Notes under the pieces: model-generated
Seen by the model: the letters and a program-made list of their open reading frames with translations, nothing else
The model's database searches: none
Told to the model about the DNA's origin: nothing
DNA from: Acutalibacter muris
GTDB taxonomy: Bacteria; Bacillota; Clostridia; Oscillospirales; Acutalibacteraceae
DNA: 64,000 bases
Assembly: GCF_002201475.1 (NCBI RefSeq)
Contig: NZ_CP021422.1
Location: forward strand, 62,001-126,000
Reading direction: 5' to 3'
In this document: positions 1 through 64,000 of the stretch, piece by piece
Numbering within the stretch: the stretch's first letter is position 1
Layout of the letters: the number at the start of each line of letters is the position of its first letter
Position numbers and translations under genes: made by a program

Positions 1-237
1 ATAGCCGAGGAGAAGGGCGGCGCCCTTATAGGCAGGACCCTTCTGGTGCTTGTAGAGGGCTATGACCGCTACGCAGAGTGCTGGTTTGGCCGCTCCTATA
101 TGGACGCGCCGGACGTGGACGGAAGGGTATTCTTCACCATTGAGGGAAAGCGCCCCACTCTCGGGAGCTTTGTGCAGGTAAAGGTAGAGGACTGCATGGA
201 CGGCGACCTTATGGGCTCTTTGGAGATGAACGTCTAA
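1..237 (+). CDS. rimO: RimO C-terminus (ribosomal protein S12 methylthiotransferase), partial at 5' end
   Basis: The frame is already open at base 1 and ends at TAA 235-237, so only the last 78 residues are present. They form the TRAM RNA-binding domain that closes RimO: the segment GYDRYAECWFGRS (fragment residues 20-32) followed by DAPDVDG and VFF is characteristic of RimO rather than MiaB. RimO is a radical-SAM enzyme that methylthiolates an aspartate of ribosomal protein S12; the radical-SAM core lies outside the window. The next gene, pgsA, starts 20 bp downstream on the same strand. RimO followed by pgsA is a familiar order in Firmicutes. Confidence 0.9.
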   Translation: MAEEKGGALIGRTLLVLVEGYDRYAECWFGRSYMDAPDVDGRVFFTIEGKRPTLGSFVQVKVEDCMDGDLMGSLEMNV

Positions 238-256
238 ACTGAAAGGAGACGGCGGC

Positions 257-829
257 ATGAAAATGAACCTTCCCAACAAGCTGACCCTGTTAAGGTGCGC
301 CATGGTGCCCTTCTTCATGGTGTTCGCGGCCCTTACCAGGTTTGGAACCCCGGAGTTTAGCCGGGTCTACAGCCTTATCGCCGGGGTGATTTTTGCCCTG
401 GCAAGCATAACCGACCTGTTGGACGGTAAGATAGCCCGGAAGTACCACCTTGAGACGGACTTCGGCAAATTTGCAGACCCTCTGGCGGACAAGATGCTCA
501 CCACCGCTGCGTTCATCTATATGGTGGTGGACGGTGTATGCAGCCCCATAGTCTTGGCTCTGACCCTCTTCAGGGAGTTCGCCGTGGCGGGCATACGCAT
601 GGTGGCCGCCTCAAAAAGCCGGGTGATAGCGGCAAATATGTGGGGCAAGGTGAAGACCGTGCTTCAAATGTCCACTATACTTATATATTATACTCTTACG
701 GCTATTGCCAGCGGCTCTGACGCTATGGCAGTCTCCCTGATAACCCAGGTGCTCTGCTGGGCGGTGGCTGTGGTGACGGTGATATCCGGGGTCATCTATA
801 TCAAGGACAACATTGAGGCAATCAAATAG
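257..829 (+). CDS. pgsA: CDP-diacylglycerol-glycerol-3-phosphate 3-phosphatidyltransferase
   Basis: This 190-residue integral membrane enzyme makes phosphatidylglycerophosphate from CDP-diacylglycerol and glycerol-3-phosphate, the committed step to phosphatidylglycerol and cardiolipin. The full CDP-alcohol phosphotransferase signature is present with correct spacing: D53, D56-G57, A60-R61, G70, D74 and D78. Several hydrophobic segments surround it, and the length is normal for PgsA. The start is supported by AAAGGAG about 8 bases upstream. It follows rimO closely and probably shares its transcript. PgsA is preferred over phosphatidylserine synthase because of the N-terminal NLPNKLTLLR motif and the size. 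Confidence 0.94.
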   Translation: MKMNLPNKLTLLRCAMVPFFMVFAALTRFGTPEFSRVYSLIAGVIFALASITDLLDGKIARKYHLETDFGKFADPLADKMLTTAAFIYMVVDGVCSPIVLALTLFREFAVAGIRMVAASKSRVIAANMWGKVKTVLQMSTILIYYTLTAIASGSDAMAVSLITQVLCWAVAVVTVISGVIYIKDNIEAIK

Positions 830-855
830 GCAGCCGTTTTATGTTGGTAGAGGAA

Positions 856-912
856 TGTGGAAAACTCAGTGGAAAATGTTGATAACCCTTTATTTTACCG
901 GCTTTATCCAGG
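856..912. promoter_or_regulatory. Cluster of DnaA-box-like 9-mers
   Basis: Four motifs close to the DnaA box TTATCCACA lie in 57 bp: TTTTCCACA (reverse, 856-864), TTTTCCACT (reverse, 868-876), TTATCAACA (reverse, 877-885) and TTATCCAGG (forward, 904-912). Three are almost adjacent and on one strand. No dnaA or dnaN gene is nearby, so this is more likely a regulatory DnaA-binding cluster than an origin. Confidence 0.35.
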
Positions 913-942
913 TTGAAAACCGATTTAGACCCCAAATATTAT
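913..942 (+). promoter_or_regulatory. Promoter for the DUF6062-glycosylase pair
   Basis: TTGAAA at 913-918 and TATTAT at 937-942 are separated by 18 bp, a good sigma-A match just before the gene at 997. The DnaA-box-like cluster abuts its upstream edge. Confidence 0.5.
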
Positions 943-996
943 GTAAATGTGGTGAATATATTTCCATTCTATGAACTCATATGAGGAGGTCACATA

Positions 997-1704
997 ATGC
1001 GAGAGGACATATGTTCAATTCCCGTAAACGAAGTGTTCGAGCCCAAGGACGGCTGTCCCTTCTGCCGGATGCGCGATATGCTGGAGGACCGCATGGCTAC
1101 CTATATCACGGGCGCTGCCATGATGGAGCCCGATGTGCGAATAGAGACCAACCGGCTGGGCTTCTGCTCTGAGCACTTTAACCAGATACTTGCCCGGGGC
1201 AGCAGGCTTTCCGTGGCCCTTATTTTGGAAAGCCTTTTGGCCGAGGTAAAGGGGCAGGTATTCCCCGAGGGCAAGGCAGTTCCCAAAACGATAGCCGCCG
1301 CCGTACACAGCCGGGAGGATAACTGCTTTATCTGCGCCAATATCAAGGACAGTATGCGCCACCTTTTGGAGAGCACCCTGGCCCTATGGCAGAACGAGCA
1401 GGAGTTTAGGGACTTGTACGCTGCCCAACAATATATCTGTCTGCCCCACTATGGGCTGGTGATGGCGGCGGCGGGGAAGATGCCCAAGAAGAATTTTGTG
1501 CCCTTCGAGGCCGAGACCACCCGCCTTGCGAAGGCCTATCTTGAGGAGCTCAGCGGCGACGTGACCCACTTCTGCCGTATGTTTGATTACCGCAACGCCG
1601 GCGGCGACTGGGGTAATTCCAAGGACGCCATAGAACGGGCTATGACCTGGCTCACCTCTCGGGCCCCCACTGCCCAACAGGACTCCGGGGAGAAGAACCG
1701 ATGA
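997..1704 (+). CDS. DUF6062 family protein
   Basis: A 235-residue soluble protein that I recognise as the DUF6062 family of Clostridia; function is not known. It carries paired-cysteine motifs: CPFC at residues 20-23 and CFIC near 109-112, plus single cysteines in SEHF- and LPHYG-type contexts, which suggests two zinc-binding half-sites. There is no signal peptide or membrane segment. The start has the RBS GAGGAGG upstream. Its 3' end overlaps the DNA glycosylase start by 4 bp (ATGA), so the two are translationally coupled; whether DUF6062 has a DNA-repair link is only inference from that coupling. Confidence 0.7.
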   Translation: MREDICSIPVNEVFEPKDGCPFCRMRDMLEDRMATYITGAAMMEPDVRIETNRLGFCSEHFNQILARGSRLSVALILESLLAEVKGQVFPEGKAVPKTIAAAVHSREDNCFICANIKDSMRHLLESTLALWQNEQEFRDLYAAQQYICLPHYGLVMAAAGKMPKKNFVPFEAETTRLAKAYLEELSGDVTHFCRMFDYRNAGGDWGNSKDAIERAMTWLTSRAPTAQQDSGEKNR

Positions 1705-2519
1705 GCGGCGTACAGATACCGGCGGAGTTTGACCTGCCCCAGACCCTGGACTGCGGTCAGGCTTTCCGCTGGAGGCCGACCCCGGAGGATTCTGAAACCT
1801 GGTGCGGCGCGGCCTATGGGAGATATCTGACCCTGCGGAGGGTGGGGAACCAGTTGGAGCTGGACTGTTCCCAGGGGGATATGGACGGCGTTTGGCGCGC
1901 CTATTTCGACCTTTCCGAGGACTATGCCCGGATCCGAGGGGAGCTCTCCGACCTGAGCCCTGTGCTCAAGGAGGCCGCGGAGTTTGCCCCTGGCATACGC
2001 ATACTGCGCCAGGAGCCCTGGGAGGCACTGTGCTCGTTTATCATGTCTCAGAACAACAATATCAGTCGTATCAAGGGCCTGGTAAACAACTTCTGCCGTA
2101 TGTTCGGCGGGAAGATACCCGGCACGGATATGCGCTCCTTCCCTGGGCCGGAGACTGTGGCGGCATTGTCGTTAGAGGACCTGGAGCCCCTTCGCTCCGG
2201 CTACCGCGCGCCCTACATACTGGACGCGGCCAGAAAGGTCGTGGAGGGTGAGATTGATCTTCAGCGTATCGTGCGCGAGCCCACCGGGTATGGCCGGGAG
2301 GAATTGCGAAAGATAAAGGGAGTGGGCCCAAAGGTGGCGGAATGTGCGCTTCTATATGGATTTCATAAAACTGAGTGTTTTCCCATGGACGTGTGGATGA
2401 AGCGGGCCATGGCCCAGCTGCTGCCAGGGATGGCCCCGGAGGATTTTGGCCCCAATGCAGGGCTTGCGCAGCAGTATATATTCCACTACAGCCGGAGGCA
2501 CCCGGAGCTGTTCCTGTGA
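1701..2519 (+). CDS. ogg: OGG1-type 8-oxoguanine DNA glycosylase/AP lyase
   Basis: This 272-residue HhH-GPD superfamily protein excises oxidised guanine from DNA. The N-terminal part has the OGG_N layout (DLPQTLDCGQAFRW, residues 11-24). The glycosylase core includes SQNNNISRIK near 116-125, and the helix-hairpin-helix GVGPKVAEC places the catalytic lysine at K211, with the paired aspartate at D230 in FPMDVWM. Length and domain order match bacterial OGG1-like glycosylases. It overlaps the DUF6062 gene by 4 bp and ends just before a strong terminator. AlkA-type 3-methyladenine glycosylase is less likely because AlkA lacks the catalytic lysine. Confidence 0.85.
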   Translation: MSGVQIPAEFDLPQTLDCGQAFRWRPTPEDSETWCGAAYGRYLTLRRVGNQLELDCSQGDMDGVWRAYFDLSEDYARIRGELSDLSPVLKEAAEFAPGIRILRQEPWEALCSFIMSQNNNISRIKGLVNNFCRMFGGKIPGTDMRSFPGPETVAALSLEDLEPLRSGYRAPYILDAARKVVEGEIDLQRIVREPTGYGREELRKIKGVGPKVAECALLYGFHKTECFPMDVWMKRAMAQLLPGMAPEDFGPNAGLAQQYIFHYSRRHPELFL

Positions 2520-2525
2520 AAGTTT

Positions 2526-2554
2526 AACCCCCGAGGTAACTCGGGGGTTATTTT
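2526..2554 (+). terminator. Rho-independent terminator after the glycosylase gene
   Basis: A 9-bp stem, AACCCCCGA (2526-2534) with TCGGGGGTT (2541-2549), has a six-base loop and is followed by ATTTTG. Confidence 0.85.
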
Positions 2555-2607
2555 GTGAAGTATATTTATGGCCTTCGTGCGCACAGGGCGCGCACTACGG
2601 CAAGACC

Positions 2608-2648
2608 GTGGGGCTCTGCCCCACACCCTGCCGCCTTTGAAAAGGCGG
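2608..2648. repeat. Pair of GC-rich hairpins between convergent genes (REP-like)
   Basis: GTGGGGC/GCCCCAC (2608-2624) and CCGCCTT/AAGGCGG (2631-2648) form two adjacent hairpins in the convergent ogg-pnp interval. A T-run follows on the plus strand. The look is of an intergenic palindromic repeat that doubles as a terminator; only one copy is seen here. Confidence 0.4.
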
Positions 2649-2670
2649 GCGAAACTTTTTCCTTAGCTTT

Positions 2671-4863
2671 TTATCTGCGGTCGTGGTCCCTTCTGGGCGG
2701 CCTGCGGTCATGGTCATGGTCGCGTCTGGGCGGCCTGTCCGCGCTGATATCGTTCTCGGGCACCGCGCCGTCCAAGTCGATAAGCGCGTCCCTTCTGGAT
2801 AGGTTCAGCCGGCCCTTATCATCTATCTCCAGTACCTTTACCTTTACCACGTCGCCCACGTTCACCACGTCCGTAACCTTCTCTGTGCGCCGGATATCCA
2901 GCCTTGAGATATGCACAAGGCCCTCTTTGCCCGGGGCTATCTCCACAAAGGCGCCGAAGTCCATCAGCCTTGTGACCCGGCCGTTATAGTAGCTGCCCGG
3001 TTCCGGGTCGTTGACGATGGTGTCCACAATGTCCATGGCCCGGCGGCACTTCTCAAGGTCAATGCCGGTGATGAACACATGGCCGTCCTCCTCCACGTCC
3101 ATGGTGATCTCGCACTCGGCGCAGATCTTCTGTATGACTTTGCCGCCTGTGCCGATGACCTCTCGGATTTTGTCGACGGGTATCTGCATAGAAAGCATCT
3201 TAGGCGCATAGGGCGACAGCTCGGGCCGCACCTCTGGTATGGCCTTGAGCATTATCTCGTCTATGATATAGTTCCTGGCCTTATGGGTCTTCTCCAGGGC
3301 CTCCTTCACCATCTCAGGCAGCAGGCCGGATATCTTCAGGTCCATCTGTATGGCGGTTATGCCCTTCTTGGTGCCGCCCACCTTAAAGTCCATGTCCCCG
3401 AAGAAGTCCTCAACCCCCTGGATGTCCACCATGGTCATCCAGCGGTCCCCCTCGGTGATAAGGCCGCAGGAGATACCCGCCACAGGGGCCTTGATGGGCA
3501 CGCCCGCGTCCATCAAGGCCAGGGTCGAGCCGCAGATGGAGGCCTGTGACGTTGAGCCGTTGGAGCTGAGCACCTCGGACACCAGTCGGAGGGTATAGGG
3601 GAACTCGTCCATCCCCGGCACCACTGGTACCAGAGCCCGCTCTGCGAGAGCTCCGTGGCCTATCTCACGCCGTCCCGGGCCTCGACTGGGCCGGGTCTCG
3701 CCCACGGAGTAGGAGGGGAAATTATAGTGATGGATATAGCGCTTGCTCTCCTCCTCGTCTATGCCGTCCAGAAGCTGGTTGTCCCTTATGGAGCCCAAAG
3801 TCGCCACGGTGAGCACCTGGGTTTGGCCCCTTGTGAACATACCGGAGCCGTGGGTCCTGGGCAGCAGTCCGACCTCTGCCGCCAGGGGCCGCATCTCGTC
3901 CATGCCGCGGCCGTCCACCCGCTTCTGCTCGTCTAAAAGCCAGCGGCGCACCACGTACTTCTGGGTCTTATACATGCACTCGTCTATCTTCGCCTCCTGC
4001 TCCGGGTACTCCGGGTCAAAGCGTTCGTGCACTTTCTCGTATATGGGGCGCAGCCTTGCGTCCCTTATGGTCTTGTCGTCGGTGTCCATGGCGGCGCGCA
4101 CGTCGTCCTCGGCAAAGGCCTTGATGGCCTCGAACATCTCCGGCTCGGGCTCGTTGCTGGGGTACTCGAACTTCTCCTTGCCTATCTCAGCCTGTATGCC
4201 CTTTATAAACTCCAGAATATGCTGGTTCGCCTCGTGTCCGGCCATAATGCCGTTGTACATATCCTCGTCGGAGACTTCATTGGCCCCGGCCTCTATCATG
4301 GCTATACGCTCGGTGGTGGAGGCGACTGTCACCGCCATCTGGGAAAGCTTGCGCTGCTCAGCGTCGGGGTTGATGATGAACTGGCCGTCGATAAGCCCCA
4401 CAGACACGCCGGATATGGGCCCGCTCCAGGGGATATCTGAAATGGTCAGGGCGATGGAGGTGCCCACCAGGGCGGCGATCTCCGGGGAACAGTCCTGGTC
4501 TACGGACATGACGGTGCAGACGATAGCAACGTCGTTGCGCATATCCTTGGGGAACAGGGGGCGTATGGGCCTGTCTATCATGCGGCATACCAGAGTGGCC
4601 TTCTCGCTGGGGCGGCCCTCCCTTTTGAGGAACGAGCCCGGTATCTTGCCCACGGAGTAGAGTTTTTCCTCGAAGTCCACTGAAAGTGGGAAGAAGTCGA
4701 TGCCGTCACGGGGCTTCGCGGAGGCGGTGGCGGCCACGTGCACGACGGTGTCGCCATATCGCACCAGGCACTCACCGTTTGCAAGCTGGGCCATCTTGCC
4801 GGTCTCTATCACCAGGGGGCGCCCGGCAAAGTCGGTCTCATAGCGTTTAAAGTTCTCAAACAT
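2671..4863 (-). CDS. pnp: Polyribonucleotide nucleotidyltransferase (PNPase)
   Basis: A 730-residue phosphorolytic 3'-5' exoribonuclease, central to mRNA decay. Two RNase PH-like halves fill residues 1-540, a KH domain with the GTGGK loop sits near residue 570, and an S1 domain spans about 622-693 (GRVTRLMDFGAFVEI, then EGLVHISRL). The last ~37 residues are an Arg/Asp/His-rich tail with repeated RPPRRDHDHD-type units, a low-complexity extension that varies among species. The start has an RBS in the CT-rich segment just upstream on the coding strand. It lies downstream of rpsO, the conserved rpsO-pnp arrangement, with hairpins in the intergenic leader. Confidence 0.96.
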   Translation of the reverse strand: MFENFKRYETDFAGRPLVIETGKMAQLANGECLVRYGDTVVHVAATASAKPRDGIDFFPLSVDFEEKLYSVGKIPGSFLKREGRPSEKATLVCRMIDRPIRPLFPKDMRNDVAIVCTVMSVDQDCSPEIAALVGTSIALTISDIPWSGPISGVSVGLIDGQFIINPDAEQRKLSQMAVTVASTTERIAMIEAGANEVSDEDMYNGIMAGHEANQHILEFIKGIQAEIGKEKFEYPSNEPEPEMFEAIKAFAEDDVRAAMDTDDKTIRDARLRPIYEKVHERFDPEYPEQEAKIDECMYKTQKYVVRRWLLDEQKRVDGRGMDEMRPLAAEVGLLPRTHGSGMFTRGQTQVLTVATLGSIRDNQLLDGIDEEESKRYIHHYNFPSYSVGETRPSRGPGRREIGHGALAERALVPVVPGMDEFPYTLRLVSEVLSSNGSTSQASICGSTLALMDAGVPIKAPVAGISCGLITEGDRWMTMVDIQGVEDFFGDMDFKVGGTKKGITAIQMDLKISGLLPEMVKEALEKTHKARNYIIDEIMLKAIPEVRPELSPYAPKMLSMQIPVDKIREVIGTGGKVIQKICAECEITMDVEEDGHVFITGIDLEKCRRAMDIVDTIVNDPEPGSYYNGRVTRLMDFGAFVEIAPGKEGLVHISRLDIRRTEKVTDVVNVGDVVKVKVLEIDDKGRLNLSRRDALIDLDGAVPENDISADRPPRRDHDHDRRPPRRDHDRR

Positions 4864-4916
4864 AATTTACCCTTTCTCCCCTTCTCTCAAATAAAGGGGC
4901 AGTTTCTTTTTGCCGC

Positions 4917-4986
4917 GGCCCTGTTTGACAAACAGGCCCTCCGCCGCAGCGGGGAGTCTGTTTGTAAAACAGGTGCCTGGCGGCAC
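4917..4986 (-). promoter_or_regulatory. Hairpin-rich leader between rpsO and pnp
   Basis: The 213-bp gap contains two related dyads, CTGTTTGACAAACAG (4921-4935) and CTGTTTGTAAAACAG (4958-4972), and a third hairpin GTGCC/GGCAC (4973-4986). In E. coli a stem-loop ahead of pnp is cut by RNase III for autoregulation; a similar processing role here is inference. None has a clear minus-strand T-run, so read-through from rpsO is likely. Confidence 0.4.
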
Positions 4987-5076
4987 TTTTTTATCCCTGA
5001 TATGAACGAACAACGGCGGCAAAGCCCGAGAGCCCGCCGCCGCCCCCGCTCAAAGTTCAGGACAGATGTCGCGTTC

Positions 5077-5340
5077 TTATTTACGGATGCCCAGTTCGGC
5101 GATGATGCTGCGGTAGCGCTCGATATCTATCTTGATGAGATAGTTCAGAAGGCTCCTGCGCTGGCCGACCATCTTCAACAGGCCCCGGCGGGAGTGGTGG
5201 TCCTTCTGGTTCGAGCGCAGGTGCTCGGTAAGGTCGTTTATACGCTTTGTGAGCACGGCAATCTGTACCTCGGGGGAGCCGGTGTCGCCCTCGTGCCGGG
5301 CGTACTTCTGGATAATTTCGGTCTTCTCTGCTTTGGTCAT
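5077..5340 (-). CDS. rpsO: 30S ribosomal protein S15
   Basis: An 87-residue small-subunit protein that binds 16S rRNA early in assembly. The sequence [20 protein letters not shown] and the later [18 protein letters not shown] are textbook S15. The start at 5340 was chosen because it gives the normal family length and has AAGGTGAT just upstream; the longer open frame adds 34 non-family residues. It precedes pnp on the same strand and has its own promoter about 100 bp upstream. Confidence 0.97.
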
Positions 5341-5439
5341 TTCTATCACCTTTTCTACAATTATTCGCCCCACCCACAGGCTACGGCGGCCCAGCCAATG
5401 GCTGCGGCAGGTGAAGCCGGTATCCGAGGGAAGGGTACT
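5341..5439 (-). promoter_or_regulatory. rpsO 5' leader, possible S15 autoregulatory RNA
   Basis: About 99 nt separate the inferred transcription start (near 5439) from the rpsO start. The leader is GC-rich and contains a CAGCC-ATT-GGCTG hairpin near the middle. S15 represses its own translation in several phyla through non-homologous leaders; a match to a known class could not be tested by eye. Confidence 0.35.
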
Positions 5440-5445
5440 CATGAT

Positions 5446-5474
5446 ATTTTAGCACACTCTACCGGGTTTGTAAA
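5446..5474 (-). promoter_or_regulatory. rpsO promoter
   Basis: On the minus strand TTTACA (5474-5469) and TAAAAT (5451-5446) are 17 bp apart, a strong sigma-A match upstream of rpsO. Confidence 0.65.
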
Positions 5475-5505
5475 GCCTGACTTTTGGGGCTTTAGAAAAA
5501 TATTC

Positions 5506-6276
5506 TCAGGCGGTCTTTACCTCCTCCATATCCAGCCGCGCCCGCCCGTCCTTCGGGTTCAGGAGCACCAGCCGGCCGCTTAGCCAGGCGTATTCTGGCA
5601 GCCGGGACATGAGGTTTCTCAGCATACATATCAGCAGGGGGTGCAGCGCCCGGTCCTGGGGGCTGTTCATCACATAGCTGCGCCGGAGCTTCTTCTCAAG
5701 CTCCTCCCGGTGCCGCTCTATTTCCGGCAGAGCCAGCTCCAGTGGCATTTCCGAAAGGCAGAGCCAGAAGTACCAGAGGGGGAACCAGGGGCGCTTTTTA
5801 TCGTCCGCGTGGCGGTTATAGTTCTCTATGCGGCCTTTTATCCACTCCCTGTCCTCCGGCGCGGCGGCACAGAGAAAGCGCAGAACTATCAAAGATGCGT
5901 CGAAGCACTCGCCCACGCCGTCGTCCTCCCAGCCGAAGCAGGTGGACCTCAGGCGCTCCAGGGTCGCGTCCCGCATAAAGACCACCCGGGGGTCCTCCGG
6001 GGCCAGCAAACACAGCACCCGCAGTATCTCCAGTTCGTACATGTTCCCGGCCAGTATCTTTGTCTTTGGTATCTGGGCCATAAGGCTTTGGAGCTTCACG
6101 CCCTGCGGGGGAATGTAGAATACCGGATACATCGCGCGGCTGCCTGTGGGCATGGCGGGGTCCGTCTCCGCCGCCTCAAGCAGCTCTCCCACGATAGCCT
6201 CACGCTCATTTTCAGCAATATTTTCACCCTTTATCATCCGATAGTTTGTCTCTATAGCGGTGCGGTATGCGCTCAT
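5506..6276 (-). CDS. Conserved hypothetical protein, alpha-helical
   Basis: A 256-residue soluble protein I do not recognise. It has no signal peptide or membrane span, is rich in predicted helices with many Leu/Glu/Arg residues, and contains a Trp-rich patch (PWFPLWYFWLCLSE) in the second half. The start at 6276 is preferred over one 14 codons upstream because AAGGAGGAAATAATT precedes it ideally. That RBS sits at the end of the upstream GyrI-like gene, so the pair is probably cotranscribed. The repeated helical, APED-containing segments around residues 90-150 hint at an ARM/HEAT-like solenoid, which is inference. Confidence 0.6.
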   Translation of the reverse strand: MSAYRTAIETNYRMIKGENIAENEREAIVGELLEAAETDPAMPTGSRAMYPVFYIPPQGVKLQSLMAQIPKTKILAGNMYELEILRVLCLLAPEDPRVVFMRDATLERLRSTCFGWEDDGVGECFDASLIVLRFLCAAAPEDREWIKGRIENYNRHADDKKRPWFPLWYFWLCLSEMPLELALPEIERHREELEKKLRRSYVMNSPQDRALHPLLICMLRNLMSRLPEYAWLSGRLVLLNPKDGRARLDMEEVKTA

Positions 6277-6278
6277 AA

Positions 6279-6911
6279 TTATTTCCTCCTTATGGGGTGC
6301 CGTATAACTGTCCTCCACTTCTCCGGCGAAGTCTTGCGCGGGTCGCTGAGATATATCTCATGGTGCCGCCTATCGCCCGCCATATCGTTCTCATAGCCGT
6401 TTTCGTCTATGTAAGCGTCCATGCGTGCCACCGGCTCCGGCTCGCTGTCATAGGACCCCAGATGGAGCATCTGCACGCATACCCCCTCGTCCAGGGCCAG
6501 CAGATACGCCTGGGAGCAGTCCAGCTTTTTCTTCTTCTCAGCGGCACTAACGGCCCAGGCGAAGTCCTCCTCCCGCACAAAATCCGGCAGCCGTATCGCC
6601 GAGGTCCAGAGGAGAGAGGACTTGTCGCTGTAGTCAAAACCCTTGACTCCCGGCTGCACCCAAAAGCCCTCAAGGGGCGGCACCACGTACTCGTAAAAGC
6701 CGGGTATTTTATAGTCTGTCTTATAGCTCATCTTAAGCGTGTAAGAGACTGCGTACAGCACCTCCAGTGCCCGCTTGTACTCGCCGCCCTCCTCGTTGGG
6801 GTCGCCCCGGCCGTCCACAGCGACGAAATTCATGGGCGGAACTGTGACTATTTCGGGCGTTTTCGGGGGCAAATAGAGCCGTTTTTGTTCCTTTTTGAAG
6901 TCAAATGGCAT
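6279..6911 (-). CDS. GyrI-like small-molecule-binding domain protein
   Basis: A 210-residue stand-alone GyrI-like (SOUL/effector-binding fold) protein. The opening residues MPFDFKKEQKRLYLPPKTPE and the motif FVAVDGRGDPNE match this subfamily, as do KTDYKIPGFYEYVVPPLEG and the C-terminal HHEIYLSDPRKTSPEKW. Family members bind xenobiotics or act as hydrolases; the ligand here is unknown. There is no DNA-binding domain. It is followed after 2 bp by the helical unknown gene and preceded by a decayed acetyltransferase, all within the uvrA downstream run. Confidence 0.82.
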   Translation of the reverse strand: MPFDFKKEQKRLYLPPKTPEIVTVPPMNFVAVDGRGDPNEEGGEYKRALEVLYAVSYTLKMSYKTDYKIPGFYEYVVPPLEGFWVQPGVKGFDYSDKSSLLWTSAIRLPDFVREEDFAWAVSAAEKKKKLDCSQAYLLALDEGVCVQMLHLGSYDSEPEPVARMDAYIDENGYENDMAGDRRHHEIYLSDPRKTSPEKWRTVIRHPIRRK

Positions 6912-6929
6912 AAGATATTCTCCTCTAGT

Positions 6930-7228
6930 TTAGCCTGGCGGCGGCCAGGAATATTGCAGCCCGTAAGTACGGCTGTTCTGTGTTCCCAAAAGATAATTGA
7001 ACCCCTCCTGAGACACTATTTTAAACCCGCACTTTTCATGGGTTTTCAGCGAAGCTTCATTATTTTTATGCACACAATCACAGAGCTTATATGGGCCGTC
7101 CTCCTTACGGCATCTGCCCGCGGCATTTCATGGTAGAATTCCATCGCGTTTTCTTTATTACTCTCCTGGTATATATCCATAAGCTGCCTTTGGTCAATGG
7201 CGTCAAAGACCGTTATTCTGCGCAGCAT
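6930..7228 (-). pseudogene. GNAT family N-acetyltransferase remnant (internal deletion and frameshift)
   Basis: The first ~45 codons (MLRRITVFDAIDQRQLMDIY, from ATG 7228 behind AAGGGAGG) look like the N-terminus of a clostridial GNAT protein. After about residue 50 the family sequence resumes in another frame as VHKNNEASLKTHEKCGFKIV and ends at TAA 6932-6930. The two pieces total about 95 residues where intact relatives, from memory, have about 170. The central acetyl-CoA-binding region is missing. It is therefore a deletion plus frameshift derivative. It sits directly behind uvrA. Confidence 0.75.
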
Positions 7229-7239
7229 AGAGCCTCCCT

Positions 7240-10068
7240 TCATATTCCCAAAAGCGGCCTGAGATACTGCCCGGTATAGCTCCCCTCCACCAGGGCTACC
7301 TCTTCGGGAGTGCCCTGGGCCACTATGGTGCCGCCCCGGTTGCCCCCCTCGGGGCCCAGGTCGATGATGTGGTCGGCGGTCTTTATCAGGTCCAGGTTAT
7401 GCTCTATGACCACCACGGAGTTGCCCTTGTCCACCAGCTGCTGCAATACCTCGATGAGCTTGTGCACGTCCGCGATGTGCAGGCCGGTGGTGGGCTCGTC
7501 CAGGATGTAGATGGTCTTGCCCGTGGGCCGGCGGGAGAGCTCCGTGGCCAGCTTCACCCGCTGGGCCTCGCCGCCGGAGAGGGTGGTGGCGGGCTGGCCT
7601 ATCTTCACATAGCCCAGGCCCACGTCGAACAGGGTTTGGAGCTTGCGGTTCAGCTTCGGCAGGTCCCTGAAGAGGTCCAGGCCCTCCTCTACGGTCATCT
7701 CCAGCACGTCGTATATGCTCTTGCCTTTGTACTTCACCTCTAAGGTTTCCCGGTTGTACCTGTGGCCCTTGCACACCTCGCAGGGCACGTACACGTCCGG
7801 CAGAAAGTGCATCTCTATCCTTATGATGCCGTCCCCCTGGCAGGCCTCGCAGCGGCCCCCCTTTACGTTAAAGCTGAAGCGGCCCGGCCCAAAGCCCCGG
7901 AGCTTTGCCTCCTGGGTGCTGGCATAGAGGTCGCGGATGTCGTTAAACAGTCCCGTATAGGTGGCCGGGTTGGACCGAGGGGTGCGGCCGATAGGGGACT
8001 GGTCTATCTGTATCACCTTGTCCAGGTGCTCAAGGCCCCTTATCTCCTTATGGCTCCCCGCGAAGGTGTGGGCGCGGTTCAGCTCGGCCGCCAGCTTCTT
8101 ATAGAGTATCTCGTTTATCAGAGAGGATTTCCCAGAGCCGGACACGCCGGTAATACACACCAACTCACCTAAAGGGAGCTTTACGTCCACGTTCCGGAGA
8201 TTGTTCTGGCTGGCCCCCACTATCTCCAAAAACTTGCCGTTGCCCGAGCGGCGGGTCTCTGGTATCTCCACCTTTTTCTTGCCGCTCAGATACTGGCCTG
8301 TGATGGACTCCTTGCACTTCATGATGCCCTTTACCGGCCCGGAGTATATAACCTTCCCGCCATGCACTCCGGCCCCCGGGCCGATGTCCACGATATAGTC
8401 AGCCTCCCGCATGGTCTCCTCGTCGTGCTCCACCACTATCACCGTGTTGCCCAGGTCCCGAAGGTGCTTTAAGGTGCCCAAAAGCTTGCTGTTGTCCCGC
8501 TGGTGCAGGCCTATGCTGGGCTCGTCCAGAATATACAGTACGCCCATCAGGGACGAGCCTATCTGTGTGGCAAGGCGTATGCGCTGGCTCTCGCCGCCGG
8601 ACAGGGTCCCCGAGGACCGGGACAGGGTCAGGTATTCAAGGCCTACGCTCTGTAGAAAGCCCAGCCGGGACTTTATCTCCTTCACAATGGGCGCGGCGAT
8701 GAGCTTTTCCCGTTCTGTGAGCTCCAGGGCCCCCACAAACTCCAAAGCTTCTGTAACGGACTTGTCGCAGAAGTCCGCGATATTCACCCCGCCCACGGTG
8801 ACAGCCAGGCTCTCCGGGGACAGGCGCTTGCCGTGGCACTCGTCGCAGGGGACGGCGCTCATATAGGTCTCTATCTCGGCCTTTATCCAGTTGGAGGAGG
8901 TCTCCTTATAGCGGCGCTCCAGGTTGTTGATGACCCCCTCGAAGGCCGCCATATAGGAGCTGCCCTTGCCGTACTCGCCCATGCGGGTGAGCTTTATCTT
9001 CTCGCCTTTCGTGCCGTAGAGCAGCACGTCCACTATCTCGCTGGGCAGGTCGCCGATAGGAGTGTCCAGGGAGAACTTATAGTGCTCGGAAAGCCCCTGC
9101 ATATACATGGTGGCGATGGTGCTGCCCTCCATGGCCCAGCCGCTGGCCTTGAGCCCGCCCTTGCGTATGGAAAGCTTCTTGTCCGGGAGGATCAGAGCCG
9201 GGTCTATGCGCATGAACACCCCAAGGCCAGTGCACTTCTTGCAGGCTCCGAAGGGGTTGTTGAAGGAGAACCTCCGGGGGGTAAGCTCGTCCACGCTGAC
9301 CCCATGCTCCGGGCAGGCGTAGTTCTGGGAGAAGGTGATGTCCTCGCCGTCTATGACGTTCACTATCACCATGCCACCGGTGAGCCCCGAGGCCACCTCG
9401 AGGGAGTCCGCGAGGCGGGAGCGTATATCCTCCCGCACCACTAATCGGTCTACCACTATCTCAATGTTGTGCTTTTGGTTCTTGTTGAGCTGTATGGGCT
9501 CGCTAAGGTCGTATAACAGGCCGTCGACCCGGGCACGCACGAAGCCGCCGCGTCTTGCCGCGTCGAACTCCTTCACGTGCTCGCCCTTGCGCCCCCGGAC
9601 CACCGGGGCCAGCACCTGCAATCTGGTCTTCTCCGGCAGGGCCAGCACCTGGTCCACTATCTGGTCTATAGTCTGCTGCTTTATCTCCCGGCCGCAGACG
9701 GGGCAGTGGGGTATGCCTATCCTCGCGTACAAAAGCCGCAGGTAGTCGTATATCTCCGTCACCGTCCCAACGGTGGAGCGTGGGTTTTTGGAGGTGGTCT
9801 TCTGGTCGATGGAAATGGCCGGGGACAGGCCGTCTATCTTGTCCACGTCCGGCTTTTCCATCTGCCCCAAGAACATCCGGGCGTAAGAGGACAGGCTTTC
9901 AACGTACCGCCTCTGGCCCTCGGCATATATGGTGTCGAAGGCCAGTGACGACTTGCCCGAGCCGGAAAGGCCCGTCAGCACCACTAACTTGTCCCGGGGG
10001 ATGGTCACGTCTATGTTTTTAAGGTTGTGCTCCCGGGCCCCGCGGACTTCTATTTTGTCAAGGCTCAT
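7240..10068 (-). CDS. uvrA: Excinuclease ABC subunit A
   Basis: A 942-residue damage-recognition ATPase of nucleotide excision repair. Two ABC modules are visible: Walker [10 protein letters not shown] at residues 33-41 and GVSGSGKSS in the second half, each with its own LSGGE signature. Cys-rich zinc modules include CPVCGRE, CxxC pairs near the [11 protein letters not shown] segment, and CEACQGDGI. Length is normal for UvrA. It lies in the same co-directional run as uvrB, but three unrelated small genes separate them. The upstream NTF2-like gene overlaps its start by 4 bp. Confidence 0.97.
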
Positions 10069-10463
10069 TTTATCTCATCCTTCCCATAAGGAAACTCATG
10101 CTCAGCTTTCGATTGGAACTCTTTTAAGAGGCATATCCTGCCGCTTTCGTCAAAATCAATGAGGGACACGCCGTCAAAGTCCGCCTCCCCGTCATAGTCA
10201 CAGCGGAAATACCACTCCGCCGCCGTCCGGCCCCCCTGGTGCAGGAAGCCCTTTATCCTCCACTCAAGCACCCGGCCCTTTTGGTGCCAGTCCTCAAACC
10301 ACCGTTTTACCTGCCCTATCCCCCGGTACTCCGGGCCGTAGCATTCGCTGTATATTATCCCCGGGGCGAAGATTTCCGGCAGCCTTTTCGGCGTGTTCTC
10401 CACCCAGCACTGGAAGTATTCTCTTATCAGCGCTTCCCTCTGTCCATATTTTTCCTGTTCCAT
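10065..10463 (-). CDS. NTF2-like/SnoaL-like domain protein
   Basis: A 132-residue soluble protein of the nuclear transport factor 2-like fold. The opening helix ([20 protein letters not shown]) followed by [17 protein letters not shown], the WFEDWHQKG segment and the C-terminal [16 protein letters not shown] fit the cone-shaped SnoaL family. Relatives include small-molecule isomerases, hydrolases and scaffold proteins, so the substrate cannot be named. Its 3' end overlaps the uvrA start by 4 bp, and the nitroreductase stop is 3 bp upstream of it, indicating one operon. Confidence 0.7.
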
Positions 10464-10466
10464 TGC

Positions 10467-11000
10467 CTATTCCCCTCCAAACCCGTTGAACCATGCCCGT
10501 TCCTCAAAAGCCTTCTTCTTCGGCCCCGCGCCCGGCTTACCGGCGGCCCTGCCCACCGGCAGGAAGCATACTATACGGTACTCCTCCGGCACGCCCAATA
10601 TTTCCGCCAGCTTCAGGTCTATCCTGTCCTCGTCCGTGATATGCCCCTCATACCAGCAGCTCTCATACCCCAGCGCCTTTATGGCCAGCAGCATATTCTC
10701 TATCGCCGCCGAGTAGTCCTGCACGCTGTAGCACCGGTCCCTATAGGCGATTATGTCCCGGGCAAGCACCAGTATGGCGGCGGGGGCCGTCTCCGCTATG
10801 GGCGGGTCGATAACGCCCTTAAGCCTTGAGAGCAGCTCCGGGTCGTCCACGGCTATAAGGCTGGTCGTCTGCTTATTGCACCCCGAGGGCGCGGCAAGGC
10901 CAGCCGCCATTATCCGGCAGAGGTCCTCCCGTGGGACAGGAGCGTTCTCATAGGGGCCCCGGTAGCTCCTCCTTGAAAGTATCAGTTCAAGTATGTCCAT
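10467..11000 (-). CDS. Nitroreductase family protein
   Basis: A 177-residue FMN-dependent NAD(P)H oxidoreductase of the nitroreductase superfamily. The FMN phosphate-binding segment SRRSYRGPYENAPV is at the N-terminus, SGCNKQTTSLI is typical, and the helix SVQDYSAAIENMLLAIKALGYESCWYEG is the conserved core. The start at 11000 is chosen because ATAAGGAGATAAGC precedes it; a longer frame adds 24 unrelated residues. The physiological electron acceptor is unknown. It lies between a GrpB-fusion gene and an NTF2-like gene in the uvr run. Confidence 0.85.
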   Translation of the reverse strand: MDILELILSRRSYRGPYENAPVPREDLCRIMAAGLAAPSGCNKQTTSLIAVDDPELLSRLKGVIDPPIAETAPAAILVLARDIIAYRDRCYSVQDYSAAIENMLLAIKALGYESCWYEGHITDEDRIDLKLAEILGVPEEYRIVCFLPVGRAAGKPGAGPKKKAFEERAWFNGFGGE

Positions 11001-11010
11001 GCTTATCTCC

Positions 11011-12051
11011 TTATATTTTATTTTGGCCGATATCCGCGAGCCTGAGACCTGCGAGCCTCCCCAGCAGCTCAAGCTCCTGTGGGCCGGGATTTACGAACCG
11101 CAAAGCGGTGCGGCACACGTCCTCAAACTCCCTGCCGCAGATCATTCTATCAGTACCCCCATGACATGACCCACAGCCCTCGCAGATATTCACATGCTCC
11201 CGGCAAAGCTCCTTCTCCCGGTCATCCAGCGGCACGTCCTCAAACCATGGAGAGCCGCTGTCGTCCGTCCAGACCGTCAGCGGGGCGAATCTGGCCTCGG
11301 CCCCTGCACCGTTTATGAGCAGATAGAATACCGGCTCATTGAGGTACGATATCCTCCAGTAGTATTGCCCGGCCCAATAGCCGCCGCACCTCTCAAAGGC
11401 CGTCCCTTCCGCGCGCAGATAAGCCAGGAGCTTCAGCACACTCTCCTGAGTATCAGCCGGAAGTGTCTCGCGGATAAGGGTTTCCGAGGAAATATACCGC
11501 CCGAGAAATTCCTTCTTCGCCCGCGCTGTATGCTCCGCGACAAAATCCCCCTTCTGCCGGGTGTACCCGTCCCGGTCGTGCTCATACTCCCTCCAGAGCC
11601 CCAGCTTTAAATGCTCATACTCCTTCGCTATGTCCGGGTGCGCGTTGAGGTAGTCCCTAAAGTACAGCTCGTCGTGGTCGCCAATAAGCCTGAGGTGCAG
11701 GTGGAACACCCTCTCCGCAAAGCCGTCGGGGGTGTAGCCCTTGTTGAAGTCCGCCCTGTTTTCGCCCCGGGACATGCAGATATATCCCGCCGCTTTCAGC
11801 GCTTCGCCGGCAGTATTCAGCGCCCCCATGTCCGGGGCCTCTATCAAGATATCTACGATGGGCTTGGCCCATATGCCCTTTATGGCCGTACTGCCCACAT
11901 GGTGCAGCTCATGGCCGGGCGGGAGTATTCCGCGAAGTATCCCCGCCTCCTCCTCATACCACTCTGCCCAGCAGTCCTGATGTTCCGTAAGGAATATGGG
12001 GAACAGTTCCCAGAGCTCCTCAATGGTCATTTCACTTAACTTTTTGCCCAT
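11011..12051 (-). CDS. GrpB/UPF0157 nucleotidyltransferase-fold protein with Cys-rich C-terminal domain
   Basis: Residues ~15-180 are a GrpB (UPF0157) domain, a nucleotidyltransferase-like fold, recognised from HHVGSTAIKGIWAKPIVDIL, the FHLHLRL segment and FRDYLNAHPDIAKEYEHLK. Residues ~190-346 form a second domain not part of usual ~175-residue GrpB proteins. It contains CEGCGSCHGGTDRMICGREF, with four cysteines and a histidine that could bind a metal, then a C-terminal helix. I do not recognise that domain. The gene begins behind GGAGAACAG and ends 10 bp before the nitroreductase start. Confidence 0.75.
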   Translation of the reverse strand: MGKKLSEMTIEELWELFPIFLTEHQDCWAEWYEEEAGILRGILPPGHELHHVGSTAIKGIWAKPIVDILIEAPDMGALNTAGEALKAAGYICMSRGENRADFNKGYTPDGFAERVFHLHLRLIGDHDELYFRDYLNAHPDIAKEYEHLKLGLWREYEHDRDGYTRQKGDFVAEHTARAKKEFLGRYISSETLIRETLPADTQESVLKLLAYLRAEGTAFERCGGYWAGQYYWRISYLNEPVFYLLINGAGAEARFAPLTVWTDDSGSPWFEDVPLDDREKELCREHVNICEGCGSCHGGTDRMICGREFEDVCRTALRFVNPGPQELELLGRLAGLRLADIGQNKI

Positions 12052-12069
12052 TATCTGTTCTCCTTATGC

Positions 12070-12264
12070 TCAAAGATACTTTCTGCACCGCCATTCCAGC
12101 TCCCCGGTGCGCAGCCACTCTCTCAGAGTTGCAAGCCCCTCCTCATTACGCGGGCAAGGCAGCCACAGGTGCAGATAGGGTGAACCAGCGCTCCAGGCTT
12201 TTGTCCTCCCACAGCCACTGCCCGGATACAGTCTCGTGCTCCACACGGCTTCTCCCTTTGTCAT
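12070..12264 (-). CDS. Small ORF after uvrB, possibly a decayed gene
   Basis: A 64-codon frame opens at an ATG overlapping the uvrB stop (ATGA) with a purine-rich RBS, so translation by coupling is plausible. Its first half looks un-protein-like ([12 protein letters not shown]), whereas another frame over the same bases reads [19 protein letters not shown], and the second half ([20 protein letters not shown]) looks natural. This is what a single-base frameshift in a small real gene would give. I do not recognise either version. Confidence 0.35.
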
Positions 12265-14258
12265 TGTCCCCTTCTCCTTCTGGGCACCGGCGCGTGTCCC
12301 GCGCCCTGTCCTTCAAGCTCCTTTATCTTGTCCCTGAGATACGCCGCGTGCTCGAACTCCAAGAGCTTCGCCGCCGCCTTCATCTCCTTCTTGTACTTCT
12401 CTATGAGCTCCTGGCGCTCGGCGGGAGTGTAGTGCTTCTTTTTCTTCTTGCCGTCCTCCTTATGGGTGGAGATCTCAAGTATCTCCGCCACGTCCTTTGT
12501 AATGGTCTTGGGCACGATGCCGTGGTCCAGGTTATACTTTTCCTGTATGGCCCGCCTACGCTCGGTCTCGGTTATGGCGTATTCCATAGAGGGGGTGACC
12601 TGGTCGGCGTACATTATCACCTGGCCCTCGGCATTCCGGGCGGCGCGGCCGATGGTCTGGATAAGGCTGCGGCCGCTTCTCAGAAAGCCCTCCTTGTCGG
12701 CGTCCAGTATGGCGACAAGGGTGACCTCCGGCAGGTCCAGGCCCTCCCTCAGAAGGTTAATGCCCACCAGCACGTCGAACTCGCCCAGGCGAAGGTCGCG
12801 TATTATCTCCATGCGCTCCACGGTGTCTATATCGTGGTGCATATATCTCACCTTTATGCCGTAATTCTCAAGATAAGTTGTAAGGTCCTCGGCCATCTTC
12901 TTTGTGAGGGTGGTCACAAGCACCCGCTCGTGCTTCTCCACCCGCAGGTTTATCTCCGAGATAAGGTCGTCTATCTGGCCGTCCGTGGGCTTCACCGTCA
13001 CCTTGGGGTCCAGAAGCCCCGTGGGCCTTATGACCTGCTCCACCACCTGGGCGGATTTGTCCAGTTCCAGGTCACCGGGAGTGGCGCTGACGAAGATGGC
13101 CTGGTTTATGTGGGAGTAGAACTCGTCGAAGTTCAGGGGCCTGTTGTCATAGGCCGAGGGCAGCCGGAAACCATAGTCCACCAGCATCTGCTTGCGGGCC
13201 CGGTCCCCGCCGTACATACCCCGCACCTGGGGCAGGGTCACGTGGCTCTCGTCCACAAAGAGCAGGTAGTCCTCGGGGAAGTAGTCCAGAAGGGTGAAGG
13301 GCGCGCTGCCCGGCTCGCGGCCCGAGAGCACCCGGGAGTAGTTCTCTATCCCCTTGCAGAACCCTATCTCAGAGAGCATCTCTATGTCGTGTCTTGTGCG
13401 CTGCTCGATGCGCTGGGCCTCTATCAGCTTGCCCTCGCTCTTGAAGCGGGCCGCCTGTTTCTCCATCTCGTCATAGATATTAGCTATAGCTGTCTCCATC
13501 TTTGTGCCCGGCACGATATAGTGGGAGGCCGGGTATATGCCTATATGCTTCAGTTCCCCGGTGACCTCGCCGGTAAGGGGTATGAACTCCCTTATTCGTT
13601 CTATCTCGTCCCCGAAGAACTCCACCCGCACGGCCTTCTCGCTGGACTCGGCGGGGAAGATCTCCACCACGTCCCCGCGGACCCGGAACTTGTTGCGGAT
13701 AAAGTTCACATCATTGCGCTCATACTGGAGTTCCACAAGCTTTCTTAATAGGTCGTCCCGGTTCTTCTCCATCCCAGGGCGCAGGGATATCACCATGGTC
13801 CTGTAATCTATTGGGTCCCCAAGGCTGTATATGCAGCTGACCGAGGCCACGATTATCACGTCCCGGCGCTCGGAGAGGGCGCAGGTGGCGCTGTGGCGCA
13901 GCTTGTCTATCTCGTCGTTTATGGCGCTGTCCTTCTCTATATAGGTGTCCGTCTGCACGATATACGCCTCGGGCTGGTAGTAGTCATAGTAGGACACAAA
14001 GTATTCCACCGCGTTCTCCGGGAAAAACTCCCGGAACTCCGAGCAGAGCTGGGCGGCCAGGGTCTTGTTATGGGCCAGTATCAAAGTGGGGCGGTTGAGC
14101 CTTGCTATGACGTTTGCCATTGTAAAGGTCTTGCCCGAGCCGGTGACGCCCAAAAGAGTCTGCTCCTTTATTCCTGAGCTTACCCCCTTTACCAGCCGAT
14201 CTATGGCCTCCGGCTGGTCGCCTGTGGGCTGAAATTTTGATGAAAGCTTAAAATCCAT
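12261..14258 (-). CDS. uvrB: Excinuclease ABC subunit B
   Basis: A 665-residue helicase-like subunit that loads onto damaged DNA from UvrA and recruits UvrC. Walker A GVTGSGKT is at residues 37-44, the beta-hairpin [11 protein letters not shown] follows, helicase motifs DESHVTLPQ and QTIGRAARN are present, and a UVR coiled-coil ([18 protein letters not shown]) closes the protein. Length is normal. It lies 15 bp downstream of the RadC-like gene, whose promoter carries a LexA-box-like palindrome, so SOS control of uvrB is likely. Confidence 0.97.
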
Positions 14259-14273
14259 TGCGTGTCCCTCCCT

Positions 14274-15011
14274 CTACTCTAAGCCGGCCAGGCCGGTCTT
14301 CTCCAACTGGTCCGCCAGCTCTATGGTCCCGGCCAGCTCCATGCGCCGTTCCACCAAGCTGTCCTCTGACATAGTGCGGAGCAGGCCGCTTTCGAAAAAT
14401 GAGAACTGGTCCCGTTCTGTCAGTATGATGTGGTCCCTTAGCCGGACCTGTATGCACCCAAGGGCCAGCTCCAGTTGTTTGGTAGTCAGTATATCCTGCT
14501 TGGAGGGCTGCACGCTTCCGCTGATGTGGTTGTGCGCCAGCAGAAAGCTGTCCGCGTCGTAGTCTATGCACAGCCGCACCAGCCTTCGCACATAAAGGGG
14601 CACAGCGCTGACAGCGCCCTCGCAGACGATTCCCTTGTATATGGCCCGCTTGCCGCTGTCCAGCAGGAGGACCCCTACGGCCTCCGTGCGGCGGCCAAGA
14701 TACATGGGCAGGAACAGCTCCACCGCCGTCTGCTTGTCCGCCACTCTTTTAACGTCGTCTGTCTGTTCCTCAAGGCGGGCCCTGGCCAGCTCCAGCGTAA
14801 GGCGGAGATAACGGGCGGCGTTCTCGCCGGCGGCCGCAGCCAGCTCCCCTTCGGGCGCAGAGGCGATGTTTCCGAGACTTCCCCAGGTCCTCCACATGGA
14901 CTGGGCGGCTTTTTCGGCCTGCTCCGGGGGCATAAGGTATTCCAGGGCCGCACGGAGAAGCTGCCTGCGGCGGACCTCATCTGGGCTGGGCTTTTTCTTT
15001 TTTGAAGCCAT
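14274..15011 (-). CDS. RadC-like JAB/MPN domain protein
   Basis: A 245-residue protein with an N-terminal helical region and a C-terminal JAB1/MPN-type metalloprotease-like domain of the RadC family. The JAMM residues are E110, H160, H162 and D173 in HNHISGSVQPSKQD; the usual HNHPSG carries Ile in place of Pro here. RadC proteins were once linked to repair, but their biochemical role is unsettled. The gene heads the uvrB run and is the first gene after the SOS-type promoter, so it is probably DNA-damage induced. Confidence 0.85.
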   Translation of the reverse strand: MASKKKKPSPDEVRRRQLLRAALEYLMPPEQAEKAAQSMWRTWGSLGNIASAPEGELAAAAGENAARYLRLTLELARARLEEQTDDVKRVADKQTAVELFLPMYLGRRTEAVGVLLLDSGKRAIYKGIVCEGAVSAVPLYVRRLVRLCIDYDADSFLLAHNHISGSVQPSKQDILTTKQLELALGCIQVRLRDHIILTERDQFSFFESGLLRTMSEDSLVERRMELAGTIELADQLEKTGLAGLE

Positions 15012-15040
15012 TAGAATAGGTCTCCTCTCGTAGTCTCTCT

Positions 15041-15069
15041 ATCATAACAAACATATGTTTCTTTGTCAA
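15041..15069 (-). promoter_or_regulatory. Promoter of radC-like/uvrB run with embedded LexA-box-like palindrome
   Basis: On the minus strand TTGACA (15069-15064) and TATGAT (15046-15041) are 17 bp apart. The perfect palindrome AAACATATGTTT (15049-15060) fills most of the spacer. It differs from the Bacillus-type SOS box GAAC-N4-GTTC only at the two outer bases, and AAACGAATGTTT occurs at the lexA promoter in this window. Confidence 0.7.
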
Positions 15070-15122
15070 GTGCCGAAGCATATTACAGACTAAATTATAA
15101 ACTGAATAAGCGGCTAAAAGCA

Positions 15123-15152
15123 ACCGATATTTTCACCATGAAAAATATCGGT
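15123..15152. repeat. Inverted repeat upstream of the SLH/transpeptidase gene
   Basis: Arms ACCGATATTTT (15123-15133) and AAAATATCGGT (15142-15152) are perfect 11-bp complements around 8 bases. It lies between two divergent genes, with no T-run on the plus side beyond TAAAAATTG; it could be an operator or a transcription-blocking hairpin. Confidence 0.5.
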
Positions 15153-15194
15153 AAAAATTGCATTCTACATCTTTATTTTTCCTGGGACCTATAG

Positions 15195-15200
15195 TATAAT
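15195..15200 (+). promoter_or_regulatory. Candidate -10 element for the SLH/L,D-transpeptidase gene
   Basis: TATAAT lies 40 bp before the ATG. No good -35 hexamer is found 16-18 bp upstream (TTTATT is the closest), so the promoter may need an activator. Confidence 0.4.
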
Positions 15201-15239
15201 GATCCATACCATGCACCATATATAAAAGGAGTTGTACCT

Positions 15240-17063
15240 ATGAAAACCTCTGGCCCTCTCAAGAATATCCGGCGCGCGCTGGCCCTTCTGCTGTGCTGCC
15301 TGCTGATCACCGGCTGCCTTGGCCTGTCCGCTGCCGCCGATGTCGGCGAGGCCCCCGCTGAAACGGCGGAGGAAGGCGGACTGGATAACTTTGCCGAGGA
15401 TACCGGCGCTGTGGATACTGACGGCGCGGCCCTTGACGCCGGTTCCTCCACTGATGATGCTGATGAGCCGCCGGAGTGCGGCAATGTTTCGGTGATCTTT
15501 GACTTCGGCGATTTCGGCACGGTGACCCAAATCGCGGTCCCCGGCATGAAGCCCGAGAGCGTCCCGGATATCCCGGAGGAATATTCCTGGCAGGGCTATG
15601 TTGTCACCGGCTGGCTCAATGAGGCCGGAGAATTTGTTGACCCGATGGAGACAGACATTAACGGCGACACCGTGTATAAGGCCCAGCTCCAGCGCAGCGT
15701 CAGCGCCCTGATGAACACCGACGAGCATAAGGCGTATATCCACGGTATCACCGACGAGATATTCAACATACAAGGAAACCTGACCAGGGCCGAGGCCGCC
15801 ACCCTGTTCAGCAACCTGCTGCGCCAAAAGGATTTCGACTATTCGGCGGACTTTACGGACGTTAAACCCACCGAATGGTTTGCGGAGTCCGTGGGGAGGG
15901 TGAACGCGTTAGGAATTGCCAGCGGCCGGGAGGACGGCAAATTCTCCCCCAGGGAGAATATTACCAGGGCCGAGTTTGTGAAAATGGCTGCCGCCTGTGA
16001 CAGCCTTGTGGAGGCCGAATGTCCCTTTGCCGACGTGTCGGAAACCCACTGGGCCAGAGCGTATATTGCCTCTGCCTATGCCAAGGGTTGGATCAAGGGC
16101 GACGCTGGCGGCAAGTTCCGCCCATACGATAAGATTTCCCGGGCAGAGGCCGTTATTATCCTAAATAATATGCTGGGCCGCCAGCCTGACGGGGACATAG
16201 AGAACAAGCCCGGGACCCGGAGCTTCTGCGACGTGTTCCCGGAGCACTGGGCCTATGGAAATATCATAGAAGCGGCCACCGACCATGAATTTACCGCCAC
16301 CGAGGAGGGCGGCGAGCAGTGGACGGACTATACCCGATATGAGGCCACGAAGAAGCGCGGCTGGATAAGCGGCGGCGGCAAGCGCTACTATATCGGCTCC
16401 AACGGCATGGCACTGCGTGGCGCACAGACCATCGGCGGTGTGAAGTATTGGTTTGACAGGACCGGGGCCGGGGCCACGGGCTTCTTCACCGAGGGGAAAT
16501 GGAAGCGATACTATAAAAACGGCGAGCTGGTGGAGGATATATCGAATCTGGGCGTGGTAAAGGGTCCGTACTATATAAAGGTATATAAGCCCGCCAACTA
16601 TCTGATAATATTCGCAAAGGAGGACTCCGGGAAATATAACATCCCCGTGCGCTCCATGCTGGTTTCCTGCGGAAACCCCACACCCACCGGCGACTACTAT
16701 ACCCCCGCCCGCTACCGCTGGCTGGAAATGGTGGGCGGCAGCTGGGCCCAGTGGTGCACACAGATATACGACAGCTATCTGTTCCACTCGGTGCCAAACG
16801 ATCTGAGGAACAACTATACCATGTGGTCCGGCGAGTACAATAACCTGGGAACTACCCGGTCGCTGGGGTGCATACGCTTGAACTGTGAGGACGCAAAGTG
16901 GATATACGATAACTGCGCCCTGGGCACCCATGTGTTTATCTCTGCCACAGAGACCTCCGGGCCCCTGAAGAAGCCCGCCGGGCTGAAGATACCCTCCTGG
17001 CATACCTGGGATCCCACGGACCCCACGGCTAAGTATATGTGCGAGCGGCGCGGCTGCCACTGA
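15240..17063 (+). CDS. Secreted S-layer-homology protein with L,D-transpeptidase (YkuD) domain
   Basis: A 607-residue exported cell-wall enzyme. A basic N-terminus and hydrophobic stretch (RRALALLLCCLLITGCLG, residues 11-28) form a signal peptide, possibly a lipoprotein type with TGC. An acidic linker and a small beta domain follow, then three SLH-type repeats over roughly residues 160-350 for wall anchoring. Next come short glycan-binding-like repeats (KRYYIGSNGMALRG, VKYWFDRTGAGATG). The C-terminal YkuD domain has H516 and the catalytic motif SLGCIRL with C544. It probably makes 3-3 peptidoglycan cross-links or attaches proteins to the wall. It is monocistronic, ending at a 13-bp-stem terminator. 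Confidence 0.88.
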   Translation: MKTSGPLKNIRRALALLLCCLLITGCLGLSAAADVGEAPAETAEEGGLDNFAEDTGAVDTDGAALDAGSSTDDADEPPECGNVSVIFDFGDFGTVTQIAVPGMKPESVPDIPEEYSWQGYVVTGWLNEAGEFVDPMETDINGDTVYKAQLQRSVSALMNTDEHKAYIHGITDEIFNIQGNLTRAEAATLFSNLLRQKDFDYSADFTDVKPTEWFAESVGRVNALGIASGREDGKFSPRENITRAEFVKMAAACDSLVEAECPFADVSETHWARAYIASAYAKGWIKGDAGGKFRPYDKISRAEAVIILNNMLGRQPDGDIENKPGTRSFCDVFPEHWAYGNIIEAATDHEFTATEEGGEQWTDYTRYEATKKRGWISGGGKRYYIGSNGMALRGAQTIGGVKYWFDRTGAGATGFFTEGKWKRYYKNGELVEDISNLGVVKGPYYIKVYKPANYLIIFAKEDSGKYNIPVRSMLVSCGNPTPTGDYYTPARYRWLEMVGGSWAQWCTQIYDSYLFHSVPNDLRNNYTMWSGEYNNLGTTRSLGCIRLNCEDAKWIYDNCALGTHVFISATETSGPLKKPAGLKIPSWHTWDPTDPTAKYMCERRGCH

Positions 17064-17080
17064 GAGAAATATATGTAAAA

Positions 17081-17110
17081 GGAAAAGCTCCCCATATGGG
17101 GAGCTTTTCC
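17081..17110. terminator. Bidirectional terminator between convergent genes
   Basis: GGAAAAGCTCCCC (17081-17093) pairs perfectly with GGGGAGCTTTTCC (17098-17110) around ATAT. A- and T-rich flanks serve both the transpeptidase gene (+) and the AAC(3)-like gene (-). Confidence 0.85.
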
Positions 17111-17112
17111 TG

Positions 17113-17640
17113 TCATATCCACTTTGAGATATCCGTCACAAAGGCGTATGGGTTTATGCGCATCTCCATGAGCCCCACGGCCAGCAGGGCACGTGCGTCT
17201 ATTATGTCTCCGATAAACAGCAGCTTCCCCCCTACTACAGCCAGCTGCATAAAGGGCGAGTGGGGGCCTACGGCGGTGTCGTCCATCTGGTGGCCCACGG
17301 TTAGCCGGTGAGCTAAAGCGCCCCTGGCGCATACCGAATGGGTGGGGTGCAGGCTGCGCTCAACTCCAGGCTGTTTCCAGAACACTGTGGGCAAAAGTCC
17401 TATGCAGGGCGGGGTGGAGCCGCTGTCGAACACCCTGTGTTCCCCGCTTACGTTCTCATAGGTCAGGGCGGGCATGAGCAGCGTGCCCTTTTCCCCCACG
17501 GATTCCTGCAACGCGTCTATGACCTCCTCCGGGGTGAGCTTTGTCCCGAGAGCTTTCATGGACGAGTGCACCAGCACAGCGTCGCCCTCTTTTACTCCCA
17601 GGGCCTTCAGGTCATGGAGAAGCTGATCCTTTTCTGTCAT
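17113..17640 (-). CDS. AAC(3)-family N-acetyltransferase, C-terminally truncated
   Basis: The 175-residue product matches the N-terminal two thirds of aminoglycoside 3-N-acetyltransferases (YokD/AAC(3) family): LGVKEGDAVLVHSSMKALG, the GTLLMPALTY segment, and SLHPTHSVCARG, which carries the usual His-Pro-Thr-His. Family members, from memory, run to about 260-280 residues. Here the frame stops after FVTDISKWI and the terminator begins 3 bases later, so the C-terminal acceptor-binding part is absent. It may be a degraded or catalytically altered enzyme. The start has AAAGGAG upstream. Resistance activity should not be assumed. Confidence 0.7.
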   Translation of the reverse strand: MTEKDQLLHDLKALGVKEGDAVLVHSSMKALGTKLTPEEVIDALQESVGEKGTLLMPALTYENVSGEHRVFDSGSTPPCIGLLPTVFWKQPGVERSLHPTHSVCARGALAHRLTVGHQMDDTAVGPHSPFMQLAVVGGKLLFIGDIIDARALLAVGLMEMRINPYAFVTDISKWI

Positions 17641-17768
17641 GGGTAAACTCCTTTCCCACCGCCGGCGGCAGATATGTTATATAGTGTTGTGATCACGAAA
17701 AAATGCTAACATTTTGCTAAAACCAAAGTCAATAGCAATTTGAATTTTTTTAAAATTTTTTGGGGCTG

Positions 17769-17796
17769 TTCAAATCCATGGTATCCATGCTATAAT
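17769..17796 (+). promoter_or_regulatory. Promoter for the MBL-methyltransferase-pyrE run
   Basis: TTCAAA (17769-17774) and TATAAT (17791-17796) are 16 bp apart, 35 bp before the MBL-fold gene. Confidence 0.55.
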
Positions 17797-17830
17797 ATTC
17801 CAAGCGGAAATACAGATAGGAGGACACCCA

Positions 17831-18787
17831 ATGAACAGAAAAAAGGCAAAGTACACCTTGGGCCCCGTGGGCGGGCTTGTGCTGCTGATAGTCCTGTTCC
17901 TGCTCTCCAGCCGGATAAACCTGGGCGGCGCGCCGGAGGGAGTAGACTCAGTTCCCCTGCCGGAGGGCGGTACAGCGGAACCGCTGCAGGTCTACTTCCT
18001 GGACGTGGGCCAGGGGGACAGCGAGCTCATACGCCTCCCCGGAGAGACCGGCTACTTCAATATGCTGATAGACACCGGCGAGTACAAGTATGCCGACGGG
18101 CTTACGGATTATTTAAAGGGTCTGGGCATAGAACGCCTGGACGCGCTGGTTTGCACCCACCCACACACGGACCATATGGGCTGCATGGCGCGGATAGTCC
18201 AGCGCTTTGAGATAGGGGCCATATATATGCCCCTGATGCCCGAGGACAAGGCCCCCACCACCGCCGCCTATGAGAAGCTTCTGGACGCGGTCCTGGACAA
18301 GGGGCTGACCATAAACCAGCTGCACGAGGACGCCATAATCGAGTCGCCTCCCGGCTCACAGTTCCAGGTCATGTCTCCCAGGGTGGACGCGGACTGGGAG
18401 GGGGCCAACAACTATTCGGCAGTGATACGCTTAGTGTACGGCCAGAGCTCCTTCCTGTTCACCGGCGACGCGGAGGAGGAGAGCGAGGAGATAATCCTGG
18501 AGGACGGATATATGCTGCGCTCGGACGTACTTAAATGCGGGCACCACGGCTCGTCGACCTCCACCTCCGACGAGTTTCTGGAGGCCGTTGACCCTCTTTA
18601 CGCAGTCATAAGCTGTGAGGCCGGCAACCGCTACGGCCACCCACACCGGGAGACCGTAAAGAAGCTGGAGGATAAAAATATAACCACCTACCGCACGGAC
18701 AGGGACGGCACAATACTGGCCGAGAGCACCGGCGGCAGCATAGACTTCACCACGGGCCTTGACTCTGTGAAGGGGAGGGAGGACTGA
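17831..18787 (+). CDS. ComEC/Rec2-like metallo-beta-lactamase-fold hydrolase, membrane anchored
   Basis: A 318-residue protein with one N-terminal membrane anchor (VGGLVLLIVLFLLSS, residues 13-27) and an extracytoplasmic MBL domain. The domain opens with VYFLDVGQGDSELI and carries the metal motif HPHTDHMG with H110, H112, D114 and H115, followed by LFTGDAEEE and KCGHHGSSTS. This is the stand-alone version of the ComEC C-terminal nuclease-like domain, common in Firmicutes. Its substrate is unknown; a DNA or nucleotide phosphodiester is possible. The start follows AGGAGG. The methyltransferase begins 3 bp after its stop. Confidence 0.85.
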   Translation: MNRKKAKYTLGPVGGLVLLIVLFLLSSRINLGGAPEGVDSVPLPEGGTAEPLQVYFLDVGQGDSELIRLPGETGYFNMLIDTGEYKYADGLTDYLKGLGIERLDALVCTHPHTDHMGCMARIVQRFEIGAIYMPLMPEDKAPTTAAYEKLLDAVLDKGLTINQLHEDAIIESPPGSQFQVMSPRVDADWEGANNYSAVIRLVYGQSSFLFTGDAEEESEEIILEDGYMLRSDVLKCGHHGSSTSTSDEFLEAVDPLYAVISCEAGNRYGHPHRETVKKLEDKNITTYRTDRDGTILAESTGGSIDFTTGLDSVKGRED

Positions 18788-18790
18788 ACT

Positions 18791-19579
18791 ATGCCCACTG
18801 AATTTCAGCGAAACTTCGACAGGCAGGCAGAGGGCTATGACCTGGCCCGCCCGGAGTACCCGCCGGAGCTCTACAGTGATATTTTCGCCTACTGTCCTAT
18901 AGACGAGAGCAGCCGGGTACTGGAGATAGGCCTTGGTACAGGGAAGGCTTCGGGGCCGGTGCTGGAGACGGGGTGCAGCCTTACGGGCCTTGAGCCGGGC
19001 GGGAACCTCGGGGACCTTGCCAAAAAGCGGCTGGGGGGATATGAGAACCTGGACCTGCGGGGGCTGACCCTTCAGGACTATGACTGCCCGGATAATGCCT
19101 TTGATCTAGTGTACGCCGCCACGGCTTTCCACTGGATACCAGAGGAGTATGGCTATAGGCGGGTATATGACCTGCTGCGCCCGGGCGGCACCTTTGCCCG
19201 CTTCGCCTATCATGCCGGGCCCGACAGGGGGCGGCGGGAGCTTACCGGGGAGGTATACGAGCTCTACCGGCGGCACATGAACGGCGGCAAGGGGGAGTAC
19301 AGGCCGCTGACGCGTTCCGACAGCGGCAGGCTTCTGGCTGTCCCCCAAAAGTACGGATTTACCGATGCAAGGTTTCATCTGTACGAATTCACAAAGGACT
19401 TTACCGCCGGAGAGTATATGGGCCTTCTGCGCACCTATCCTGACCATATGTCCCTTGAGCCCCAGAGCCGCGAGGGTCTGTTTCATGGGATATACGACGC
19501 TATAGAGCGCCACGGCGGCGTGATGACCGTGTACTATACAGTGGACCTGGAGTTGGCGAGGAAGCCCGCAGGCCAATAA
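18791..19579 (+). CDS. Class I SAM-dependent methyltransferase
   Basis: A 262-residue soluble methyltransferase. The start FQRNFDRQAEGYDLARPEYPPEL is typical of a UbiE/Tam-like branch, motif I is VLEIGLGTGKAS (the usual GxGxG is GLGTG), and FDLVYAATAFHWI is the post-motif segment characteristic of this family. The substrate cannot be inferred. It follows the MBL gene by 3 bp and precedes pyrE by 30 bp, with no terminator between. Confidence 0.85.
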   Translation: MPTEFQRNFDRQAEGYDLARPEYPPELYSDIFAYCPIDESSRVLEIGLGTGKASGPVLETGCSLTGLEPGGNLGDLAKKRLGGYENLDLRGLTLQDYDCPDNAFDLVYAATAFHWIPEEYGYRRVYDLLRPGGTFARFAYHAGPDRGRRELTGEVYELYRRHMNGGKGEYRPLTRSDSGRLLAVPQKYGFTDARFHLYEFTKDFTAGEYMGLLRTYPDHMSLEPQSREGLFHGIYDAIERHGGVMTVYYTVDLELARKPAGQ

Positions 19580-19609
19580 TTTAAATCAATAAGTAAAGGA
19601 GCCAAAACC

Positions 19610-20272
19610 ATGCTGACCGAAAAGAAAAAGGAATTTCTCCAGTTCATGCTCTCCGCGCAGGTGCTGCGCTTCGGGGAGTTTGTCACCAAGTCCGGGCGGA
19701 ACACACAGTATTTTGTCAATACCGGTATGTACCGTACCGGAGCCCAGCTCTCAAGGCTTGGGGAGTATTACGCCGGAATGGTGGCTGATACCGTTGGCGG
19801 GGAGTTTGACGCAATGTTCGGGCCCGCCTATAAGGGCATACCCCTGGCGGCGGCCTGTGCCTGTGCCCTTTGGACTGGGCACCATATAGACAAGCCCTAC
19901 TTTTATAACCGCAAGGAGGTAAAGGACCACGGCGAGGGCGGCAGCACCGTTGGATATAAGCCAAAGGACGGCGACCGTGTGATAATCATCGAGGACGTTA
20001 TAACTGCCGGGACCGCCGTGCGGGAGAGTATGTCCCTCCTCAGGGCCTGCGGGGAGATAAGCGTACCCCATATATTCATAAGCGTGGACCGCTGCGAGGT
20101 GGGCCAGACTCCGGGCAGGACCGCCATTATGGAGGTGGAGGAGGAGTTCGGCGCAAAGGTCCACCCCATCGTCAACGTTGTGGACGTGTACGACTACCTG
20201 AGGGAAAACGGCGACCCGGCCCTCTGCAAGGCCATGGAGGGCTATATGGACCGCTACTGCATACTGCCGTAA
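19610..20272 (+). CDS. pyrE: Orotate phosphoribosyltransferase
   Basis: A 220-residue enzyme that joins orotate to PRPP in de novo UMP synthesis. The PRPP-binding loop is GDRVIIIEDVITAGTAVRES, with the catalytic-loop lysines nearby (NRKEVKDHGEGG). The N-terminal FGEFVTKSGRNTQYFVNTG is characteristic of PyrE. It is not in a pyr operon here; neighbours are a methyltransferase and rsmE. The RBS is AAAGGAG. No PyrR-type attenuator is evident in the 30-bp gap. Confidence 0.93.
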   Translation: MLTEKKKEFLQFMLSAQVLRFGEFVTKSGRNTQYFVNTGMYRTGAQLSRLGEYYAGMVADTVGGEFDAMFGPAYKGIPLAAACACALWTGHHIDKPYFYNRKEVKDHGEGGSTVGYKPKDGDRVIIIEDVITAGTAVRESMSLLRACGEISVPHIFISVDRCEVGQTPGRTAIMEVEEEFGAKVHPIVNVVDVYDYLRENGDPALCKAMEGYMDRYCILP

Positions 20273-20276
20273 GAAT

Positions 20277-21005
20277 ATGCCAAGATTCTTTGTTGACGAC
20301 ATACCCGCAGGCCGGTACATACTCTCCGGCGAAGCCGGGCGGCACGGGGCGAAGGTCCTGCGGCTGAGGCCCGGCGAAGCCGTCACCCTCTGCGACGGCA
20401 GGGGGACGGACTTCCCCTGCACCGTTCGGGAGAATATGGGGGACAGCCTCCTGCTGGACGTAGGGGCGGGGACTCCCAGCCGGGGCGAGCCCAGGACAAA
20501 AGTGACCGTCTGCCAGTGCCTGCCAAAGGGGGACAAGCTGGAGACGGTGGCGCAGAAGGCCGTGGAGCTGGGGGCGTATGAGATATGGCCCGTAGAGAGC
20601 CGGTACTGCGTCGCAAAATGGGACCAAAAGTCCCGGGAGAAGAAGCTTTCGCGCCTGCAAAGGATAGCCCTTGAGGCCGCCATGCAGAGCGGCAGGGGCG
20701 TTGTCCCGAAGGTCCTGGAGCCGGCCGGCCTGAGAAGGGCCCTTGAGACGGCCCAGAGCGCCGGAGATATACTTTTCTTTTATGAGAGGGCTGCGAGGGG
20801 ACTTCGCTCCTGCCTGAGAGGCATAGGGGACAGACTGTTCCTGTTCGTCGGCCCGGAGGGAGGCTTCTCAGAGGAGGAGGCGGCCCTGGCCGGGGAACTG
20901 GGGGCAAGGATAGCGAGCCTTGGACCCAGGATACTGAGAACGGAGACCGCGCCCATAACGGCGCTTTCCGCCGTATTCTATGAGAAGGGGGACATGGAGC
21001 CGTGA
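20277..21005 (+). CDS. rsmE: 16S rRNA (uracil1498-N3)-methyltransferase
   Basis: A 242-residue SPOUT-class methyltransferase. The N-terminal PUA-like part (MPRFFVDD, then GRHGAKVLRLRPGEAVTLCDG) and the C-terminal knot segment LFLFVGPEGGFSEEEAALA, followed by LGPRILRTETAPITAL, are diagnostic of RsmE. It methylates U1498 in the decoding region of 16S rRNA. It starts 4 bp after pyrE and its stop overlaps the SDR start, so the genes are coupled. Confidence 0.94.
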   Translation: MPRFFVDDIPAGRYILSGEAGRHGAKVLRLRPGEAVTLCDGRGTDFPCTVRENMGDSLLLDVGAGTPSRGEPRTKVTVCQCLPKGDKLETVAQKAVELGAYEIWPVESRYCVAKWDQKSREKKLSRLQRIALEAAMQSGRGVVPKVLEPAGLRRALETAQSAGDILFFYERAARGLRSCLRGIGDRLFLFVGPEGGFSEEEAALAGELGARIASLGPRILRTETAPITALSAVFYEKGDMEP

Positions 21006-21730
21006 GGGAGAACGTGCTCGTCACCGGGGCCTCCGGCGGCATAGGGCGGGCCATAGCCCTGGCCTTTGGGGCGAGGGACTGCAAGGTGGTCCTGCACTAT
21101 AATTCTAACCGGGAGTCCGTCATTGGGACGGCAGGACTTATTGCGGACAGGGGAGGGAGCGCCGAAGTGTTCCAGGCGGATCTGACAGTAGAATCCCAGG
21201 TCGAGCAGATCTTTACCGAAGGTGAAAAGGCTTTCGGGCCGGTGACGGTGCTGGTGAATAACGCCGGTATCTCCTGGCAGGGCTTGTTTACCGACATGAC
21301 CCTTTCGGACTGGCAGAGGGTGATGGACGTGAACCTTACCTCCATGTTCCTCTGCTGCCGCCGGGCCCTGGGGCCCATGATACGCAGGAAGGCCGGGTGC
21401 ATAATAAATATCAGCTCCATGTGGGGCCAGCAGGGCGCGGCCTGCGAGGCGGCCTACTCAGCCTCGAAAGCCGCCGTCATCGGGCTGACCCAGGCGCTGG
21501 CCCGGGAGGAGGGGCCCTCGGGCATAAGGGTAAACTGTATCGCCCCGGGGGTGATAGACACGCCCATGAACGGACGTCTCTCCCCGGAGGATATGGAGGC
21601 GTTGAGGGACGACACTCCCCTTATGCGCATAGGCTCCCCGGAGGAGGTGGCAAAGGCGGCGGTGTTCCTCTGGGAAAACAGCTTTATCACCGGGCAGACC
21701 CTGGGGGTGAACGGTGGGTTTGTGATGTGA
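21002..21730 (+). CDS. Short-chain dehydrogenase/reductase (FabG-like)
   Basis: A 242-residue NAD(P)-dependent SDR starting at GTG overlapping the rsmE stop. It carries the classical TGASGGIG cofactor motif (residues 8-15), NNAG, the catalytic Ser in NISSMWG, and Tyr-x3-Lys in AYSASK. Overall it resembles 3-oxoacyl-ACP reductases (FabG/YmfI type), but outside a fab cluster the substrate is uncertain. Position next to rsmE suggests simple cotranscription, not shared function. Confidence 0.88.
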   Translation: MRENVLVTGASGGIGRAIALAFGARDCKVVLHYNSNRESVIGTAGLIADRGGSAEVFQADLTVESQVEQIFTEGEKAFGPVTVLVNNAGISWQGLFTDMTLSDWQRVMDVNLTSMFLCCRRALGPMIRRKAGCIINISSMWGQQGAACEAAYSASKAAVIGLTQALAREEGPSGIRVNCIAPGVIDTPMNGRLSPEDMEALRDDTPLMRIGSPEEVAKAAVFLWENSFITGQTLGVNGGFVM

Positions 21731-21770
21731 GCGGCCCCGGCCATAGGCCCTGCCGTCCCGCAGAAATGTC

Positions 21771-21799
21771 TTGACTATGGAGAGCTTTTGAGGTAAAAT
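21771..21799 (+). promoter_or_regulatory. Promoter for the phosphohexomutase gene
   Basis: TTGACT (21771-21776) and TAAAAT (21794-21799) are 17 bp apart, 52 bp before the ATG. Confidence 0.65.
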
Positions 21800-21851
21800 A
21801 TAGGTAAATTCCCGAAATCGAACAGAAACAAACGGAAAGGGACGATACAGC

Positions 21852-23549
21852 ATGACAGAGTTTGAGAGATGGCTCGCCCAGGACCTGGACGACAGGGACC
21901 TTACCGCCGAGCTGGAGTCCGTCAAGGATAAGCCCGAGGAGATAAACGACCGCTTTTACCGGGACCTGGAATTCGGCACCGGGGGTCTAAGGGGCGTTAT
22001 CGGCGCGGGCACCAATCGCATGAACGTCTACACCGTGCGCAAGGCCACCCAGGGCATGGCAAACTACCTTTTAAAACACGCAGACGGCAAACCCCAGTCC
22101 GTAGCCATTGCCCACGACAGCCGGATTAAGGGCGTGGCCTTCGCACAGCAGTCCGCGGCGGTGCTGGCTGCCAACGGCATAAAGGCGTACCTCTATCCCC
22201 AGCTGATGCCCACACCGGCCCTGAGCTTCGCCGTGCGGCACCTGAAGTGCGACGCTGGCATCTGTGTCACCGCCAGCCATAACCCCGCCAAGTACAACGG
22301 CTATAAGGCCTATGGCTCCGACGGCTGCCAGGTGACGGCGGACATGGCAGACGGCATTATGAACGAGATAAACTCCCTGGACATCTTCGCGGACGTGAAG
22401 AAGCTGGATTTCCAGGAGGGCATAGACAAGGGACTTATAGAGTATATCGGCGAGGAGACCGTGGACGCGTTTATCGACAGCGTCTATGCTGAGAATCTGA
22501 AGGTGGACGCGTCAAATCTGGAGCTGGTCTATACTCCCCTCAACGGCAGCGGATTGATGTGCGTTAAGCGCATACTTGACAGGATAGGCGTGAAGGACGT
22601 GACGGTGGTTCCCGAGCAGGAGAACCCGGACGGAAACTTCCCCACCTGCCCTTACCCGAACCCGGAAATCCGGGAAGCGCTGCAGAAGGGCCTTGAACTC
22701 TGCGAAAAGGTACAGCCGGACCTGCTCCTGGCCACAGACCCCGACTGCGACCGGGTGGGCATAGCCGTGAACCAGAAGGGCGAGTATGTGCTCATGACCG
22801 GCAACGAGGTGGGCATAATGCTCCTGGACTTTATTGCCCGAGTGAAGAAGGAGCAGGGAAAGCTGCCCGCCCATCCCGTGGCCGTGACCACCATCGTCAG
22901 CACCGACATGGTGGACCCCATTGCCAAGGAGTACGGCGTGGAGCTTAGAAGGTGCCTTACCGGCTTCAAGTATATCGGCGACATTATAGCTGAGCTTGAG
23001 GAGAAGGAGGGCAGCGCCGACAGCTATCTCCTGGGCTTTGAGGAGAGCTATGGATACCTCTCCGGCGGCTATGTGCGCGATAAAGACGCTGTGGACGGCA
23101 GTATGCTCATCTGCCAGATGGCGGCCTACTATAAGGGCAAAGGTATGACACTGGTGGAGGCCATGAACGCCCTTTACGAGAAGTACGGCTACTATAAGAA
23201 CGACCTGATGAACTTCGGTTTCGAGGGCGAGGACGGCATGAAAACCATGAACGGCATCATGGATAAGCTTCGCAACGACCCGCCCGCTGAGATTGCCGGT
23301 ACGAAGGTAACGGGCCGCAGCGACTATAAGACCTCCCAGTCCTATGGGGACAAGGAGGGTGTGATAGACCTGCCAAAGTCCAACGTGCTGGAGTACCGCC
23401 TGGAGGACGGCTGCAAGCTTATCGTGCGCCCCTCGGGCACCGAGCCGAAGATAAAGATATACCTCTCCGGCAAGGGCGCCACCCGCGCGGACAGTGAAGC
23501 TGTCATACAGAAGATGAAGGACGCCGTGCCGGCTCTGCTGGGCATCTGA
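21852..23549 (+). CDS. pgcA: Alpha-phosphoglucomutase/phosphomannomutase
   Basis: A 565-residue phosphohexose mutase interconverting hexose 1- and 6-phosphates. The phosphoserine loop TASHNP has S142, the metal loop is TDPDCDRVG, the sugar-specificity loop is GFEESYGYL, and the phosphate-binding C-terminal loop is RPSGTEPKIKIY. Size and layout match the Firmicute PgcA-type two-specificity enzyme, not GlmM (~450 residues). It has its own promoter and a terminator, so it is a single-gene unit feeding UDP-glucose and glycan precursors. Confidence 0.93.
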   Translation: MTEFERWLAQDLDDRDLTAELESVKDKPEEINDRFYRDLEFGTGGLRGVIGAGTNRMNVYTVRKATQGMANYLLKHADGKPQSVAIAHDSRIKGVAFAQQSAAVLAANGIKAYLYPQLMPTPALSFAVRHLKCDAGICVTASHNPAKYNGYKAYGSDGCQVTADMADGIMNEINSLDIFADVKKLDFQEGIDKGLIEYIGEETVDAFIDSVYAENLKVDASNLELVYTPLNGSGLMCVKRILDRIGVKDVTVVPEQENPDGNFPTCPYPNPEIREALQKGLELCEKVQPDLLLATDPDCDRVGIAVNQKGEYVLMTGNEVGIMLLDFIARVKKEQGKLPAHPVAVTTIVSTDMVDPIAKEYGVELRRCLTGFKYIGDIIAELEEKEGSADSYLLGFEESYGYLSGGYVRDKDAVDGSMLICQMAAYYKGKGMTLVEAMNALYEKYGYYKNDLMNFGFEGEDGMKTMNGIMDKLRNDPPAEIAGTKVTGRSDYKTSQSYGDKEGVIDLPKSNVLEYRLEDGCKLIVRPSGTEPKIKIYLSGKGATRADSEAVIQKMKDAVPALLGI

Positions 23550-23560
23550 GAACGGCATAT

Positions 23561-23592
23561 AAAAAGGGCTCTCCCGCCTGGGAGGGCTCTTT
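23561..23592. terminator. Bidirectional terminator between pgcA and the RHH gene
   Basis: CTCCC-GCCT-GGGAG extends outward with G-U pairs to an ~11-bp stem with flanking AAAA and TTTT, serving both converging genes. Confidence 0.75.
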
Positions 23593-23594
23593 TC

Positions 23595-23789
23595 TTATTC
23601 CTCAACCTTTACGATATCCAGCGCAGAGTCCAGCAGCATATTGATAAGCTCGTTGCGGGAACGGTTAGTCTTTTCGGCCAGAGCGTCCAGGCGCTCGATG
23701 GTCTCGTCCTTCATGCGCACCGACACTATTTTATGCCCGTCGTCGCCCCGGCGCGGCCGCTTTTTTGTTATCTTTATCTCCTCCGGCAT
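23595..23789 (-). CDS. Ribbon-helix-helix (CopG-like) DNA-binding protein
   Basis: A 64-residue protein with a basic N-terminal arm (KITKKRPRRGDDG) and a ribbon-helix-helix core: the strand HKIVSVRMKDETIERLDALA, then the helix SRNELINMLLDSALDIV. RHH proteins dimerise and insert the paired strand into the DNA major groove. The ATG at 23789 is preferred over a GTG three codons upstream because AGAGGTGAT is well placed for it. It is divergent from a tiny membrane-peptide gene, and an 8-bp-arm palindrome lies between them, a candidate binding site. Confidence 0.8.
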   Translation of the reverse strand: MPEEIKITKKRPRRGDDGHKIVSVRMKDETIERLDALAEKTNRSRNELINMLLDSALDIVKVEE

Positions 23790-23817
23790 AGAAATCACCT
23801 CTAAGGGTTATTGTACC

Positions 23818-23847
23818 TTGACAGGGAGGTTTTATCTATGGTATACT
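23818..23847 (+). promoter_or_regulatory. Strong promoter for the small membrane-peptide gene
   Basis: TTGACA (23818-23823) and TATACT (23842-23847) are 18 bp apart. Transcription would begin near 23854 inside the palindrome. Confidence 0.65.
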
Positions 23848-23871
23848 TATATAGTCTTAATACACTATATA
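23848..23871. promoter_or_regulatory. Candidate operator palindrome (RHH regulator)
   Basis: TATATAGT (23848-23855) and ACTATATA (23864-23871) are perfect 8-bp arms around 8 bases, overlapping the expected transcription start of the peptide gene and lying upstream of the divergent RHH gene. Confidence 0.45.
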
Positions 23872-23895
23872 TTTATAGTTAAACTTAAAGCGGAG

Positions 23896-24024
23896 ATGAA
23901 CGCGCGCATGGAAACCCTAAAAAAGCTGCTGCCTATCCTATTCATGATACTGGTCCTGCTGGCCATGGTCCTGTACGGCGGCGACGGAGGCCCAGCCTGC
24001 ATTTCTTTCGGGACCTATACATAA
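23896..24024 (+). CDS. Small single-span membrane peptide
   Basis: A 42-codon frame encodes a short basic N-terminus (MNARMETLKK), a hydrophobic span of about 17 residues (LLPILFMILVLLAMVLY) and a short Gly/Cys tail. The gene is bracketed by a consensus-like promoter 50 bp upstream and a terminator 8 bp after its stop, so the interval is clearly a transcription unit. The start is uncertain: CGGAG abuts the ATG at 23896, and an in-frame ATG at 23908 has better spacing. I know no family for it. A non-coding RNA is the alternative. Confidence 0.5.
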   Translation: MNARMETLKKLLPILFMILVLLAMVLYGGDGGPACISFGTYT

Positions 24025-24027
24025 AAA

Positions 24028-24060
24028 GAAACCCGCCGGGAAGCCCCGGCGGGCGTTTTC
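24028..24060. terminator. Bidirectional terminator
   Basis: CCCGCCGGG (24032-24040) pairs with CCCGGCGGG (24045-24053) around AAGC, with T-rich sequence on the plus side and AAAAAGAAA on the other. It closes the peptide gene (+) and the small membrane-protein operon (-). Confidence 0.8.
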
Positions 24061-24092
24061 TCAATTTTCTGCGGTCAATAGCCGCTGGTCTG

Positions 24093-24284
24093 CTATCTGT
24101 GCCGGGGCACGTTGAAAAGGTTGGACGAGGATGCCTTATATATGGCCATCGGCCTAAAGAGGCCGATGGCTTCGTCCTCCGTCTTTTTCTTGTGGCCATA
24201 GGCCAGCCAAAACCCCAGCGCGGCAATGCCCACGATCCCCAGGAAAACTCCCAGGCAGCCGAGAAGGGTCAAAAGCATATTCAT
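24093..24284 (-). CDS. Small single-span membrane protein, third of a tandem set
   Basis: A 63-residue protein: a hydrophobic N-terminal span (LLTLLGCLGVFLGIVGIAAL), the basic stop-transfer GHKKK, then the cytoplasmic segment EDEAIGLFRPMAIYKASSS ending in PRHR. The tail is clearly related to that of the neighbouring upstream protein (EDKAIGVMEQMAHYKATSS, ending RRIR), so they are paralogues. AAGGAGG lies 11 bases upstream of the ATG. I do not recognise the family. It is the last gene of the set before the terminator. Confidence 0.65.
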   Translation of the reverse strand: MNMLLTLLGCLGVFLGIVGIAALGFWLAYGHKKKTEDEAIGLFRPMAIYKASSSNLFNVPRHR

Positions 24285-24317
24285 ATTCGCCCAAACCTCC
24301 TTAAGGGCCAGTTTTTC

Positions 24318-24509
24318 TTACCGTATCCTCCTCTGCATAGCGTCCACAGAGCTGGTGGCCTTGTAATGAGCCATCTGCTCCATCACACCTATGGCCTTGT
24401 CCTCGCCCTTCCTCCTCCGGCCAAACACGAGCCAGAGTACCGCCGCGCCCGCGCCTATTACGGCGAGCACGATCAGGACGCCTAAAATAAACGAACCGAT
24501 GCTAAACAT
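24318..24509 (-). CDS. Small single-span membrane protein, second of a tandem set
   Basis: A 63-residue protein with one N-terminal transmembrane segment (SFILGVLIVLAVIGAGAAVLW), the basic GRRRKG boundary and the tail EDKAIGVMEQMAHYKATSS ending in QRRIR. It shares topology and the E-D-x-A-I-G-x4-M-A-x-Y-K-A-[ST]-S-S motif with the next gene. A clean AAAGGAGG precedes the start. No known family recognised; the conserved cytoplasmic tail suggests a protein-protein contact. Confidence 0.68.
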   Translation of the reverse strand: MFSIGSFILGVLIVLAVIGAGAAVLWLVFGRRRKGEDKAIGVMEQMAHYKATSSVDAMQRRIR

Positions 24510-24547
24510 ACGTCTGGCCTCCTTTGACTTGTATTTTATTTATATTT

Positions 24548-24778
24548 TCAGCGGAATTTTCTGGGCAGGGTCGGGCGAACGGCGTTTAAAAAGGCCGTTG
24601 TCTCAAAGAGCTTGTCGTTCTTCTTTTGGTCTGCTTTCTTTCCGCCAAATGCCCAGTGCATAAGCAGCCCGCCCACGATGAAAAGAACGACAGTGCCAAG
24701 CGCCATTAAAACGAAGTATACCAAATCAGAATTCCACTCATACAACATATTCCATAGATCACTGAAGATATTCAACAT
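24548..24778 (-). CDS. Small single-span membrane protein, first of a tandem set
   Basis: A 76-residue protein with a longer extracytoplasmic or amphipathic N-terminus (MLNIFSDLWNMLYEWNSDL), a transmembrane span (FVLMALGTVVLFIVGGLL), the basic GGKKADQKKN boundary and the tail DKLFETTAFLNAVRPTLPRKFR. It is more divergent than its two downstream neighbours but keeps the same architecture and basic C-terminus. TTAAGGAGG lies just upstream. A promoter and a short leader ORF precede it. Confidence 0.66.
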   Translation of the reverse strand: MLNIFSDLWNMLYEWNSDLVYFVLMALGTVVLFIVGGLLMHWAFGGKKADQKKNDKLFETTAFLNAVRPTLPRKFR

Positions 24779-24811
24779 ATAACAGACCTCCTTAATTGTA
24801 TGCAGGCGTGT

Positions 24812-24856
24812 TTATTTATCCTCCAACGCTTTCAACTGGCTGTCTGCTCGGCCCAT
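24812..24856 (-). CDS. Possible 14-residue leader peptide (MGRADSQLKALEDK)
   Basis: An ATG preceded by AAAGGGAGG at 8-base spacing opens a 14-codon frame ending in TAA, inside the ~100-nt leader between the promoter and the first small membrane-protein gene. The RBS is as good as those of the real genes. It may be a regulatory uORF or a tiny gene; no composition typical of amino-acid attenuators is seen. Confidence 0.35.
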   Translation of the reverse strand: MGRADSQLKALEDK

Positions 24857-24888
24857 TTTTGAGCCCTCCCTTTCTGTTATCTATGCTA

Positions 24889-24917
24889 ATTATACCCTGG
24901 TTTTCCACAAAATTCAA
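24889..24917 (-). promoter_or_regulatory. Promoter of the small membrane-protein operon
   Basis: On the minus strand TTGAAT (24917-24912) and TATAAT (24894-24889) are 17 bp apart, just beyond the end of the YitT-like gene. Confidence 0.65.
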
Positions 24918-24942
24918 TGGCAATATTGCACAAATATTGGAC

Positions 24943-25596
24943 CTATTTTTCAATGCTCCGGCCCACCACAGGCGCGGCCAGATACCTGTTGAAGATGGGC
25001 AGCAGGGGCCCGGTGCCGAAGGCCATAATCAGCGAGCCGATGCCTATAGCCGCCCCGCAGGCGAAGCCCGTTCCCACGCAGATAACGTCTGTCAGGATGC
25101 GCCACCAGCGGAAGGGTATCCTCGTGCGCTCGGGCACAAGATAGCTTATGCAGTCATAGGGCGCCATGCCCAGGTCGCAGGTCACGTAGAAGGAGCAGCC
25201 AATAAGCTGCATCAGGACCCCCAGCACCGTCAGCAGCACCCGTGGGATTATTCCCAGCTCTTCTGCGGGGGGCAGGACGTTCGTAAGCAGACCGCTCATA
25301 ATGTCCGCAGAAAAGCCCACCAGCAGCATATTGCCTATGGTGCCTATCCCAAGCTTCGATCGGTCCACAAAGACGATGACCACCAAAAGTATGGCGTTGA
25401 ATATGGCCTGCCAGAGCCCGAAGCTCAGCCCCAGCTTGGAGCTAACCCCCAGGTTCAGGGTAGAGAAGGGGTCCGAGCCCATGGCCGCGTGCATGAAGAA
25501 GCCCACCCCCATGCCCATTATTATCACGGCCAGCAGCATTATCAACGTGCGCTTTATCATGTGCCGGCCCTTAAAGCGCTCAAAAAAGCTCTCCAT
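24943..25596 (-). CDS. YczE/YitT-family integral membrane protein
   Basis: A 217-residue polytopic membrane protein of the YczE/YyaS/YitT family. About five hydrophobic segments are visible, beginning IKRTLIMLLAVIIMGMGVGF. The family motifs GSDPFSTLNLGVSSKLGLSFG and CDLGMAPYDCISYL are present, a duplicated half-repeat typical of these proteins. Transport substrate is unknown. The start at 25596 has GGAGGG upstream; the longer frame runs back through degV sequence. It lies 4 bp after degV and is probably cotranscribed. Confidence 0.8.
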   Translation of the reverse strand: MESFFERFKGRHMIKRTLIMLLAVIIMGMGVGFFMHAAMGSDPFSTLNLGVSSKLGLSFGLWQAIFNAILLVVIVFVDRSKLGIGTIGNMLLVGFSADIMSGLLTNVLPPAEELGIIPRVLLTVLGVLMQLIGCSFYVTCDLGMAPYDCISYLVPERTRIPFRWWRILTDVICVGTGFACGAAIGIGSLIMAFGTGPLLPIFNRYLAAPVVGRSIEK

Positions 25597-25600
25597 CGGC

Positions 25601-26476
25601 TCAGCCCTCCGTCTCAAAGAGTATGCCCAGGGTGTTGGGCCCACAGTGGCTGGCGATGGTGCAGCTGGCATGGGTGGCGTGTATCTCCTTAAAATCCATG
25701 GTGGAGCGTATGGTCTCCCGCACCAGGTCCTCCAGCTCTGGCTCTATGCTGGAATATGTGATGAAGATATGGTCCCTTTTTATGTTCGGGTACTGGGCCA
25801 GCTTGTCCTTAACGTAGCTCACCAGGACCTTCCGAAGGCCCCCACGATACTTTTTGCCCACGTGCATACTGCCGTCGGTATTGTCCACCTCTATGCAGGG
25901 CTTAAGGCTGAGAAGATTTGCGCTGACCGCCGCCACGGTGGAACAGCGCCCCCCTGCCCGCATAAAGTCCAGGGTGTCCAGAAGGAAGCTTGCGTGGACA
26001 TTGCCCCGGTTCTGCTCCAGCCTTTTTGCTATCTCGGCGGCGGGGAGCCCGGCAGCTATCATGTCCCCGGCATCTATCACCTGTAGGGCTATGGCCGTGG
26101 ACAGGTTGAAGCTGTCTATAGGGTACACCTTGCCCGGGGCCCCGGACTCCGCCAACTCCGCCGCCGCAAGAACGCAGTTCTTGTGGGCGCTGGAGATGGC
26201 CCCGCCCAGGTTCAGATGTATCACGTCGTACCCTTCCTTTACCCAGCCCTTGAAGTAGTCCACGTACTCCCCGATGTTTATGGCCGCCGTCCTGGGCAGG
26301 GCCTTGCGGTCGTAGTAGGCGGCGAATATCTGCTTTACGGTGATATCCACGTTGTCCTGATAGTCCTTTTCGTCCAGGATAATGTGGAAGGGATAATAGC
26401 TGACGTTATAGCGGGCCTTCAGCTCCTCCCCCAGGTCGCAGGTGCTGTCCGCGCTTAAAATGATTTTATTTGCCAC
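25601..26476 (-). CDS. DegV family fatty-acid-binding protein
   Basis: A 291-residue soluble protein of the DegV (FakB-like) family, which holds a fatty acid for phosphorylation by the FakA kinase. The opening IILSADSTCDLGEEL is diagnostic, followed by the MRAGGRCSTVAAVSANLL segment and the C-terminal ASCTIASHCGPNTLGILF. No fakA is in the window. It lies between the YitT-like gene and xylB, all on one strand. Confidence 0.9.
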   Translation of the reverse strand: MANKIILSADSTCDLGEELKARYNVSYYPFHIILDEKDYQDNVDITVKQIFAAYYDRKALPRTAAINIGEYVDYFKGWVKEGYDVIHLNLGGAISSAHKNCVLAAAELAESGAPGKVYPIDSFNLSTAIALQVIDAGDMIAAGLPAAEIAKRLEQNRGNVHASFLLDTLDFMRAGGRCSTVAAVSANLLSLKPCIEVDNTDGSMHVGKKYRGGLRKVLVSYVKDKLAQYPNIKRDHIFITYSSIEPELEDLVRETIRSTMDFKEIHATHASCTIASHCGPNTLGILFETEG

Positions 26477-26488
26477 AGTATACCTCTC

Positions 26489-28018
26489 TTATAATTCCAG
26501 CTCTGCCAGCTGCTTGAAATTGTCCCTTAACGCCGGGTACAGCCCGGTGTAGACCTTATAGAGCTTCTCATATTTTTCGGCGTTCTCCTTAATCGGCTCC
26601 TGGGGCGGGTTGACCTTTATGAGCCGGGCACAGGCCTCCTGCACCGAGGGGTACAGCCCCGCGCCCACTCCGGCTAAGACAGCCGCGCCCAGGGCCGGGC
26701 CCTCTTTTGACTTGACCGTCTGCACCGGGCAGTCGTACACGTCCGCCAGCATCTGCCGCCAAAGCGGCGAGGTCCCCCCACCGCCGCAGGCGAGCATCTG
26801 GCTTGCCGTTATGCCCATCTCGCGAAGGACCTCCAGGCTGTCCCTCTGGGAGTAGGCCACGCCTTCCATGACGGCCCGCAAAAGGTCGCTTCTCACGTGC
26901 ATGGCCGACAGGCCGAAGAACACCCCCCGGCAGTCCGGATCCAGGTGCGGGGTGCGCTCCCCCATCAGGTATGGCAGGTAGAAAAGCTTATTGCAGCCCA
27001 CCGGCGAGAGCTCCGCCTGGTGGTCCAAAAGCACGTATGGGTCGATGGAGAGACCCTGGGCCGAGACTATCTCAGAGTAGCAGAAGTTGTCCCTAAACCA
27101 TTTGAGCGAAAGCCCCGCCCCCTGGGTTACGCCCATCACGTGCCAGGCCCCGGGCACCGCGCAGCAGAAGGTGTGCACCCTGCCCCTGGGGTCGATGGAG
27201 AGCTTGTCCGTGTGGGCGAACACCACGCCGGAGGTGCCAAGGGTGGTGAAGGCCATGCCGTCCGTCACCACGCCCGTGCCCACGGCCGCGGCCGCGTTGT
27301 CCCCGGCGCCGCCCACCACGGGGGTGCCCGGGCGCAGGCCGGTCATCTGCGCGGCCCCCTGGGTCACGGTCCCGGTGACCTCCGGGGACTCGTAGACCTT
27401 GCCCAGAAGCTTCGGGTCTATGTCCAGCTTTGTGAGCACCTCGTCGCTCCAGCGGCGGTTCGGCACATCCAAAAGCTGCATACCCGAGGCGTCCGACACC
27501 TCTGTGGCGAACTCCCCGGTGAGCATATAGCGCACATAGTCCTTTGGGAGAAGTATATGGGCGCATTTTTTATAAATATCCGGCTCGTTCTCTCGGACCC
27601 AGAGGAGCTTGGCGGCGGTAAAGCCCGTAAGCGCCGGGTTCGCGGTTATCTCGATGAGCCGCTCACGGCCCACCTTTTCGGTTATTTCGCCGCACTGCCT
27701 GCCGCTGCGCTGGTCGCACCAGATGATGGAGCGGCGCAGCACGTTGCCCTCCTTGCCCAACATCACAAGGCCGTGCATCTGCCCGGAGAGCCCCACGCCC
27801 TTGATATCTGCCGGATCCACCCGGCTTTTTCGTATTACCTGCTCTATAGTGGCCGCCGCAGCCCTCCACCAGTCCCCGGGCTCCTGCTCGGCCCAGCCGT
27901 TCTCCGGCTGATACAGGGGGTATTCCACCGTGGCGCTGGCAATCACACTGCACTCCCGGTCGAAAAGCACGGTCTTTGTGCCGCTGGTGCCCAGATCCAC
28001 GCCTATGATATATTCCAT
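26489..28018 (-). CDS. xylB: Xylulokinase (FGGY family)
   Basis: A 509-residue carbohydrate kinase. The phosphate loop is GVDLGTSGTKT, and XylB-type residues are seen in GLSGQMHGLVML and IIWCDQRS, followed by the FGGY-family GGGGTSPLWRQMLADV. MHGLV and WCDQR argue for xylulose over glycerol. The start at 28018 follows AAAGGAGATG; upstream in-frame sequence is not conserved-looking. No xylose isomerase or transporter is adjacent, but the divergent partner is an operon for FAD dehydrogenases of the GlpA type, so the true substrate is open. Confidence 0.85.
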   Translation of the reverse strand: MEYIIGVDLGTSGTKTVLFDRECSVIASATVEYPLYQPENGWAEQEPGDWWRAAAATIEQVIRKSRVDPADIKGVGLSGQMHGLVMLGKEGNVLRRSIIWCDQRSGRQCGEITEKVGRERLIEITANPALTGFTAAKLLWVRENEPDIYKKCAHILLPKDYVRYMLTGEFATEVSDASGMQLLDVPNRRWSDEVLTKLDIDPKLLGKVYESPEVTGTVTQGAAQMTGLRPGTPVVGGAGDNAAAAVGTGVVTDGMAFTTLGTSGVVFAHTDKLSIDPRGRVHTFCCAVPGAWHVMGVTQGAGLSLKWFRDNFCYSEIVSAQGLSIDPYVLLDHQAELSPVGCNKLFYLPYLMGERTPHLDPDCRGVFFGLSAMHVRSDLLRAVMEGVAYSQRDSLEVLREMGITASQMLACGGGGTSPLWRQMLADVYDCPVQTVKSKEGPALGAAVLAGVGAGLYPSVQEACARLIKVNPPQEPIKENAEKYEKLYKVYTGLYPALRDNFKQLAELEL

Positions 28019-28061
28019 CCGAAACATCTCCTTTATAATTCTAAGGTAAAATCCAATTATA

Positions 28062-28110
28062 ATAATGTACCATTTTTTGAGGGATGTCAAGGCCCAGTTT
28101 GGGCTTGCGC
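28062..28110. promoter_or_regulatory. Divergent xylB and FAD-operon promoters with central dyad
   Basis: Minus strand: TTGACA (28090-28085) and CATTAT (28067-28062), 17 bp apart, for xylB. Plus strand: TTGCGC (28105-28110) and TATATT (28128-28133), 17 bp apart, for the oxidoreductase operon. The dyad GCCCA-GTT-TGGGC (28092-28104) fills the gap between the two -35 boxes, as a shared operator would. Confidence 0.5.
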
Positions 28111-28163
28111 AAAAAATATGTTTGTGCTATATTATAAAAGATGAAAGGGAAGGAGTGTAGAGC

Positions 28164-29603
28164 ATGAAAATATATGACGCCGTAGTTATCGGCGCCGGGG
28201 TCGCGGGCTGCGCGGTGGCAAGGGAACTCTCGCGGTATAAGGGCAGCTTCCTAGTAGTGGAGCGGGCTTTGGACGTCTGCGAGGGCACCAGCAAGGCAAA
28301 TTCCGCCATTATCCATGCCGGGTTCGACGCGGAGCCTGGGACGATGAAGGCGAGGATGAACGTAAAAGGGAATAAGATGATGGACAAGCTCTCTGAGGAG
28401 ATGGATATCCCCTTCAAGCGCATAGGGGCCCTGGTGGTCTGTCTCAGCGAGGACGGCCTTCCGCGTTTAAGAGAGCTTTATGATAGGGGTATAGAAAACG
28501 GCGTGGGGGGCCTGTCGCTGTTAAGCGGGGACGAGGCCCGGGTCCTGGAGCCCAATCTTACCGACGAGGTCTGCGGGGCATTGCTGGCAGAGACCTCCGG
28601 CATTGTCTGCCCCTTCGAGCTGACCCTGGGCCTTGGGGAGAGCGCGGCCAAAAACGGCGTGGAGTTCCGCTTTGACACGAAGGTCGCCGGCCTTAAGCGG
28701 GAGGGCGGCTGCTGGACAGCTGCCACCGATAAGGGCGACCTCCTGGCCAGAACCGTTGTGAACGCCGCCGGGGTCTACGCCGGGGAGCTGCACAATATGG
28801 CCTGTGAAAGCAAGCTGCGCATCACCCCCCGCAAGGGCGAATACTGTCTTTTGGACAGGACTGCCGGGGGGCACGTGTCCCATACGGTGTTCCAGCTGCC
28901 CGGTAAGCTTGGCAAGGGTGTGCTTGTAAGCCCCACCGTCCACGGCAACCTTCTTGTGGGCCCCACCGCCGCCGACGTGGAGGACCCTGAGACCGCCGCC
29001 ACTACCGCCGAAGGGTTAAGGGAGGTGGCGGAGAAATCCGCCTGGGCGGTGAAAAATGTGCCCATGCGGCAGGTGATAACCTCCTTTATGGGCCTTCGCG
29101 CCCACGAGGACGGCGACGACTTTATTCTGGGCGAATCGGCCGAGGGCTTCTTCGACGCGGCGGGGATAGAGTCTCCGGGCCTTACCAGCGCCCCGGCCAT
29201 CGGAGAGTACCTTGCCCGGCTCATAGCGGAGAAGCTGGGATTGCCGGTCAACGATAGCTTTGACCCTATACGGAAAGGTGTGCCAAAGGTCGCGGATATG
29301 CCTACAGAGGAGCGGGCGGAGCTTATCAGGAGGGACCCCCGCTATGGCAGTATCATCTGCCGCTGTGAGGAGGTCTCCGAGGGAGAGATACTGGACGCTG
29401 TGCACGGAGTGCTGGGGGCGAAGACCCTGGACGGCGTGAAGCGCCGCACCCGGGCAGGTATGGGCCGGTGCCAGGCCGGGTTCTGCTCGCCAAGGGTCAT
29501 GGAGATACTCTCCCGAGAGCTCTCCCTGGACCTGACGGATATCAGGAAGTCCGGCAAAGATTCGCAGATAGTGCTGGGCAGGACCCGGAAGGAGGGCGAA
29601 TAA
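28164..29603 (+). CDS. GlpA-like FAD-dependent dehydrogenase with C-terminal [2Fe-2S] domain
   Basis: A 479-residue flavoprotein of the DAO/GlpA (LhgO-like) superfamily. The FAD loop VVIGAGVAGCAVARELS is at residues 6-22, and the SKANSAIIHAGFDAEPGT motif is typical of anaerobic glycerol-3-phosphate dehydrogenase-like proteins. The C-terminal BFD-like domain has four cysteines in CRC and CQAGFC, spaced as a [2Fe-2S] ligand set. With the next two genes it resembles the GlpA-GlpB-like plus DUF1667 trio of Firmicutes and Thermotogae. Substrate could be glycerol-3-phosphate or another 2-hydroxy compound. Confidence 0.85.
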   Translation: MKIYDAVVIGAGVAGCAVARELSRYKGSFLVVERALDVCEGTSKANSAIIHAGFDAEPGTMKARMNVKGNKMMDKLSEEMDIPFKRIGALVVCLSEDGLPRLRELYDRGIENGVGGLSLLSGDEARVLEPNLTDEVCGALLAETSGIVCPFELTLGLGESAAKNGVEFRFDTKVAGLKREGGCWTAATDKGDLLARTVVNAAGVYAGELHNMACESKLRITPRKGEYCLLDRTAGGHVSHTVFQLPGKLGKGVLVSPTVHGNLLVGPTAADVEDPETAATTAEGLREVAEKSAWAVKNVPMRQVITSFMGLRAHEDGDDFILGESAEGFFDAAGIESPGLTSAPAIGEYLARLIAEKLGLPVNDSFDPIRKGVPKVADMPTEERAELIRRDPRYGSIICRCEEVSEGEILDAVHGVLGAKTLDGVKRRTRAGMGRCQAGFCSPRVMEILSRELSLDLTDIRKSGKDSQIVLGRTRKEGE

Positions 29604-29604
29604 G

Positions 29605-30870
29605 TTGGAGCGTGACATAGTCATAATCGGCGGGGGCCCCGCGGGGCTGGCCGCCGCCATAGCCGCCAAGGAGGCGGGGGCCAAGGATATACTCATACTG
29701 GAGCGGGAAAAGGAGCTGGGGGGCATACTCAACCAGTGCATACACAACGGCTTCGGCCTGCATACCTTCAAAGAGGAGCTTACCGGCCCCGAGTACGCCG
29801 CAAGATATATAGTGAAGGTGAAGGAACTGGGCGTCCCTTACCTTCTGAGCACTACAGTTGTGGATTTGCAGCAGGAGGGCGGCGGGATAACCGTTACCTC
29901 CGTCAGCCGTAAAGACGGACTGCTGCAGACCCGGGCCAAGGCTGTGGTGCTGGCTATGGGCTGCCGGGAGCGTCCAAGGGGCGCCTTGAACATACCCGGT
30001 ACCCGGCCGGCGGGCATATTCTCGGCGGGCACGGCCCAGCGGCTTGTGAACCTGGAGGGCTATATGCCCGGAAAGCGTGTAGTAATTCTTGGCAGCGGCG
30101 ACATCGGGCTCATAATGGCAAGGCGTATGACCCTTGAGGGGGCGAAGGTGCTCTGCGTGGCGGAGCTCCAGCCCTATTCCGGCGGGCTCAAGCGCAACAT
30201 CGTCCAGTGCCTTGACGACTATGGGATACCCCTGAAGCTCAGCCATACTGTCGTTGATATCCGGGGCAAGGAGCGGGTAACCGGCGTTACCATTGCCAGG
30301 GTGGGGGACGATTTAAAGCCAATCCCAGGCACCGAGGAGGACTACGACTGCGACACGCTGCTGCTCTCGGTGGGCCTCTTGCCCGAAAATGAGCTGTCCC
30401 GGGCCGTGGGAGTAGATTTGGCCCCGGTCACCGGCGGGCCTATAGTCAACGAGAGCCTTGAGACAAATATCCCCGGGGTCTTCGCCTGCGGGAACGTGCT
30501 GCACGTACACGACCTAGTGGACTACGTGTCACAGGAGGCCGCGGGGGCGGGCAGGAACGCCGCCAGGTATGTCTTGGGCGGGTGGGCCCCAAGGGGCGCG
30601 GGCATACCCCTTGTCCCGGCGGGAGCGGTGCGGTACACTGTGCCCTGCACCATAGATCCCGCCCGAAGAGACGGAGATACGGTGATCCGCTTCAGGGTGG
30701 GCAGGAACATGAGAAGGGCCCTTGTCACCCTGAAGGCCGGGGAGAAAGAGCTCATAAGAAAGAAGCGCCCGGTGATGGCCCCCGGCGAGATGGAGCAGCT
30801 GACAGTAAAAAAAGAGTGGCTTACAGGCTCTGAGGAGAACCTTACCCTGGAGGCCCGGGAGGAGGAATAA
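29605..30870 (+). CDS. FAD-dependent pyridine nucleotide-disulfide-type oxidoreductase
   Basis: A 421-residue flavoprotein beginning at TTG behind AAGGAGGG. The FAD loop IVIIGGGPAGLAAA is at the N-terminus; ILGSGDIGLIMARRM is the second Rossmann loop for NAD(P), and GVFACGNVLHVHDLVDYV is the C-terminal FAD motif. There is no redox CxxC. It fills the electron-acceptor or partner subunit position next to the GlpA-like protein. The start is one base after the preceding stop and 2 bp separate it from the DUF1667 gene. Confidence 0.85.
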   Translation: MERDIVIIGGGPAGLAAAIAAKEAGAKDILILEREKELGGILNQCIHNGFGLHTFKEELTGPEYAARYIVKVKELGVPYLLSTTVVDLQQEGGGITVTSVSRKDGLLQTRAKAVVLAMGCRERPRGALNIPGTRPAGIFSAGTAQRLVNLEGYMPGKRVVILGSGDIGLIMARRMTLEGAKVLCVAELQPYSGGLKRNIVQCLDDYGIPLKLSHTVVDIRGKERVTGVTIARVGDDLKPIPGTEEDYDCDTLLLSVGLLPENELSRAVGVDLAPVTGGPIVNESLETNIPGVFACGNVLHVHDLVDYVSQEAAGAGRNAARYVLGGWAPRGAGIPLVPAGAVRYTVPCTIDPARRDGDTVIRFRVGRNMRRALVTLKAGEKELIRKKRPVMAPGEMEQLTVKKEWLTGSEENLTLEAREEE

Positions 30871-30872
30871 CC

Positions 30873-31241
30873 TTGCCAATAGTCGAACTTACCTGCATAA
30901 GCTGCCCCCTGGGCTGCCCCTTAAAGGTGGAGACGGATAATGAGGGTAAAGTGCTCTCGGTCACCGGCAACACCTGCAAACGGGGCGAGGACTACGGCAG
31001 GAGAGAGGTCACCGCCCCCACGAGGACCGTCACCTCTACGGTACGGCTCAAAGGCGGCACGGGCCCGGTGGTCTCCGTGCGCACAAGGCAGGACGTGCCC
31101 AAAAGCAAGATATTCGCCGTTATGGAGGAGATACGCAGGACTGTGGTAACCGCCCCCGTGCATATCGGCGATGTGGTTATCCCCAACATAGCCGGCACCG
31201 GCGTGGACCTTATCGCCACCGCAGACAGGGAGGGGATATAA
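30873..31241 (+). CDS. DUF1667 domain protein (cysteine-rich, probable Fe-S)
   Basis: A 122-residue protein starting at TTG. The cysteine set LTCISCPLGCPL plus NTCKRGEDYG is the DUF1667 signature and looks like a cluster-binding site. The family is nearly always found with GlpA-like and FAD oxidoreductase genes, as here, which suggests an electron-transfer subunit of the complex. It is followed directly, with no gap, by the HAD gene. Confidence 0.85.
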   Translation: MPIVELTCISCPLGCPLKVETDNEGKVLSVTGNTCKRGEDYGRREVTAPTRTVTSTVRLKGGTGPVVSVRTRQDVPKSKIFAVMEEIRRTVVTAPVHIGDVVIPNIAGTGVDLIATADREGI

Positions 31242-31961
31242 TTGCTCAGGGAAAACATAACCACGCTGATGTTCGACCTGGACGGCACACTGCTGCCTAT
31301 GGACCTGGAGAGCTTTACAGACACCTATTTCGGGCTACTGGCTCAAAAGGCCGCGCCCTATGGCTATGAACCAAAGACCCTTGTTGCCGCTGTCTGGAGG
31401 GGCACCAAGGCCATGATAGCAAACGACGGCGCCTGCCCCAACGACCAGCGCTTCTGGGAGACCTTCGCCGGGGAGCTTGGCGAGCAGATACTGGACCTGC
31501 GCCCGGTATTCGATAAGTTTTACGCCGAGGAGTTCAACGGCGCGAAAACAGCCACCCGGGAGAATCCTCTGGCCAAAAGGACCGTGGACGCGGCAAAAAG
31601 CGCCGGTTACACGGTGGTGCTGGCCACAAACCCCATGTTCCCCGCCGTGGCCGTAGCCACAAGGCTTGGCTGGCTGGGGCTTACGCCCGGGGACTTCTCC
31701 CTTGTGACCAGCTATGAGAACTGCTCCTACTGCAAGCCCAGCCCTTTCTACTATACCCAGATACTGGAACGTATGGGAAAGCGCCCGGAGGAGTGCCTGA
31801 TGACAGGCAACGACGTGCGCGAGGACGCGCTGGCTGCGGGAAAGGCGGGGCTTTCGGCATATCTTATCACCGACTGTCTGGAGAATGCCCATAACGATGA
31901 TATCAGTGCAATACCTCACGGCAGTTTTACGGACTTCATGAAATTCGCCGGGCTGGAATAA
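31242..31961 (+). CDS. HAD family hydrolase
   Basis: A 239-residue phosphatase-like protein of the haloacid dehalogenase superfamily, TTG start. Motif I is MFDLDGTLLPMD (nucleophile D and acid D), motif II is VVLATNP, and motif IV MTGNDVREDALAAGKAG supplies the metal-binding aspartates; a lysine sits in YCKPSP. The substrate is unknown. Position at the end of the FAD operon suggests phosphate-ester metabolism linked to that pathway, such as glycerol-phosphate-type compounds (inference). Confidence 0.85.
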   Translation: MLRENITTLMFDLDGTLLPMDLESFTDTYFGLLAQKAAPYGYEPKTLVAAVWRGTKAMIANDGACPNDQRFWETFAGELGEQILDLRPVFDKFYAEEFNGAKTATRENPLAKRTVDAAKSAGYTVVLATNPMFPAVAVATRLGWLGLTPGDFSLVTSYENCSYCKPSPFYYTQILERMGKRPEECLMTGNDVREDALAAGKAGLSAYLITDCLENAHNDDISAIPHGSFTDFMKFAGLE

Positions 31962-32015
31962 AGCCGGCCCGGGTCAGAATAATATAATTATTAACATTTA
32001 GGAGGTAACTAAAAA

Positions 32016-32324
32016 ATGGCAGTTCTGACGCTTACAAAGGAAAATTTCGAGACGGAGGCGTTAAAATCCGACGTCCCTGTGCTGGTGGACTTCTGGGCCG
32101 AGTGGTGCGGGCCCTGCCGGATGTTCTCGCCCATAGTGGACGAGTTCGCAGAGGAGAACGAGGGCAAGGTAAAGGTGGGCAAGGTGAACGTGGACGAGCA
32201 GCCGGACCTTGCGGGCAGATACGGCGTTATGAGCATACCCACGGCCATACTGTTCAAAAACGGCGAGATAGCCTCTACCCTTGTGGGCGTGCAGCCCAAG
32301 ACCGCTTTGGAGGAGCTTATCTGA
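32016..32324 (+). CDS. trxA: Thioredoxin
   Basis: A 102-residue thiol-disulfide reductant. The active site WCGPC has C31 and C34, the buried aspartate is in LVDFWAEW, and the cis-proline loop is SIPTAILF. Normal length for bacterial TrxA. The start follows TTAGGAGGTAACT. Its stop is 3 bp before trxB, which would reduce it. Confidence 0.95.
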
Positions 32325-32327
32325 GCC

Positions 32328-33245
32328 GTGGCGGATATCTTTGACCTGATGATAATAGGCGGCGGACCCGCCGGGTACACCGCCGCGTTATACGGGGCCC
32401 GGGCGGGGCTCACGGTGGGGCTCATGGAAAAGCTCGCCCCAGGCGGGCAGATGGGCACCACGGACATGGTGGACAACTATCCAGGCTTTCCCGAGGGGAT
32501 AAACGGCTTTGAGCTTGCCATGAAGATGAAGGCCGGGGCCGAGCGCTTTGGGGCGAGGACCATCTCAGCCGAGGTCACGGGCCTGGAGCTCTCCGGGGAT
32601 ATCAAGACCCTGCAAACGCCCAAGGAGGTCTATAAGGCCCGGACGGTGATTCTTGCCACAGGGGCCCAGCCCCGGGAGCTGGGGCTTCCCCGCGAGCGGG
32701 AACTGAGGGGGAAGGGCGTGTCCTACTGCGCCACCTGCGACGGTATGTTCTATAGGGGCAAAACCGTGGCGGTGGTGGGCGGGGGCAATACCGCCGTGGC
32801 TGACGCGCTGTACCTTTCAAGGCTCTGCGAGAAGGTGTACGTAATACACCGCCGGGACAAGCTGCGCGCCCCACAGATACAGCAGCAAAACCTGGAGATG
32901 GCCGGGAACGTGGAGTTCGTCTGGGACAGCATTGTGAAGGAGCTGCGCTTTGAGGAGCGGCTTACGGGCCTTGTGACGGAGGATAAGAATACCGGCGAGT
33001 GCAGGGAACTCAGCTGTGCCGGGGTGTTTATCGCCGTAGGGCAGGTGCCCGAGACCGAACTGTTAAAGGGGCAGGTCCAGCTGGACGAAGCCGGCTATGT
33101 TTCGGCGGGCGAGGACTGCCGCACGAATATCCCGGGGGTATTTGCCGCCGGAGACCTTAGGGCAAAGCCCCTCAGGCAGATAGTGACCGCTGCCGCTGAC
33201 GGCGCTGTGGCCGCCACCGCCGCCCAGGAGTATCTGGATAAATAG
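32328..33245 (+). CDS. trxB: Thioredoxin-disulfide reductase
   Basis: A 305-residue NADPH-dependent flavoenzyme starting at GTG. The FAD loop IIGGGPAGYTAALYGARAG, redox pair C134 and C137 in YCATCDG, the NADPH loop VAVVGGGNTAVADALYL, and the C-terminal FAAGDLRAKPLRQI are all present. Bicistronic with trxA, followed by a strong bidirectional terminator. Confidence 0.96.
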   Translation: MADIFDLMIIGGGPAGYTAALYGARAGLTVGLMEKLAPGGQMGTTDMVDNYPGFPEGINGFELAMKMKAGAERFGARTISAEVTGLELSGDIKTLQTPKEVYKARTVILATGAQPRELGLPRERELRGKGVSYCATCDGMFYRGKTVAVVGGGNTAVADALYLSRLCEKVYVIHRRDKLRAPQIQQQNLEMAGNVEFVWDSIVKELRFEERLTGLVTEDKNTGECRELSCAGVFIAVGQVPETELLKGQVQLDEAGYVSAGEDCRTNIPGVFAAGDLRAKPLRQIVTAAADGAVAATAAQEYLDK

Positions 33246-33284
33246 ATGAAAGAAGATCCCCCCTCGGGAGGGATCTTCTTTCAT
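33246..33284. terminator. Bidirectional terminator after trxB
   Basis: A perfect 15-bp stem (33246-33260 with 33270-33284, ATGAAAGAAGATCCC) encloses a 9-base loop. It lies between convergent trxB and the gerQ-like gene and overlaps their ends. Confidence 0.85.
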
Positions 33285-33286
33285 GG

Positions 33287-33706
33287 TTACCTGTGCATAT
33301 TATTGCTATTCCCCGGCAGCAGGTTAAAATTCTGCCGCGGCCTGTCGTTGGGCATATAGAAATAGACGAACTTGATGGAGAAGATGTCGCAGATTATAAA
33401 GTTATTTGCCGCCTCGTCATATAGAGTCACGAAGCTGCGGCCCACAAAATAGAGCATTCCCTGCTTGCGCATGATGCCGCCGGTGCCTATGAGGAACTCT
33501 ATCACCACAAAGTTCCCGATGTTCTGTGCCAGTATCATCTGCATGGACCCGCGCATTTCCTCGGAGTCGAAGTCCTCCTGCTGGGGGTGTTCGAAATTGT
33601 CCATGGCCGCCGCGCCGTCCGCCTCGGCCATGTAGTCCGCACGGCTCATAAGCCTGCGCATGGCCGCAGAGTTTCTCCCGCATTCACGTCTCTGATTCTG
33701 ATTCAT
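33287..33706 (-). CDS. GerQ-like spore coat/germination protein
   Basis: A 139-residue protein. The N-terminal third is polar and Met/Asp-rich. The C-terminal part (ILAQNIGNFVVIEFLIGTGG, then GMLYFVGRSFVTLYD and a strand ending KFVYFYMPNDRP) has the layout of Bacillus GerQ, a coat protein cross-linked late in sporulation and needed to place CwlJ. The gene next upstream on the same strand is a CwlJ-size SleB-family hydrolase, the same pairing as cwlJ-gerQ in Bacillus. The ATG at 33706 follows GAAAGGAAGG. The GerQ assignment rests on context and weak similarity. Confidence 0.58.
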   Translation of the reverse strand: MNQNQRRECGRNSAAMRRLMSRADYMAEADGAAAMDNFEHPQQEDFDSEEMRGSMQMILAQNIGNFVVIEFLIGTGGIMRKQGMLYFVGRSFVTLYDEAANNFIICDIFSIKFVYFYMPNDRPRQNFNLLPGNSNNMHR

Positions 33707-33730
33707 ACACTGCCTTCCTTTCAAAAGTAG

Positions 33731-34165
33731 TCATGTCTCCGCATAGCTCTCCGTGGGATTGTAAAAGCAATGGTCCCCAAGGCGTATCACGAACTGCCCC
33801 ACCTGCGAGGGAAAGTTCTCCCTGCAGGTGGGCCTAAAGGGGTTGAAATACCAAAGGGCAAAGCCCAGGTTAGTAAGCCGGTTTCCAGCGATGGCCCAGT
33901 CCGCGATGTTATAATGTACGTCCGTTGGGCGCATATTGTAGATATTCTGCATATTGTACTGGCCGCCGACGGTCTCCATAACGCAGGTGAACTGCTTGGG
34001 CTGGTAGACCACCTCCCGGAGGGTCATGAGCCTGCCGTATTCGCCGTAGGTTACCTGCACCCGGTTCATCACCACGCAGGCCACGGCCTGCATCCCTGTG
34101 TCGCCCTCGCCGCCGGCCTCGCACTCGATTATCCGCGCCAGTATCTCTCTGTCAGAAAACGCCAC
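33731..34165 (-). CDS. cwlJ: SleB/CwlJ-family spore cortex-lytic hydrolase
   Basis: A 144-residue hydrolase domain without signal peptide or peptidoglycan-binding domain, the size and form of CwlJ, not secreted SleB. The motif ILARIIECEAGGEGDTGMQAV carries the family glutamates, VVMNRV follows, and GFALWYFNP and HCFYNPTE close the domain. CwlJ degrades cortex peptidoglycan during germination in response to calcium-dipicolinate. It starts at GTG behind AAGGAGG, is followed by the gerQ-like gene, and has a sigma-E-like promoter upstream. Confidence 0.82.
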   Translation of the reverse strand: MAFSDREILARIIECEAGGEGDTGMQAVACVVMNRVQVTYGEYGRLMTLREVVYQPKQFTCVMETVGGQYNMQNIYNMRPTDVHYNIADWAIAGNRLTNLGFALWYFNPFRPTCRENFPSQVGQFVIRLGDHCFYNPTESYAET

Positions 34166-34191
34166 GTCCCTTCCTCCTTATGTTTGTAATT

Positions 34192-34221
34192 ATATATATG
34201 TAAAGGAGGGCGGGGGTATTC
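34192..34221 (-). promoter_or_regulatory. Candidate sigma-E-type promoter for cwlJ-gerQ
   Basis: On the minus strand GAATA (34221-34217) and CATATATAT (34200-34192) are 16 bp apart, near the sporulation mother-cell pattern. The -10 is imperfect. Transcription would start about 20 bp before the GTG. Confidence 0.38.
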
Positions 34222-34241
34222 CGGCAAGCGGCCTCTTCCGC

Positions 34242-34270
34242 TTTACATTCAGCGTGCTTTCTGCTATAAT
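34242..34270 (+). promoter_or_regulatory. Promoter for the NUDIX gene
   Basis: TTTACA (34242-34247) and TATAAT (34265-34270) are 17 bp apart, 33 bp before the ATG. Confidence 0.7.
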
Positions 34271-34303
34271 CAACAGGAAAATAACCAAAAGGAGCGCTGT
34301 GAC

Positions 34304-34747
34304 ATGGGTAGCAGTTCAATTTGTGCCAAGATAGTTGACTGGGACGAATCCCTCCCCAATAAATATGTGGTGGTGTTCTCACGGTATGAGGGCAGGCTGC
34401 TGTTGAGCCGCCATAAAGACCGGGACACCTGGGAGACCCAAGGCGGGCATATAGAGCCGGGGGAGTCCCCTGAGGACGCGGCAAGGAGGGAACTCTGGGA
34501 GGAGAGCGGGGCTGAGGATTTTACTTTGGAGCCCGTGTGTATGTACTGGGCCGAGGAACGGGTGGACGGAAAGCCCGAAAGCGGCGCCTGGGGGGCCATA
34601 TTCTTTGCCGATATAAAAACCCTTGGCCCCATGCCCGAAAGCGAGATGGCAGAGGCGAGAGGCTTCGACGCCCTGCCGGAGAACGTGACCTATCCCTATA
34701 TCACGCCGCATATTTTCGGGCGGGTGCAGGACAGGTTCAAAGGCTAG
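34304..34747 (+). CDS. NUDIX hydrolase
   Basis: A 147-residue nucleoside-diphosphate-linked-moiety hydrolase. The Nudix box reads GGHIEPGESPEDAARRELWE then ESG, with the metal-binding RELxEE glutamates in place. The flanking strands (YVVVFSRYEGRLLLSRH and AEERVDGKPESGAWGAIFFA) fit the fold. The substrate cannot be predicted. It has its own promoter and is followed 18 bp later by a lipid kinase gene. Confidence 0.88.
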   Translation: MGSSSICAKIVDWDESLPNKYVVVFSRYEGRLLLSRHKDRDTWETQGGHIEPGESPEDAARRELWEESGAEDFTLEPVCMYWAEERVDGKPESGAWGAIFFADIKTLGPMPESEMAEARGFDALPENVTYPYITPHIFGRVQDRFKG

Positions 34748-34765
34748 AAGAGAAGGGGGAAAGCT

Positions 34766-35656
34766 ATGAAAGTCAGGATACTGGTAAACCCGAACGCCGG
34801 CAAGCAGGTGGTCATGAGGGAGCTGCACAGCATATACCGGGCCTTTTCCGGCGGAGAGGACAAAAACGAGGTGGTAATGGAGCTTACCGTCAACTCCGCC
34901 CATGCTGCCGAGGCCTTGGACCGGGCCATACGTTCAGAACCCGACATCCTGGTGTGCTGCGGGGGCGACGGGACGCTGAGCGCCACGGTGGACAGGCTTT
35001 TGAGAAGCGGGGAGGATATAAGGCTTGGCTATATTCCCGCCGGGACCACAAATGATTTCGCAAATTTCCTGGGCCTGCCGAAGGAACCCGCCGAGGCCGC
35101 GGACCTTATCACGGACGGCGAGGCGAAGCCCATAGACGCCGGACGTTTCGGGGACAGGCATTTTATATACGTGGCCTCCTTCGGGGCGTTTACCCAGACC
35201 TCCTATGCCACCACCCAGAGCCTGAAAAATTCTCTAGGACACCTGGCGTATGTCATAGAGGGCATAAAGGAGCTGCCCCAGCTGAAGTCCTATACCGTGC
35301 GGGCCGAGACCGTAGAAGGCGGCATATACGAGGGGGAGTACCTTTTCGGGGCCATGAGCAACTCCACGTCCCTAGGCGGGATAATCAAGCTGGCCCCGGA
35401 GAAGGTGGACCCGGTGGACGGCAGATTCGAGCTGGCCCTGGTAAAGACCCCGAAGAACCTACACGAGCTAAACCGCATACTGCTGGCCCTGATGGGCGGA
35501 CAGGTGGACGACGAGCTGATAACCTTCGTGCACACGGCGGGGGCCTCCTTTACCTGCGCGGAGCCCATGCCCTGGTCCCTGGACGGGGAGTACGTAAGCG
35601 GGGGAACAGACGTTAAGGTGGAGGTGCTGCCGGAGGCGTTAAAGCTGTTTAGGTGA
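34766..35656 (+). CDS. Diacylglycerol/lipid kinase (YegS/DagK-like)
   Basis: A 296-residue DAGKc-domain lipid kinase. ATP-binding motifs are RILVNPNAGKQ at the start, VCCGGDGTLSATVDRLL near residues 56-71, and GYIPAGTTNDFANFLGL. It likely phosphorylates diacylglycerol or a related lipid for phospholipid recycling. The RBS is AGAAGGGGGAAAG. It is followed by a 125-bp gap before the DUF5685 gene. Confidence 0.88.
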   Translation: MKVRILVNPNAGKQVVMRELHSIYRAFSGGEDKNEVVMELTVNSAHAAEALDRAIRSEPDILVCCGGDGTLSATVDRLLRSGEDIRLGYIPAGTTNDFANFLGLPKEPAEAADLITDGEAKPIDAGRFGDRHFIYVASFGAFTQTSYATTQSLKNSLGHLAYVIEGIKELPQLKSYTVRAETVEGGIYEGEYLFGAMSNSTSLGGIIKLAPEKVDPVDGRFELALVKTPKNLHELNRILLALMGGQVDDELITFVHTAGASFTCAEPMPWSLDGEYVSGGTDVKVEVLPEALKLFR

Positions 35657-35781
35657 GATGTCTTCGCAGTTCAAGCAAAAAGTAAGGATATGTAAAGATT
35701 TTGAAGGGCTTTGTTTACAATGTGTTCAACAACTTGGGCGGAAAATCGGGTAAAATATCGGTAGGATAAGGGGAGAGGACC

Positions 35782-36684
35782 ATGTTCGGATATGTTCGCC
35801 CGTATAAGCCCGAGCTGCTGGTAAAGGAATACGGTCAGTATAAGGCCGTGTACTGTGAGCTCTGCCGGGTGCTGGGGAAGGAATACGGCGCTATGGCCCG
35901 GTTCGCCCTGAGCTATGACTGCGCGTTCTATGCTATGCTGGCGTTATCTGTGGGCGGCGAGCGGGTGGAGGAGCGCAGCGGGCGCTGCGTGTTCAACCCA
36001 TTAAAGCCCTGTACGTACCTGCAAAGCCCAGGGGAGGCCTATAAGAAGGCGGCGGCGCTCTGCGTGCTGCTGACATATCACAAGCTTCGGGACGACTGCC
36101 TGGACGAAGGGTTCTTCTCGTCCCTTGGGAGCAGGCTGCTGCTGCCTATAGTCTCGCCCAAGGCCAGGAGGGCGGCGAAAAGGTATCCGTCTATGGCCGG
36201 GATAGTGGAGAGGACCATGGAGGAACAGAGGCAGGCCGAGAGGGAGAGCGCCGGGGTGGACCGATGCGCGGAGCCCACGGCGAGTCTGCTTCGGGAACTG
36301 TTCGGGGAGCTGGCCGGGTGTGACGGCAAGCAGCGGCCGGCGTTGGAGAGCTTCGGGTACTTTTTGGGCCGGTGGGTGTATCTGATGGACGCGGCGGACG
36401 ATTTGGCGGAGGATATGCGCAGGGGAAGCTTTAACCCCTTTATCAAGCGCTTGGGGCTTGAGGGGAGGAGGGAGCTCTCCCAGGAGGAGCGCGGGGCCGC
36501 AGACAAGGCCTGCAACGAGGCTCTGAACGCCACCGCCGCAAGACTGGTGCTGGCAGTTAACCTTATCGACCTTGGGGCCTTCGGGCCCATTATAGAGAAT
36601 GTGGCCCAAAAGGGCCTGGGAGAGGTCCAGCGGGAGATACTGTTCCTTCATGTAAAGGAGAAACCCCGCAGAGAGCCAAGGTAA
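35782..36684 (+). CDS. DUF5685 family protein
   Basis: A 300-residue protein recognised as DUF5685 from MFGYVRPYKPELLVKEYGQY and AVYCELCRVLGKEYG, with ALSYDCAFYAML and later YLMDAADDLAEDMRRGSFNP. The early CELC and a later cysteine (GRCVFNPLKPC) could form a metal site. The DAADDLAED acidic helix recalls isoprenoid-synthase-like folds, which is only suggestive. Function unknown; in relatives it neighbours a J-domain gene, as here. Confidence 0.8.
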   Translation: MFGYVRPYKPELLVKEYGQYKAVYCELCRVLGKEYGAMARFALSYDCAFYAMLALSVGGERVEERSGRCVFNPLKPCTYLQSPGEAYKKAAALCVLLTYHKLRDDCLDEGFFSSLGSRLLLPIVSPKARRAAKRYPSMAGIVERTMEEQRQAERESAGVDRCAEPTASLLRELFGELAGCDGKQRPALESFGYFLGRWVYLMDAADDLAEDMRRGSFNPFIKRLGLEGRRELSQEERGAADKACNEALNATAARLVLAVNLIDLGAFGPIIENVAQKGLGEVQREILFLHVKEKPRREPR

Positions 36685-36790
36685 AAGGTTGTGGGGTTCT
36701 TAGGGGCAAAGGCTCCCTCAAGTTCACTCCGTGAACTTGGTCGCCGAAGGCTGTAAATATACTTCAAAACAAAAGGGAAGGGTTAATTCA

Positions 36791-37408
36791 ATGAACGATC
36801 CGTACAAGGTACTGGGAGTGTCCCGCACCGCCACAGACGAGGAGATAAAGGACGCGTACAGGAAGCTGGCGAAAAAGTACCACCCCGACCAGTATGCCGA
36901 GAGTCCGCTCAAAGAGCTGGCCGACGAGAAGATGAAGGAGATAAACGAGGCCTATGACGCCATAACGGCCCAGCGGCGCAGCGGCGGCAGGGGCGGATAT
37001 AACGCCGGGTACGGTACGGGAGCCGGGGCAGGCGGCTCCGGTTTCAGCGATGTGCGCAGCCTTATTATGTCCGGGCGGTTTGCCGACGCGGAGCAGATAC
37101 TGAACGGTGTGCCCGCCGACAGGCGCAACGCCGAGTGGTACTTTTTAAAGGGCTCAGTTCTGTACCGCCGGGGCTGGCTTGAGGAGGCCAAGGACCATTT
37201 CTCCCGGGCCTGCCAGATGGACCCCAGCAACTCGGAGTACAGCGCGGCCCTAAACCAAGCCATGAACCAGAGGGGCGGTATGTACGGCGGCTATAACCCC
37301 AACCGCGGCATGAGCAGCGACTGTAACGCCTGCGATATGTGCTCGGGGCTTTTGATGGCCGACTGCTGCTGCGAGTGCATGGGCGGCGACCTGATACGCT
37401 GCTGCTGA
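36791..37408 (+). CDS. DnaJ-domain protein with TPR-like middle and Cys-rich tail
   Basis: A 205-residue protein. Residues 1-60 are a J domain with the HPD triad in KKYHPDQY, so it should stimulate an Hsp70 ATPase. A Gly/Tyr-rich linker follows, then two TPR-like helices ([14 protein letters not shown] and [16 protein letters not shown]). The last ~30 residues hold nine cysteines (CNACDMC, CCCEC, then terminal RCC). The start at 36791 follows AAAGGGAAGGG; a longer in-frame extension is not conserved-looking. It pairs with the upstream DUF5685 gene. Confidence 0.85.
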
Positions 37409-37423
37409 GGGAGGGGCGGGCCC

Positions 37424-37963
37424 ATGAAAGGAAACACGGCGAAAACAGCCCTCTGCGGTATGGTTTCGGCTTTGTCGCTGGCGCTGATGATGTTCGAGGG
37501 GCTGGTACAGGTGGCTTCCATAGCTATGCCCGCCCTTGCCGGGTGCCTGCTGATACCTATTGTGGCCGAGGCAGGGCTCAAGTGGGCCTTTGGCTCATAT
37601 GGGGCGACGGCGGCGCTGTGCCTGTTGCTGACCCCAGATAAGGAGGCGGCGCTGATATACCTGCTGTTCTTCGGGTATTATCCGGCTCTGTTCGCGGTGC
37701 TGGGCAAAATCAAAAACGCGGCTGCGCGCTGGGGGGCGAAGCTGCTTGTGTTCAACGGCGCGGCGGTGGGCGAGGCGCTGCTTGCCACATATGTGCTGGG
37801 CATACCCTGGGAGGATATACCGTTTTTGCCGATGCCCTGGGGGGCTGTGGCGCTGCTGCTAATGGCGAACGTGGTGTTTGTGCTGTATGAATTCACGCTG
37901 GCAGGGCTGATACGGGAGTATTTCCGCAGGGTGCATGGGAAACTCTCGAAATATTTTAAATAG
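37424..37963 (+). CDS. Polytopic membrane protein of unknown function
   Basis: A 179-residue hydrophobic protein with about five to six membrane spans, starting CGMVSALSLALMMFEGLVQ, with short loops and a basic C-terminus (REYFRRVHGKLSKYFK). The arrangement resembles substrate-binding S components of ECF transporters, but no specificity motif is recognised. The RBS is GAGGGAGGGGC. It lies 15 bp after the J-domain gene and ends at a terminator. Confidence 0.65.
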   Translation: MKGNTAKTALCGMVSALSLALMMFEGLVQVASIAMPALAGCLLIPIVAEAGLKWAFGSYGATAALCLLLTPDKEAALIYLLFFGYYPALFAVLGKIKNAAARWGAKLLVFNGAAVGEALLATYVLGIPWEDIPFLPMPWGAVALLLMANVVFVLYEFTLAGLIREYFRRVHGKLSKYFK

Positions 37964-37967
37964 AAGC

Positions 37968-38000
37968 GGCCTGTGGGGGCAGCCCCGCGGGCCTTTTTTG
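37968..38000 (+). terminator. Rho-independent terminator
   Basis: GGCCTGTGGGG pairs (with two G-U pairs) with CCCCGCGGGCC, ending at 37993 and followed by TTTTTT. Confidence 0.85.
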
Positions 38001-38029
38001 GGTTTTGCGACGCTTATTTTCAATAATAC

Positions 38030-38058
38030 TTGATTTTCCGCAAAAAAAGACGTAAAAT
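38030..38058 (+). promoter_or_regulatory. Promoter for the RpiR regulator and downstream genes
   Basis: TTGATT (38030-38035) and TAAAAT (38053-38058) are 17 bp apart, 27 bp before the start. Confidence 0.65.
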
Positions 38059-38085
38059 TAAGCTAAATATGTTTTTGAGAGGAAC

Positions 38086-38967
38086 ATGAGACCTATGAAC
38101 GATCAGCTTTCCGAAAAGATACAGGAGAGCCGCCGGGGCTTCTCTAAGAGCCAGCGGGCCATTGCCAGGTATTTGCAGGACCACCCCGAGGAGGTGGCGT
38201 TTATGACTGCCTCCCGTCTGGGGGCGGCAGTTGGGGTCAGCGAATCCACGGTGGTCCGCTTCGCCACGGAGATCGGCTATTCCGGGTACCCGGCAATGCA
38301 GCAGGCCGTGCAGGAGATGATACGCAACAAGATGACAAGCTTCCAGCGGCTGGAGATGACCTCACGGAACATCCCCCAGGAAAAGCTGCTGGACGCGGTG
38401 CTGGGCCAGGATATAGACATCCTGCGCCGGACCCGGGAGGGTATGAACTCAGAGGAGTTTTATAGGGCGGTGGAGCATCTGGTGGAGGCTAAAAGGGTAT
38501 TCGTCCTGGGGGCGGGGAGCTCGCTGGCCTTGGCGACTTTTCTGGCCCACTATATGCAGCTGGTCTTTGACAACGTGCAGCTGGTGGAGGCCACCAGCGA
38601 GGCCCAGATTTTACAGCAGATGGTGCATGTGAACAGCGAGGACGCCATTATCGCCATCAGCTTTCCCAGGTACTCCAAGAAAGCCGCAAGGGCATTGCAG
38701 TACGCCTCCAGCCAGGGCATGACCGCCATAGCCATCACCGACAGTATGGCCTCCCCTCTTGCCCAGAGCGCCTCCCATGTGCTGCTGGCAAGGAGCGATA
38801 TGGTGTCCTTTGTGGATTCCCTGGTGGGTCCCTTGAGCGTTATAAACGCCCTTATCGTCACCACGGCCATCCGTAAAAAGGCCCAGGTCACAAGGGTCCT
38901 GGAGCGCATAGAGCGCATATGGGACGAGTACGGAGTATATGAGAAGGTGGAGGAGAGGAACAGCTGA
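38086..38967 (+). CDS. MurR/RpiR family transcriptional regulator
   Basis: A 293-residue sugar-responsive regulator. The N-terminal RpiR-type helix-turn-helix (SKSQRAIARYLQDHPEEVAF and ASRLGAAVGVSESTVVRFA) spans residues ~20-70, and a SIS sugar-phosphate-binding domain spans ~125-260 (VFVLGAGSSLALATFL, then ISFPRYSKKAARALQYA). ATG codons at 38086 and 38095 are both possible; AGAGGA sits very close to the first. Its target is unclear since no sugar genes follow. Its stop overlaps the inferred CTG start of the next gene. Confidence 0.88.
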   Translation: MRPMNDQLSEKIQESRRGFSKSQRAIARYLQDHPEEVAFMTASRLGAAVGVSESTVVRFATEIGYSGYPAMQQAVQEMIRNKMTSFQRLEMTSRNIPQEKLLDAVLGQDIDILRRTREGMNSEEFYRAVEHLVEAKRVFVLGAGSSLALATFLAHYMQLVFDNVQLVEATSEAQILQQMVHVNSEDAIIAISFPRYSKKAARALQYASSQGMTAIAITDSMASPLAQSASHVLLARSDMVSFVDSLVGPLSVINALIVTTAIRKKAQVTRVLERIERIWDEYGVYEKVEERNS

Positions 38968-40184
38968 AAGAGGTTATTATAGTCGGGGCCGGGGCCGCTG
39001 GGCTCATGGCCGCCGGAACGTGCATAGAGCGTGGGCTGAAGGTTCTGATGTTTGATAAGAACCAGCGGCCCGGGCGCAAGCTGAGGATAACCGGCAAGGG
39101 GCGCTGCAACGTGACGAATAACTGTACGCCCCAGGAGGTCATCGCTGCCGCCAATGGCGGCAGGTTTCTTTACAGCGCTCTTACAAGCTTCACGCCGGGG
39201 GACGCCATGGCTTTTTTCGAGGGCCTGGGCGTGCCATTAAAGACTGAGCGGGGCCGCAGGGTGTTCCCTCAGTCGGACAGGGCGGCAGACATTGCCGACG
39301 CCCTTGTGCGCTATTCAAGGGGCGCGGAGCTTTGCCGGGAGACGGTGAAAAAGGTGCTCGTTGAGGAGGGGCGCGCCGTCGGGGTGAAAACCGATAGGGG
39401 ATACTATAAGGCAAAAAACGTGCTGCTGGCCTGCGGCGGGGCAAGCTATCCGGCCACCGGGTCGGACGGGTCGGGGTACAGGCTTTCGGAGGAGCTCGGG
39501 CATATCCTTGTGCCCATAAGTCCGTCCCTGGTGCCACTGGTGGAGAGAGGTGGCATATGCCAAAGGCTTATGGGCCTGTCCCTGCGCAACGTGGGGGTCA
39601 GGGTCACGGCGGCGGGCAGGAGAAAGCCGGTATATGAGGACTTCGGCGAGCTGCTGTTCACCCACTTCGGGCTCTCCGGGCCCACCATACTCAGCGCGTC
39701 GGCGCATATGCGGCCCATGTCTGCGGGGGCGTATACGGTGCATATAGACCTGAAGCCCGCACTGGACGAGGGACAGCTGGACGCGAGGATATTGCGGGAC
39801 CTTGAGGAGAAGAAGAACAGGCAGTTTATAAATTCCCTTGACAGGCTGCTGCCACAGAAGCTGATACCCGTGATAGTGGAGCGCTCGGGGGTGCCCGGGG
39901 AGACAAGGTGCAATTCCGTCACCAGAGGGCAGAGGAAAAGCCTGCTGGCCGTACTAAAGGACTTTACGGTAGAGATAGAGAGCTTTCGGCCCATCGACGA
40001 GGCCATAGTCACCGCCGGGGGCGTGAGCCTTAAAGAGGTAGACCCCAAAACCATGGGCTCAAAGCTTATAGAGGGATTGTACTTTGCCGGGGAGATGCTG
40101 GACGTGGACGCGCCCACAGGGGGGTATAATTTGCAGATCGCCTTTGCCACCGGCAGGCTGGCGGGGCTGAGCATGGGAGAATAA
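38964..40184 (+). CDS. HI0933/BaiN-like NAD(P)/FAD-dependent oxidoreductase, apparent CTG start
   Basis: A flavoprotein of the HI0933 family (406 residues from CTG). The first in-frame ATG at 39006 would cut off the essential dinucleotide loop; upstream in frame lies KEVIIVGAGAAGL, with the GxGxxG motif. The only sensible start is CTG 38964, which has AGGAGAGG five bases upstream and overlaps the previous TGA as CTGA. Other motifs are GRKLRITGKGRCNVTNN, SYPATGSDGSGY and the C-terminal GLYFAGEMLDVDAPTGGYNL. Relatives often sit near cmk, as here. The substrate is unknown. Confidence 0.88.
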   Translation: MKEVIIVGAGAAGLMAAGTCIERGLKVLMFDKNQRPGRKLRITGKGRCNVTNNCTPQEVIAAANGGRFLYSALTSFTPGDAMAFFEGLGVPLKTERGRRVFPQSDRAADIADALVRYSRGAELCRETVKKVLVEEGRAVGVKTDRGYYKAKNVLLACGGASYPATGSDGSGYRLSEELGHILVPISPSLVPLVERGGICQRLMGLSLRNVGVRVTAAGRRKPVYEDFGELLFTHFGLSGPTILSASAHMRPMSAGAYTVHIDLKPALDEGQLDARILRDLEEKKNRQFINSLDRLLPQKLIPVIVERSGVPGETRCNSVTRGQRKSLLAVLKDFTVEIESFRPIDEAIVTAGGVSLKEVDPKTMGSKLIEGLYFAGEMLDVDAPTGGYNLQIAFATGRLAGLSMGE

Positions 40185-40186
40185 AA

Positions 40187-40591
40187 ATGAGTGAAAAGCT
40201 GCTTTACAAGGAGGACGTGCTGAGCATTGCCCGGGGAATAGAGTTTATAGGGCCGGACTGCTGGCTGACCTCGGGGGCGGCGCTGGTGCTGTTCGGGGTC
40301 CGGGAGAGCACACATGACGTGGACCTGATCTGCACAAAGAAACTTGCGGACCGGCTTGAAGCGGAGGGCTATCCCTTTCACAGGGACGGCCTGGACAATA
40401 CCAGGATATTCGCCGTAAGCGAGTATGTGGAGGTGCTGGAGGACTGGGAGACAGAGGAAGTAGTCCAGGTGGAGGGCCTCCCCACGGCGAGCCTTTTGAG
40501 CATAAGGAAACAGAAGGCGGCCCTGGGCCGGGAGAAGGATTTGAGGGATATTGCGCTGATAGATTCTTTTTTGCAGAAGGAGGGCCGTTGA
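40187..40591 (+). CDS. Nucleotidyltransferase-like small protein
   Basis: A 134-residue protein that starts 2 bp after the oxidoreductase. WLTSGAALVLFGVRESTHDVDLICT resembles the nucleotidyltransferase-fold core (G-x-A-x2-L-x2-G, then D-V-D-L) seen in DUF6036/AbiEii-like proteins, and LSIRKQKAALGREKDLRDIALID resembles their C-terminal helix. There is no toxin or antitoxin partner beside it, and length is short. It may be a stand-alone RNA- or protein-modifying enzyme or an inactive relative. Confidence 0.6.
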   Translation: MSEKLLYKEDVLSIARGIEFIGPDCWLTSGAALVLFGVRESTHDVDLICTKKLADRLEAEGYPFHRDGLDNTRIFAVSEYVEVLEDWETEEVVQVEGLPTASLLSIRKQKAALGREKDLRDIALIDSFLQKEGR

Positions 40592-40594
40592 TAT

Positions 40595-41233
40595 ATGGCA
40601 CAGCCGATGATGCACCTGTTGATTGCGGATAATATCTATGGGGAGAAGCCCGGCTCGTTCCGTTCCTATGGGGACTTCCTGCTGGGGAGCATCGCCCCGG
40701 ACGCGGTCCACATGAGGGCGGACTGTACCAAAGAGATGAAGCGCGTATCTCACTATAGGTTCACAAGTGAAAACCCCATAAGCCATTTCGACGGCTTTTT
40801 TGACGAATACCATACGCCGGAAAATAGGGATTTTGTAATTGGCTATCTTGTGCACCTGCTGTCCGATATGATATGGTATTCTTCTGTAAGGGTACCGTTT
40901 AAGGAGAGCTTTTCGCAGGTGCCGGACCCAGATATGTCCATGAATGAGGTCTATTACGCGGACTGCGAACAGATACAGGAGCGGATGTTTTGGGACGGGA
41001 ACGCGCCGCGCATAATAGACGGTATAAGGGAAGGCAAGGCGTACTCGCTGGAGGGGAGGATCGACGCAGGTAGCGTAAGGGCCTGGGGAGATAAGCTTAT
41101 CCTTGAGTACGACAATAGGCGGGATATCGTTCCCCACACTAAATATATATCCGAACGGCAGGTGCGCGATTATATAACCGGCTGCACGGAAGAATGTATC
41201 AGGTATTTATGGAGAGAAGGAGCAAGGACATGA
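40595..41233 (+). CDS. Zinc-dependent phospholipase C-like (Zn_dep_PLPC) family protein
   Basis: A 212-residue protein with histidine- and aspartate-rich motifs placed as in the zinc-dependent phospholipase C-like family: MMHLLIADNIY at the start, GDFLLGSIAPDAVH, and DFVIGYLVHLLSDMIWY. No signal peptide is present, so a cytoplasmic role is expected. The exact reaction is unknown. It starts 3 bp after the previous stop and overlaps the next gene by 4 bp. Confidence 0.62.
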   Translation: MAQPMMHLLIADNIYGEKPGSFRSYGDFLLGSIAPDAVHMRADCTKEMKRVSHYRFTSENPISHFDGFFDEYHTPENRDFVIGYLVHLLSDMIWYSSVRVPFKESFSQVPDPDMSMNEVYYADCEQIQERMFWDGNAPRIIDGIREGKAYSLEGRIDAGSVRAWGDKLILEYDNRRDIVPHTKYISERQVRDYITGCTEECIRYLWREGART

Positions 41234-41790
41234 TAAAGCTTGAAACGCCCCGGCTCGTCATACGCGACTATACGCCCGCCGACGAGGAGGAATACTATCA
41301 GCTGAAATCCCACGAGGGAGCCATGCTCCGGTATCAGAGCGACATTATGGTGCACAGCCGGGAGGAGTCCGATAAGGAGTTCGCCGGGGTTTTGGAGGAG
41401 GCCTTGAAGCCGGACAGGACGTTCTACTTTTTGCGGGTGGAGCTGAAGGAAAACGGCAGGCAAGTGGGCTCCGTGGGGTACACCGTTACGGACCGCACCC
41501 CGGTGGGCAAGCTGGTCCACGCCGGGTATTTCTACTTCCCGGAGTTCTGGGGGAGGGGGTACGGCACGGAAGCCTTTAGTGAGGTCCTGCACTTTGCCTT
41601 TAAGGAGGGCGGCGTGTATAGGGTCACCACCGGGTGTCTGGCTGAGAATAAGGGCTCGGAGCGGATAATGCAGAAATGTGGGCTTATTAAAGAGGCCGAG
41701 CACGTGGACTGGCAGTGGCATGAGGACAGAATGAAGACAAGGCTTGAGTATAGGCTGCTGAAGCCTGAATATGATAAAAGAAACGGATAA
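41230..41790 (+). CDS. GNAT family N-acetyltransferase (RimJ/RimL-like)
   Basis: A 186-residue acetyltransferase of the Acetyltransf_3 type. TPRLVIRDYTPADEEEYYQL opens the fold, FYFPEFWGRGYGTEAFSEVL holds the acetyl-CoA loop, and TTGCLAENKGSERIMQKCG is the C-terminal signature. The ATG at 41230 overlaps the previous TGA and follows GAAGGAG. Acceptor unknown. It ends 20 bp before cmk. Confidence 0.85.
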   Translation: MIKLETPRLVIRDYTPADEEEYYQLKSHEGAMLRYQSDIMVHSREESDKEFAGVLEEALKPDRTFYFLRVELKENGRQVGSVGYTVTDRTPVGKLVHAGYFYFPEFWGRGYGTEAFSEVLHFAFKEGGVYRVTTGCLAENKGSERIMQKCGLIKEAEHVDWQWHEDRMKTRLEYRLLKPEYDKRNG

Positions 41791-41810
41791 AAAGAGAGGG
41801 GAGGAGAAAT

Positions 41811-42491
41811 ATGTTTGCGATAGCCATAGACGGCCCGGCGGGAGCAGGGAAGTCCAGCGTGGCCAAGGCTGCGGCAAAGGAGCTGGGCTTTACCTATGTG
41901 GATACCGGGGCGATATACAGGGCCATAGCCCTCTATATGCTGGAGAAGGGGGTGGACCTTGAAGACCCGGCGGCGGTGACTGCCGAGCTGACGGGGGTGG
42001 AGGTCTCGCTGGAATATGGGGAGTTCGGCCAGCGTACCCTTTTGGGTGGGCGGAACGTGTCGGAGGAGATACGCACCCAGGAGGTGTCCATGGCGACCTC
42101 TAAGTGGGTGGCCCATATCCCGGAGGTCAGGGAATTCCTGGTGGGGATCCAGAGGGGCCTTGCCAGGAAAAGCAACGTGATAATGGACGGAAGGGATATC
42201 GGCACGGTGATACTGCCGGACGCCCAGTTAAAGGTGTTCCTGACGGCTTCGGCCGAGGAGCGGGCCAGACGGCGCACCCGGCAGCTTGAGGAGGCGGGGG
42301 AGCCCGCGGACTTTCAGCAGGTGCTTAAAGAGGTGGTCCAGCGGGATAAGCAGGACGCGGCCCAGCTGGACCTGCTGCCCGAGGACGGCGTTGTGCTGGA
42401 CAGCACAGGGCTAAGCTTTCGGCAGGTGGTGGAGCGGCTTACGGCCATGGCCAGGGAGCGCATGGGGAATGAAGGGGGAGGCAAGGGGTAA
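41811..42491 (+). CDS. cmk: Cytidylate kinase
   Basis: A 226-residue nucleoside monophosphate kinase converting CMP/dCMP to diphosphates. The P-loop GPAGAGKSS is at residues 8-16, YVDTGAIYRAIALYML and VIMDGRDIGTVILPDAQLKVFLTAS are diagnostic. It abuts plsC with no gap. The order cmk-plsC-ispH/rpsA is conserved in Clostridia. Confidence 0.95.
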   Translation: MFAIAIDGPAGAGKSSVAKAAAKELGFTYVDTGAIYRAIALYMLEKGVDLEDPAAVTAELTGVEVSLEYGEFGQRTLLGGRNVSEEIRTQEVSMATSKWVAHIPEVREFLVGIQRGLARKSNVIMDGRDIGTVILPDAQLKVFLTASAEERARRRTRQLEEAGEPADFQQVLKEVVQRDKQDAAQLDLLPEDGVVLDSTGLSFRQVVERLTAMARERMGNEGGGKG

Positions 42492-43169
42492 ATGACAAAG
42501 AAGCGCGGGGCAAGACGGAAGGACCTGCTGTACCTTATCGGGCAGTCCCTGCTGTGCCTGTTTTACTATCCGGTGTTCAGGATAAGCGTCCGGGGCCGGG
42601 AGAATATACCCAAAACCGGGCCGGTGCTGCTGTGCAGCAACCATATGGCCAAGCGGGACCCGGTGATGCTGGGTGTGGCCCAGTGGCGGCAGGTGTTGTA
42701 TATGGCGAAGGAGGAGCTTTTCAGGAGCCGCTTCCTCGGAGGGCTTTTAAGGCTGCTGGGGGCTTTCCCGGTGATAAGGGGCAGCGGCGGCACGGACGCC
42801 CTGGAGAACGCCTATAAGCTTTTGGACGAGAACGGCATGGTGGGGATCTTCATCGAGGGGACCCGCTCCAAGGACGGCCTTTTGCAGCGGCCAAAGACCG
42901 GCGCGGCGCTGCTGGCCTACCGCACAAAGGCCCCTGTGGTGCCGGTGTGCATCACCACAGGGGACGGCGGACTGCCAAAGAAGTTCAAGCGGCACATCAT
43001 AAATATCGGAAAACCCATACCGGCGGAGTCGCTTAATATAAAGGACGACTCCAGTCTTGAGCTGCGCCGGGCCAGCCGGACCATCATGAAGGAGATCGCG
43101 GCGCTGAGAGAGGAGACCCTCCAGGAGCTGGGACTGCCGTCCCAGGCCCAGGGGGCGGCGGGGAAGTGA
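42492..43169 (+). CDS. plsC: 1-acyl-sn-glycerol-3-phosphate acyltransferase
   Basis: A 225-residue membrane-associated acyltransferase making phosphatidic acid. The catalytic H-x4-D motif is in CSNHMAKRDPVML, and the glycerol-phosphate-binding motif is FIEGTRSKDG. A hydrophobic N-terminal segment (LIGQSLLCLFYYPVF) anchors it. It starts at the base after the cmk stop and is followed 9 bp later by ispH-rpsA. Confidence 0.93.
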   Translation: MTKKRGARRKDLLYLIGQSLLCLFYYPVFRISVRGRENIPKTGPVLLCSNHMAKRDPVMLGVAQWRQVLYMAKEELFRSRFLGGLLRLLGAFPVIRGSGGTDALENAYKLLDENGMVGIFIEGTRSKDGLLQRPKTGAALLAYRTKAPVVPVCITTGDGGLPKKFKRHIINIGKPIPAESLNIKDDSSLELRRASRTIMKEIAALREETLQELGLPSQAQGAAGK

Positions 43170-43178
43170 GGCGATGTT

Positions 43179-45161
43179 ATGAGGATAGAGGTTGCAAAGA
43201 GCGCGGGCTTCTGCTTCGGTGCAAAGCGCGCGGTGGATATGGTGCAGGAGCTCCTGCACAGGGGGGAGAAGGCGGCGACCCTGGGGGCGCTGCTGCATAA
43301 CCCACAGCTGGTGGAGGAGCTTGAGGCAAAGGGCGTGAAGGTAGTGGACGCGCCCAGGGACACGCCCGAGGGCCATGTGCTGGTGCTGCGCTCCCATGGG
43401 GTGACCCTGGAGGTGGAGCGGGAGATAGAGCGGCTGGGGCTGCGGTTTGCGGACGCTACCTGTCCCTTTGTTAAAAAAATCCACCACTTAGCCGGGTGTT
43501 CCTCGGAAGAAAACAGGACGTTTATTTTGTTCGGCGACCCGGGGCACCCGGAGGTGAAGGGGGCCGTCAGCCACTGTAAGGGCCCATATTTTGTGTGTCG
43601 GGACCATAGTGAACTCCAAAATCTGCTAAAGGACCATGCAGAGCTCACAAACGTCCCCATAGCTGCGGCGGCCCAGACCACCTTTCATATGGGCGAGTGG
43701 GAAAAATGTTTGGAAACTCTTAAAAAGGTATGTACAAACGCCGCAGTTTTTGATACAATATGTAATGCAACAGCGAAACGGCAGAAAGAGGCGCTGGACC
43801 TTGCCGGAAAATGCGACGTGATGATTGTCATCGGCGGCAGGGACAGCTCGAATACGGCCAAGCTTGGCGATATATGCGCCAGGCAGTGTAGAACGTATCT
43901 CATTGAGAAGGCGAGCGAACTGCCCACCTTTCCCGCCGGCCTGAGCGTTGGCATAACCGCAGGGGCCTCGACCCCGGCAAGCATAATAAAGGAGGTACTA
44001 GTTACCATGGCTGAAGTCAACAGTACGGAACAGAATTTTGAGGAGATGCTTGAGGAGTCACTCAAGAGCATGAATACAGATGAAAAGGTACATGGCGTTG
44101 TAGTCGGCATCTCCCCCACCGAGGTCTATGTGGACGTGGGCCGCAAGCAGGCGGGCTTTATCCCCGCAGTGGAACTCTCTAACGATCCCACCGCCAAGCC
44201 CGAGGACATCGTGAAGATGGGCGACGAGATGGAGCTGCTCATCATGAAGACCAACGACCAGGAGGGCACCATCATGCTCTCCAAGCGCCGGGTGGACGCC
44301 ATGAGGGGCTGGGATATAATCCAGACGGCCCTGGAGAACAACGAGGTTTTAGAGGGCAAGGTGATAGAGGTGGTCAAGGGCGGCGTCATCGTTCTGTGGG
44401 ACGGTATGCGCGTGTTTGTGCCCGCCTCTCAGGCAACCGTCAGCCGGGGCGAGGATCTTAACGCCCTGCAGGGCCAGGAGGTGAGGTTCCGCGTTATCGA
44501 GGTGGACCGCAAGCGCCGCCGGGCTGTGGGCTCTATCCGCAGCGTCCTCAGAGAGGAGCGCAAGGCCGCCCAGGCGAAGTTCTGGGAGCAGGTGGAGGAG
44601 GGCCAGGAGTTCACCGGCAAGGTGAAGTCCCTGACAAACTTCGGTGCCTTTGTGGACCTGGGTGGAGTGGACGGCATGATCCATATCTCCGAACTCAGCT
44701 GGAACCGCGTGAAGCACCCCAGCGAGGTGGTGAAGGTGGGCGATACCGTAAACGTATACGTAAAGGGCCTTGACCGGGAGAACGGCAAGATCTCCCTGGG
44801 CTACAGGCGTCGGGAGGACAACCCCTGGGTGAAGCTGGAGCAGGAGTTCCCCGCCGGCACTGTCTGCGAGGCCAAGGTGGTCGGGATGACCGACTTCGGC
44901 GCTTTCGCCAGCGTCATACCAGGCATAGACGGCCTTATCCATATTTCCCAGATAGCGGACCACCGCATTGACAAGCCCCAGGATGTGCTGAAGGTGGGCG
45001 ACGTGGTGAAGGTGAAGATCACCGATGTGGACCTGGAGCGCCACAGGGTGTCCCTCTCCATCCGCGCGGTGCTGGAGGACGAGCAGGCTGCCGCGGCGGC
45101 TGAGGAGGCTCCCGCCGACGAGGTAGTGTTCAGCACGGAGGACGAATCTTCGGAGGAGTAA
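43179..45161 (+). CDS. ispH-rpsA: IspH-RpsA fusion: HMBPP reductase plus ribosomal protein S1
   Basis: A 660-residue bifunctional protein. Residues 1-275 are IspH, the [4Fe-4S] enzyme ending the MEP isoprenoid pathway, with cluster cysteines in AGFCFGAKRAVD, DATCPFVKK and DTICNATAKRQ. Residues ~315-640 carry four S1 domains, the last two being near-canonical (FGAFVDLGGVDGMIHISEL and FGAFASVIPGIDGLIHISQI). The fusion is known from Clostridia. At the junction an in-frame ATG (44007) has AAAGGAGG 12 bases upstream, so free S1 could also be made. A terminator follows. Confidence 0.95.
   Translation: MRIEVAKSAGFCFGAKRAVDMVQELLHRGEKAATLGALLHNPQLVEELEAKGVKVVDAPRDTPEGHVLVLRSHGVTLEVEREIERLGLRFADATCPFVKKIHHLAGCSSEENRTFILFGDPGHPEVKGAVSHCKGPYFVCRDHSELQNLLKDHAELTNVPIAAAAQTTFHMGEWEKCLETLKKVCTNAAVFDTICNATAKRQKEALDLAGKCDVMIVIGGRDSSNTAKLGDICARQCRTYLIEKASELPTFPAGLSVGITAGASTPASIIKEVLVTMAEVNSTEQNFEEMLEESLKSMNTDEKVHGVVVGISPTEVYVDVGRKQAGFIPAVELSNDPTAKPEDIVKMGDEMELLIMKTNDQEGTIMLSKRRVDAMRGWDIIQTALENNEVLEGKVIEVVKGGVIVLWDGMRVFVPASQATVSRGEDLNALQGQEVRFRVIEVDRKRRRAVGSIRSVLREERKAAQAKFWEQVEEGQEFTGKVKSLTNFGAFVDLGGVDGMIHISELSWNRVKHPSEVVKVGDTVNVYVKGLDRENGKISLGYRRREDNPWVKLEQEFPAGTVCEAKVVGMTDFGAFASVIPGIDGLIHISQIADHRIDKPQDVLKVGDVVKVKITDVDLERHRVSLSIRAVLEDEQAAAAAEEAPADEVVFSTEDESSEE
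43988..44009 (+). promoter_or_regulatory. Internal ribosome binding site and ATG for free S1
   Basis: AAAGGAGG (43988-43995) precedes ATG 44007 in frame with the fusion. Initiation here would give a 384-residue four-domain S1 beginning MAEVNSTEQNFEEMLEESL. Confidence 0.55.
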
Positions 45162-45178
45162 TTAAACGCATAATCATA

Positions 45179-45206
45179 ACAGGGTAGTCGTGACTGCCCT
45201 GTTTTG
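45179..45206 (+). terminator. Terminator after ispH-rpsA
   Basis: ACAGGGTAGTC (45179-45189) pairs with GACTGCCCTGT (45192-45202), followed by TTTTG. Confidence 0.75.
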
Positions 45207-45306
45207 TGCGTAATACAGGGTTCATCCTTGTGAATATAAAGTTTAAGGTCCGACCTGGAAATTTAGTCAATATAGCGAAGGGCCGGGCTATTGGAGGAAA
45301 ACAAAC

Positions 45307-47655
45307 ATGAGACGAGTAAAAAAACCGGTATTCTTTGTGGTCCTTGTCCTGATTGCCGCCTTGGTATACACCTCCCTTTTCGGAGTGTATGGGCAGAACG
45401 GCGACTTCAAGGTCACCTATCTTAAAGGGGCCCAGGATATACGCTGGGGCATCGACATACGCGGCGGCGTAGAGGCCACCTTCAGCCCGGCGGAGGGGAT
45501 AACCGCCACCAGCAGCGAGCTGGAGAGCGCAAAGCAGATAATCGAGACCCGTATGGTGGCACAGAACATCACGGACTATGAGCTTTATACCGACGAGGCC
45601 AATAACCGCATAATCGTGCGTTTCCCCTGGAAGTCCGACGAGACGGACTTCGACCCGGAGAAGGCCATAAACGAGCTGTCCGCCACGGCCATGCTCACCT
45701 TCCGCGAGGGCATGGAGTATGAGACCACAGAGTATGGCGAGGGGGGGCAGGAGATACACAAGACCCCTGCGGGCACCACCGCCGAGACCGTCCTCCTGGA
45801 GGGCGCGGACGTTGTAAGGGCCCAGCCCGGCGTGCAGCAGGACCAGAACACTGGCGCGACCCAGTATGTGGTCCAGCTGGAGCTGAGCGAGGAGGGCAAG
45901 GAGAAGTTCTCTGAGGCCACCGGCAGGCTCACGGGCAAGGTCATCTCCATCTGGATGGACGACGTCATGCTCTCCTATCCCACCGTGAACGAGCAGATAA
46001 CCGACGGCAACGCCGTTATCTCCGGCTCCTTTACCAGCGAGGAGGCCACTACTCTTGCCGCCCAGATCCAGGCGGGCGCGCTGCCCTTCGCTTTGGAGAC
46101 CTCTAACTTTAACTCCCTGGCCCCTACTCTGGGCAGCCAGGCGCTCAATGCCATGCTGATGGCGGGTGTTATCGCTTTTCTTGTTATAGCGGTGCTGATG
46201 ATAGTCTGTTTCCGGCTTCCCGGCGTGGTGGCGGTCATCAGCCTTGCGGGGCAGATGGGCATATGCTTTGCGGCGGTATCCGGGTTCTTCCCCAATATGA
46301 ACTCCTTTACCATGACCCTGCCCGGCATAGCGGGCCTTATCCTCTCCATAGGCATCGGCGTTGACGCAAACGTCATCACCGCAAGCCGCGTGCGCGAGGA
46401 GCTCAATAACGGCAAGACTCTGGACGGCGCTTTAAAGAACGGTTTCCAGAGCAGCTTCTGGGCCATTTTTGACGGTAATATCACCACGGCCATTGTGGCC
46501 ATCATGCTGATGATGGTCTTTGGGCCCAGCAACATCCTCTCTATGATATTTGGCCAGTCCACCACCGGCTCCATCTTCTCCTTCGGCTTCACCCTGCTAG
46601 TGGGCATTATTGCCAACTTCATTATGGGCGTGTTCGCTACCCGCCTGATGACCCTGTCCCTGGCGTCCTTCAAGCCCTTTAGAAAGAGCTGGCTGTTTGG
46701 CGGGCCAAAGGAGGGCCAGGAGCCAAAACGGGATAAGCGCTTCAGCTTCTTTGGCAATCGCAGGGCCTACTACACTATCTCCGCCGTGGTCCTTGTGGCG
46801 GGGCTTATCGCCAGCCTTGTGATGGGGCCGAAGCTGGATATCCAGTTTGCAGGCGGCGCTATGATTCGCTACAATGTCGAGGGCGAGGGCTATAACAGCG
46901 AGTCTATTGCAAGCACCATCTCCGACAAGATGGGCTTGGACAGCTCAGTGTCCGTCAATAAGGACATCACCACCGGCCAGGACAGCGTGACAGTCTCCTT
47001 TGCCGGGAACAAGAGCCTGACCCCTGACCAGCAGGCCCAGGTGGCGGAGGCGCTCAGCGAGGCTTATGACCAGGCCACCTTCACTCTGCTGGAGTCTAAC
47101 TCCGTTGACGCCACCATGGGCGCCAAGTTCTTCCAGAAGTGCATGGTCTGCTTTGTGCTGACGGCCGTGCTGCTGCTGGCATATATCGCACTTCGCTTCA
47201 AGAAGATCGGCGGTCTGTCGGCGGGCCTGACGGCCATAGTGGCGCTGCTGCACGACATTATCATTGCCTTCTGCATTTTCGTGATATTTGGTATGGCCAT
47301 CAACGATATCTTTATCGCCGTGGTGCTGACCCTCTTGGGCTACTCGCTGAACAGCACCATAGTCATCTACGACCGGGTGCGTGAGAATAAGCGTAAGCTT
47401 GGCCCCCGGGCCGAGTTTGTGGACACCATGGACCTGAGCCTGAACCAGACTTTGGGCCGCACGGTGCTCACCTCCCTTACCACCTTCCTGGCGCTGGTGG
47501 TGGTGCTGGCGGTGGCCGGCGTGTTCTCCATAAGCACTGTGGTGTCCTTCTCCCTGCCCATGATGGTGGGCGTTGTGGCGGGCTGCTTCTCGTCACAGTT
47601 TATCGCGCCCAACCTCTTTGCGGCGTGGCAGGTACGCAAGGCTGATAAGAAATAA
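45307..47655 (+). CDS. secDF: Protein translocase subunit SecDF (fused)
   Basis: A 782-residue proton-driven accessory translocase with SecD (1-~450) and SecF (~470-782) halves, each with six expected membrane spans. The SecD periplasmic domain begins after the first span (GIDIRGGVEATF, then IIETRMVAQNITDYE), and the SecD membrane motif GIGVDANVI is near residue 349. The SecF half has FAGGAMIRYN and GYSLNSTIVIYDRVREN. The fused form is common in Firmicutes. It has its own terminator. Confidence 0.95.
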   Translation: MRRVKKPVFFVVLVLIAALVYTSLFGVYGQNGDFKVTYLKGAQDIRWGIDIRGGVEATFSPAEGITATSSELESAKQIIETRMVAQNITDYELYTDEANNRIIVRFPWKSDETDFDPEKAINELSATAMLTFREGMEYETTEYGEGGQEIHKTPAGTTAETVLLEGADVVRAQPGVQQDQNTGATQYVVQLELSEEGKEKFSEATGRLTGKVISIWMDDVMLSYPTVNEQITDGNAVISGSFTSEEATTLAAQIQAGALPFALETSNFNSLAPTLGSQALNAMLMAGVIAFLVIAVLMIVCFRLPGVVAVISLAGQMGICFAAVSGFFPNMNSFTMTLPGIAGLILSIGIGVDANVITASRVREELNNGKTLDGALKNGFQSSFWAIFDGNITTAIVAIMLMMVFGPSNILSMIFGQSTTGSIFSFGFTLLVGIIANFIMGVFATRLMTLSLASFKPFRKSWLFGGPKEGQEPKRDKRFSFFGNRRAYYTISAVVLVAGLIASLVMGPKLDIQFAGGAMIRYNVEGEGYNSESIASTISDKMGLDSSVSVNKDITTGQDSVTVSFAGNKSLTPDQQAQVAEALSEAYDQATFTLLESNSVDATMGAKFFQKCMVCFVLTAVLLLAYIALRFKKIGGLSAGLTAIVALLHDIIIAFCIFVIFGMAINDIFIAVVLTLLGYSLNSTIVIYDRVRENKRKLGPRAEFVDTMDLSLNQTLGRTVLTSLTTFLALVVVLAVAGVFSISTVVSFSLPMMVGVVAGCFSSQFIAPNLFAAWQVRKADKK

Positions 47656-47676
47656 TCCAGAATTTGACATTACAGA

Positions 47677-47715
47677 AATTGCCGCAGGAGCGAAGGCTCC
47701 GGCGGCAATTTTTCC
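47677..47715 (+). terminator. Terminator after secDF
   Basis: AATTGCCGC (47677-47685) pairs with GCGGCAATT (47702-47710), with an inner GGAG/CTCC pair, followed by TTTTCC. Confidence 0.8.
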
Positions 47716-47768
47716 GTATAAACCCGCGTGACCGGGCGAAAAATAGGACAGAAAGGAGGAGGATGAGC

Positions 47769-48002
47769 ATGAACATTATCGATAGGATCGCACTTGCGCT
47801 GACCGTCATCGGCGGAGTGAACTGGGGCCTTGTGGGCGTGTTCCGTTTCGACCTGGTGGCATGGATATGCGGCGGGCAGACCGCCGTAATTTCCAGGATC
47901 ATCTATACCCTGGTGGGCATCTCGGCTCTATGGTGCCTGGCGCTGTTATTTAGGGACTGGGACAGCGAAAAGGATATGAGCGTGGCGCACAGTGCACGGT
48001 AA
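47769..48002 (+). CDS. DUF378 family small membrane protein
   Basis: A 77-residue protein with two membrane spans (IDRIALALTVIGGVNWGLVG and ISRIIYTLVGISALWCLALL). The GGVNWGLVGVFRFDLV loop is the DUF378 (YuzA-like) hallmark. Function unknown. AAGGAGG at nine-base spacing supports the ATG at 47769 over one two codons earlier. It is a single-gene unit between two terminators. Confidence 0.85.
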   Translation: MNIIDRIALALTVIGGVNWGLVGVFRFDLVAWICGGQTAVISRIIYTLVGISALWCLALLFRDWDSEKDMSVAHSAR

Positions 48003-48006
48003 AAAG

Positions 48007-48032
48007 AAAGGCCAGCGTTAAAGCTGGCCTTT
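48007..48032. terminator. Bidirectional terminator
   Basis: AAAGGCCAGC (48007-48016) pairs with GCTGGCCTTT (48023-48032), between convergent genes. Confidence 0.8.
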
Positions 48033-48043
48033 GCCTTACATAA

Positions 48044-48961
48044 TTATATGTGCTCCTCAAGCCAGCCGAGTACGTCCTGATAGACCTCCTCTTTGCCTAT
48101 CTCGTTGAGCACCTCGTGGCGCATACCGGGATAGAGCTTCAGGCGGACGCTCTGCACCCCGGCCTCCCGCAGCCAGCCGGCCACCTGCTTTGGCCCCTCG
48201 CCATAATTCCCTACCGGGTCCTGGTCCCCAGCAAGGAGAAATATCGGCAGGCTTTTCGGCACTCTCCGGGCCCACTCCAAAGAGCTTATCTCCATCAGCC
48301 CGGTGAAAAGATCGTAGTATCCGGCGGCGGTAAAGGGGAAGTTACAGAGAGGGTCGGCCTCAAAAGCCCTGCATACCGCGTCGTCGGTGGACAGCCAGGC
48401 GGAGTCGTTTACGGGGATTTCGATGCGCTTATTATAGCCGGTGGAAGCCAGCTTGCTGATGCGCTCGCCTCTGGAGCGTGGGCCCATCAGTTTCATCTGA
48501 GCCGCCGCCACGGCCTTACCAAGAGCTACCCCCGGGTTCTTGCCCATGGTGCCGCAGATAATGCAGCCGGAAAGGCGATCTCCATAACGGGCGATAAAGG
48601 ACCGGCTTAAAAAGGAGCCCATGCTGTGGCCCATAAGGAGGACAGGCAGGCCAGGGTGCCGCTCCACGGCCTGATCCATCAGGGAGTTCAGGTCCTTGAC
48701 CACGCACTCCCAGCCGTTTTTATCGGCAAAATGCCCCTTTATCTGGGCGGAACGGCCATGGCCGGCATGGTCGTTCATATAGACCGCAAAGCCGTTTTCA
48801 GCCAAAAATCGGGCGAAATGGTCATACCGGCCGCTGTGCTCGGCCATTCCGTGGGCGATGACTATGACTGCCCTGGGCTCGGAGTCCTCCTCCACCCAGC
48901 TCCGGGAGAAGATCTGCCCCCAGCCGCTGGAGGCGGGGCGGAACCCTTCTTTTACTTCCAT
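48044..48961 (-). CDS. Alpha/beta hydrolase (lysophospholipase/monoacylglycerol lipase-like)
   Basis: A 305-residue cytoplasmic serine hydrolase of the Hydrolase_4 type. The oxyanion region VIVIAHGMAEHSGRYDHFAR, nucleophile elbow LLMGHSMGSFLSRS, acid in FLLAGDQDPVG and histidine in YPGMRHEVLNE complete the triad. Likely acts on monoacylglycerol or lysolipids. It lies 23 bp after the Eis-like acetyltransferase gene on the same strand. Confidence 0.88.
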   Translation of the reverse strand: MEVKEGFRPASSGWGQIFSRSWVEEDSEPRAVIVIAHGMAEHSGRYDHFARFLAENGFAVYMNDHAGHGRSAQIKGHFADKNGWECVVKDLNSLMDQAVERHPGLPVLLMGHSMGSFLSRSFIARYGDRLSGCIICGTMGKNPGVALGKAVAAAQMKLMGPRSRGERISKLASTGYNKRIEIPVNDSAWLSTDDAVCRAFEADPLCNFPFTAAGYYDLFTGLMEISSLEWARRVPKSLPIFLLAGDQDPVGNYGEGPKQVAGWLREAGVQSVRLKLYPGMRHEVLNEIGKEEVYQDVLGWLEEHI

Positions 48962-48984
48962 TATAGACCCTCCTTAAAATCAAT

Positions 48985-50190
48985 TTAGAATAAATCCAGA
49001 ACGTGGCAGGGCTTGCGGTAGAACACCTGCTCCAGTGGAGCGGACGGGTTGGAGACGGCTATGCCGGGGCTCAGCTCTATGCTGGAGGTGTCCCTTGCGC
49101 CGCCCAACAGGACCGACAGATCGCCAACGTCCATGGTTATGTCCGGGTCGGAGCCGGTGCGCTCCACCTGGTTTTCTGCGCCCTGGGCGAAGGTCAGGGA
49201 AAAGGTATCGTTATTCTCGGGAAGGATACCGTCGGTGACCTTTATCACGAGGCTTCCCTGGCCCTTACAGCGGCAGAGCTTTAAGAGCGCCTCCGCGTTC
49301 ACCGCCCGAGCCATGCCGTTTAGCGCCGGGGAATACTTCGTGGAGGTGAGCTCCGGCAGCAGGGCGGTAAGGTCCAGATGGGCGGGGACCGAGAACTCTA
49401 TGGAGTCAAAGTTGGCAAGGAAGGAGGCATACACAAAGTTCAAGAGGCCGGTAAGAGCCGTAGCGTCGGCAAAGAGCAGGGCATTGGGCAGGCTGAAGTC
49501 GGGGTAGCAAACAAGGCTGTTCCCCACCCGGCTGCAGACCATAAAGGCCCTGGGCTCACCGGAATTGCAGCGCCAGAGGAATATCCAGCGCTTTGAAGTT
49601 AGGAGCTTATCACCCTCCAGGTCCTTGTCGAAAGAATCCCGCAGGCAGGAGAAGTTAGTATCGCCGTACCTTCTGTTGTATATGTCCAATAGAGGGCTAA
49701 GGTCGTCCCCAGGGAAAAGCTGCTCTACCGTACCGCCCGCATTGGGCAGGCGCTTAAGGTCCGCAAGCTCCACCCTCCAGCGCAGGCTCTGTCCGGCGGG
49801 GGCAAAGCCGAACTGCCGGTAATAGGCGGTGCTGAAGGGATAGAGATGGGAGAGGGCATAGCCCTTATCATACATATCCCTGAGTGCCAGCTCCATGCAG
49901 GCGCGGATAGCCCCACCCCGGCGCTGGGCAGGCAGGGTGGCCACGCCCCCTACGCCGCCCATCTTTACCGTATGGCCGTCAAAGCGGGAGGTTTTGTTGT
50001 TGATGACGATGGAGCCCGCCAGCGGGCCGTCCTCTGTGAGGAACGCGCCGTAAAGGTCCTCTTTTGGGTCGTATTTATCGGTTTTTGCCTTTTCCAGCTC
50101 CTTCTCCTGCTCAAACACGCCCTCAAAGGCCACGGCCATTACCCGTCGGGCCTGCCAGTATTCAGAGGGCTCCAGCTTCCTTGCAAACAT
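48985..50190 (-). CDS. Eis-like GNAT N-acetyltransferase
   Basis: A 401-residue protein of the Eis family: an N-terminal GNAT domain (VKMGGVGGVATLPAQRRGGAI is the acetyl-CoA loop), a second GNAT-like domain, and a C-terminal sterol-carrier-like domain (SLVIKVTDGILPENNDTFSL, then ITMDVGDLSVLLGG). The last residue cluster ends HVLDLF; in Eis the C-terminal carboxylate takes part in catalysis. Related proteins acetylate aminoglycosides or lysines; the acceptor here is unknown. Confidence 0.85.
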   Translation of the reverse strand: MFARKLEPSEYWQARRVMAVAFEGVFEQEKELEKAKTDKYDPKEDLYGAFLTEDGPLAGSIVINNKTSRFDGHTVKMGGVGGVATLPAQRRGGAIRACMELALRDMYDKGYALSHLYPFSTAYYRQFGFAPAGQSLRWRVELADLKRLPNAGGTVEQLFPGDDLSPLLDIYNRRYGDTNFSCLRDSFDKDLEGDKLLTSKRWIFLWRCNSGEPRAFMVCSRVGNSLVCYPDFSLPNALLFADATALTGLLNFVYASFLANFDSIEFSVPAHLDLTALLPELTSTKYSPALNGMARAVNAEALLKLCRCKGQGSLVIKVTDGILPENNDTFSLTFAQGAENQVERTGSDPDITMDVGDLSVLLGGARDTSSIELSPGIAVSNPSAPLEQVFYRKPCHVLDLF

Positions 50191-50214
50191 AGTATTTTCT
50201 CCTTAGTGAAATAT

Positions 50215-51309
50215 TTATACATTAAATCTGAACAACACAATGTCGCCGTCGCGCATGACGTACTCCTTGCCCTCTGAGCGCAAAAGCCCCTTATCCTTGG
50301 CAGCGGCCATGGTTCCGCACTCCATCAGCTCGTCAAAGCCGATGACCTCGGCCCGGATGAAGCCCCGTTCAAAGTCCGTGTGTATCCTCCCCGCCGCCTG
50401 AGGGGCTCGGGTGCCCTTCTTGATGGTCCAGGCCCGGCACTCGTCCTTACCCGCCGTCAGGAAGGAGATGAGCCCCAGCAGGGAATAGCAGGCCGTAATC
50501 AGCCGGTCCAGGCCCGACTCCGTAAGGCCCATGTCCGCTAAAAACAGCTCCTTCTCCTCGGGGGCAAGCTCTGATATCTCCGCCTCTGTCTGGGCGCAGA
50601 TGGGCAGCACGGCGGCGTGCTCCCGCTCGGCAGCCTCCTGCACCGCACGGAAGAATCTGTTTCCCTCTACGCCGCTTTTAAAGTCCTCCTCAGAGAGGTT
50701 TGCGGCGAAGATTATGGGCTTGTTGGTAAGCAGGGACACCGAACTCAGCAGCTCCGCCTCCTCCTCGTCACATTCCACGCTGCGGGCGGACTGGCCCGAC
50801 TCTAGGGCCGCCCGGACCCGCTCGAAGAAGTCCAGCTCCCCCTGATACTTCTTATCGGCCTTTAAAAGCTTTCTGGTCTTGTCAAGGCGCCGGTCCAGCA
50901 CCTCAAGGTCGGAGAGTATCAGCTCAAGGTCAATGGTCTCTATGTCTCTTTGGGGGTCAATGCTCCCCTCCACGTGGACGATGTCCCCGTCCTCAAAGCA
51001 GCGCACCACGTGCACCACCGCGTCCACCTCCCGAATATTCGAGAGGAACTTGTTCCCAAGCCCCTCGCCCTTGGAGGCTCCACGCACCAGCCCCGCGATG
51101 TCCACGAACTCTATAGTGGCCGGGGTGAACTTATTTGGCTCGTACATATCCCGCAGCTTTTCCAGTCTCTTGTCCGGCACGGCGACCATGCCCACGTTGG
51201 GCTCGATGGTGCAGAAGGGATAGTTTGCGGACTGGGCCCCAGCGTTAGTGATGGCGTTAAAAAGCGTGCTCTTGCCCACATTGGGCAGGCCGACGATTCC
51301 TAGTTTCAT
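50215..51309 (-). CDS. ychF: Obg-family ATPase YchF
   Basis: A 364-residue translation-associated ATPase. The P-loop GLPNVGKST is at residues 7-15; the DIAGLVRGASKGEGLGNKFL and VHVVRCFED segments are YchF-specific, and the C-terminal TGS-like domain ends DGDIVLFRFNV. ATG 51309 gives the standard family length; a start seven codons upstream is less likely. It has no close operon partner, with genes 24 bp downstream and 154 bp upstream. Confidence 0.95.
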   Translation of the reverse strand: MKLGIVGLPNVGKSTLFNAITNAGAQSANYPFCTIEPNVGMVAVPDKRLEKLRDMYEPNKFTPATIEFVDIAGLVRGASKGEGLGNKFLSNIREVDAVVHVVRCFEDGDIVHVEGSIDPQRDIETIDLELILSDLEVLDRRLDKTRKLLKADKKYQGELDFFERVRAALESGQSARSVECDEEEAELLSSVSLLTNKPIIFAANLSEEDFKSGVEGNRFFRAVQEAAEREHAAVLPICAQTEAEISELAPEEKELFLADMGLTESGLDRLITACYSLLGLISFLTAGKDECRAWTIKKGTRAPQAAGRIHTDFERGFIRAEVIGFDELMECGTMAAAKDKGLLRSEGKEYVMRDGDIVLFRFNV

Positions 51310-51394
51310 ATTTCCCAAAACCTCTTTCATAAAAACTCACCCTAAGTATACCACAAAGCCGCCGCCTTTTCAATCGTATTCCGAAAAAGAAAGA

Positions 51395-51421
51395 GCCGCG
51401 CAGCTCATAGAGCTGCGCGGC
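51395..51421 (-). terminator. Terminator after the secreted-protein gene
   Basis: GCCGCGCAGCT (51395-51405) pairs with AGCTGCGCGGC (51411-51421). On the minus strand it is followed by TCTTTCTTTTTC. Confidence 0.8.
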
Positions 51422-51463
51422 CCGAACTATTCAGCTTTAAGTATTTGCTCGCCTTAATGAAGG

Positions 51464-52129
51464 TTACGGATTCGCGGCGTTAGCAACAGCGGTGAAGGTG
51501 AAGGAAATGGTAGCGCCGAAGGTGTCGCCCTCAGTCCAGGCAGTGGCGGGGGCATCTTGAGCAGAGCCATCAAACTGGAAGAGATAGACAGGCTTTGCAC
51601 CGCCTGTGGCATCAATCTGAGTATCAGTCAGAGCCTTGCCGGCTTCAGTCTTGGCATCGGACAGCTTAGTGGTAGCAGGAGAGGCCAAGGTAGTCTCGGT
51701 CCCCGCACCAGCCACATAGTTGAAGTTAATGATGGCTTCCTTCGGAAGCTCTGTGCCGCTAGTGGTAAGAGTGTCCACCAGTTTAGCTTCCTCAGAGTTC
51801 TCATAAGCATAAATTGTGCCGCCTACAGAAAGCTTGAAAGCGCTCAGGTTCTCGATCTTCTGTATAGGGCTGACGATCTGGCTCTTGCTGGTGTCAGTGA
51901 TGTTGAGATCTGTGTTGGCAACGTCCAGACGATAGGGGTTGACTACGAAGCCAACAGCCTCGGGAACCTTGACCTTGATGGTGGCTGCCTGAGTGGCTGA
52001 ACCGACTTCGATCTCGTAGACTCCCTCGCCCTCAAGGTCAACCTGACCAGAGGTGGCGAAAGCAGTCAGGCCCATGGACAGGACCATTGCGCCAGCCATA
52101 ACGGCTGACAGAACTTTCTTGAATGTCAT
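51464..52129 (-). CDS. Secreted protein of unknown function
   Basis: A 221-residue exported protein. The signal peptide is MTFKKVLSAVMAGAMVLSMG with cleavage expected after AFA. The mature part is beta-rich, low in Lys/Arg and rich in Thr/Ala, with repeated strands such as YEIEVGSATQAATIKVKVPEA and the ending GATISFTFTAVANAANP, a composition common in surface or pilus-like proteins. No sortase signal. AGGAGG at nine-base spacing supports ATG 52129. It is the second gene of a pair with the membrane-anchored protein upstream. Codon use looks less GC-rich than its neighbours. Confidence 0.72.
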   Translation of the reverse strand: MTFKKVLSAVMAGAMVLSMGLTAFATSGQVDLEGEGVYEIEVGSATQAATIKVKVPEAVGFVVNPYRLDVANTDLNITDTSKSQIVSPIQKIENLSAFKLSVGGTIYAYENSEEAKLVDTLTTSGTELPKEAIINFNYVAGAGTETTLASPATTKLSDAKTEAGKALTDTQIDATGGAKPVYLFQFDGSAQDAPATAWTEGDTFGATISFTFTAVANAANP

Positions 52130-52188
52130 GATGAACATCCTCCTAAATTAAATTTATTACTATTGGGATTACCCCACAATAGCCTGAA

Positions 52189-52773
52189 TCAGTTAGAGGC
52201 GGAGCTTGAGGACTTCGCGTACTGCGCGCCCACATGAAGGTTCATGGTGACCGATATCTGGGAGTGCAGGGTCTTGTGGTCGTCCTCAACGGTGGTGAAG
52301 AACAGTACGGCGCTGTGGTCGCCGTCGGGCAGGGCTGTATTAAGCTCTATCTTGTCAAGGGCCTGGCCGGGCTTCAAAAGGCCGGAAAGGAAAAGCTGCT
52401 CGTCAATGTTGCTGCCGTTATACATATCAAAGTACATATCGTATGTATTCTCCGGGGCGTTGGCAAGGTAACACTTGAAATCCTTGCCGTTGACGCTGTA
52501 AGCGTCCGCTTCATACTCAAGGACCATGCTGCCCTTTGCCACCTTGGCGGCCATGTCGTCCAGGGCCTTCTGCAAGGCGTTCTCGTCCCGGACCACCGTC
52601 GTGCCCTCGGCATAGCCGAGCTCCGGCGCGTCCCCACCGTCCTCTGTTGGCTGTTCCTGATTAAGGAAGTGGAACGCCAGCGCGCCGCCCGCGGCCACCA
52701 GGACGATTATCACCAGGACCAGGAGTAGAATGATCCGTTTTTGATTATTAGCTGTTTTTGTTTCTTCTGCCAT
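52189..52773 (-). CDS. Membrane-anchored extracytoplasmic protein of unknown function
   Basis: A 194-residue protein with a short cytoplasmic head (MAEETKTANNQKR), one strong transmembrane span (IILLLVLVIIVLVAAGGALAF, about residues 14-34) and an exported domain. The domain has a helical part (ENALQKALDDMAAKVAKGS), then beta strands ending in VTMNLHVGAQYAKSSSS. I do not recognise it. It lies 59 bp upstream of the secreted-protein gene on the same strand, so the pair may work together at the surface. TAGGAGGATAATT is a strong RBS. Confidence 0.7.
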   Translation of the reverse strand: MAEETKTANNQKRIILLLVLVIIVLVAAGGALAFHFLNQEQPTEDGGDAPELGYAEGTTVVRDENALQKALDDMAAKVAKGSMVLEYEADAYSVNGKDFKCYLANAPENTYDMYFDMYNGSNIDEQLFLSGLLKPGQALDKIELNTALPDGDHSAVLFFTTVEDDHKTLHSQISVTMNLHVGAQYAKSSSSASN

Positions 52774-52803
52774 TCAGAAATTATCCTCCTAAGATATTGG
52801 GGC

Positions 52804-52899
52804 GTAACCTCTAGGGGTTACTTGCAAGAAGCGCCAGCTGGCGCTTCTTGCAAGTAACCTCTAGGGGTTACTTGCAAGAAGCGCCAGCTGGCGCTTCTT
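52804..52899. repeat. Tandem 50-bp palindromic repeat (two copies)
   Basis: Two copies of a 50-bp unit (52804-52853 and 52854-52899, the second ending four bases early) are identical over their shared 46 bp. Each holds a near-palindrome GTAACCTCTAGGGGTTAC and a perfect palindrome built on GAAGCGCCAGCTGGCGCTTC. In copy one that palindrome is perfect over 32 bp (52822-52853). No canonical T-tract follows on the minus strand. It lies upstream of the surface-protein pair. Confidence 0.85.
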
Positions 52900-52985
52900 T
52901 AATTCTTACACTAATTACTTCGGCGGGAAATGAGAAAAAATAAGATGTGTTTCCAGTTTTTTTAAAATTTTTTTCTTTTAGAGGT

Positions 52986-53519
52986 CTAAGTCCCAAAATC
53001 CGGAAACTCCAGGGCCATAAGCCAGCAGTCCACCCTTTTGCCGTCGTGCAGTTCGTGGGCGGGCAGCAGCTTCACTTTTTTAAACCCGCAGGCCTCATAG
53101 CAGCGTATGGCCCGGGGGTTATCGGCGTGGGGGTCAAGGACGACGGCCTGTGCGCCGCGGGCCTCCCTTAGGTAGCCGCAGATAAGCTTAATAAACCGGC
53201 GGCCTATGCCCTTTCCCCAGAGCTCCGGCTCGCCGATGAACTGGTCTATGCCGAAGGTCTTAAGGTCCCGGCGGTCATAGCCGTACTCGGTAAAGCCCTC
53301 GCTGTCTAAGGGGTAGAACTGGAGATAGCCTATATCCCGCCCGCCGTATTGTACTATGCACCGGGTGGTGGGGTCGGCGTCCTCGTAGAACTCCTCCCGT
53401 ATGCGCCCGGGGGTGAATACCTCGTGGGAGCCCTCCCAGTATTCCAGCACACGGGGGTCTTTAAGCCAGCGAAGGAGCAGGGGCGCGTCGGACGGCTCTA
53501 ATAAGCGCAGGGTGACCAT
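52986..53519 (-). CDS. AAC(6')-like GNAT acetyltransferase
   Basis: A 177-residue GNAT protein of the Acetyltransf_8/AAC(6')-Ib-like branch: VTLRLLEPSDAPLLLRWLKD at the start, IDQFIGEPELWGKGIGRRFI for the acetyl-CoA loop, and VVLDPHADNPRAIRCYEACG near the end. These are the conserved blocks of aminoglycoside 6'-acetyltransferases and of siderophore or ribosomal-protein acetylases, so drug modification is possible but not shown. One base separates it from the SDR gene upstream. Confidence 0.82.
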   Translation of the reverse strand: MVTLRLLEPSDAPLLLRWLKDPRVLEYWEGSHEVFTPGRIREEFYEDADPTTRCIVQYGGRDIGYLQFYPLDSEGFTEYGYDRRDLKTFGIDQFIGEPELWGKGIGRRFIKLICGYLREARGAQAVVLDPHADNPRAIRCYEACGFKKVKLLPAHELHDGKRVDCWLMALEFPDFGT

Positions 53520-53520
53520 A

Positions 53521-54282
53521 TTATATTTCCGTAAACTGCATAAGAAAGCCGTGGGGCAAAAGCTTTCCTATGAGGCGGTAGAGCTTATAGAAGAAGCTGT
53601 TGGTATAGACCAGCTTGCCGCGCTTTGCGGCCTTTAGGGAGCGGGCGGCCACCTCCGGGGCGCTGACCCGGGGCAGCTTGTCTATAAGCCGTGAGCGGCC
53701 CTCGGGGACGTTTGCCACCCTCCAGAACTCGGTGTCCATTGGGCCCGGGCACACGGCCAGCACCTTTATGCCCCGGGGCCGCAGCTCGTCATGCAGGGCC
53801 TTTGACAGGGAGAGCACGAAGGACTTTGTGGCGGCATAGACGGACATACGGGGGGTGGGGGCAAAGGCCGCGATGGAGGAGACGTTTATGATAAGGCTGT
53901 CGTCCAGCATATAGGGCAGGCAAAGACGGGTCATCCCCATAAGGGCCCGGCAGTTAAGGTCCACCATGTCCGTCTGGGCCCGGCGGTTGGAGGAGAAGAA
54001 GTCCTCACACTTGCCAAAACCCGCGTTGTTTATAAGCACCTTTATCTCCGGGGTATTCTCTTTAAGAAGCTGCTCGAAGATGTCCAGGCTCTCCTCCTCT
54101 GAGAGGTCCAGGGAGATGGCGGCGATGGTCTTGTCCGGGTGCTCCCCGGCAATCTCCTTTAAAAGCTCCTTGCGCCGTGCTATGAGCCAGAACGCGTCCA
54201 CGCTGGGATACTCCGCGATCACCGCGTTTATATACTCCCTCCCAAGGCCGCCGGAGGCCCCGGTTATCACTGCTGTTACCAT
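53521..54282 (-). CDS. Short-chain dehydrogenase/reductase (DltE/YqjQ-like)
   Basis: A 253-residue SDR. The cofactor loop TGASGGLGREY is at residues 8-18, NNAGFGKCEDF follows, and the catalytic Ser/Tyr/Lys lie in NVSSIAAFAPTPRMSVYAATK. The C-terminal VCPGPMDTEFW matches the broad SDR family with acyl-ketone or unknown substrates. ATG 54282 follows AAAGGAGAG; the upstream extension is not conserved-looking. It precedes the GNAT gene by one base. Confidence 0.88.
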   Translation of the reverse strand: MVTAVITGASGGLGREYINAVIAEYPSVDAFWLIARRKELLKEIAGEHPDKTIAAISLDLSEEESLDIFEQLLKENTPEIKVLINNAGFGKCEDFFSSNRRAQTDMVDLNCRALMGMTRLCLPYMLDDSLIINVSSIAAFAPTPRMSVYAATKSFVLSLSKALHDELRPRGIKVLAVCPGPMDTEFWRVANVPEGRSRLIDKLPRVSAPEVAARSLKAAKRGKLVYTNSFFYKLYRLIGKLLPHGFLMQFTEI

Positions 54283-54413
54283 TGCTGTCTCTCCTTTCAT
54301 GGACCGCTTTTGTACTAATATATAAATTGTACGACATCCCGGGCCCGCCGTCAAGTAGAAGAATGGGGAAGAATATTTACAAATATATCTTTCTTTTGGG
54401 GGCAAAGCTGTGA

Positions 54414-54419
54414 TATAAT
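54414..54419 (+). promoter_or_regulatory. Extended -10 promoter for the YcxB-like gene
   Basis: TGATATAAT (TGn at 54411-54413, TATAAT at 54414-54419) is an extended -10 without a good -35; the TTG start lies 40 bp downstream. Confidence 0.5.
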
Positions 54420-54459
54420 AGAAAAAACAACGTAAAAATGCAGAGAGGATGTTTTAATT

Positions 54460-55737
54460 TTGAAAAAAACCATGTGTTTTATAGCGGCCCTGCTTCTCAT
54501 AGCGGCCCTGCCCATAGGGGCGCAGGCCGAGGCCTGGACCGGGGTGGACTTTACCCTCGAGGCCCCGGAGAACCTTTACCAGCTGGGGCCGAGCCTTGAG
54601 GAGACCGACCCCGCCTGGGCCCTGGCCGGAATCGGGGACGCGGCGGGCAAGCTGGAGGAGTACAGGGAAATGGGGGTGCTGGTGAACTTCCTTTCAGAGG
54701 ACGGCGCCACGGATATCTCCGTCATGAGGAAGGAGTCCGAGGAGGGCCAGCGGATATTCGACCTGCGGCTTATGGAGGAGGGCGACAAGGCCAAGTTTCT
54801 GGACGGCCTTGCCAAGGCCGGGGACGAGAACGTGACCATAGACAAGGGCTGGTTTGAGAATAAGGCGGGGCTTTTATTCTATCGGATAAAGATAGACGTG
54901 GCCGGAGAGCAGGAGATGCACGAGCTCATATACGGCACCATCATGAACGGCTACTCGCTGAACCTTGACATACACACCATAGACGCGGCCATGACCCCGG
55001 AGCAGGAGGAGCTGGTGCGGCAGATGGCCGACTCCATGGTGTTCACCAACATTTTGGAGAAGCCGCCGGAGGACTACAGCAAGGCCGTCAACACTCTGCT
55101 TTTGATGGTGCTGATGCTGGCGGCGGTGGCCGGGCCTCTTATCTATGTGCCTATCAAGAGCAAGCGGGACAAGAAGAAAAAGGCGAAGCTTGCCGAGCAG
55201 CTCTCGGAGTTCCACAAGGTAAACGGCAGGGATACCGCCCACGGCGAGGCCGCCTTTATCAACGAAACCGACTGCACCAGGGAGGCAATACGGCGCTTCA
55301 GCTTCTATCAAGCCTATGTGAAGAATGTGGGCGAGGTGGTCTTCGGGGCGCTGCTGTGCGTGGTGACCGTCTGCGCCGCGTTCCTGATAGACTCGGTCTG
55401 GTGGATAAAGCTGGCGGCGGTGGCCGTGACGGTGTACTATGCCTATAAACTCATAGGTATGCAGGGGGCCGTTGAGAAGATACAGATAAAGGTCCACAGC
55501 CAGGGCACCAGCCAGACTGCCCACTATACCTTCTATCCCGACGTGTTCCGGGTGTCGGGGATACAGTCCGCCAACGTGGTGCCCTATTTCCAGATAATGG
55601 ACGTCAGAAAATGCGGCCAGTACCTCTATCTGTACTATGGCCCCGACAACGCCTACCTGGTGGACACTTACGGCTTCAAGCTGGGCGAGAGCGGGGAATT
55701 TGAAAAGTTTATCCGGGGAAAGATGCAGAAGCAATAA
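54460..55737 (+). CDS. Membrane protein with exported N-domain and C-terminal YcxB-like domain
   Basis: A 425-residue protein, TTG start. A signal peptide (TMCFIAALLLIAALPIGAQA) leads an extracytoplasmic domain to ~residue 205, then a membrane span (LLLMVLMLAAVAGPLIYVPI) and a basic cytoplasmic stretch (KSKRDKKKKAKL). Two further spans (VVFGALLCVVTVCAAFLI and IKLAAVAVTVYYAYKL) precede a cytoplasmic YcxB-like domain (AHYTFYPDVFRVSG, VVPYFQIMDVR, YLYLYYGPDNAYLVD). The join of an exported domain to YcxB is not one I know. Function unknown; it may sense envelope state. Confidence 0.72.
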   Translation: MKKTMCFIAALLLIAALPIGAQAEAWTGVDFTLEAPENLYQLGPSLEETDPAWALAGIGDAAGKLEEYREMGVLVNFLSEDGATDISVMRKESEEGQRIFDLRLMEEGDKAKFLDGLAKAGDENVTIDKGWFENKAGLLFYRIKIDVAGEQEMHELIYGTIMNGYSLNLDIHTIDAAMTPEQEELVRQMADSMVFTNILEKPPEDYSKAVNTLLLMVLMLAAVAGPLIYVPIKSKRDKKKKAKLAEQLSEFHKVNGRDTAHGEAAFINETDCTREAIRRFSFYQAYVKNVGEVVFGALLCVVTVCAAFLIDSVWWIKLAAVAVTVYYAYKLIGMQGAVEKIQIKVHSQGTSQTAHYTFYPDVFRVSGIQSANVVPYFQIMDVRKCGQYLYLYYGPDNAYLVDTYGFKLGESGEFEKFIRGKMQKQ

Positions 55738-55804
55738 ATTTTCCCGGGGCCTTTGCGACTTTACTATAGGAGAGCCTTCCTATTATATAAAGGAGCTGAG
55801 ACAG

Positions 55805-56254
55805 ATGAAAAAGCTGGGATTTTACGCGGTGATAGTTACAGCCCTGGTGTTTGCCCTATGGTTCTGCACAAAGGACGGCATGAAACCCGACGAGGCGGCG
55901 GCCCCGCCAGTGGATTCGGTGGGAGCGGTGCTGCTGGAGAGCCGGTCCATGGGCCGCAGGGTGCGGGTGGAGGACCCGGAGGACATTGGGCGGCTGAGCG
56001 AAACCTTGAGCACCCTGTCCGAGGAAAACGGCGTTATGGTGGACCTTAACGAGGACTTTCCCGAGCATATGCGGGACTGGACCCTCGAGTGGCTTTCCCG
56101 CGAGGGGGAGAGCCAGGCCCTGGTGGAAATAAGCCGCGTGGGCACGGTGTTCCGGGGGGACCAGTGCTTCAACCTCCTGGGCGGGGAGATCTTTAATATG
56201 GACTACCTCCGGGGGCTTTTGCTGGGGCTGCCGGAGGACAGCGGAGGGAAGTAA
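55805..56254 (+). CDS. Small exported or membrane-anchored protein, unknown
   Basis: A 149-residue protein with an N-terminal signal or anchor (LGFYAVIVTALVFALWFC, the cysteine perhaps a lipoprotein site though the box is weak). The rest is a mixed alpha/beta domain, with acidic character and VEDPEDIGRLSETLSTLSEE. No family recognised. TAAAGGAG supports ATG 55805. It follows the YcxB-like gene by 67 bp and precedes mtnN by 26 bp. Confidence 0.65.
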   Translation: MKKLGFYAVIVTALVFALWFCTKDGMKPDEAAAPPVDSVGAVLLESRSMGRRVRVEDPEDIGRLSETLSTLSEENGVMVDLNEDFPEHMRDWTLEWLSREGESQALVEISRVGTVFRGDQCFNLLGGEIFNMDYLRGLLLGLPEDSGGK

Positions 56255-56280
56255 TAATACTGAAGGAAAGGAAGATAGAA

Positions 56281-56994
56281 ATGGAGAAAAAATCACCCAT
56301 CGGCATTATAGGAGCAATGGAGGTGGAGGTCAACAGCATAATAGCAAAGCTGAGCGGGGAGGAGAGCGATTCTATAGCGGGGCTGCTGTTCCACAGAGGT
56401 GAGCTTGAGGGCGTCCCGGTGGTGGTGGCCGAGTGCGGGCCCGGAAAGGTAAACTCGGCAGTCTGCGCCCAGATAATGATACTGAAGTATAGCCCAAGGC
56501 TCATAATAAACACCGGGGTGGCAGGGGGCGTGGGCGTGAAGATAGGAGATCTGGTGGCCGCCGAGTGCTGCGTGCAGCATGACTTTGACACTACCGCCAT
56601 GGGTGACCCTCTGGGTACGCTGTTCCTCCGGCGGGGCGGTGACAGCGAGGATATCCTTAAGCTGCCCTGCGACAGCGGGGCCAGGGAGGTGCTCCTTGAG
56701 GAGGCCCGGAGCATATACGGCGGGGCCCATGCCGGCGTTATCGCCACAGGGGATATTTTCGTGGCGGACAAGGAGAAGAACCGCTGGCTGGGGGAGAAGT
56801 TCGGAGCCAGGGCCGTGGAGATGGAGGGCGGCAGTATTGCCCAGGTGTGTTATATGAACAAGGTCCCCTGCGCGGTGCTGAGGGCCATCTCCGACAGCGC
56901 CAACGATGACTCGCCGGTAGACTTTCCCTCCTTTGCCAAGGAGACGGCTGAGAAGAGCGCGGAGCTCCTTATAAGAGCGGTGCGGAAGCTCTGA
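56281..56994 (+). CDS. mtnN: 5'-methylthioadenosine/S-adenosylhomocysteine nucleosidase
   Basis: A 237-residue purine nucleosidase that removes adenine from MTA and SAH, relieving inhibition of methyltransferases. IGIIGAMEVEVNSIIAKL at the start, NTGVAGGVGVKIGDLV, DFDTTAMG, VEMEGGSIAQVCY (substrate-binding Met-Glu) and RAISDSANDD with the catalytic aspartate are all present. The RBS is GGAAAGGAAG. The GNAT-like gene follows after 16 bp. Confidence 0.94.
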   Translation: MEKKSPIGIIGAMEVEVNSIIAKLSGEESDSIAGLLFHRGELEGVPVVVAECGPGKVNSAVCAQIMILKYSPRLIINTGVAGGVGVKIGDLVAAECCVQHDFDTTAMGDPLGTLFLRRGGDSEDILKLPCDSGAREVLLEEARSIYGGAHAGVIATGDIFVADKEKNRWLGEKFGARAVEMEGGSIAQVCYMNKVPCAVLRAISDSANDDSPVDFPSFAKETAEKSAELLIRAVRKL

Positions 56995-57010
56995 GCGAGG
57001 GTAGGGCATT

Positions 57011-57730
57011 ATGAGAGAGATGGAACAGATGGCCCTGTCATACCTGGGGCGGAATCCTATACTCTGTATGGACATGGTGGAGGCCCTGCGCCGGGGGGAC
57101 GGCGTGGTAAGTGCCGTGCGCACGGACGGGGTGCTGATAAGCATACCCAGAAGCGGAGCGTACCTGCTGGCGGCGGGGGATACGGCGGCAGCCGAGGCCC
57201 TGGGAGGACTTATCCGGGGAGCCAGACAGCTGGCGGTGCATGACAAAGATAACGCCCAGCTCCTGAGGGACGAGCTGGGCTTCACAGCCCTGATGGAGTG
57301 CCGTGCGGCGGCATACGTGAACCCGTTTCCGCCGGGGAGCAGAGGCTTTGACCTGCTACAGGTGAAGCCCCTGGGACCGGAGCAGGAGGAGGCGCTTATG
57401 GAGAGCTTCCCCGGGGAATTTGATCGGGACGAGCTTAGAGAACGGCTCGCGGCCCGGGCGGTCTACGGAGTCCTCCATCGGAGGGAGCCCGAGGGCATAG
57501 TGGGCGTCTACCCGGAGGGAGGCGTCGGAATGCTGGCAGTGCGGCAGGATTTAGGGGAGCAGGCGGCAATGGAGCTGCTGGGAGGCCTTGTGGCCTATAT
57601 TACCGGCTGGTGCCTTGATAAGTGCCTTGCGCCATTTGTACATATCCCGGTGGAGGACGGACTGCTGCTTTCGGTTTATGAACAGGCGGGGTACACGGTC
57701 TGCGAGAAGAATATGTACTGGCTGGGCTAA
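57011..57730 (+). CDS. GNAT-fold-like protein of unknown function
   Basis: A 239-residue soluble protein. The second half (YGVLHRREPEGIVGVYPEGGVGMLAV, then ELLGGLVAYITGWCLDKCLAPFV and SVYEQAGYTVCEKNMYW) follows a GNAT C-terminal layout with a degenerate acetyl-CoA loop; the first half resembles a duplicated, more diverged copy. Such double-GNAT proteins lack assigned acceptors. It is the last gene before a hairpin-rich interval. Confidence 0.6.
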   Translation: MREMEQMALSYLGRNPILCMDMVEALRRGDGVVSAVRTDGVLISIPRSGAYLLAAGDTAAAEALGGLIRGARQLAVHDKDNAQLLRDELGFTALMECRAAAYVNPFPPGSRGFDLLQVKPLGPEQEEALMESFPGEFDRDELRERLAARAVYGVLHRREPEGIVGVYPEGGVGMLAVRQDLGEQAAMELLGGLVAYITGWCLDKCLAPFVHIPVEDGLLLSVYEQAGYTVCEKNMYWLG

Positions 57731-57749
57731 GCGAGGCCGGTCAAGCCGA

Positions 57750-57927
57750 CTTCGCATAGCGAAGGCCAAGAGTTTGCTTTGCAAACTCTTGGCCTTCTAC
57801 GCTTGCTAGGGGTTTGGGGACGAGAAGTCCCCAAGGTCTGTTGCCGTTGACTTGGCTGCAAGCCAAGTCGGCCAAAAAGTAAAAAAGCCCGAAGAATATG
57901 TAGCACTTTTTCAAAGAAAAAGTGCTA
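57750..57927. repeat. Cluster of five perfect hairpins
   Basis: In 178 bp: TTCGC/GCGAA (57751-57763), a 17-bp stem spanning 57761-57797 around TTT, TTGGGGAC/GTCCCCAA (57814-57834), GACTTGGCT/AGCCAAGTC (57849-57869) and TAGCACTTTTT/AAAAAGTGCTA (57901-57927). The last resembles a terminator (TTTCT follows). The density is unusual; no ORF of note lies inside. Confidence 0.75.
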
Positions 57928-57936
57928 TTTCTCTGC

Positions 57937-57965
57937 TTGACAAAACGAACGACCGATAGTATAAT
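57937..57965 (+). promoter_or_regulatory. Consensus promoter of the TetR-flavodoxin pair
   Basis: TTGACA (57937-57942) and TATAAT (57960-57965) are both perfect and 17 bp apart. Confidence 0.85.
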
Positions 57966-57972
57966 AAACGAA

Positions 57973-57986
57973 CTAACGAATGTTAG
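57973..57986. promoter_or_regulatory. Candidate TetR-type operator
   Basis: CTAAC-GAAT-GTTAG is a perfect 5-bp-arm dyad overlapping the expected start of transcription. Copies of AACGAA also occur within the spacer (57944-57949) and just upstream of the dyad (57967-57972). Confidence 0.45.
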
Positions 57987-58002
57987 CAGAAAGGGGTCAG
58001 AT

Positions 58003-58602
58003 ATGGATACCAAAGAAAAAATCGTATGGGAGGCCCTGAAGCTATTCTCCACCCGGGGCTATGGGGCAGTGTCCGTACGGGACATCGCCGCCGCAGTGGG
58101 TATCAGGGAGAGCTCGCTATACAACCATTTTCCCAATAAGCGCGCGATATTCGACGGTATTGTGGATATCTGCTGGGCTAAAGCGGAAGAATACTATCAT
58201 TCTCACGGACTTCCCTTTTCAAGCAAAGATGACCTGTCCGTGTTCCAAGGTGGCGGCCAGGAGCTGGAGGAGACCGTGCTGGAGGTGTTTCGGTTCTTCT
58301 TTGAGGATCCGTGGAACACACGGTTTAGAAGGCTGCTCACCGTCTGCCAGTTCGACGACAGCCGCTCCGGCGAGCTTTATAGGCGGCTTTACTGCCAGTA
58401 TCCTGTGGAGGTCCAGGAAAAAATATTCACCGGTCTCATGGAAAGGGGCATTTTCAGGACCGGGGACCCTAGGGTGCTGGCGGAGCAGTTCTATGGCGGG
58501 GTATTCCTGCTGCTTTCGGCCGGGGAGAGCTGGGAGGAGGTCCGACCTAAAATCACTGCCCAGGTGCGGCAGTTTATAGGAGACCATAAAACCTATAAAT
58601 AA
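58003..58602 (+). CDS. TetR/AcrR family transcriptional regulator
   Basis: A 199-residue repressor. The N-terminal HTH reads KIVWEALKLFSTRGYGAVSV, then IAAAVGIRESSLYNHFPNK, the canonical TetR DNA-binding block; the rest is an all-helical ligand and dimer domain with WNTRFRRLLTVCQFD. The start at 58003 follows AAAGGGG. It sits behind a consensus promoter with an overlapping dyad, which suggests autorepression. The next gene is a flavodoxin, probably in the same operon. Confidence 0.9.
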   Translation: MDTKEKIVWEALKLFSTRGYGAVSVRDIAAAVGIRESSLYNHFPNKRAIFDGIVDICWAKAEEYYHSHGLPFSSKDDLSVFQGGGQELEETVLEVFRFFFEDPWNTRFRRLLTVCQFDDSRSGELYRRLYCQYPVEVQEKIFTGLMERGIFRTGDPRVLAEQFYGGVFLLLSAGESWEEVRPKITAQVRQFIGDHKTYK

Positions 58603-58641
58603 ACAGAAAGCCGCGCGTTTTGCGCGGCAGGGAGGTCAAGA

Positions 58642-59160
58642 ATGAACACAATAATTATTTACAGATCAAAAACAGGCTTCACTAAAAAGTACGCCTTATG
58701 GCTGAAGGAGGACCTTGCCTGTGACTGTGTGCCCTATGAGGAGAGGGGAACAGTAGACTTCGAGAAGTACCAGACTATAGCTTTCGGCAGCGGATGCTAC
58801 ATCGGAAAGATAAATAAGCTTTCATGGCTGAAAAAGCAGCTGCCAAGGCTTCGGGGAAAGAAAATAGCGGTGTTTTTCACCGGGGCTATGGAGCCCGACG
58901 CCCCGGACGTGCGGCGTTTGGAGCGAGAGAACTTCACCCCGGGAGAGCTGGAGCGCATAAGGCCCTTTTACCTCCAGGGCGGGCTGAACTATGCCGCCAT
59001 GAACCCCATAGACAGGTTCCTGATGGCGGGCTTCCACAAAATGCTCAGGGCCCACGCGGACTCGGCGAAAGAAAGGGTCATGCTCCAGAACCTCCAGGAG
59101 TCCTTTGACAAGACCGACAGGGAGAGCCTGAGGCCTCTTGAGGAGTATTTAAAACAGTAA
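58642..59160 (+). CDS. Flavodoxin-domain protein (HemG-like)
   Basis: A 172-residue FMN-binding protein. TIIIYRSKTGFTKKYALWL at the start is the phosphate-binding loop of flavodoxin_5/HemG-type proteins, and FGSGCYIGKINKLSWLKKQL and KKIAVFFTGAMEPD fit. HemG proteins oxidise protoporphyrinogen, but many clostridial members have other roles. A small GC-rich hairpin (58611-58629) lies just before its GGGAGG. It is cotranscribed with the TetR gene. Confidence 0.82.
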   Translation: MNTIIIYRSKTGFTKKYALWLKEDLACDCVPYEERGTVDFEKYQTIAFGSGCYIGKINKLSWLKKQLPRLRGKKIAVFFTGAMEPDAPDVRRLERENFTPGELERIRPFYLQGGLNYAAMNPIDRFLMAGFHKMLRAHADSAKERVMLQNLQESFDKTDRESLRPLEEYLKQ

Positions 59161-59167
59161 TAACACT

Positions 59168-59749
59168 TTAATAGTACCGCAGCACCGCTATGACCCTGCC
59201 CAAAAGGGACACATGGTCGGAGTAGATGGGCTCAAAGTCCGGGTTCTCGGGCTGCAGGCGCACACCGCCCGGCTCCCGGTACAGGCGCTTTACAGTGGCC
59301 TCGTCGTCTATCATGGCCACAACTATCTCCCCGTCATCTGCCGTGGGGGTGCGCTCCACTATGACGTAATCGCCGTCAAGGATCCCCGCGTCCCGCATAC
59401 TGAGCCCCACCACGTGCAGGGCGAACAGTTCCTTACCGCTCTTCTGGGGGAAGGGCACATAGCCCTCTATGTCCTCTATAGCCAGTATGGGCATACCCGC
59501 CGTGACCCGGCCCAGGATGGGCACCTGGGCGGCAGGCTCCGCCCCCTCGATACGAATGGAGCGGTTGAGCCCGGCGTCCCGGGTGATATAGCCCAGGCGC
59601 TCCAGGGTCTTTAGGTGGGCGTGCACCGTGGAGGTGGAGCGAAGGCCCGTGGCGTTGCATATCTCCCGGACCGTGGGCGGGACCCCGCCGGGCATGGTTT
59701 TAACGAGATAGTCGTACACCTTTTGCTGGCTTTTCGTTAAGCCGTCCAT
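59168..59749 (-). CDS. lexA: LexA repressor
   Basis: A 193-residue SOS repressor with an N-terminal winged HTH (TKSQQKVYDYLVKTMPGGVP, then REICNATGLRSTSTVHAHLK) and a C-terminal autoprotease. The self-cleavage bond is A84-G85 in RVTAGMPI; the catalytic dyad is S117 (GLSMRDAG) and K154 (ATVKRLY). ATG 59749 follows AAAGGAGG and gives the normal length. Its promoter carries the palindrome AAACGAATGTTT, consistent with autoregulation. Confidence 0.95.
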   Translation of the reverse strand: MDGLTKSQQKVYDYLVKTMPGGVPPTVREICNATGLRSTSTVHAHLKTLERLGYITRDAGLNRSIRIEGAEPAAQVPILGRVTAGMPILAIEDIEGYVPFPQKSGKELFALHVVGLSMRDAGILDGDYVIVERTPTADDGEIVVAMIDDEATVKRLYREPGGVRLQPENPDFEPIYSDHVSLLGRVIAVLRYY

Positions 59750-59873
59750 TAGGCAGCCTCCTTTGCACGTCTTTTCAAATATATAAATCTGTTTGGAGAA
59801 AGCCGGCGCTTTTGCAAAGCGAAAGAGAAACGCTTCGCGCTTCAGAACTTCTCCGAAGGAATGCTTTGCGTAT

Positions 59874-59902
59874 ATTATAACATGGTTTATCTGAAAATGC
59901 AA
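59874..59902 (-). promoter_or_regulatory. lexA promoter
   Basis: On the minus strand TTGCAT (59902-59897) and TATAAT (59879-59874) are 17 bp apart. The leader of ~115 nt contains GGAGAA/TTCTCC and GCGAAG-type inverted repeats. Confidence 0.7.
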
Positions 59903-59913
59903 AACGAATGTTT
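59902..59913. promoter_or_regulatory. Candidate LexA box at lexA
   Basis: AAACGAATGTTT has the same AAAC-N4-GTTT frame as the palindrome in the radC-like/uvrB promoter. It abuts the upstream edge of the lexA -35 element. Confidence 0.55.
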
Positions 59914-60002
59914 GGATTTTTTTATTTAAAATTCACCCGGAAATTCTTTAAGGATTATTCACAGCTCTTTAACAACTCCTTGTCCGCCGGAGAGTATAAT
60001 AA

Positions 60003-60116
60003 GCTTGTAAGAAAGAGGTACCGAATATCTCTTTCTGTACATGTTCTACCCTCCTCAATAATACCCCTCAAGCAAAAAGGAAGGGCCGGCTTATGCCGGC
60101 CCTTCCTGCCTTTTTT
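60003..60116 (+). ncRNA. Candidate C-rich small regulatory RNA
   Basis: TATAAT at 59995-60000 is followed by a ~110-bp non-coding stretch. A hairpin AGAAAGAG/CTCTTTCT (60010-60036) comes first, then an unpaired segment with CCCTCCT (60049-60055) and CCCCTC (60064-60069). A strong terminator ends it: GGAAGGGCCGGC/GCCGGCCCTTCC (60079-60106), then TGCCTTTTTT. GCTTG (60003) could pair with CAAGC (60069). Exposed anti-Shine-Dalgarno C-rich loops are typical of Firmicute trans-acting sRNAs. No good -35 is seen. Confidence 0.5.
60079..60116 (+). terminator. Terminator of the candidate sRNA
   Basis: A perfect 12-bp stem with TTAT loop followed by TGCCTTTTTT. It precedes the spoIIQ-like promoter and isolates it from upstream transcription. 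Confidence 0.85.
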
Positions 60117-60124
60117 CGCTGGCC

Positions 60125-60154
60125 GTATAAACCCGCTGCTTTCAGGCTAAAATA
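60125..60154 (+). promoter_or_regulatory. Sigma-F-type promoter of the spoIIQ-like gene
   Basis: GTATA (60125-60129), a 15-bp spacer and GGCTAAAATA (60145-60154) match the forespore sigma-F pattern (GYATA, then GGNNANAMTR) at every position. It lies 65 bp before the ATG. Confidence 0.65.
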
Positions 60155-60218
60155 CTGTTACAGAACGGCTGACACGGTGTGTTGACCGTCCAGATTACCA
60201 CTGAAAGGAAGCGAATTT

Positions 60219-61013
60219 ATGAACGGCAAACGCTTTTCGGAAAATAAGGCAAGGCGCAACGGCTTCTACCTGGCGCTGGCTGTGTGCCTGGTGGCGGTGG
60301 GCATAGCGGCCTGGAGCACCTTTGACGCGGTGCAGGGCTACATCTCCGCCACAGAGGAGCTGGAGAGCAGCAGTGCTTCCAGCAGGAGCGACGACCCCCA
60401 GGCACAGAAGTCACCGGCTCCAAGTCCACAGCCCTCCGCGGGGGCGGCAAAGCCCTCTGCGGCGCCTACAGCCACGCCCAAGCCAAAGCCCACCTATGTG
60501 CCAAAACCCAGCGACCCTCCGGCAGCGGAGAGCCCTGAGCCCGCAGATACTGAACCCGAGGAGCCCCAGGTCCCGGCAAACGCCCCTATGTATGAGATAA
60601 GCGGCGAAATGATCTGCCCTGTGAGCGGCGAGACCATACAGAAGGCCTACAGCGCCGGGGCCCCGGTGTACTCCGAGACCATGAAGGACTGGCGCGTACA
60701 CGCGGGCGCGGACTTTGGGGCCCAGAGCGGCGAGCAGGTGCTGGCCTGCGGCAACGGCATTGTAAAGGAGACCTACACCGACAGTATGCTGGGTAATGTG
60801 GTGGTCATTGAGCACGGGGACTATATTTTCTCCTACTGCGGCCTTGGGGAAAACTTCCTTGTGAAGCCTGACGACGTTGTGACCATGGGACAGGCCATAG
60901 GCACGGTGACCGCCGTGCCCGGCGAGTCGGCGGACCAGCCCCACCTGCACCTGGAGGTCAGGAAGGATTCGGCCTATCTGGACCCACAGTCGGTTATTGA
61001 GGGCAAGGACTGA
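60219..61013 (+). CDS. spoIIQ: SpoIIQ-like M23 family metallopeptidase
   Basis: A 264-residue protein with a short basic head, one membrane span (LALAVCLVAVGIAAW, ~18-32), a long Pro/Ser/Ala linker (~50-122) and a LytM/M23 domain. Metal ligands are intact: H161 and D165 in HAGADF, and HLH at 242-244. The segment PVYSETMKDWRVHAGADF is typical of clostridial SpoIIQ, the forespore half of the SpoIIQ-SpoIIIAH channel. A sigma-F promoter match upstream supports the assignment. The linker is unusually long; a general cell-wall endopeptidase is the alternative. Confidence 0.78.
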   Translation: MNGKRFSENKARRNGFYLALAVCLVAVGIAAWSTFDAVQGYISATEELESSSASSRSDDPQAQKSPAPSPQPSAGAAKPSAAPTATPKPKPTYVPKPSDPPAAESPEPADTEPEEPQVPANAPMYEISGEMICPVSGETIQKAYSAGAPVYSETMKDWRVHAGADFGAQSGEQVLACGNGIVKETYTDSMLGNVVVIEHGDYIFSYCGLGENFLVKPDDVVTMGQAIGTVTAVPGESADQPHLHLEVRKDSAYLDPQSVIEGKD

Positions 61014-61028
61014 TAAACTTAATGCTGT

Positions 61029-61060
61029 AAACCCCGGAACCCTCCGGGGTTTGCTTTTTT
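61029..61060 (+). terminator. Terminator after the spoIIQ-like gene
   Basis: AAACCCCGGA (61029-61038) pairs with TCCGGGGTTT (61043-61052), followed by GCTTTTTT. Confidence 0.85.
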
Positions 61061-61249
61061 GAGGGCTAAAAGTGAGTGAGGTATATTGCGCGCGGCTTGG
61101 CAGTGTCATTAATGGATGCCAAATATAACATAGGCACCGGAAAATTATTCGGAGAAATGTTGGACAATCCTGGCTTTGCCGCGTATACTGGTATAGGGAG
61201 CCGGATTGCGAAACCAGTGCGGAACAAGTCCGAAACATTGGTTTCCTTC
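61061..61249. other. Unassigned intergenic DNA before the GGDEF gene
   Basis: Part of a 312-bp gap. I see no convincing ORF, RNA motif or repeat. A c-di-GMP riboswitch was looked for because a diguanylate cyclase follows, but its conserved core is absent. Confidence 0.4.
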
Positions 61250-61278
61250 TTGACAGAAAGCCCTAATTGTGTTATATT
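61250..61278 (+). promoter_or_regulatory. Promoter of the response-regulator/GGDEF gene
   Basis: TTGACA (61250-61255) and TATATT (61273-61278) are 17 bp apart. Confidence 0.75.
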
Positions 61279-61325
61279 GAGATAATAATAAAGTTGAGAC
61301 TTCTGGGCACTGGGGGAGTGATCAT

Positions 61326-62240
61326 TTGGAAAAGATAATGATAATCGATGACAGCCCGGTGCAGGCCGCGCATCTGAAGAACATACTGGAGAGCGACTAT
61401 CAGATCACCACAGTACAGGAACCACAGATGGGGCTTAGCTACGCCAGGGAGCAGGACTTTTCGCTCATACTGCTGGATGTGGTCATGCCCGGCATGGACG
61501 GCTTCGTGCTGCTGAAAAAGCTCCAGGAGGAGGTTGCCACCAGGCATATCCCGGTAATACTCATAACCGCGCTCTCAGATATCGAGAACGAGCAGCGGGG
61601 CCTGACCCTGGGGGCAGTGGACTATATATATAAGCCTTTCCACCCGATGATAGTTAAGGCCAGGGTAAACACCCACATAAAGCTCTATCAGTACCGCAAG
61701 CAGGTGGAGTACCAGTCCATGACCGACCAGCTCACGGGCATAGCCAATAGGCGGCGGTATGAGCGCGTCAGCGAACAGAAATGGCAGGAGGCCATCAGGC
61801 TCCGGGTGCCCTTTTCCATCTGCATGATGGATATAGACCACTTTAAAAAGTACAACGATACCTTTGGCCATCCGGCCGGCGATACGGTGATCACCGCCGT
61901 GTCCGCCACGGCGGGCAGGTATCTCCGCAGGAACACGGACTTCCTTGCCAGGTATGGCGGTGAGGAGTTTGTGGTGTTTATGATGGGGGACAGCTCCAGA
62001 CAAGCTTTCGAGCAGATGTGCCGCGTGCGTCGGGCTGTGGAGGAGCTGCATATACCCCACTCAGGTTCGGTTTCAGAGTGGGTTACCATCAGTGCGGGCG
62101 GGACAACCGTACTGCCGAAACGGGGAGATTCCTTTGACACCTTTTTAAAGATAGCGGACACCATGCTGTATGACGCCAAGCGGTTCGGACGCAACCGGGT
62201 GGTTTGGAATGACGAGAATATGCGGCAATTTTCCGAATGA
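61326..62240 (+). CDS. Response regulator-diguanylate cyclase
   Basis: A 304-residue protein, TTG start. Residues 1-120 are a receiver domain with phospho-acceptor D51 (LILLDVVMPGMDG) and the conserved lysine in YIYKPF. Residues ~130-300 are a GGDEF domain with the active-site GGEEF at 211-215 and an inhibitory I-site RNTD at 202-205, so it should make c-di-GMP under phosphorylation and product-feedback control (a PleD/WspR-like design with one receiver). No partner kinase is adjacent. Confidence 0.93.
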   Translation: MEKIMIIDDSPVQAAHLKNILESDYQITTVQEPQMGLSYAREQDFSLILLDVVMPGMDGFVLLKKLQEEVATRHIPVILITALSDIENEQRGLTLGAVDYIYKPFHPMIVKARVNTHIKLYQYRKQVEYQSMTDQLTGIANRRRYERVSEQKWQEAIRLRVPFSICMMDIDHFKKYNDTFGHPAGDTVITAVSATAGRYLRRNTDFLARYGGEEFVVFMMGDSSRQAFEQMCRVRRAVEELHIPHSGSVSEWVTISAGGTTVLPKRGDSFDTFLKIADTMLYDAKRFGRNRVVWNDENMRQFSE

Positions 62241-62270
62241 GGTCCGTATGGCGGGTGAAGGACTATAATA

Positions 62271-62305
62271 AACGCCTGTGCTTTTCGAGGGCACAGGCGT
62301 TTTTG
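62271..62305. terminator. Bidirectional terminator
   Basis: AACGCCTGTGC (62271-62281) pairs with GCACAGGCGTT (62291-62301), then TTTGCGC. It separates the GGDEF gene from the convergent PAP2-like gene. Confidence 0.85.
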
Positions 62306-62320
62306 CGCTCTATAATGCGT

Positions 62321-62815
62321 TTAGAACAGGCGGGTGCCGCCCTGACGGGCGAGGTGGGCGATTATGGCTATCAGGAAGCCAAGGGCCGCCCCGCAGACAG
62401 CCTCCCTGATACGGTGCCCAAGGGACTCGTTGAGCTTGGGTATCAGCTCCCCCAGAGCCCGCTTGCCCTCGGGATCGTCCTCCTTCTCAAGAAATTCCAC
62501 TATGTGGTTTATGGCCTTGGCATGGAGCCCCGCCGCCCAGCGCACGCCTGTGGCGTCATACATGACTATCATCGCCAGTATGAAGGAAAGGGCGAAGACG
62601 GGGGAGTTGAAGCCGTACAGATAGTACGAGGTCAGCAGTACCGAGCAGGTTAGCGCCGAGTGTGAGCTGGGCATTCCCCCTGCCCCGGCAAGGCGGTGCC
62701 GGTCGAACTGCTTGTGTTTTATGGCGTCTATCAAAGCCTTCAAGAGCTGGGCCGCAGCCCAGGAGATGACGGCGACGTTTATAAGGGGATTGGAAACGAG
62801 AAAAGAGAGGTCCAT
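62321..62815 (-). CDS. Divergent PAP2 family (DUF212) membrane protein
   Basis: A 164-residue polytopic protein with about four spans. AGAGGMPSSHSALTCS is the phosphatase-like core motif and MYDATGVRWAAGLHAKAIN follows, as in the divergent PAP2/DUF212 family of Firmicutes. Family members are presumed acid-phosphatase-type enzymes on lipid phosphates; activity is unproven. The start is preceded by AAAGGAAC. It is a single-gene unit, divergent from queH. Confidence 0.88.
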   Translation of the reverse strand: MDLSFLVSNPLINVAVISWAAAQLLKALIDAIKHKQFDRHRLAGAGGMPSSHSALTCSVLLTSYYLYGFNSPVFALSFILAMIVMYDATGVRWAAGLHAKAINHIVEFLEKEDDPEGKRALGELIPKLNESLGHRIREAVCGAALGFLIAIIAHLARQGGTRLF

Positions 62816-62950
62816 TTGGAGGTTCCTTTCAGATAGGTTCGGTACGCATTAAGTATACCCCTTTTTATACCCCCGTGTCAACACAGGCTTGCATACATTC
62901 ATGGGATGTGCTAAAATTTAACGTATAAGAATATCTTGACGGGGGCGGCC

Positions 62951-63607
62951 ATGACAAATAAAAGGAACTACGCAAAGGAGTTGGAAAGACTGATAGAGGG
63001 GCTGGGCGGCAGGACCCCTACCCTGCTTCTGCACGCCTGCTGCGCGCCCTGCTCCAGCGCTTCGCTGGAATATCTCGCAAAGCATTTTTCAATAAGCTTA
63101 CTTTATTATAACCCGAATATCTCGCCTATAGAGGAGTATGAAAAGCGGCTTTATGAGCTGCGGCGGCTGGTTCGGGAGCTGTCTGTAGAGCATACTGTCA
63201 GCCTTGTCCCCTGCGAATACCGGGGGGAGGATTTTGTGCGTATGGCAAGGGGCCTGGAGGGCGAGGCCGAGGGTGGCAGGAGATGCAGGGCCTGCTATAG
63301 GCTGCGGCTGGAGGAGGCCGCCCGGGCCGCTAAAGAGCGCGGCCTTGAATACTTTACCACCACTCTGACCATAAGCCCGCTGAAGAACGCCGCGGCCATC
63401 AACAGGATAGGCGAGGAGCTGGCCGAAAAGTACGGGGTAAAGCACCTGCCCTCAGATTTTAAAAAGAAGGACGGCTATAAACGCTCCATTGAGCTGTCGA
63501 AGGAGTACGGGCTGTACAGGCAGGACTATTGCGGGTGTGTGTACTCCAAAAGGGAGCGGGACAGAAGAAATAAGGAGAGGACTGATAAGCTTGCCGGTAA
63601 TCCATAA
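62951..63607 (+). CDS. queH: Epoxyqueuosine reductase QueH
   Basis: A 218-residue iron-sulfur enzyme catalysing the last step of queuosine synthesis in tRNA. LLLHACCAPCSSAS gives C30, C31 and C34; CRACYRLRLEEAA and DYCGCVYS supply the remaining conserved cysteines, and the YYNPNISPIEEYEKR segment is QueH-specific. ATG 62951 is preferred; a TTG five codons earlier has no RBS. The next gene begins inside its 3' end (63591). Confidence 0.92.
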   Translation: MTNKRNYAKELERLIEGLGGRTPTLLLHACCAPCSSASLEYLAKHFSISLLYYNPNISPIEEYEKRLYELRRLVRELSVEHTVSLVPCEYRGEDFVRMARGLEGEAEGGRRCRACYRLRLEEAARAAKERGLEYFTTTLTISPLKNAAAINRIGEELAEKYGVKHLPSDFKKKDGYKRSIELSKEYGLYRQDYCGCVYSKRERDRRNKERTDKLAGNP

Positions 63608-64000
63608 GGGCGCAGAGTACCGGGCGGCCGACGCCCACGCCCATATCTACCATGAGAAGATAGCCGAGAAGGCGACCGCGTCGGTGGGGGCCTTCTACGA
63701 TTTAAATATGGACAATGTAGGCCTGCCCGCCGTACTTCTGGAGCAGGGGGAGGGGGCCGGCATAGACAGGTTCGCCGTCTGCTCGGTGGCCACGAAGGTG
63801 GAGCAGGTACGCTCTATAAACGGCTTTATCGAGGGCGAATGTAAAAAGCACCCGGAGTTCGTGGGCCTTGCCGCCTGGCACCAGGATATAGAGGACATAG
63901 AGGGGGAGATGGACGACATAGAGCGCCGGGGGCTCCGGGGCATAAAGCTGCACCCGGACTTCCAGGAGTTTCAGATAGACGACCCGAAGCTTATGCCCTT
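63591..64000 (+). CDS. Amidohydrolase (TIM-barrel metal-dependent hydrolase), partial at 3' end
   Basis: The first 136 codons of an amidohydrolase-2 family protein, running off the window. TTG 63591 overlaps the queH end and follows AAGGAGAGG. The metal motif HAH is in ADAHAHIYHEK, and RGIKLHPDFQEF is the later barrel strand with a conserved Lys/His pair. Related enzymes act on small carboxylates or amides; the substrate is unknown. Confidence 0.85.
   Translation, partial: MPVIHKGAEYRAADAHAHIYHEKIAEKATASVGAFYDLNMDNVGLPAVLLEQGEGAGIDRFAVCSVATKVEQVRSINGFIEGECKKHPEFVGLAAWHQDIEDIEGEMDDIERRGLRGIKLHPDFQEFQIDDPKLMP

Follow-up and report, generated by a model that had tools for sequence, protein, structure and literature searches.

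The question raised by this locus of Acutalibacter muris is whether a palindrome lying inside the promoter of a radC-like gene, immediately ahead of uvrB, is a binding site for LexA, and which genes it would then place under SOS control. The window (the whole stretch of DNA analysed, 64,000 nucleotides, from a single contig of 3,802,813 bp) also contains lexA. The earlier note on this DNA had located the palindrome, AAACATATGTTT, in the 17-bp spacer of a minus-strand TTGACA/TATGAT promoter, and both coordinates and promoter were confirmed (Table 1). The promoter, read from 15069 to 15041, matches 11 of the 12 consensus bases with a TG before the -10, and the palindrome is 37 bp upstream of the ATG of the radC-like gene. 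Only two copies of this 12-mer were found in the genome, against 0.06 expected, one here and the other at recA. We consider AAACATATGTTT very probably a LexA docking site, that is, a promoter-level SOS switch fairly ordinary in kind. The composite proposal, to which we give a probability of about 0.88, is that it acts as the LexA operator of a radC–uvrB(–cargo–uvrA) transcription unit, repressed by LexA and induced by damage; LexA binding, repression and co-transcription are what we infer from sequence, position, conservation, geometry and exclusive placement. A gene for an L,D-transpeptidase with an SLH domain (15240-17063, plus strand) runs divergently from radC and lies 180 bp beyond the box.

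Table 1 Features of the radC–uvrA region and of the lexA locus (positions in the window)
Feature	Position	Strand	Remarks
LexA operator (candidate) AAACATATGTTT, perfect palindrome	15049-15060	n/a	radC–uvrB unit; basis: sequence and conservation
Promoter TTGACA-N3-[operator]-N2-TATGAT	15041-15069	minus	operator within 17-bp spacer
radC-like gene, RadC/JAB family, 245 aa	14274-15011	minus	
uvrB, 665 aa	12261-14258	minus	NF003673; starts 15 bp after radC stop
64-codon ORF	12070-12264	minus	4-bp overlap (ATGA) with uvrB stop; possible coupled small gene; translation read by eye
GrpB-domain protein gene, cargo between uvrB and uvrA	11011-12051	minus	PF04229
Nitroreductase-family gene, cargo	10467-11072	minus	PF00881
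SnoaL-like gene, cargo	10065-10463	minus	PF12680; overlaps uvrA start by 4 bp
uvrA, 942 aa	7240-10068	minus	end of same-strand run from radC; profile searches
LexA operator (predicted) of lexA, AAACGAATGTTT (AAACATTCGTTT on minus strand)	59902-59913		last base(s) are the first of the -35
lexA promoter TTGCAT-17-TATAAT	59874-59902	minus	
lexA, 193 aa from its ATG	59168-59749	minus	TIGR00498

The lexA product matched TIGR00498 with 204.7 bits and, in profile searches, contains both the PF01726 DNA-binding domain and the PF00717 S24 peptidase. Residues A84-G85, S117 and K154 were invariant in an alignment of eight sequences (A1), as expected for a member of the LexA family; by comparison with E. 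coli LexA we take them to be the Ala-Gly cleavage site and the Ser/Lys dyad. The box at lexA had been said to abut the -35, which is correct, the overlap being of one base if the promoter is read as TTGCAT-17-TATAAT or of two if read as TTTGCA-18. Absence of the motif from recA and other SOS genes had been named as the result that would speak against LexA, and this attempt at refutation failed. Upstream of recA (G000:C1:3607576-3607587) there is a box identical letter for letter to that of radC–uvrB, and the spacer of the dinB promoter carries GAACATGTGTTC, the textbook GAAC-N4-GTTC. An exact RAAC-N4-GTTY box precedes every one of the four core SOS units tested (lexA, recA, radC–uvrB and dinB). 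With 110 such sites in 3.80 Mb, or 0.0087 per 300 bp, the chance of finding boxes in all four 300-bp stretches is ~6e-9 if the sites are assumed to be evenly spread. The placement at lexA, recA and excision-repair promoters is that of a Firmicutes-type LexA box, and the AAC-N4-GTT core is present at the radC and lexA sites with A/T, not G/C, as outer bases, the G/C form being found at dinB.

Motif density was considered as a further line of evidence and dropped. The window has four AAAC-N4-GTTT sites where 0.44 were expected from shuffles, of which those at 10296 (inside the SnoaL coding ORF) and 61233 are apparent background. Genome-wide this form is not rare (43 sites against ~26 expected under a first-order model of the window), and GAAC-N4-GTTC has 21 sites against ~35 expected. 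The support for a LexA box is its position and conservation, not the rarity of the motif.

We have compared the upstream regions in 27 genomes of the same genus besides our own and in 17 from other families of the order. The genus counts include our own genome and refer to exact boxes in the 300 bp before the gene (250 bp for dinB). A box was found in 22 of 27 lexA loci, 20 of 27 recA loci and 21 of 22 dinB loci, and elsewhere in the loci the background ranged from 0.005 to 0.048 exact boxes per 300 bp (30 loci per gene, other families included), the highest value, that of the uvrB loci, counting the radC boxes themselves. The genus loci are related and the counts are not independent. Among the five lexA loci devoid of an exact box, L094, L095 and L112 have one-mismatch sites at -63, -63 and -79, L098 has one at -187 and L096 has no site even when one mismatch is allowed. 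For recA the seven exceptions include three with a one-mismatch site in the usual place (L160, L161 and L163), three with such sites elsewhere (L154, L155 and L157) and one with none (L159). In 19 of the 20 exact-box genus loci (L150-L176) about 20 bp separate the recA box from the apparent -35 downstream of it (30-32 bp from start to start), an unusual position for plain occlusion. Seven dinB promoters (L188, L190-L193, L196 and L201) have two exact boxes each, the second starting 23-33 bp downstream of the first.

In the other families of the order, ten lexA loci (one of them a doubtful match at 29% identity, and five further weak-match genomes left out) gave AAAC-N4-GTTT in five, GAAC forms in two and no exact box in three, and an exact box was found in 3 of 16 recA promoters. 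A wider survey of GTDB genomes, restricted to the best 80 of 589 confirmed lexA loci, a few of them with less than 300 bp upstream, gave AAAC-N4-GTTT in 43, GAAC-N4-GTTT without the AAAC form in 15, GAAC-N4-GTTC only in 1 and no exact box in 21. The closest named LexA records among the matches listed included 'Bacterium D16-76', 'uncultured Neglecta' and Ruminococcaceae MAGs.

The outer bases of the box deserve separate consideration, as the lineage had been proposed to use an outer-base-shifted version. Part of this stood: AAAC…GTTT is the form at lexA and at the radC and recA of this genome. A shift across the lineage did not, and was rejected, since dinB keeps GAAC-N4-GTTC here; besides, recA of most relatives has AAAC-N4-GTTC, radC of seven relatives has GAAC-N4-GTTT, and the AAAC-N4-GTTT form at lexA extends beyond the genus (43 of the best 80 named loci of 589). 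Gene by gene, the 22 exact lexA boxes of the genus are AAAC…GTTT in 21 cases and GAAC…GTTT in one, with the last T or Ts opening the apparent -35 in nearly all. The 20 exact recA boxes are AAAC…GTTC (16) or AAAC…GTTT (4). The dinB promoters contain 28 sites in 21 loci, GAAC…GTTC in 15, GAAC…GTTT in 9 and AAAC…GTTC in 4, one box being located directly before the -10 in all 21 exact-box loci. The stretch of LexA corresponding to the recognition helix is nearly invariant across the genus. The box of this genome is best described as RAAC-N4-GTTY, presumably read by one and the same LexA with the outer base set by the promoter, and the outer base seems to vary by gene more than by lineage. At lexA the right-hand T is accounted for because it doubles as part of the -35; the remaining variation may be a tuning of LexA affinity. 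In E. coli the weaker LexA operators fire earlier. By this rule lexA would be induced early and dinB late. The order described in a C. difficile study contrasts with it, the slowest release of LexA being from recA, lexA and uvrB (PMC4234289). The strings AAACNNNNGTTT and RAACNNNNGTTY, in those spellings only, were not found in one open-licence collection of papers; the variant may well be published elsewhere or in another spelling.

Fourteen genomes of the genus, own included, have the box in an identical place of the radC promoter, overlapping the promoter of the first gene as would be expected of an SOS unit. The geometry is the same in all 14, with the box 9 bp after the start of TTGACA (TTGACG in one) and a 17-bp spacer; the inner four bases vary, and the forms are AAAC…GTTT in seven and GAAC…GTTT in seven. 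When the 25 uvrB loci available from the genus were compared, an either/or pattern was found. In these 14 the radC promoter has the exact box and none is found within 300 bp of uvrB. In ten others a box with one mismatch (GAATATATGTTC, GAACATTTGTGC and similar) precedes uvrB by 51-70 bp, an exact one being absent from radC, and in the last one the contig ends 132 bp upstream. Six of the ten have radC upstream but no exact box at its start; the comparison at radC is confined to these six, since the other four either lack a radC match within 1.5 kb (three) or are cut short by the contig (one). The uvrB sites of the ten also keep to fixed positions, counted from the start of the -35: 35 bp in the six radC-upstream genomes and 11 bp in three others, G126 standing apart. 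The separation has some blurring: one-mismatch sites are also found 97-208 bp before uvrB in three of the 14 genomes with the radC box, G100 (a uvrB-box genome) has in addition an exact GAACTTTTGTTC at -101, and G112 has an exact site at -296, inside radC. The uvrB-proximal boxes weigh less in the argument, having one mismatch each and being recognised after the fact, and one-mismatch matches are common by chance.

This alternation favours the view of radC–uvrB as a single unit under LexA, and such a pattern would be expected from selection that retains LexA control of uvrB but is indifferent to which of the two promoters provides it. On a tree of 23 genomes built with LexA, RecA and UvrB, the radC label needs three changes (none of 500 shuffles was as low), two of them forced by well-supported branches, indicating repeated moves of the operator, or its gain and loss. 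In other genera, uvrB follows radC on the same strand, within the fetched 1.5 kb, in 10 of the best 29 RadC loci; two of these ten (L061 and L071) have an exact GAAC-N4-GTTC before uvrB, and an exact box at radC is absent from all 29. This suggests that radC and uvrB were adjacent before radC acquired its operator.

The run from radC to uvrA in the window is on one strand with small gaps or overlaps, and no convincing terminator was found in the window between its genes; the terminator-like minus-strand sites at 14043, 14724 and 12011 are inside uvrB, radC and the GrpB gene, respectively. In this genome the 15-bp gap between the co-directional radC and uvrB contains no promoter-like site of 9 or more matches out of 12. 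The equivalent gap measures 64-371 bp in 7 of the 14 radC-box genomes, and the genes overlap in 2; no site at that threshold was found in 11 of the 12 gaps, that of G107 having one (9/12). In all 20 genus stretches read (of the 27 other genus genomes) uvrA is downstream of uvrB on the same strand, with variable cargo in between. A conserved LexA box before uvrA was not found, exact sites within 400 bp being present in 4 of the 20 relatives, at -250 to -288. A separate conserved uvrA box was rejected on this scatter and on the location of our own 10296 site inside the SnoaL ORF. The suggestion that the radC-like gene, uvrB and perhaps uvrA are one SOS unit comes out well for the first two, which look like a single unit by the either/or placement and the short gap. 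For uvrA it is likely, given the constant position downstream of uvrB with no conserved box of its own, and we place uvrA probably in the radC–uvrB unit.

A narrower reading would have LexA control radC, with uvrB and uvrA expressed mainly from constitutive promoters of their own, so that the SOS unit would be radC alone. The wide gaps in half of the radC-box genomes, one of them with its 9/12 promoter-like site, and the cargo genes between uvrB and uvrA that differ from genome to genome are in its favour. We consider it rather unlikely in view of the 15-bp gap here, the 11 of 12 gaps with no promoter-like site and the ten genus genomes in which no box was found at radC and uvrB has a box-like site of its own. 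A different objection, that LexA of this lineage has truly shifted to AAAC and no longer reads GAAC, can appeal to the 21 of 22 exact genus lexA boxes with AAAC-N4-GTTT; it is made very improbable by the 15 GAAC…GTTC and 9 GAAC…GTTT among the 28 dinB sites, by GAAC…GTTT at radC of seven relatives and by the nearly invariant recognition-helix stretch.

Another possibility is that a different dimeric repressor, for example one of TetR type, binds the palindrome, which would then resemble the lexA box by coincidence. The composite pattern TTGAC-N4-RAAC-N4-GTTT-N2-TATNAT occurs once in our own genome and at 21 sites in 20 of 398 genomes of the family (one site with the reversed control). The genus provides six genomes of this set; the four with a site have it at radC–uvrB, and the two others, G100 and G119, are uvrB-box genomes. 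Of the 17 sites in other genera, two are at dinB-like genes and two beside LexA/S24-like genes; the remaining 13 include sites at tetR-like, greA, rpsF and sigma-like genes, and for the first three of these an SOS link is not obvious. The pattern alone is therefore no proof of LexA. Three tetR-like genes (L431, identified by Pfam, and L435 and L444, by eye) share the promoter frame of the radC box, with AAAC-N4-GTTT in it; their palindromes are perhaps TetR operators and a trap for motif-only LexA searches. For radC–uvrB we regard another repressor as very unlikely, with the identical 12-mer at recA, the GAAC-N4-GTTT at radC of seven relatives, which is the form bound by C. difficile LexA (PMC4234289), and no regulator among the radC neighbours, which are uvrB and the SLH/YkuD gene. 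Least probable of all is a chance palindrome in an AT-rich promoter. It draws on the genome-wide frequency of AAAC-N4-GTTT and on the two apparent background sites among the four of the window. One of these served as a matched negative control: AAACATTGGTTT (61233-61244) resembles a LexA box and immediately precedes the -35 of a gene for a GGDEF response regulator (61326-62240), and at that gene an exact box was found in none of nine relatives. A chance origin of the radC box was rejected on this control and on the promoter geometry, which is constant across all 14 genomes while the inner bases change. LexA binding at the radC–uvrB promoter is the reading that we retain.

Other possible targets were sought around 44 of the 110 exact sites, those outside ORFs, with a promoter match of at least 9/12 within ~40 bp, or in DNA below 42% GC. 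A match of 10/12 or better was found at only 8 of the 110, including radC, lexA, dinB and 61233; the recA site is not among them because its promoter lies further off. The 24 ORFs near selected sites were run against Pfam, 13 of them giving no family, and as candidate SOS genes, besides dinB, a GNAT-DUF3795 fusion gene alone was taken further. This gene (292 aa, G000:C1:2948549-2949427, minus strand; L046:550-1428) has GAACGTGTGTTC 25 bp upstream, and in the best nine orthologous loci (own included; relatives L382-L390) an exact box was found in seven, a one-mismatch box in one and none in one, making it a candidate new SOS gene. Two observations concern mobile DNA. At L379 (G000:C1:3701785), GAACTTGCGTTT is located 203 bp upstream of a Tn916-type integrase gene, possibly an SOS-linked mobile element. 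At L442 and L443, from another genus, the composite pattern faces away from the S24/LexA-like gene and toward a gene for a sigma-region-4 protein, and the locus is perhaps a mobile element with LexA-type control.

The RadC-like protein is the sole RadC match in the genome at E 0.001. It belongs to the RadC/JAB family by PF04002 (93.5 bits) and is below the NCBIfam cut-offs, with 105.8 against 180 bits for the equivalog and 89.6 against 133.85 bits for the subfamily, which indicates a divergent RadC and makes 'RadC-like' the safe name. The HxH-x7-SxxD JAB motif is present in all 20 genus RadCs read, own included. A repair role for RadC is disputed: PMC5512222 sets E. coli radC work against the reference 'RadC, a misleading name?' and proposes a role in nucleic-acid processing. 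In the pneumococcus radC is a late competence gene (PMC6560143), and in Bacteroidetes RadC (COG2003) was reported in the predicted SOS network of several species (PMC8565304). The Bacteroidetes case differs in having a non-canonical LexA and a different motif, and 'uvrB' is absent from the main text of that paper. RadC under SOS control is not new in itself; of most value here are its connection with the SOS response, the alternation of the operator between radC and uvrB and the outer bases specific to each gene. A radC–uvrB SOS unit in Clostridia was not found in titles or opening abstract lines among the matches listed.

LexA dimers sitting on the box between the -35 and -10 would block the use of the promoter by RNA polymerase. 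Upon DNA damage, RecA filaments trigger the self-cleavage of LexA, as established for the LexA family. RadC, UvrB and probably UvrA would then be made together, and the box at lexA would provide autoregulation. A broader scenario, possible if doubtful, is that several branches of the genus recruited RadC to the SOS regulon by moves of the operator from the uvrB to the radC promoter and that RadC works with nucleotide-excision repair, the outer base being a conserved, gene-specific setting of LexA affinity that orders induction, with lexA first and dinB last.

The nearest known systems are those of Bacillus and Clostridium. The sites described for C. difficile in PMC4234289 are GAAC....GTTT at lexA and recA and GAAC....GTTC at uvrB, the promoters being bound in SPR. 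The Bacillus/Clostridium box (GAAC-N4-GTTC, or GAAC-N4-GTTT in C. difficile) is like the one predicted here in its 4-4-4 palindrome, its AAC...GTT core and its location at lexA, recA and uvrB(A). It differs in that the sites predicted here have an outer A/T on both half-sites at lexA and at our own radC and recA, and that the outer base changes with the gene and is largely conserved within the genus. The SOS operons of Clostridium have uvrB with uvrA downstream in common with this locus, either as uvrB-uvrA...uvrC with further genes and a predicted LexA site in C. acetobutylicum (PMC3828012) or as uvrBA in C. difficile (PMC4234289). Here, by contrast, radC is the first gene and bears the operator, and GrpB-like, nitroreductase and SnoaL cargo is found between uvrB and uvrA. 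The SOS meta-regulon of gut Firmicutes comprises lexA, recA, uvrB, uvrA, uvrD, dinB and others (PMC3998124); radC is not named among the matches listed from that paper.

In kind, the radC–uvrB site would be an ordinary member of the Firmicutes SOS regulon, with the added interest that RadC appears tied to damage repair in part of the genus. With RAAC-N4-GTTY as the stated box, the reach of the SOS regulon now includes a lineage of gut Clostridia; lexA, recA and radC–uvrB of this genome would escape a search restricted to GAAC. The gene-specific outer bases lead to a simple and testable model of the order of induction. Furthermore, genomes with the operator at radC can be paired within the genus with others that have it at uvrB, and such natural pairs make it testable whether RadC takes part in damage repair and how an operator can relocate while uvrB keeps its place in the regulon.
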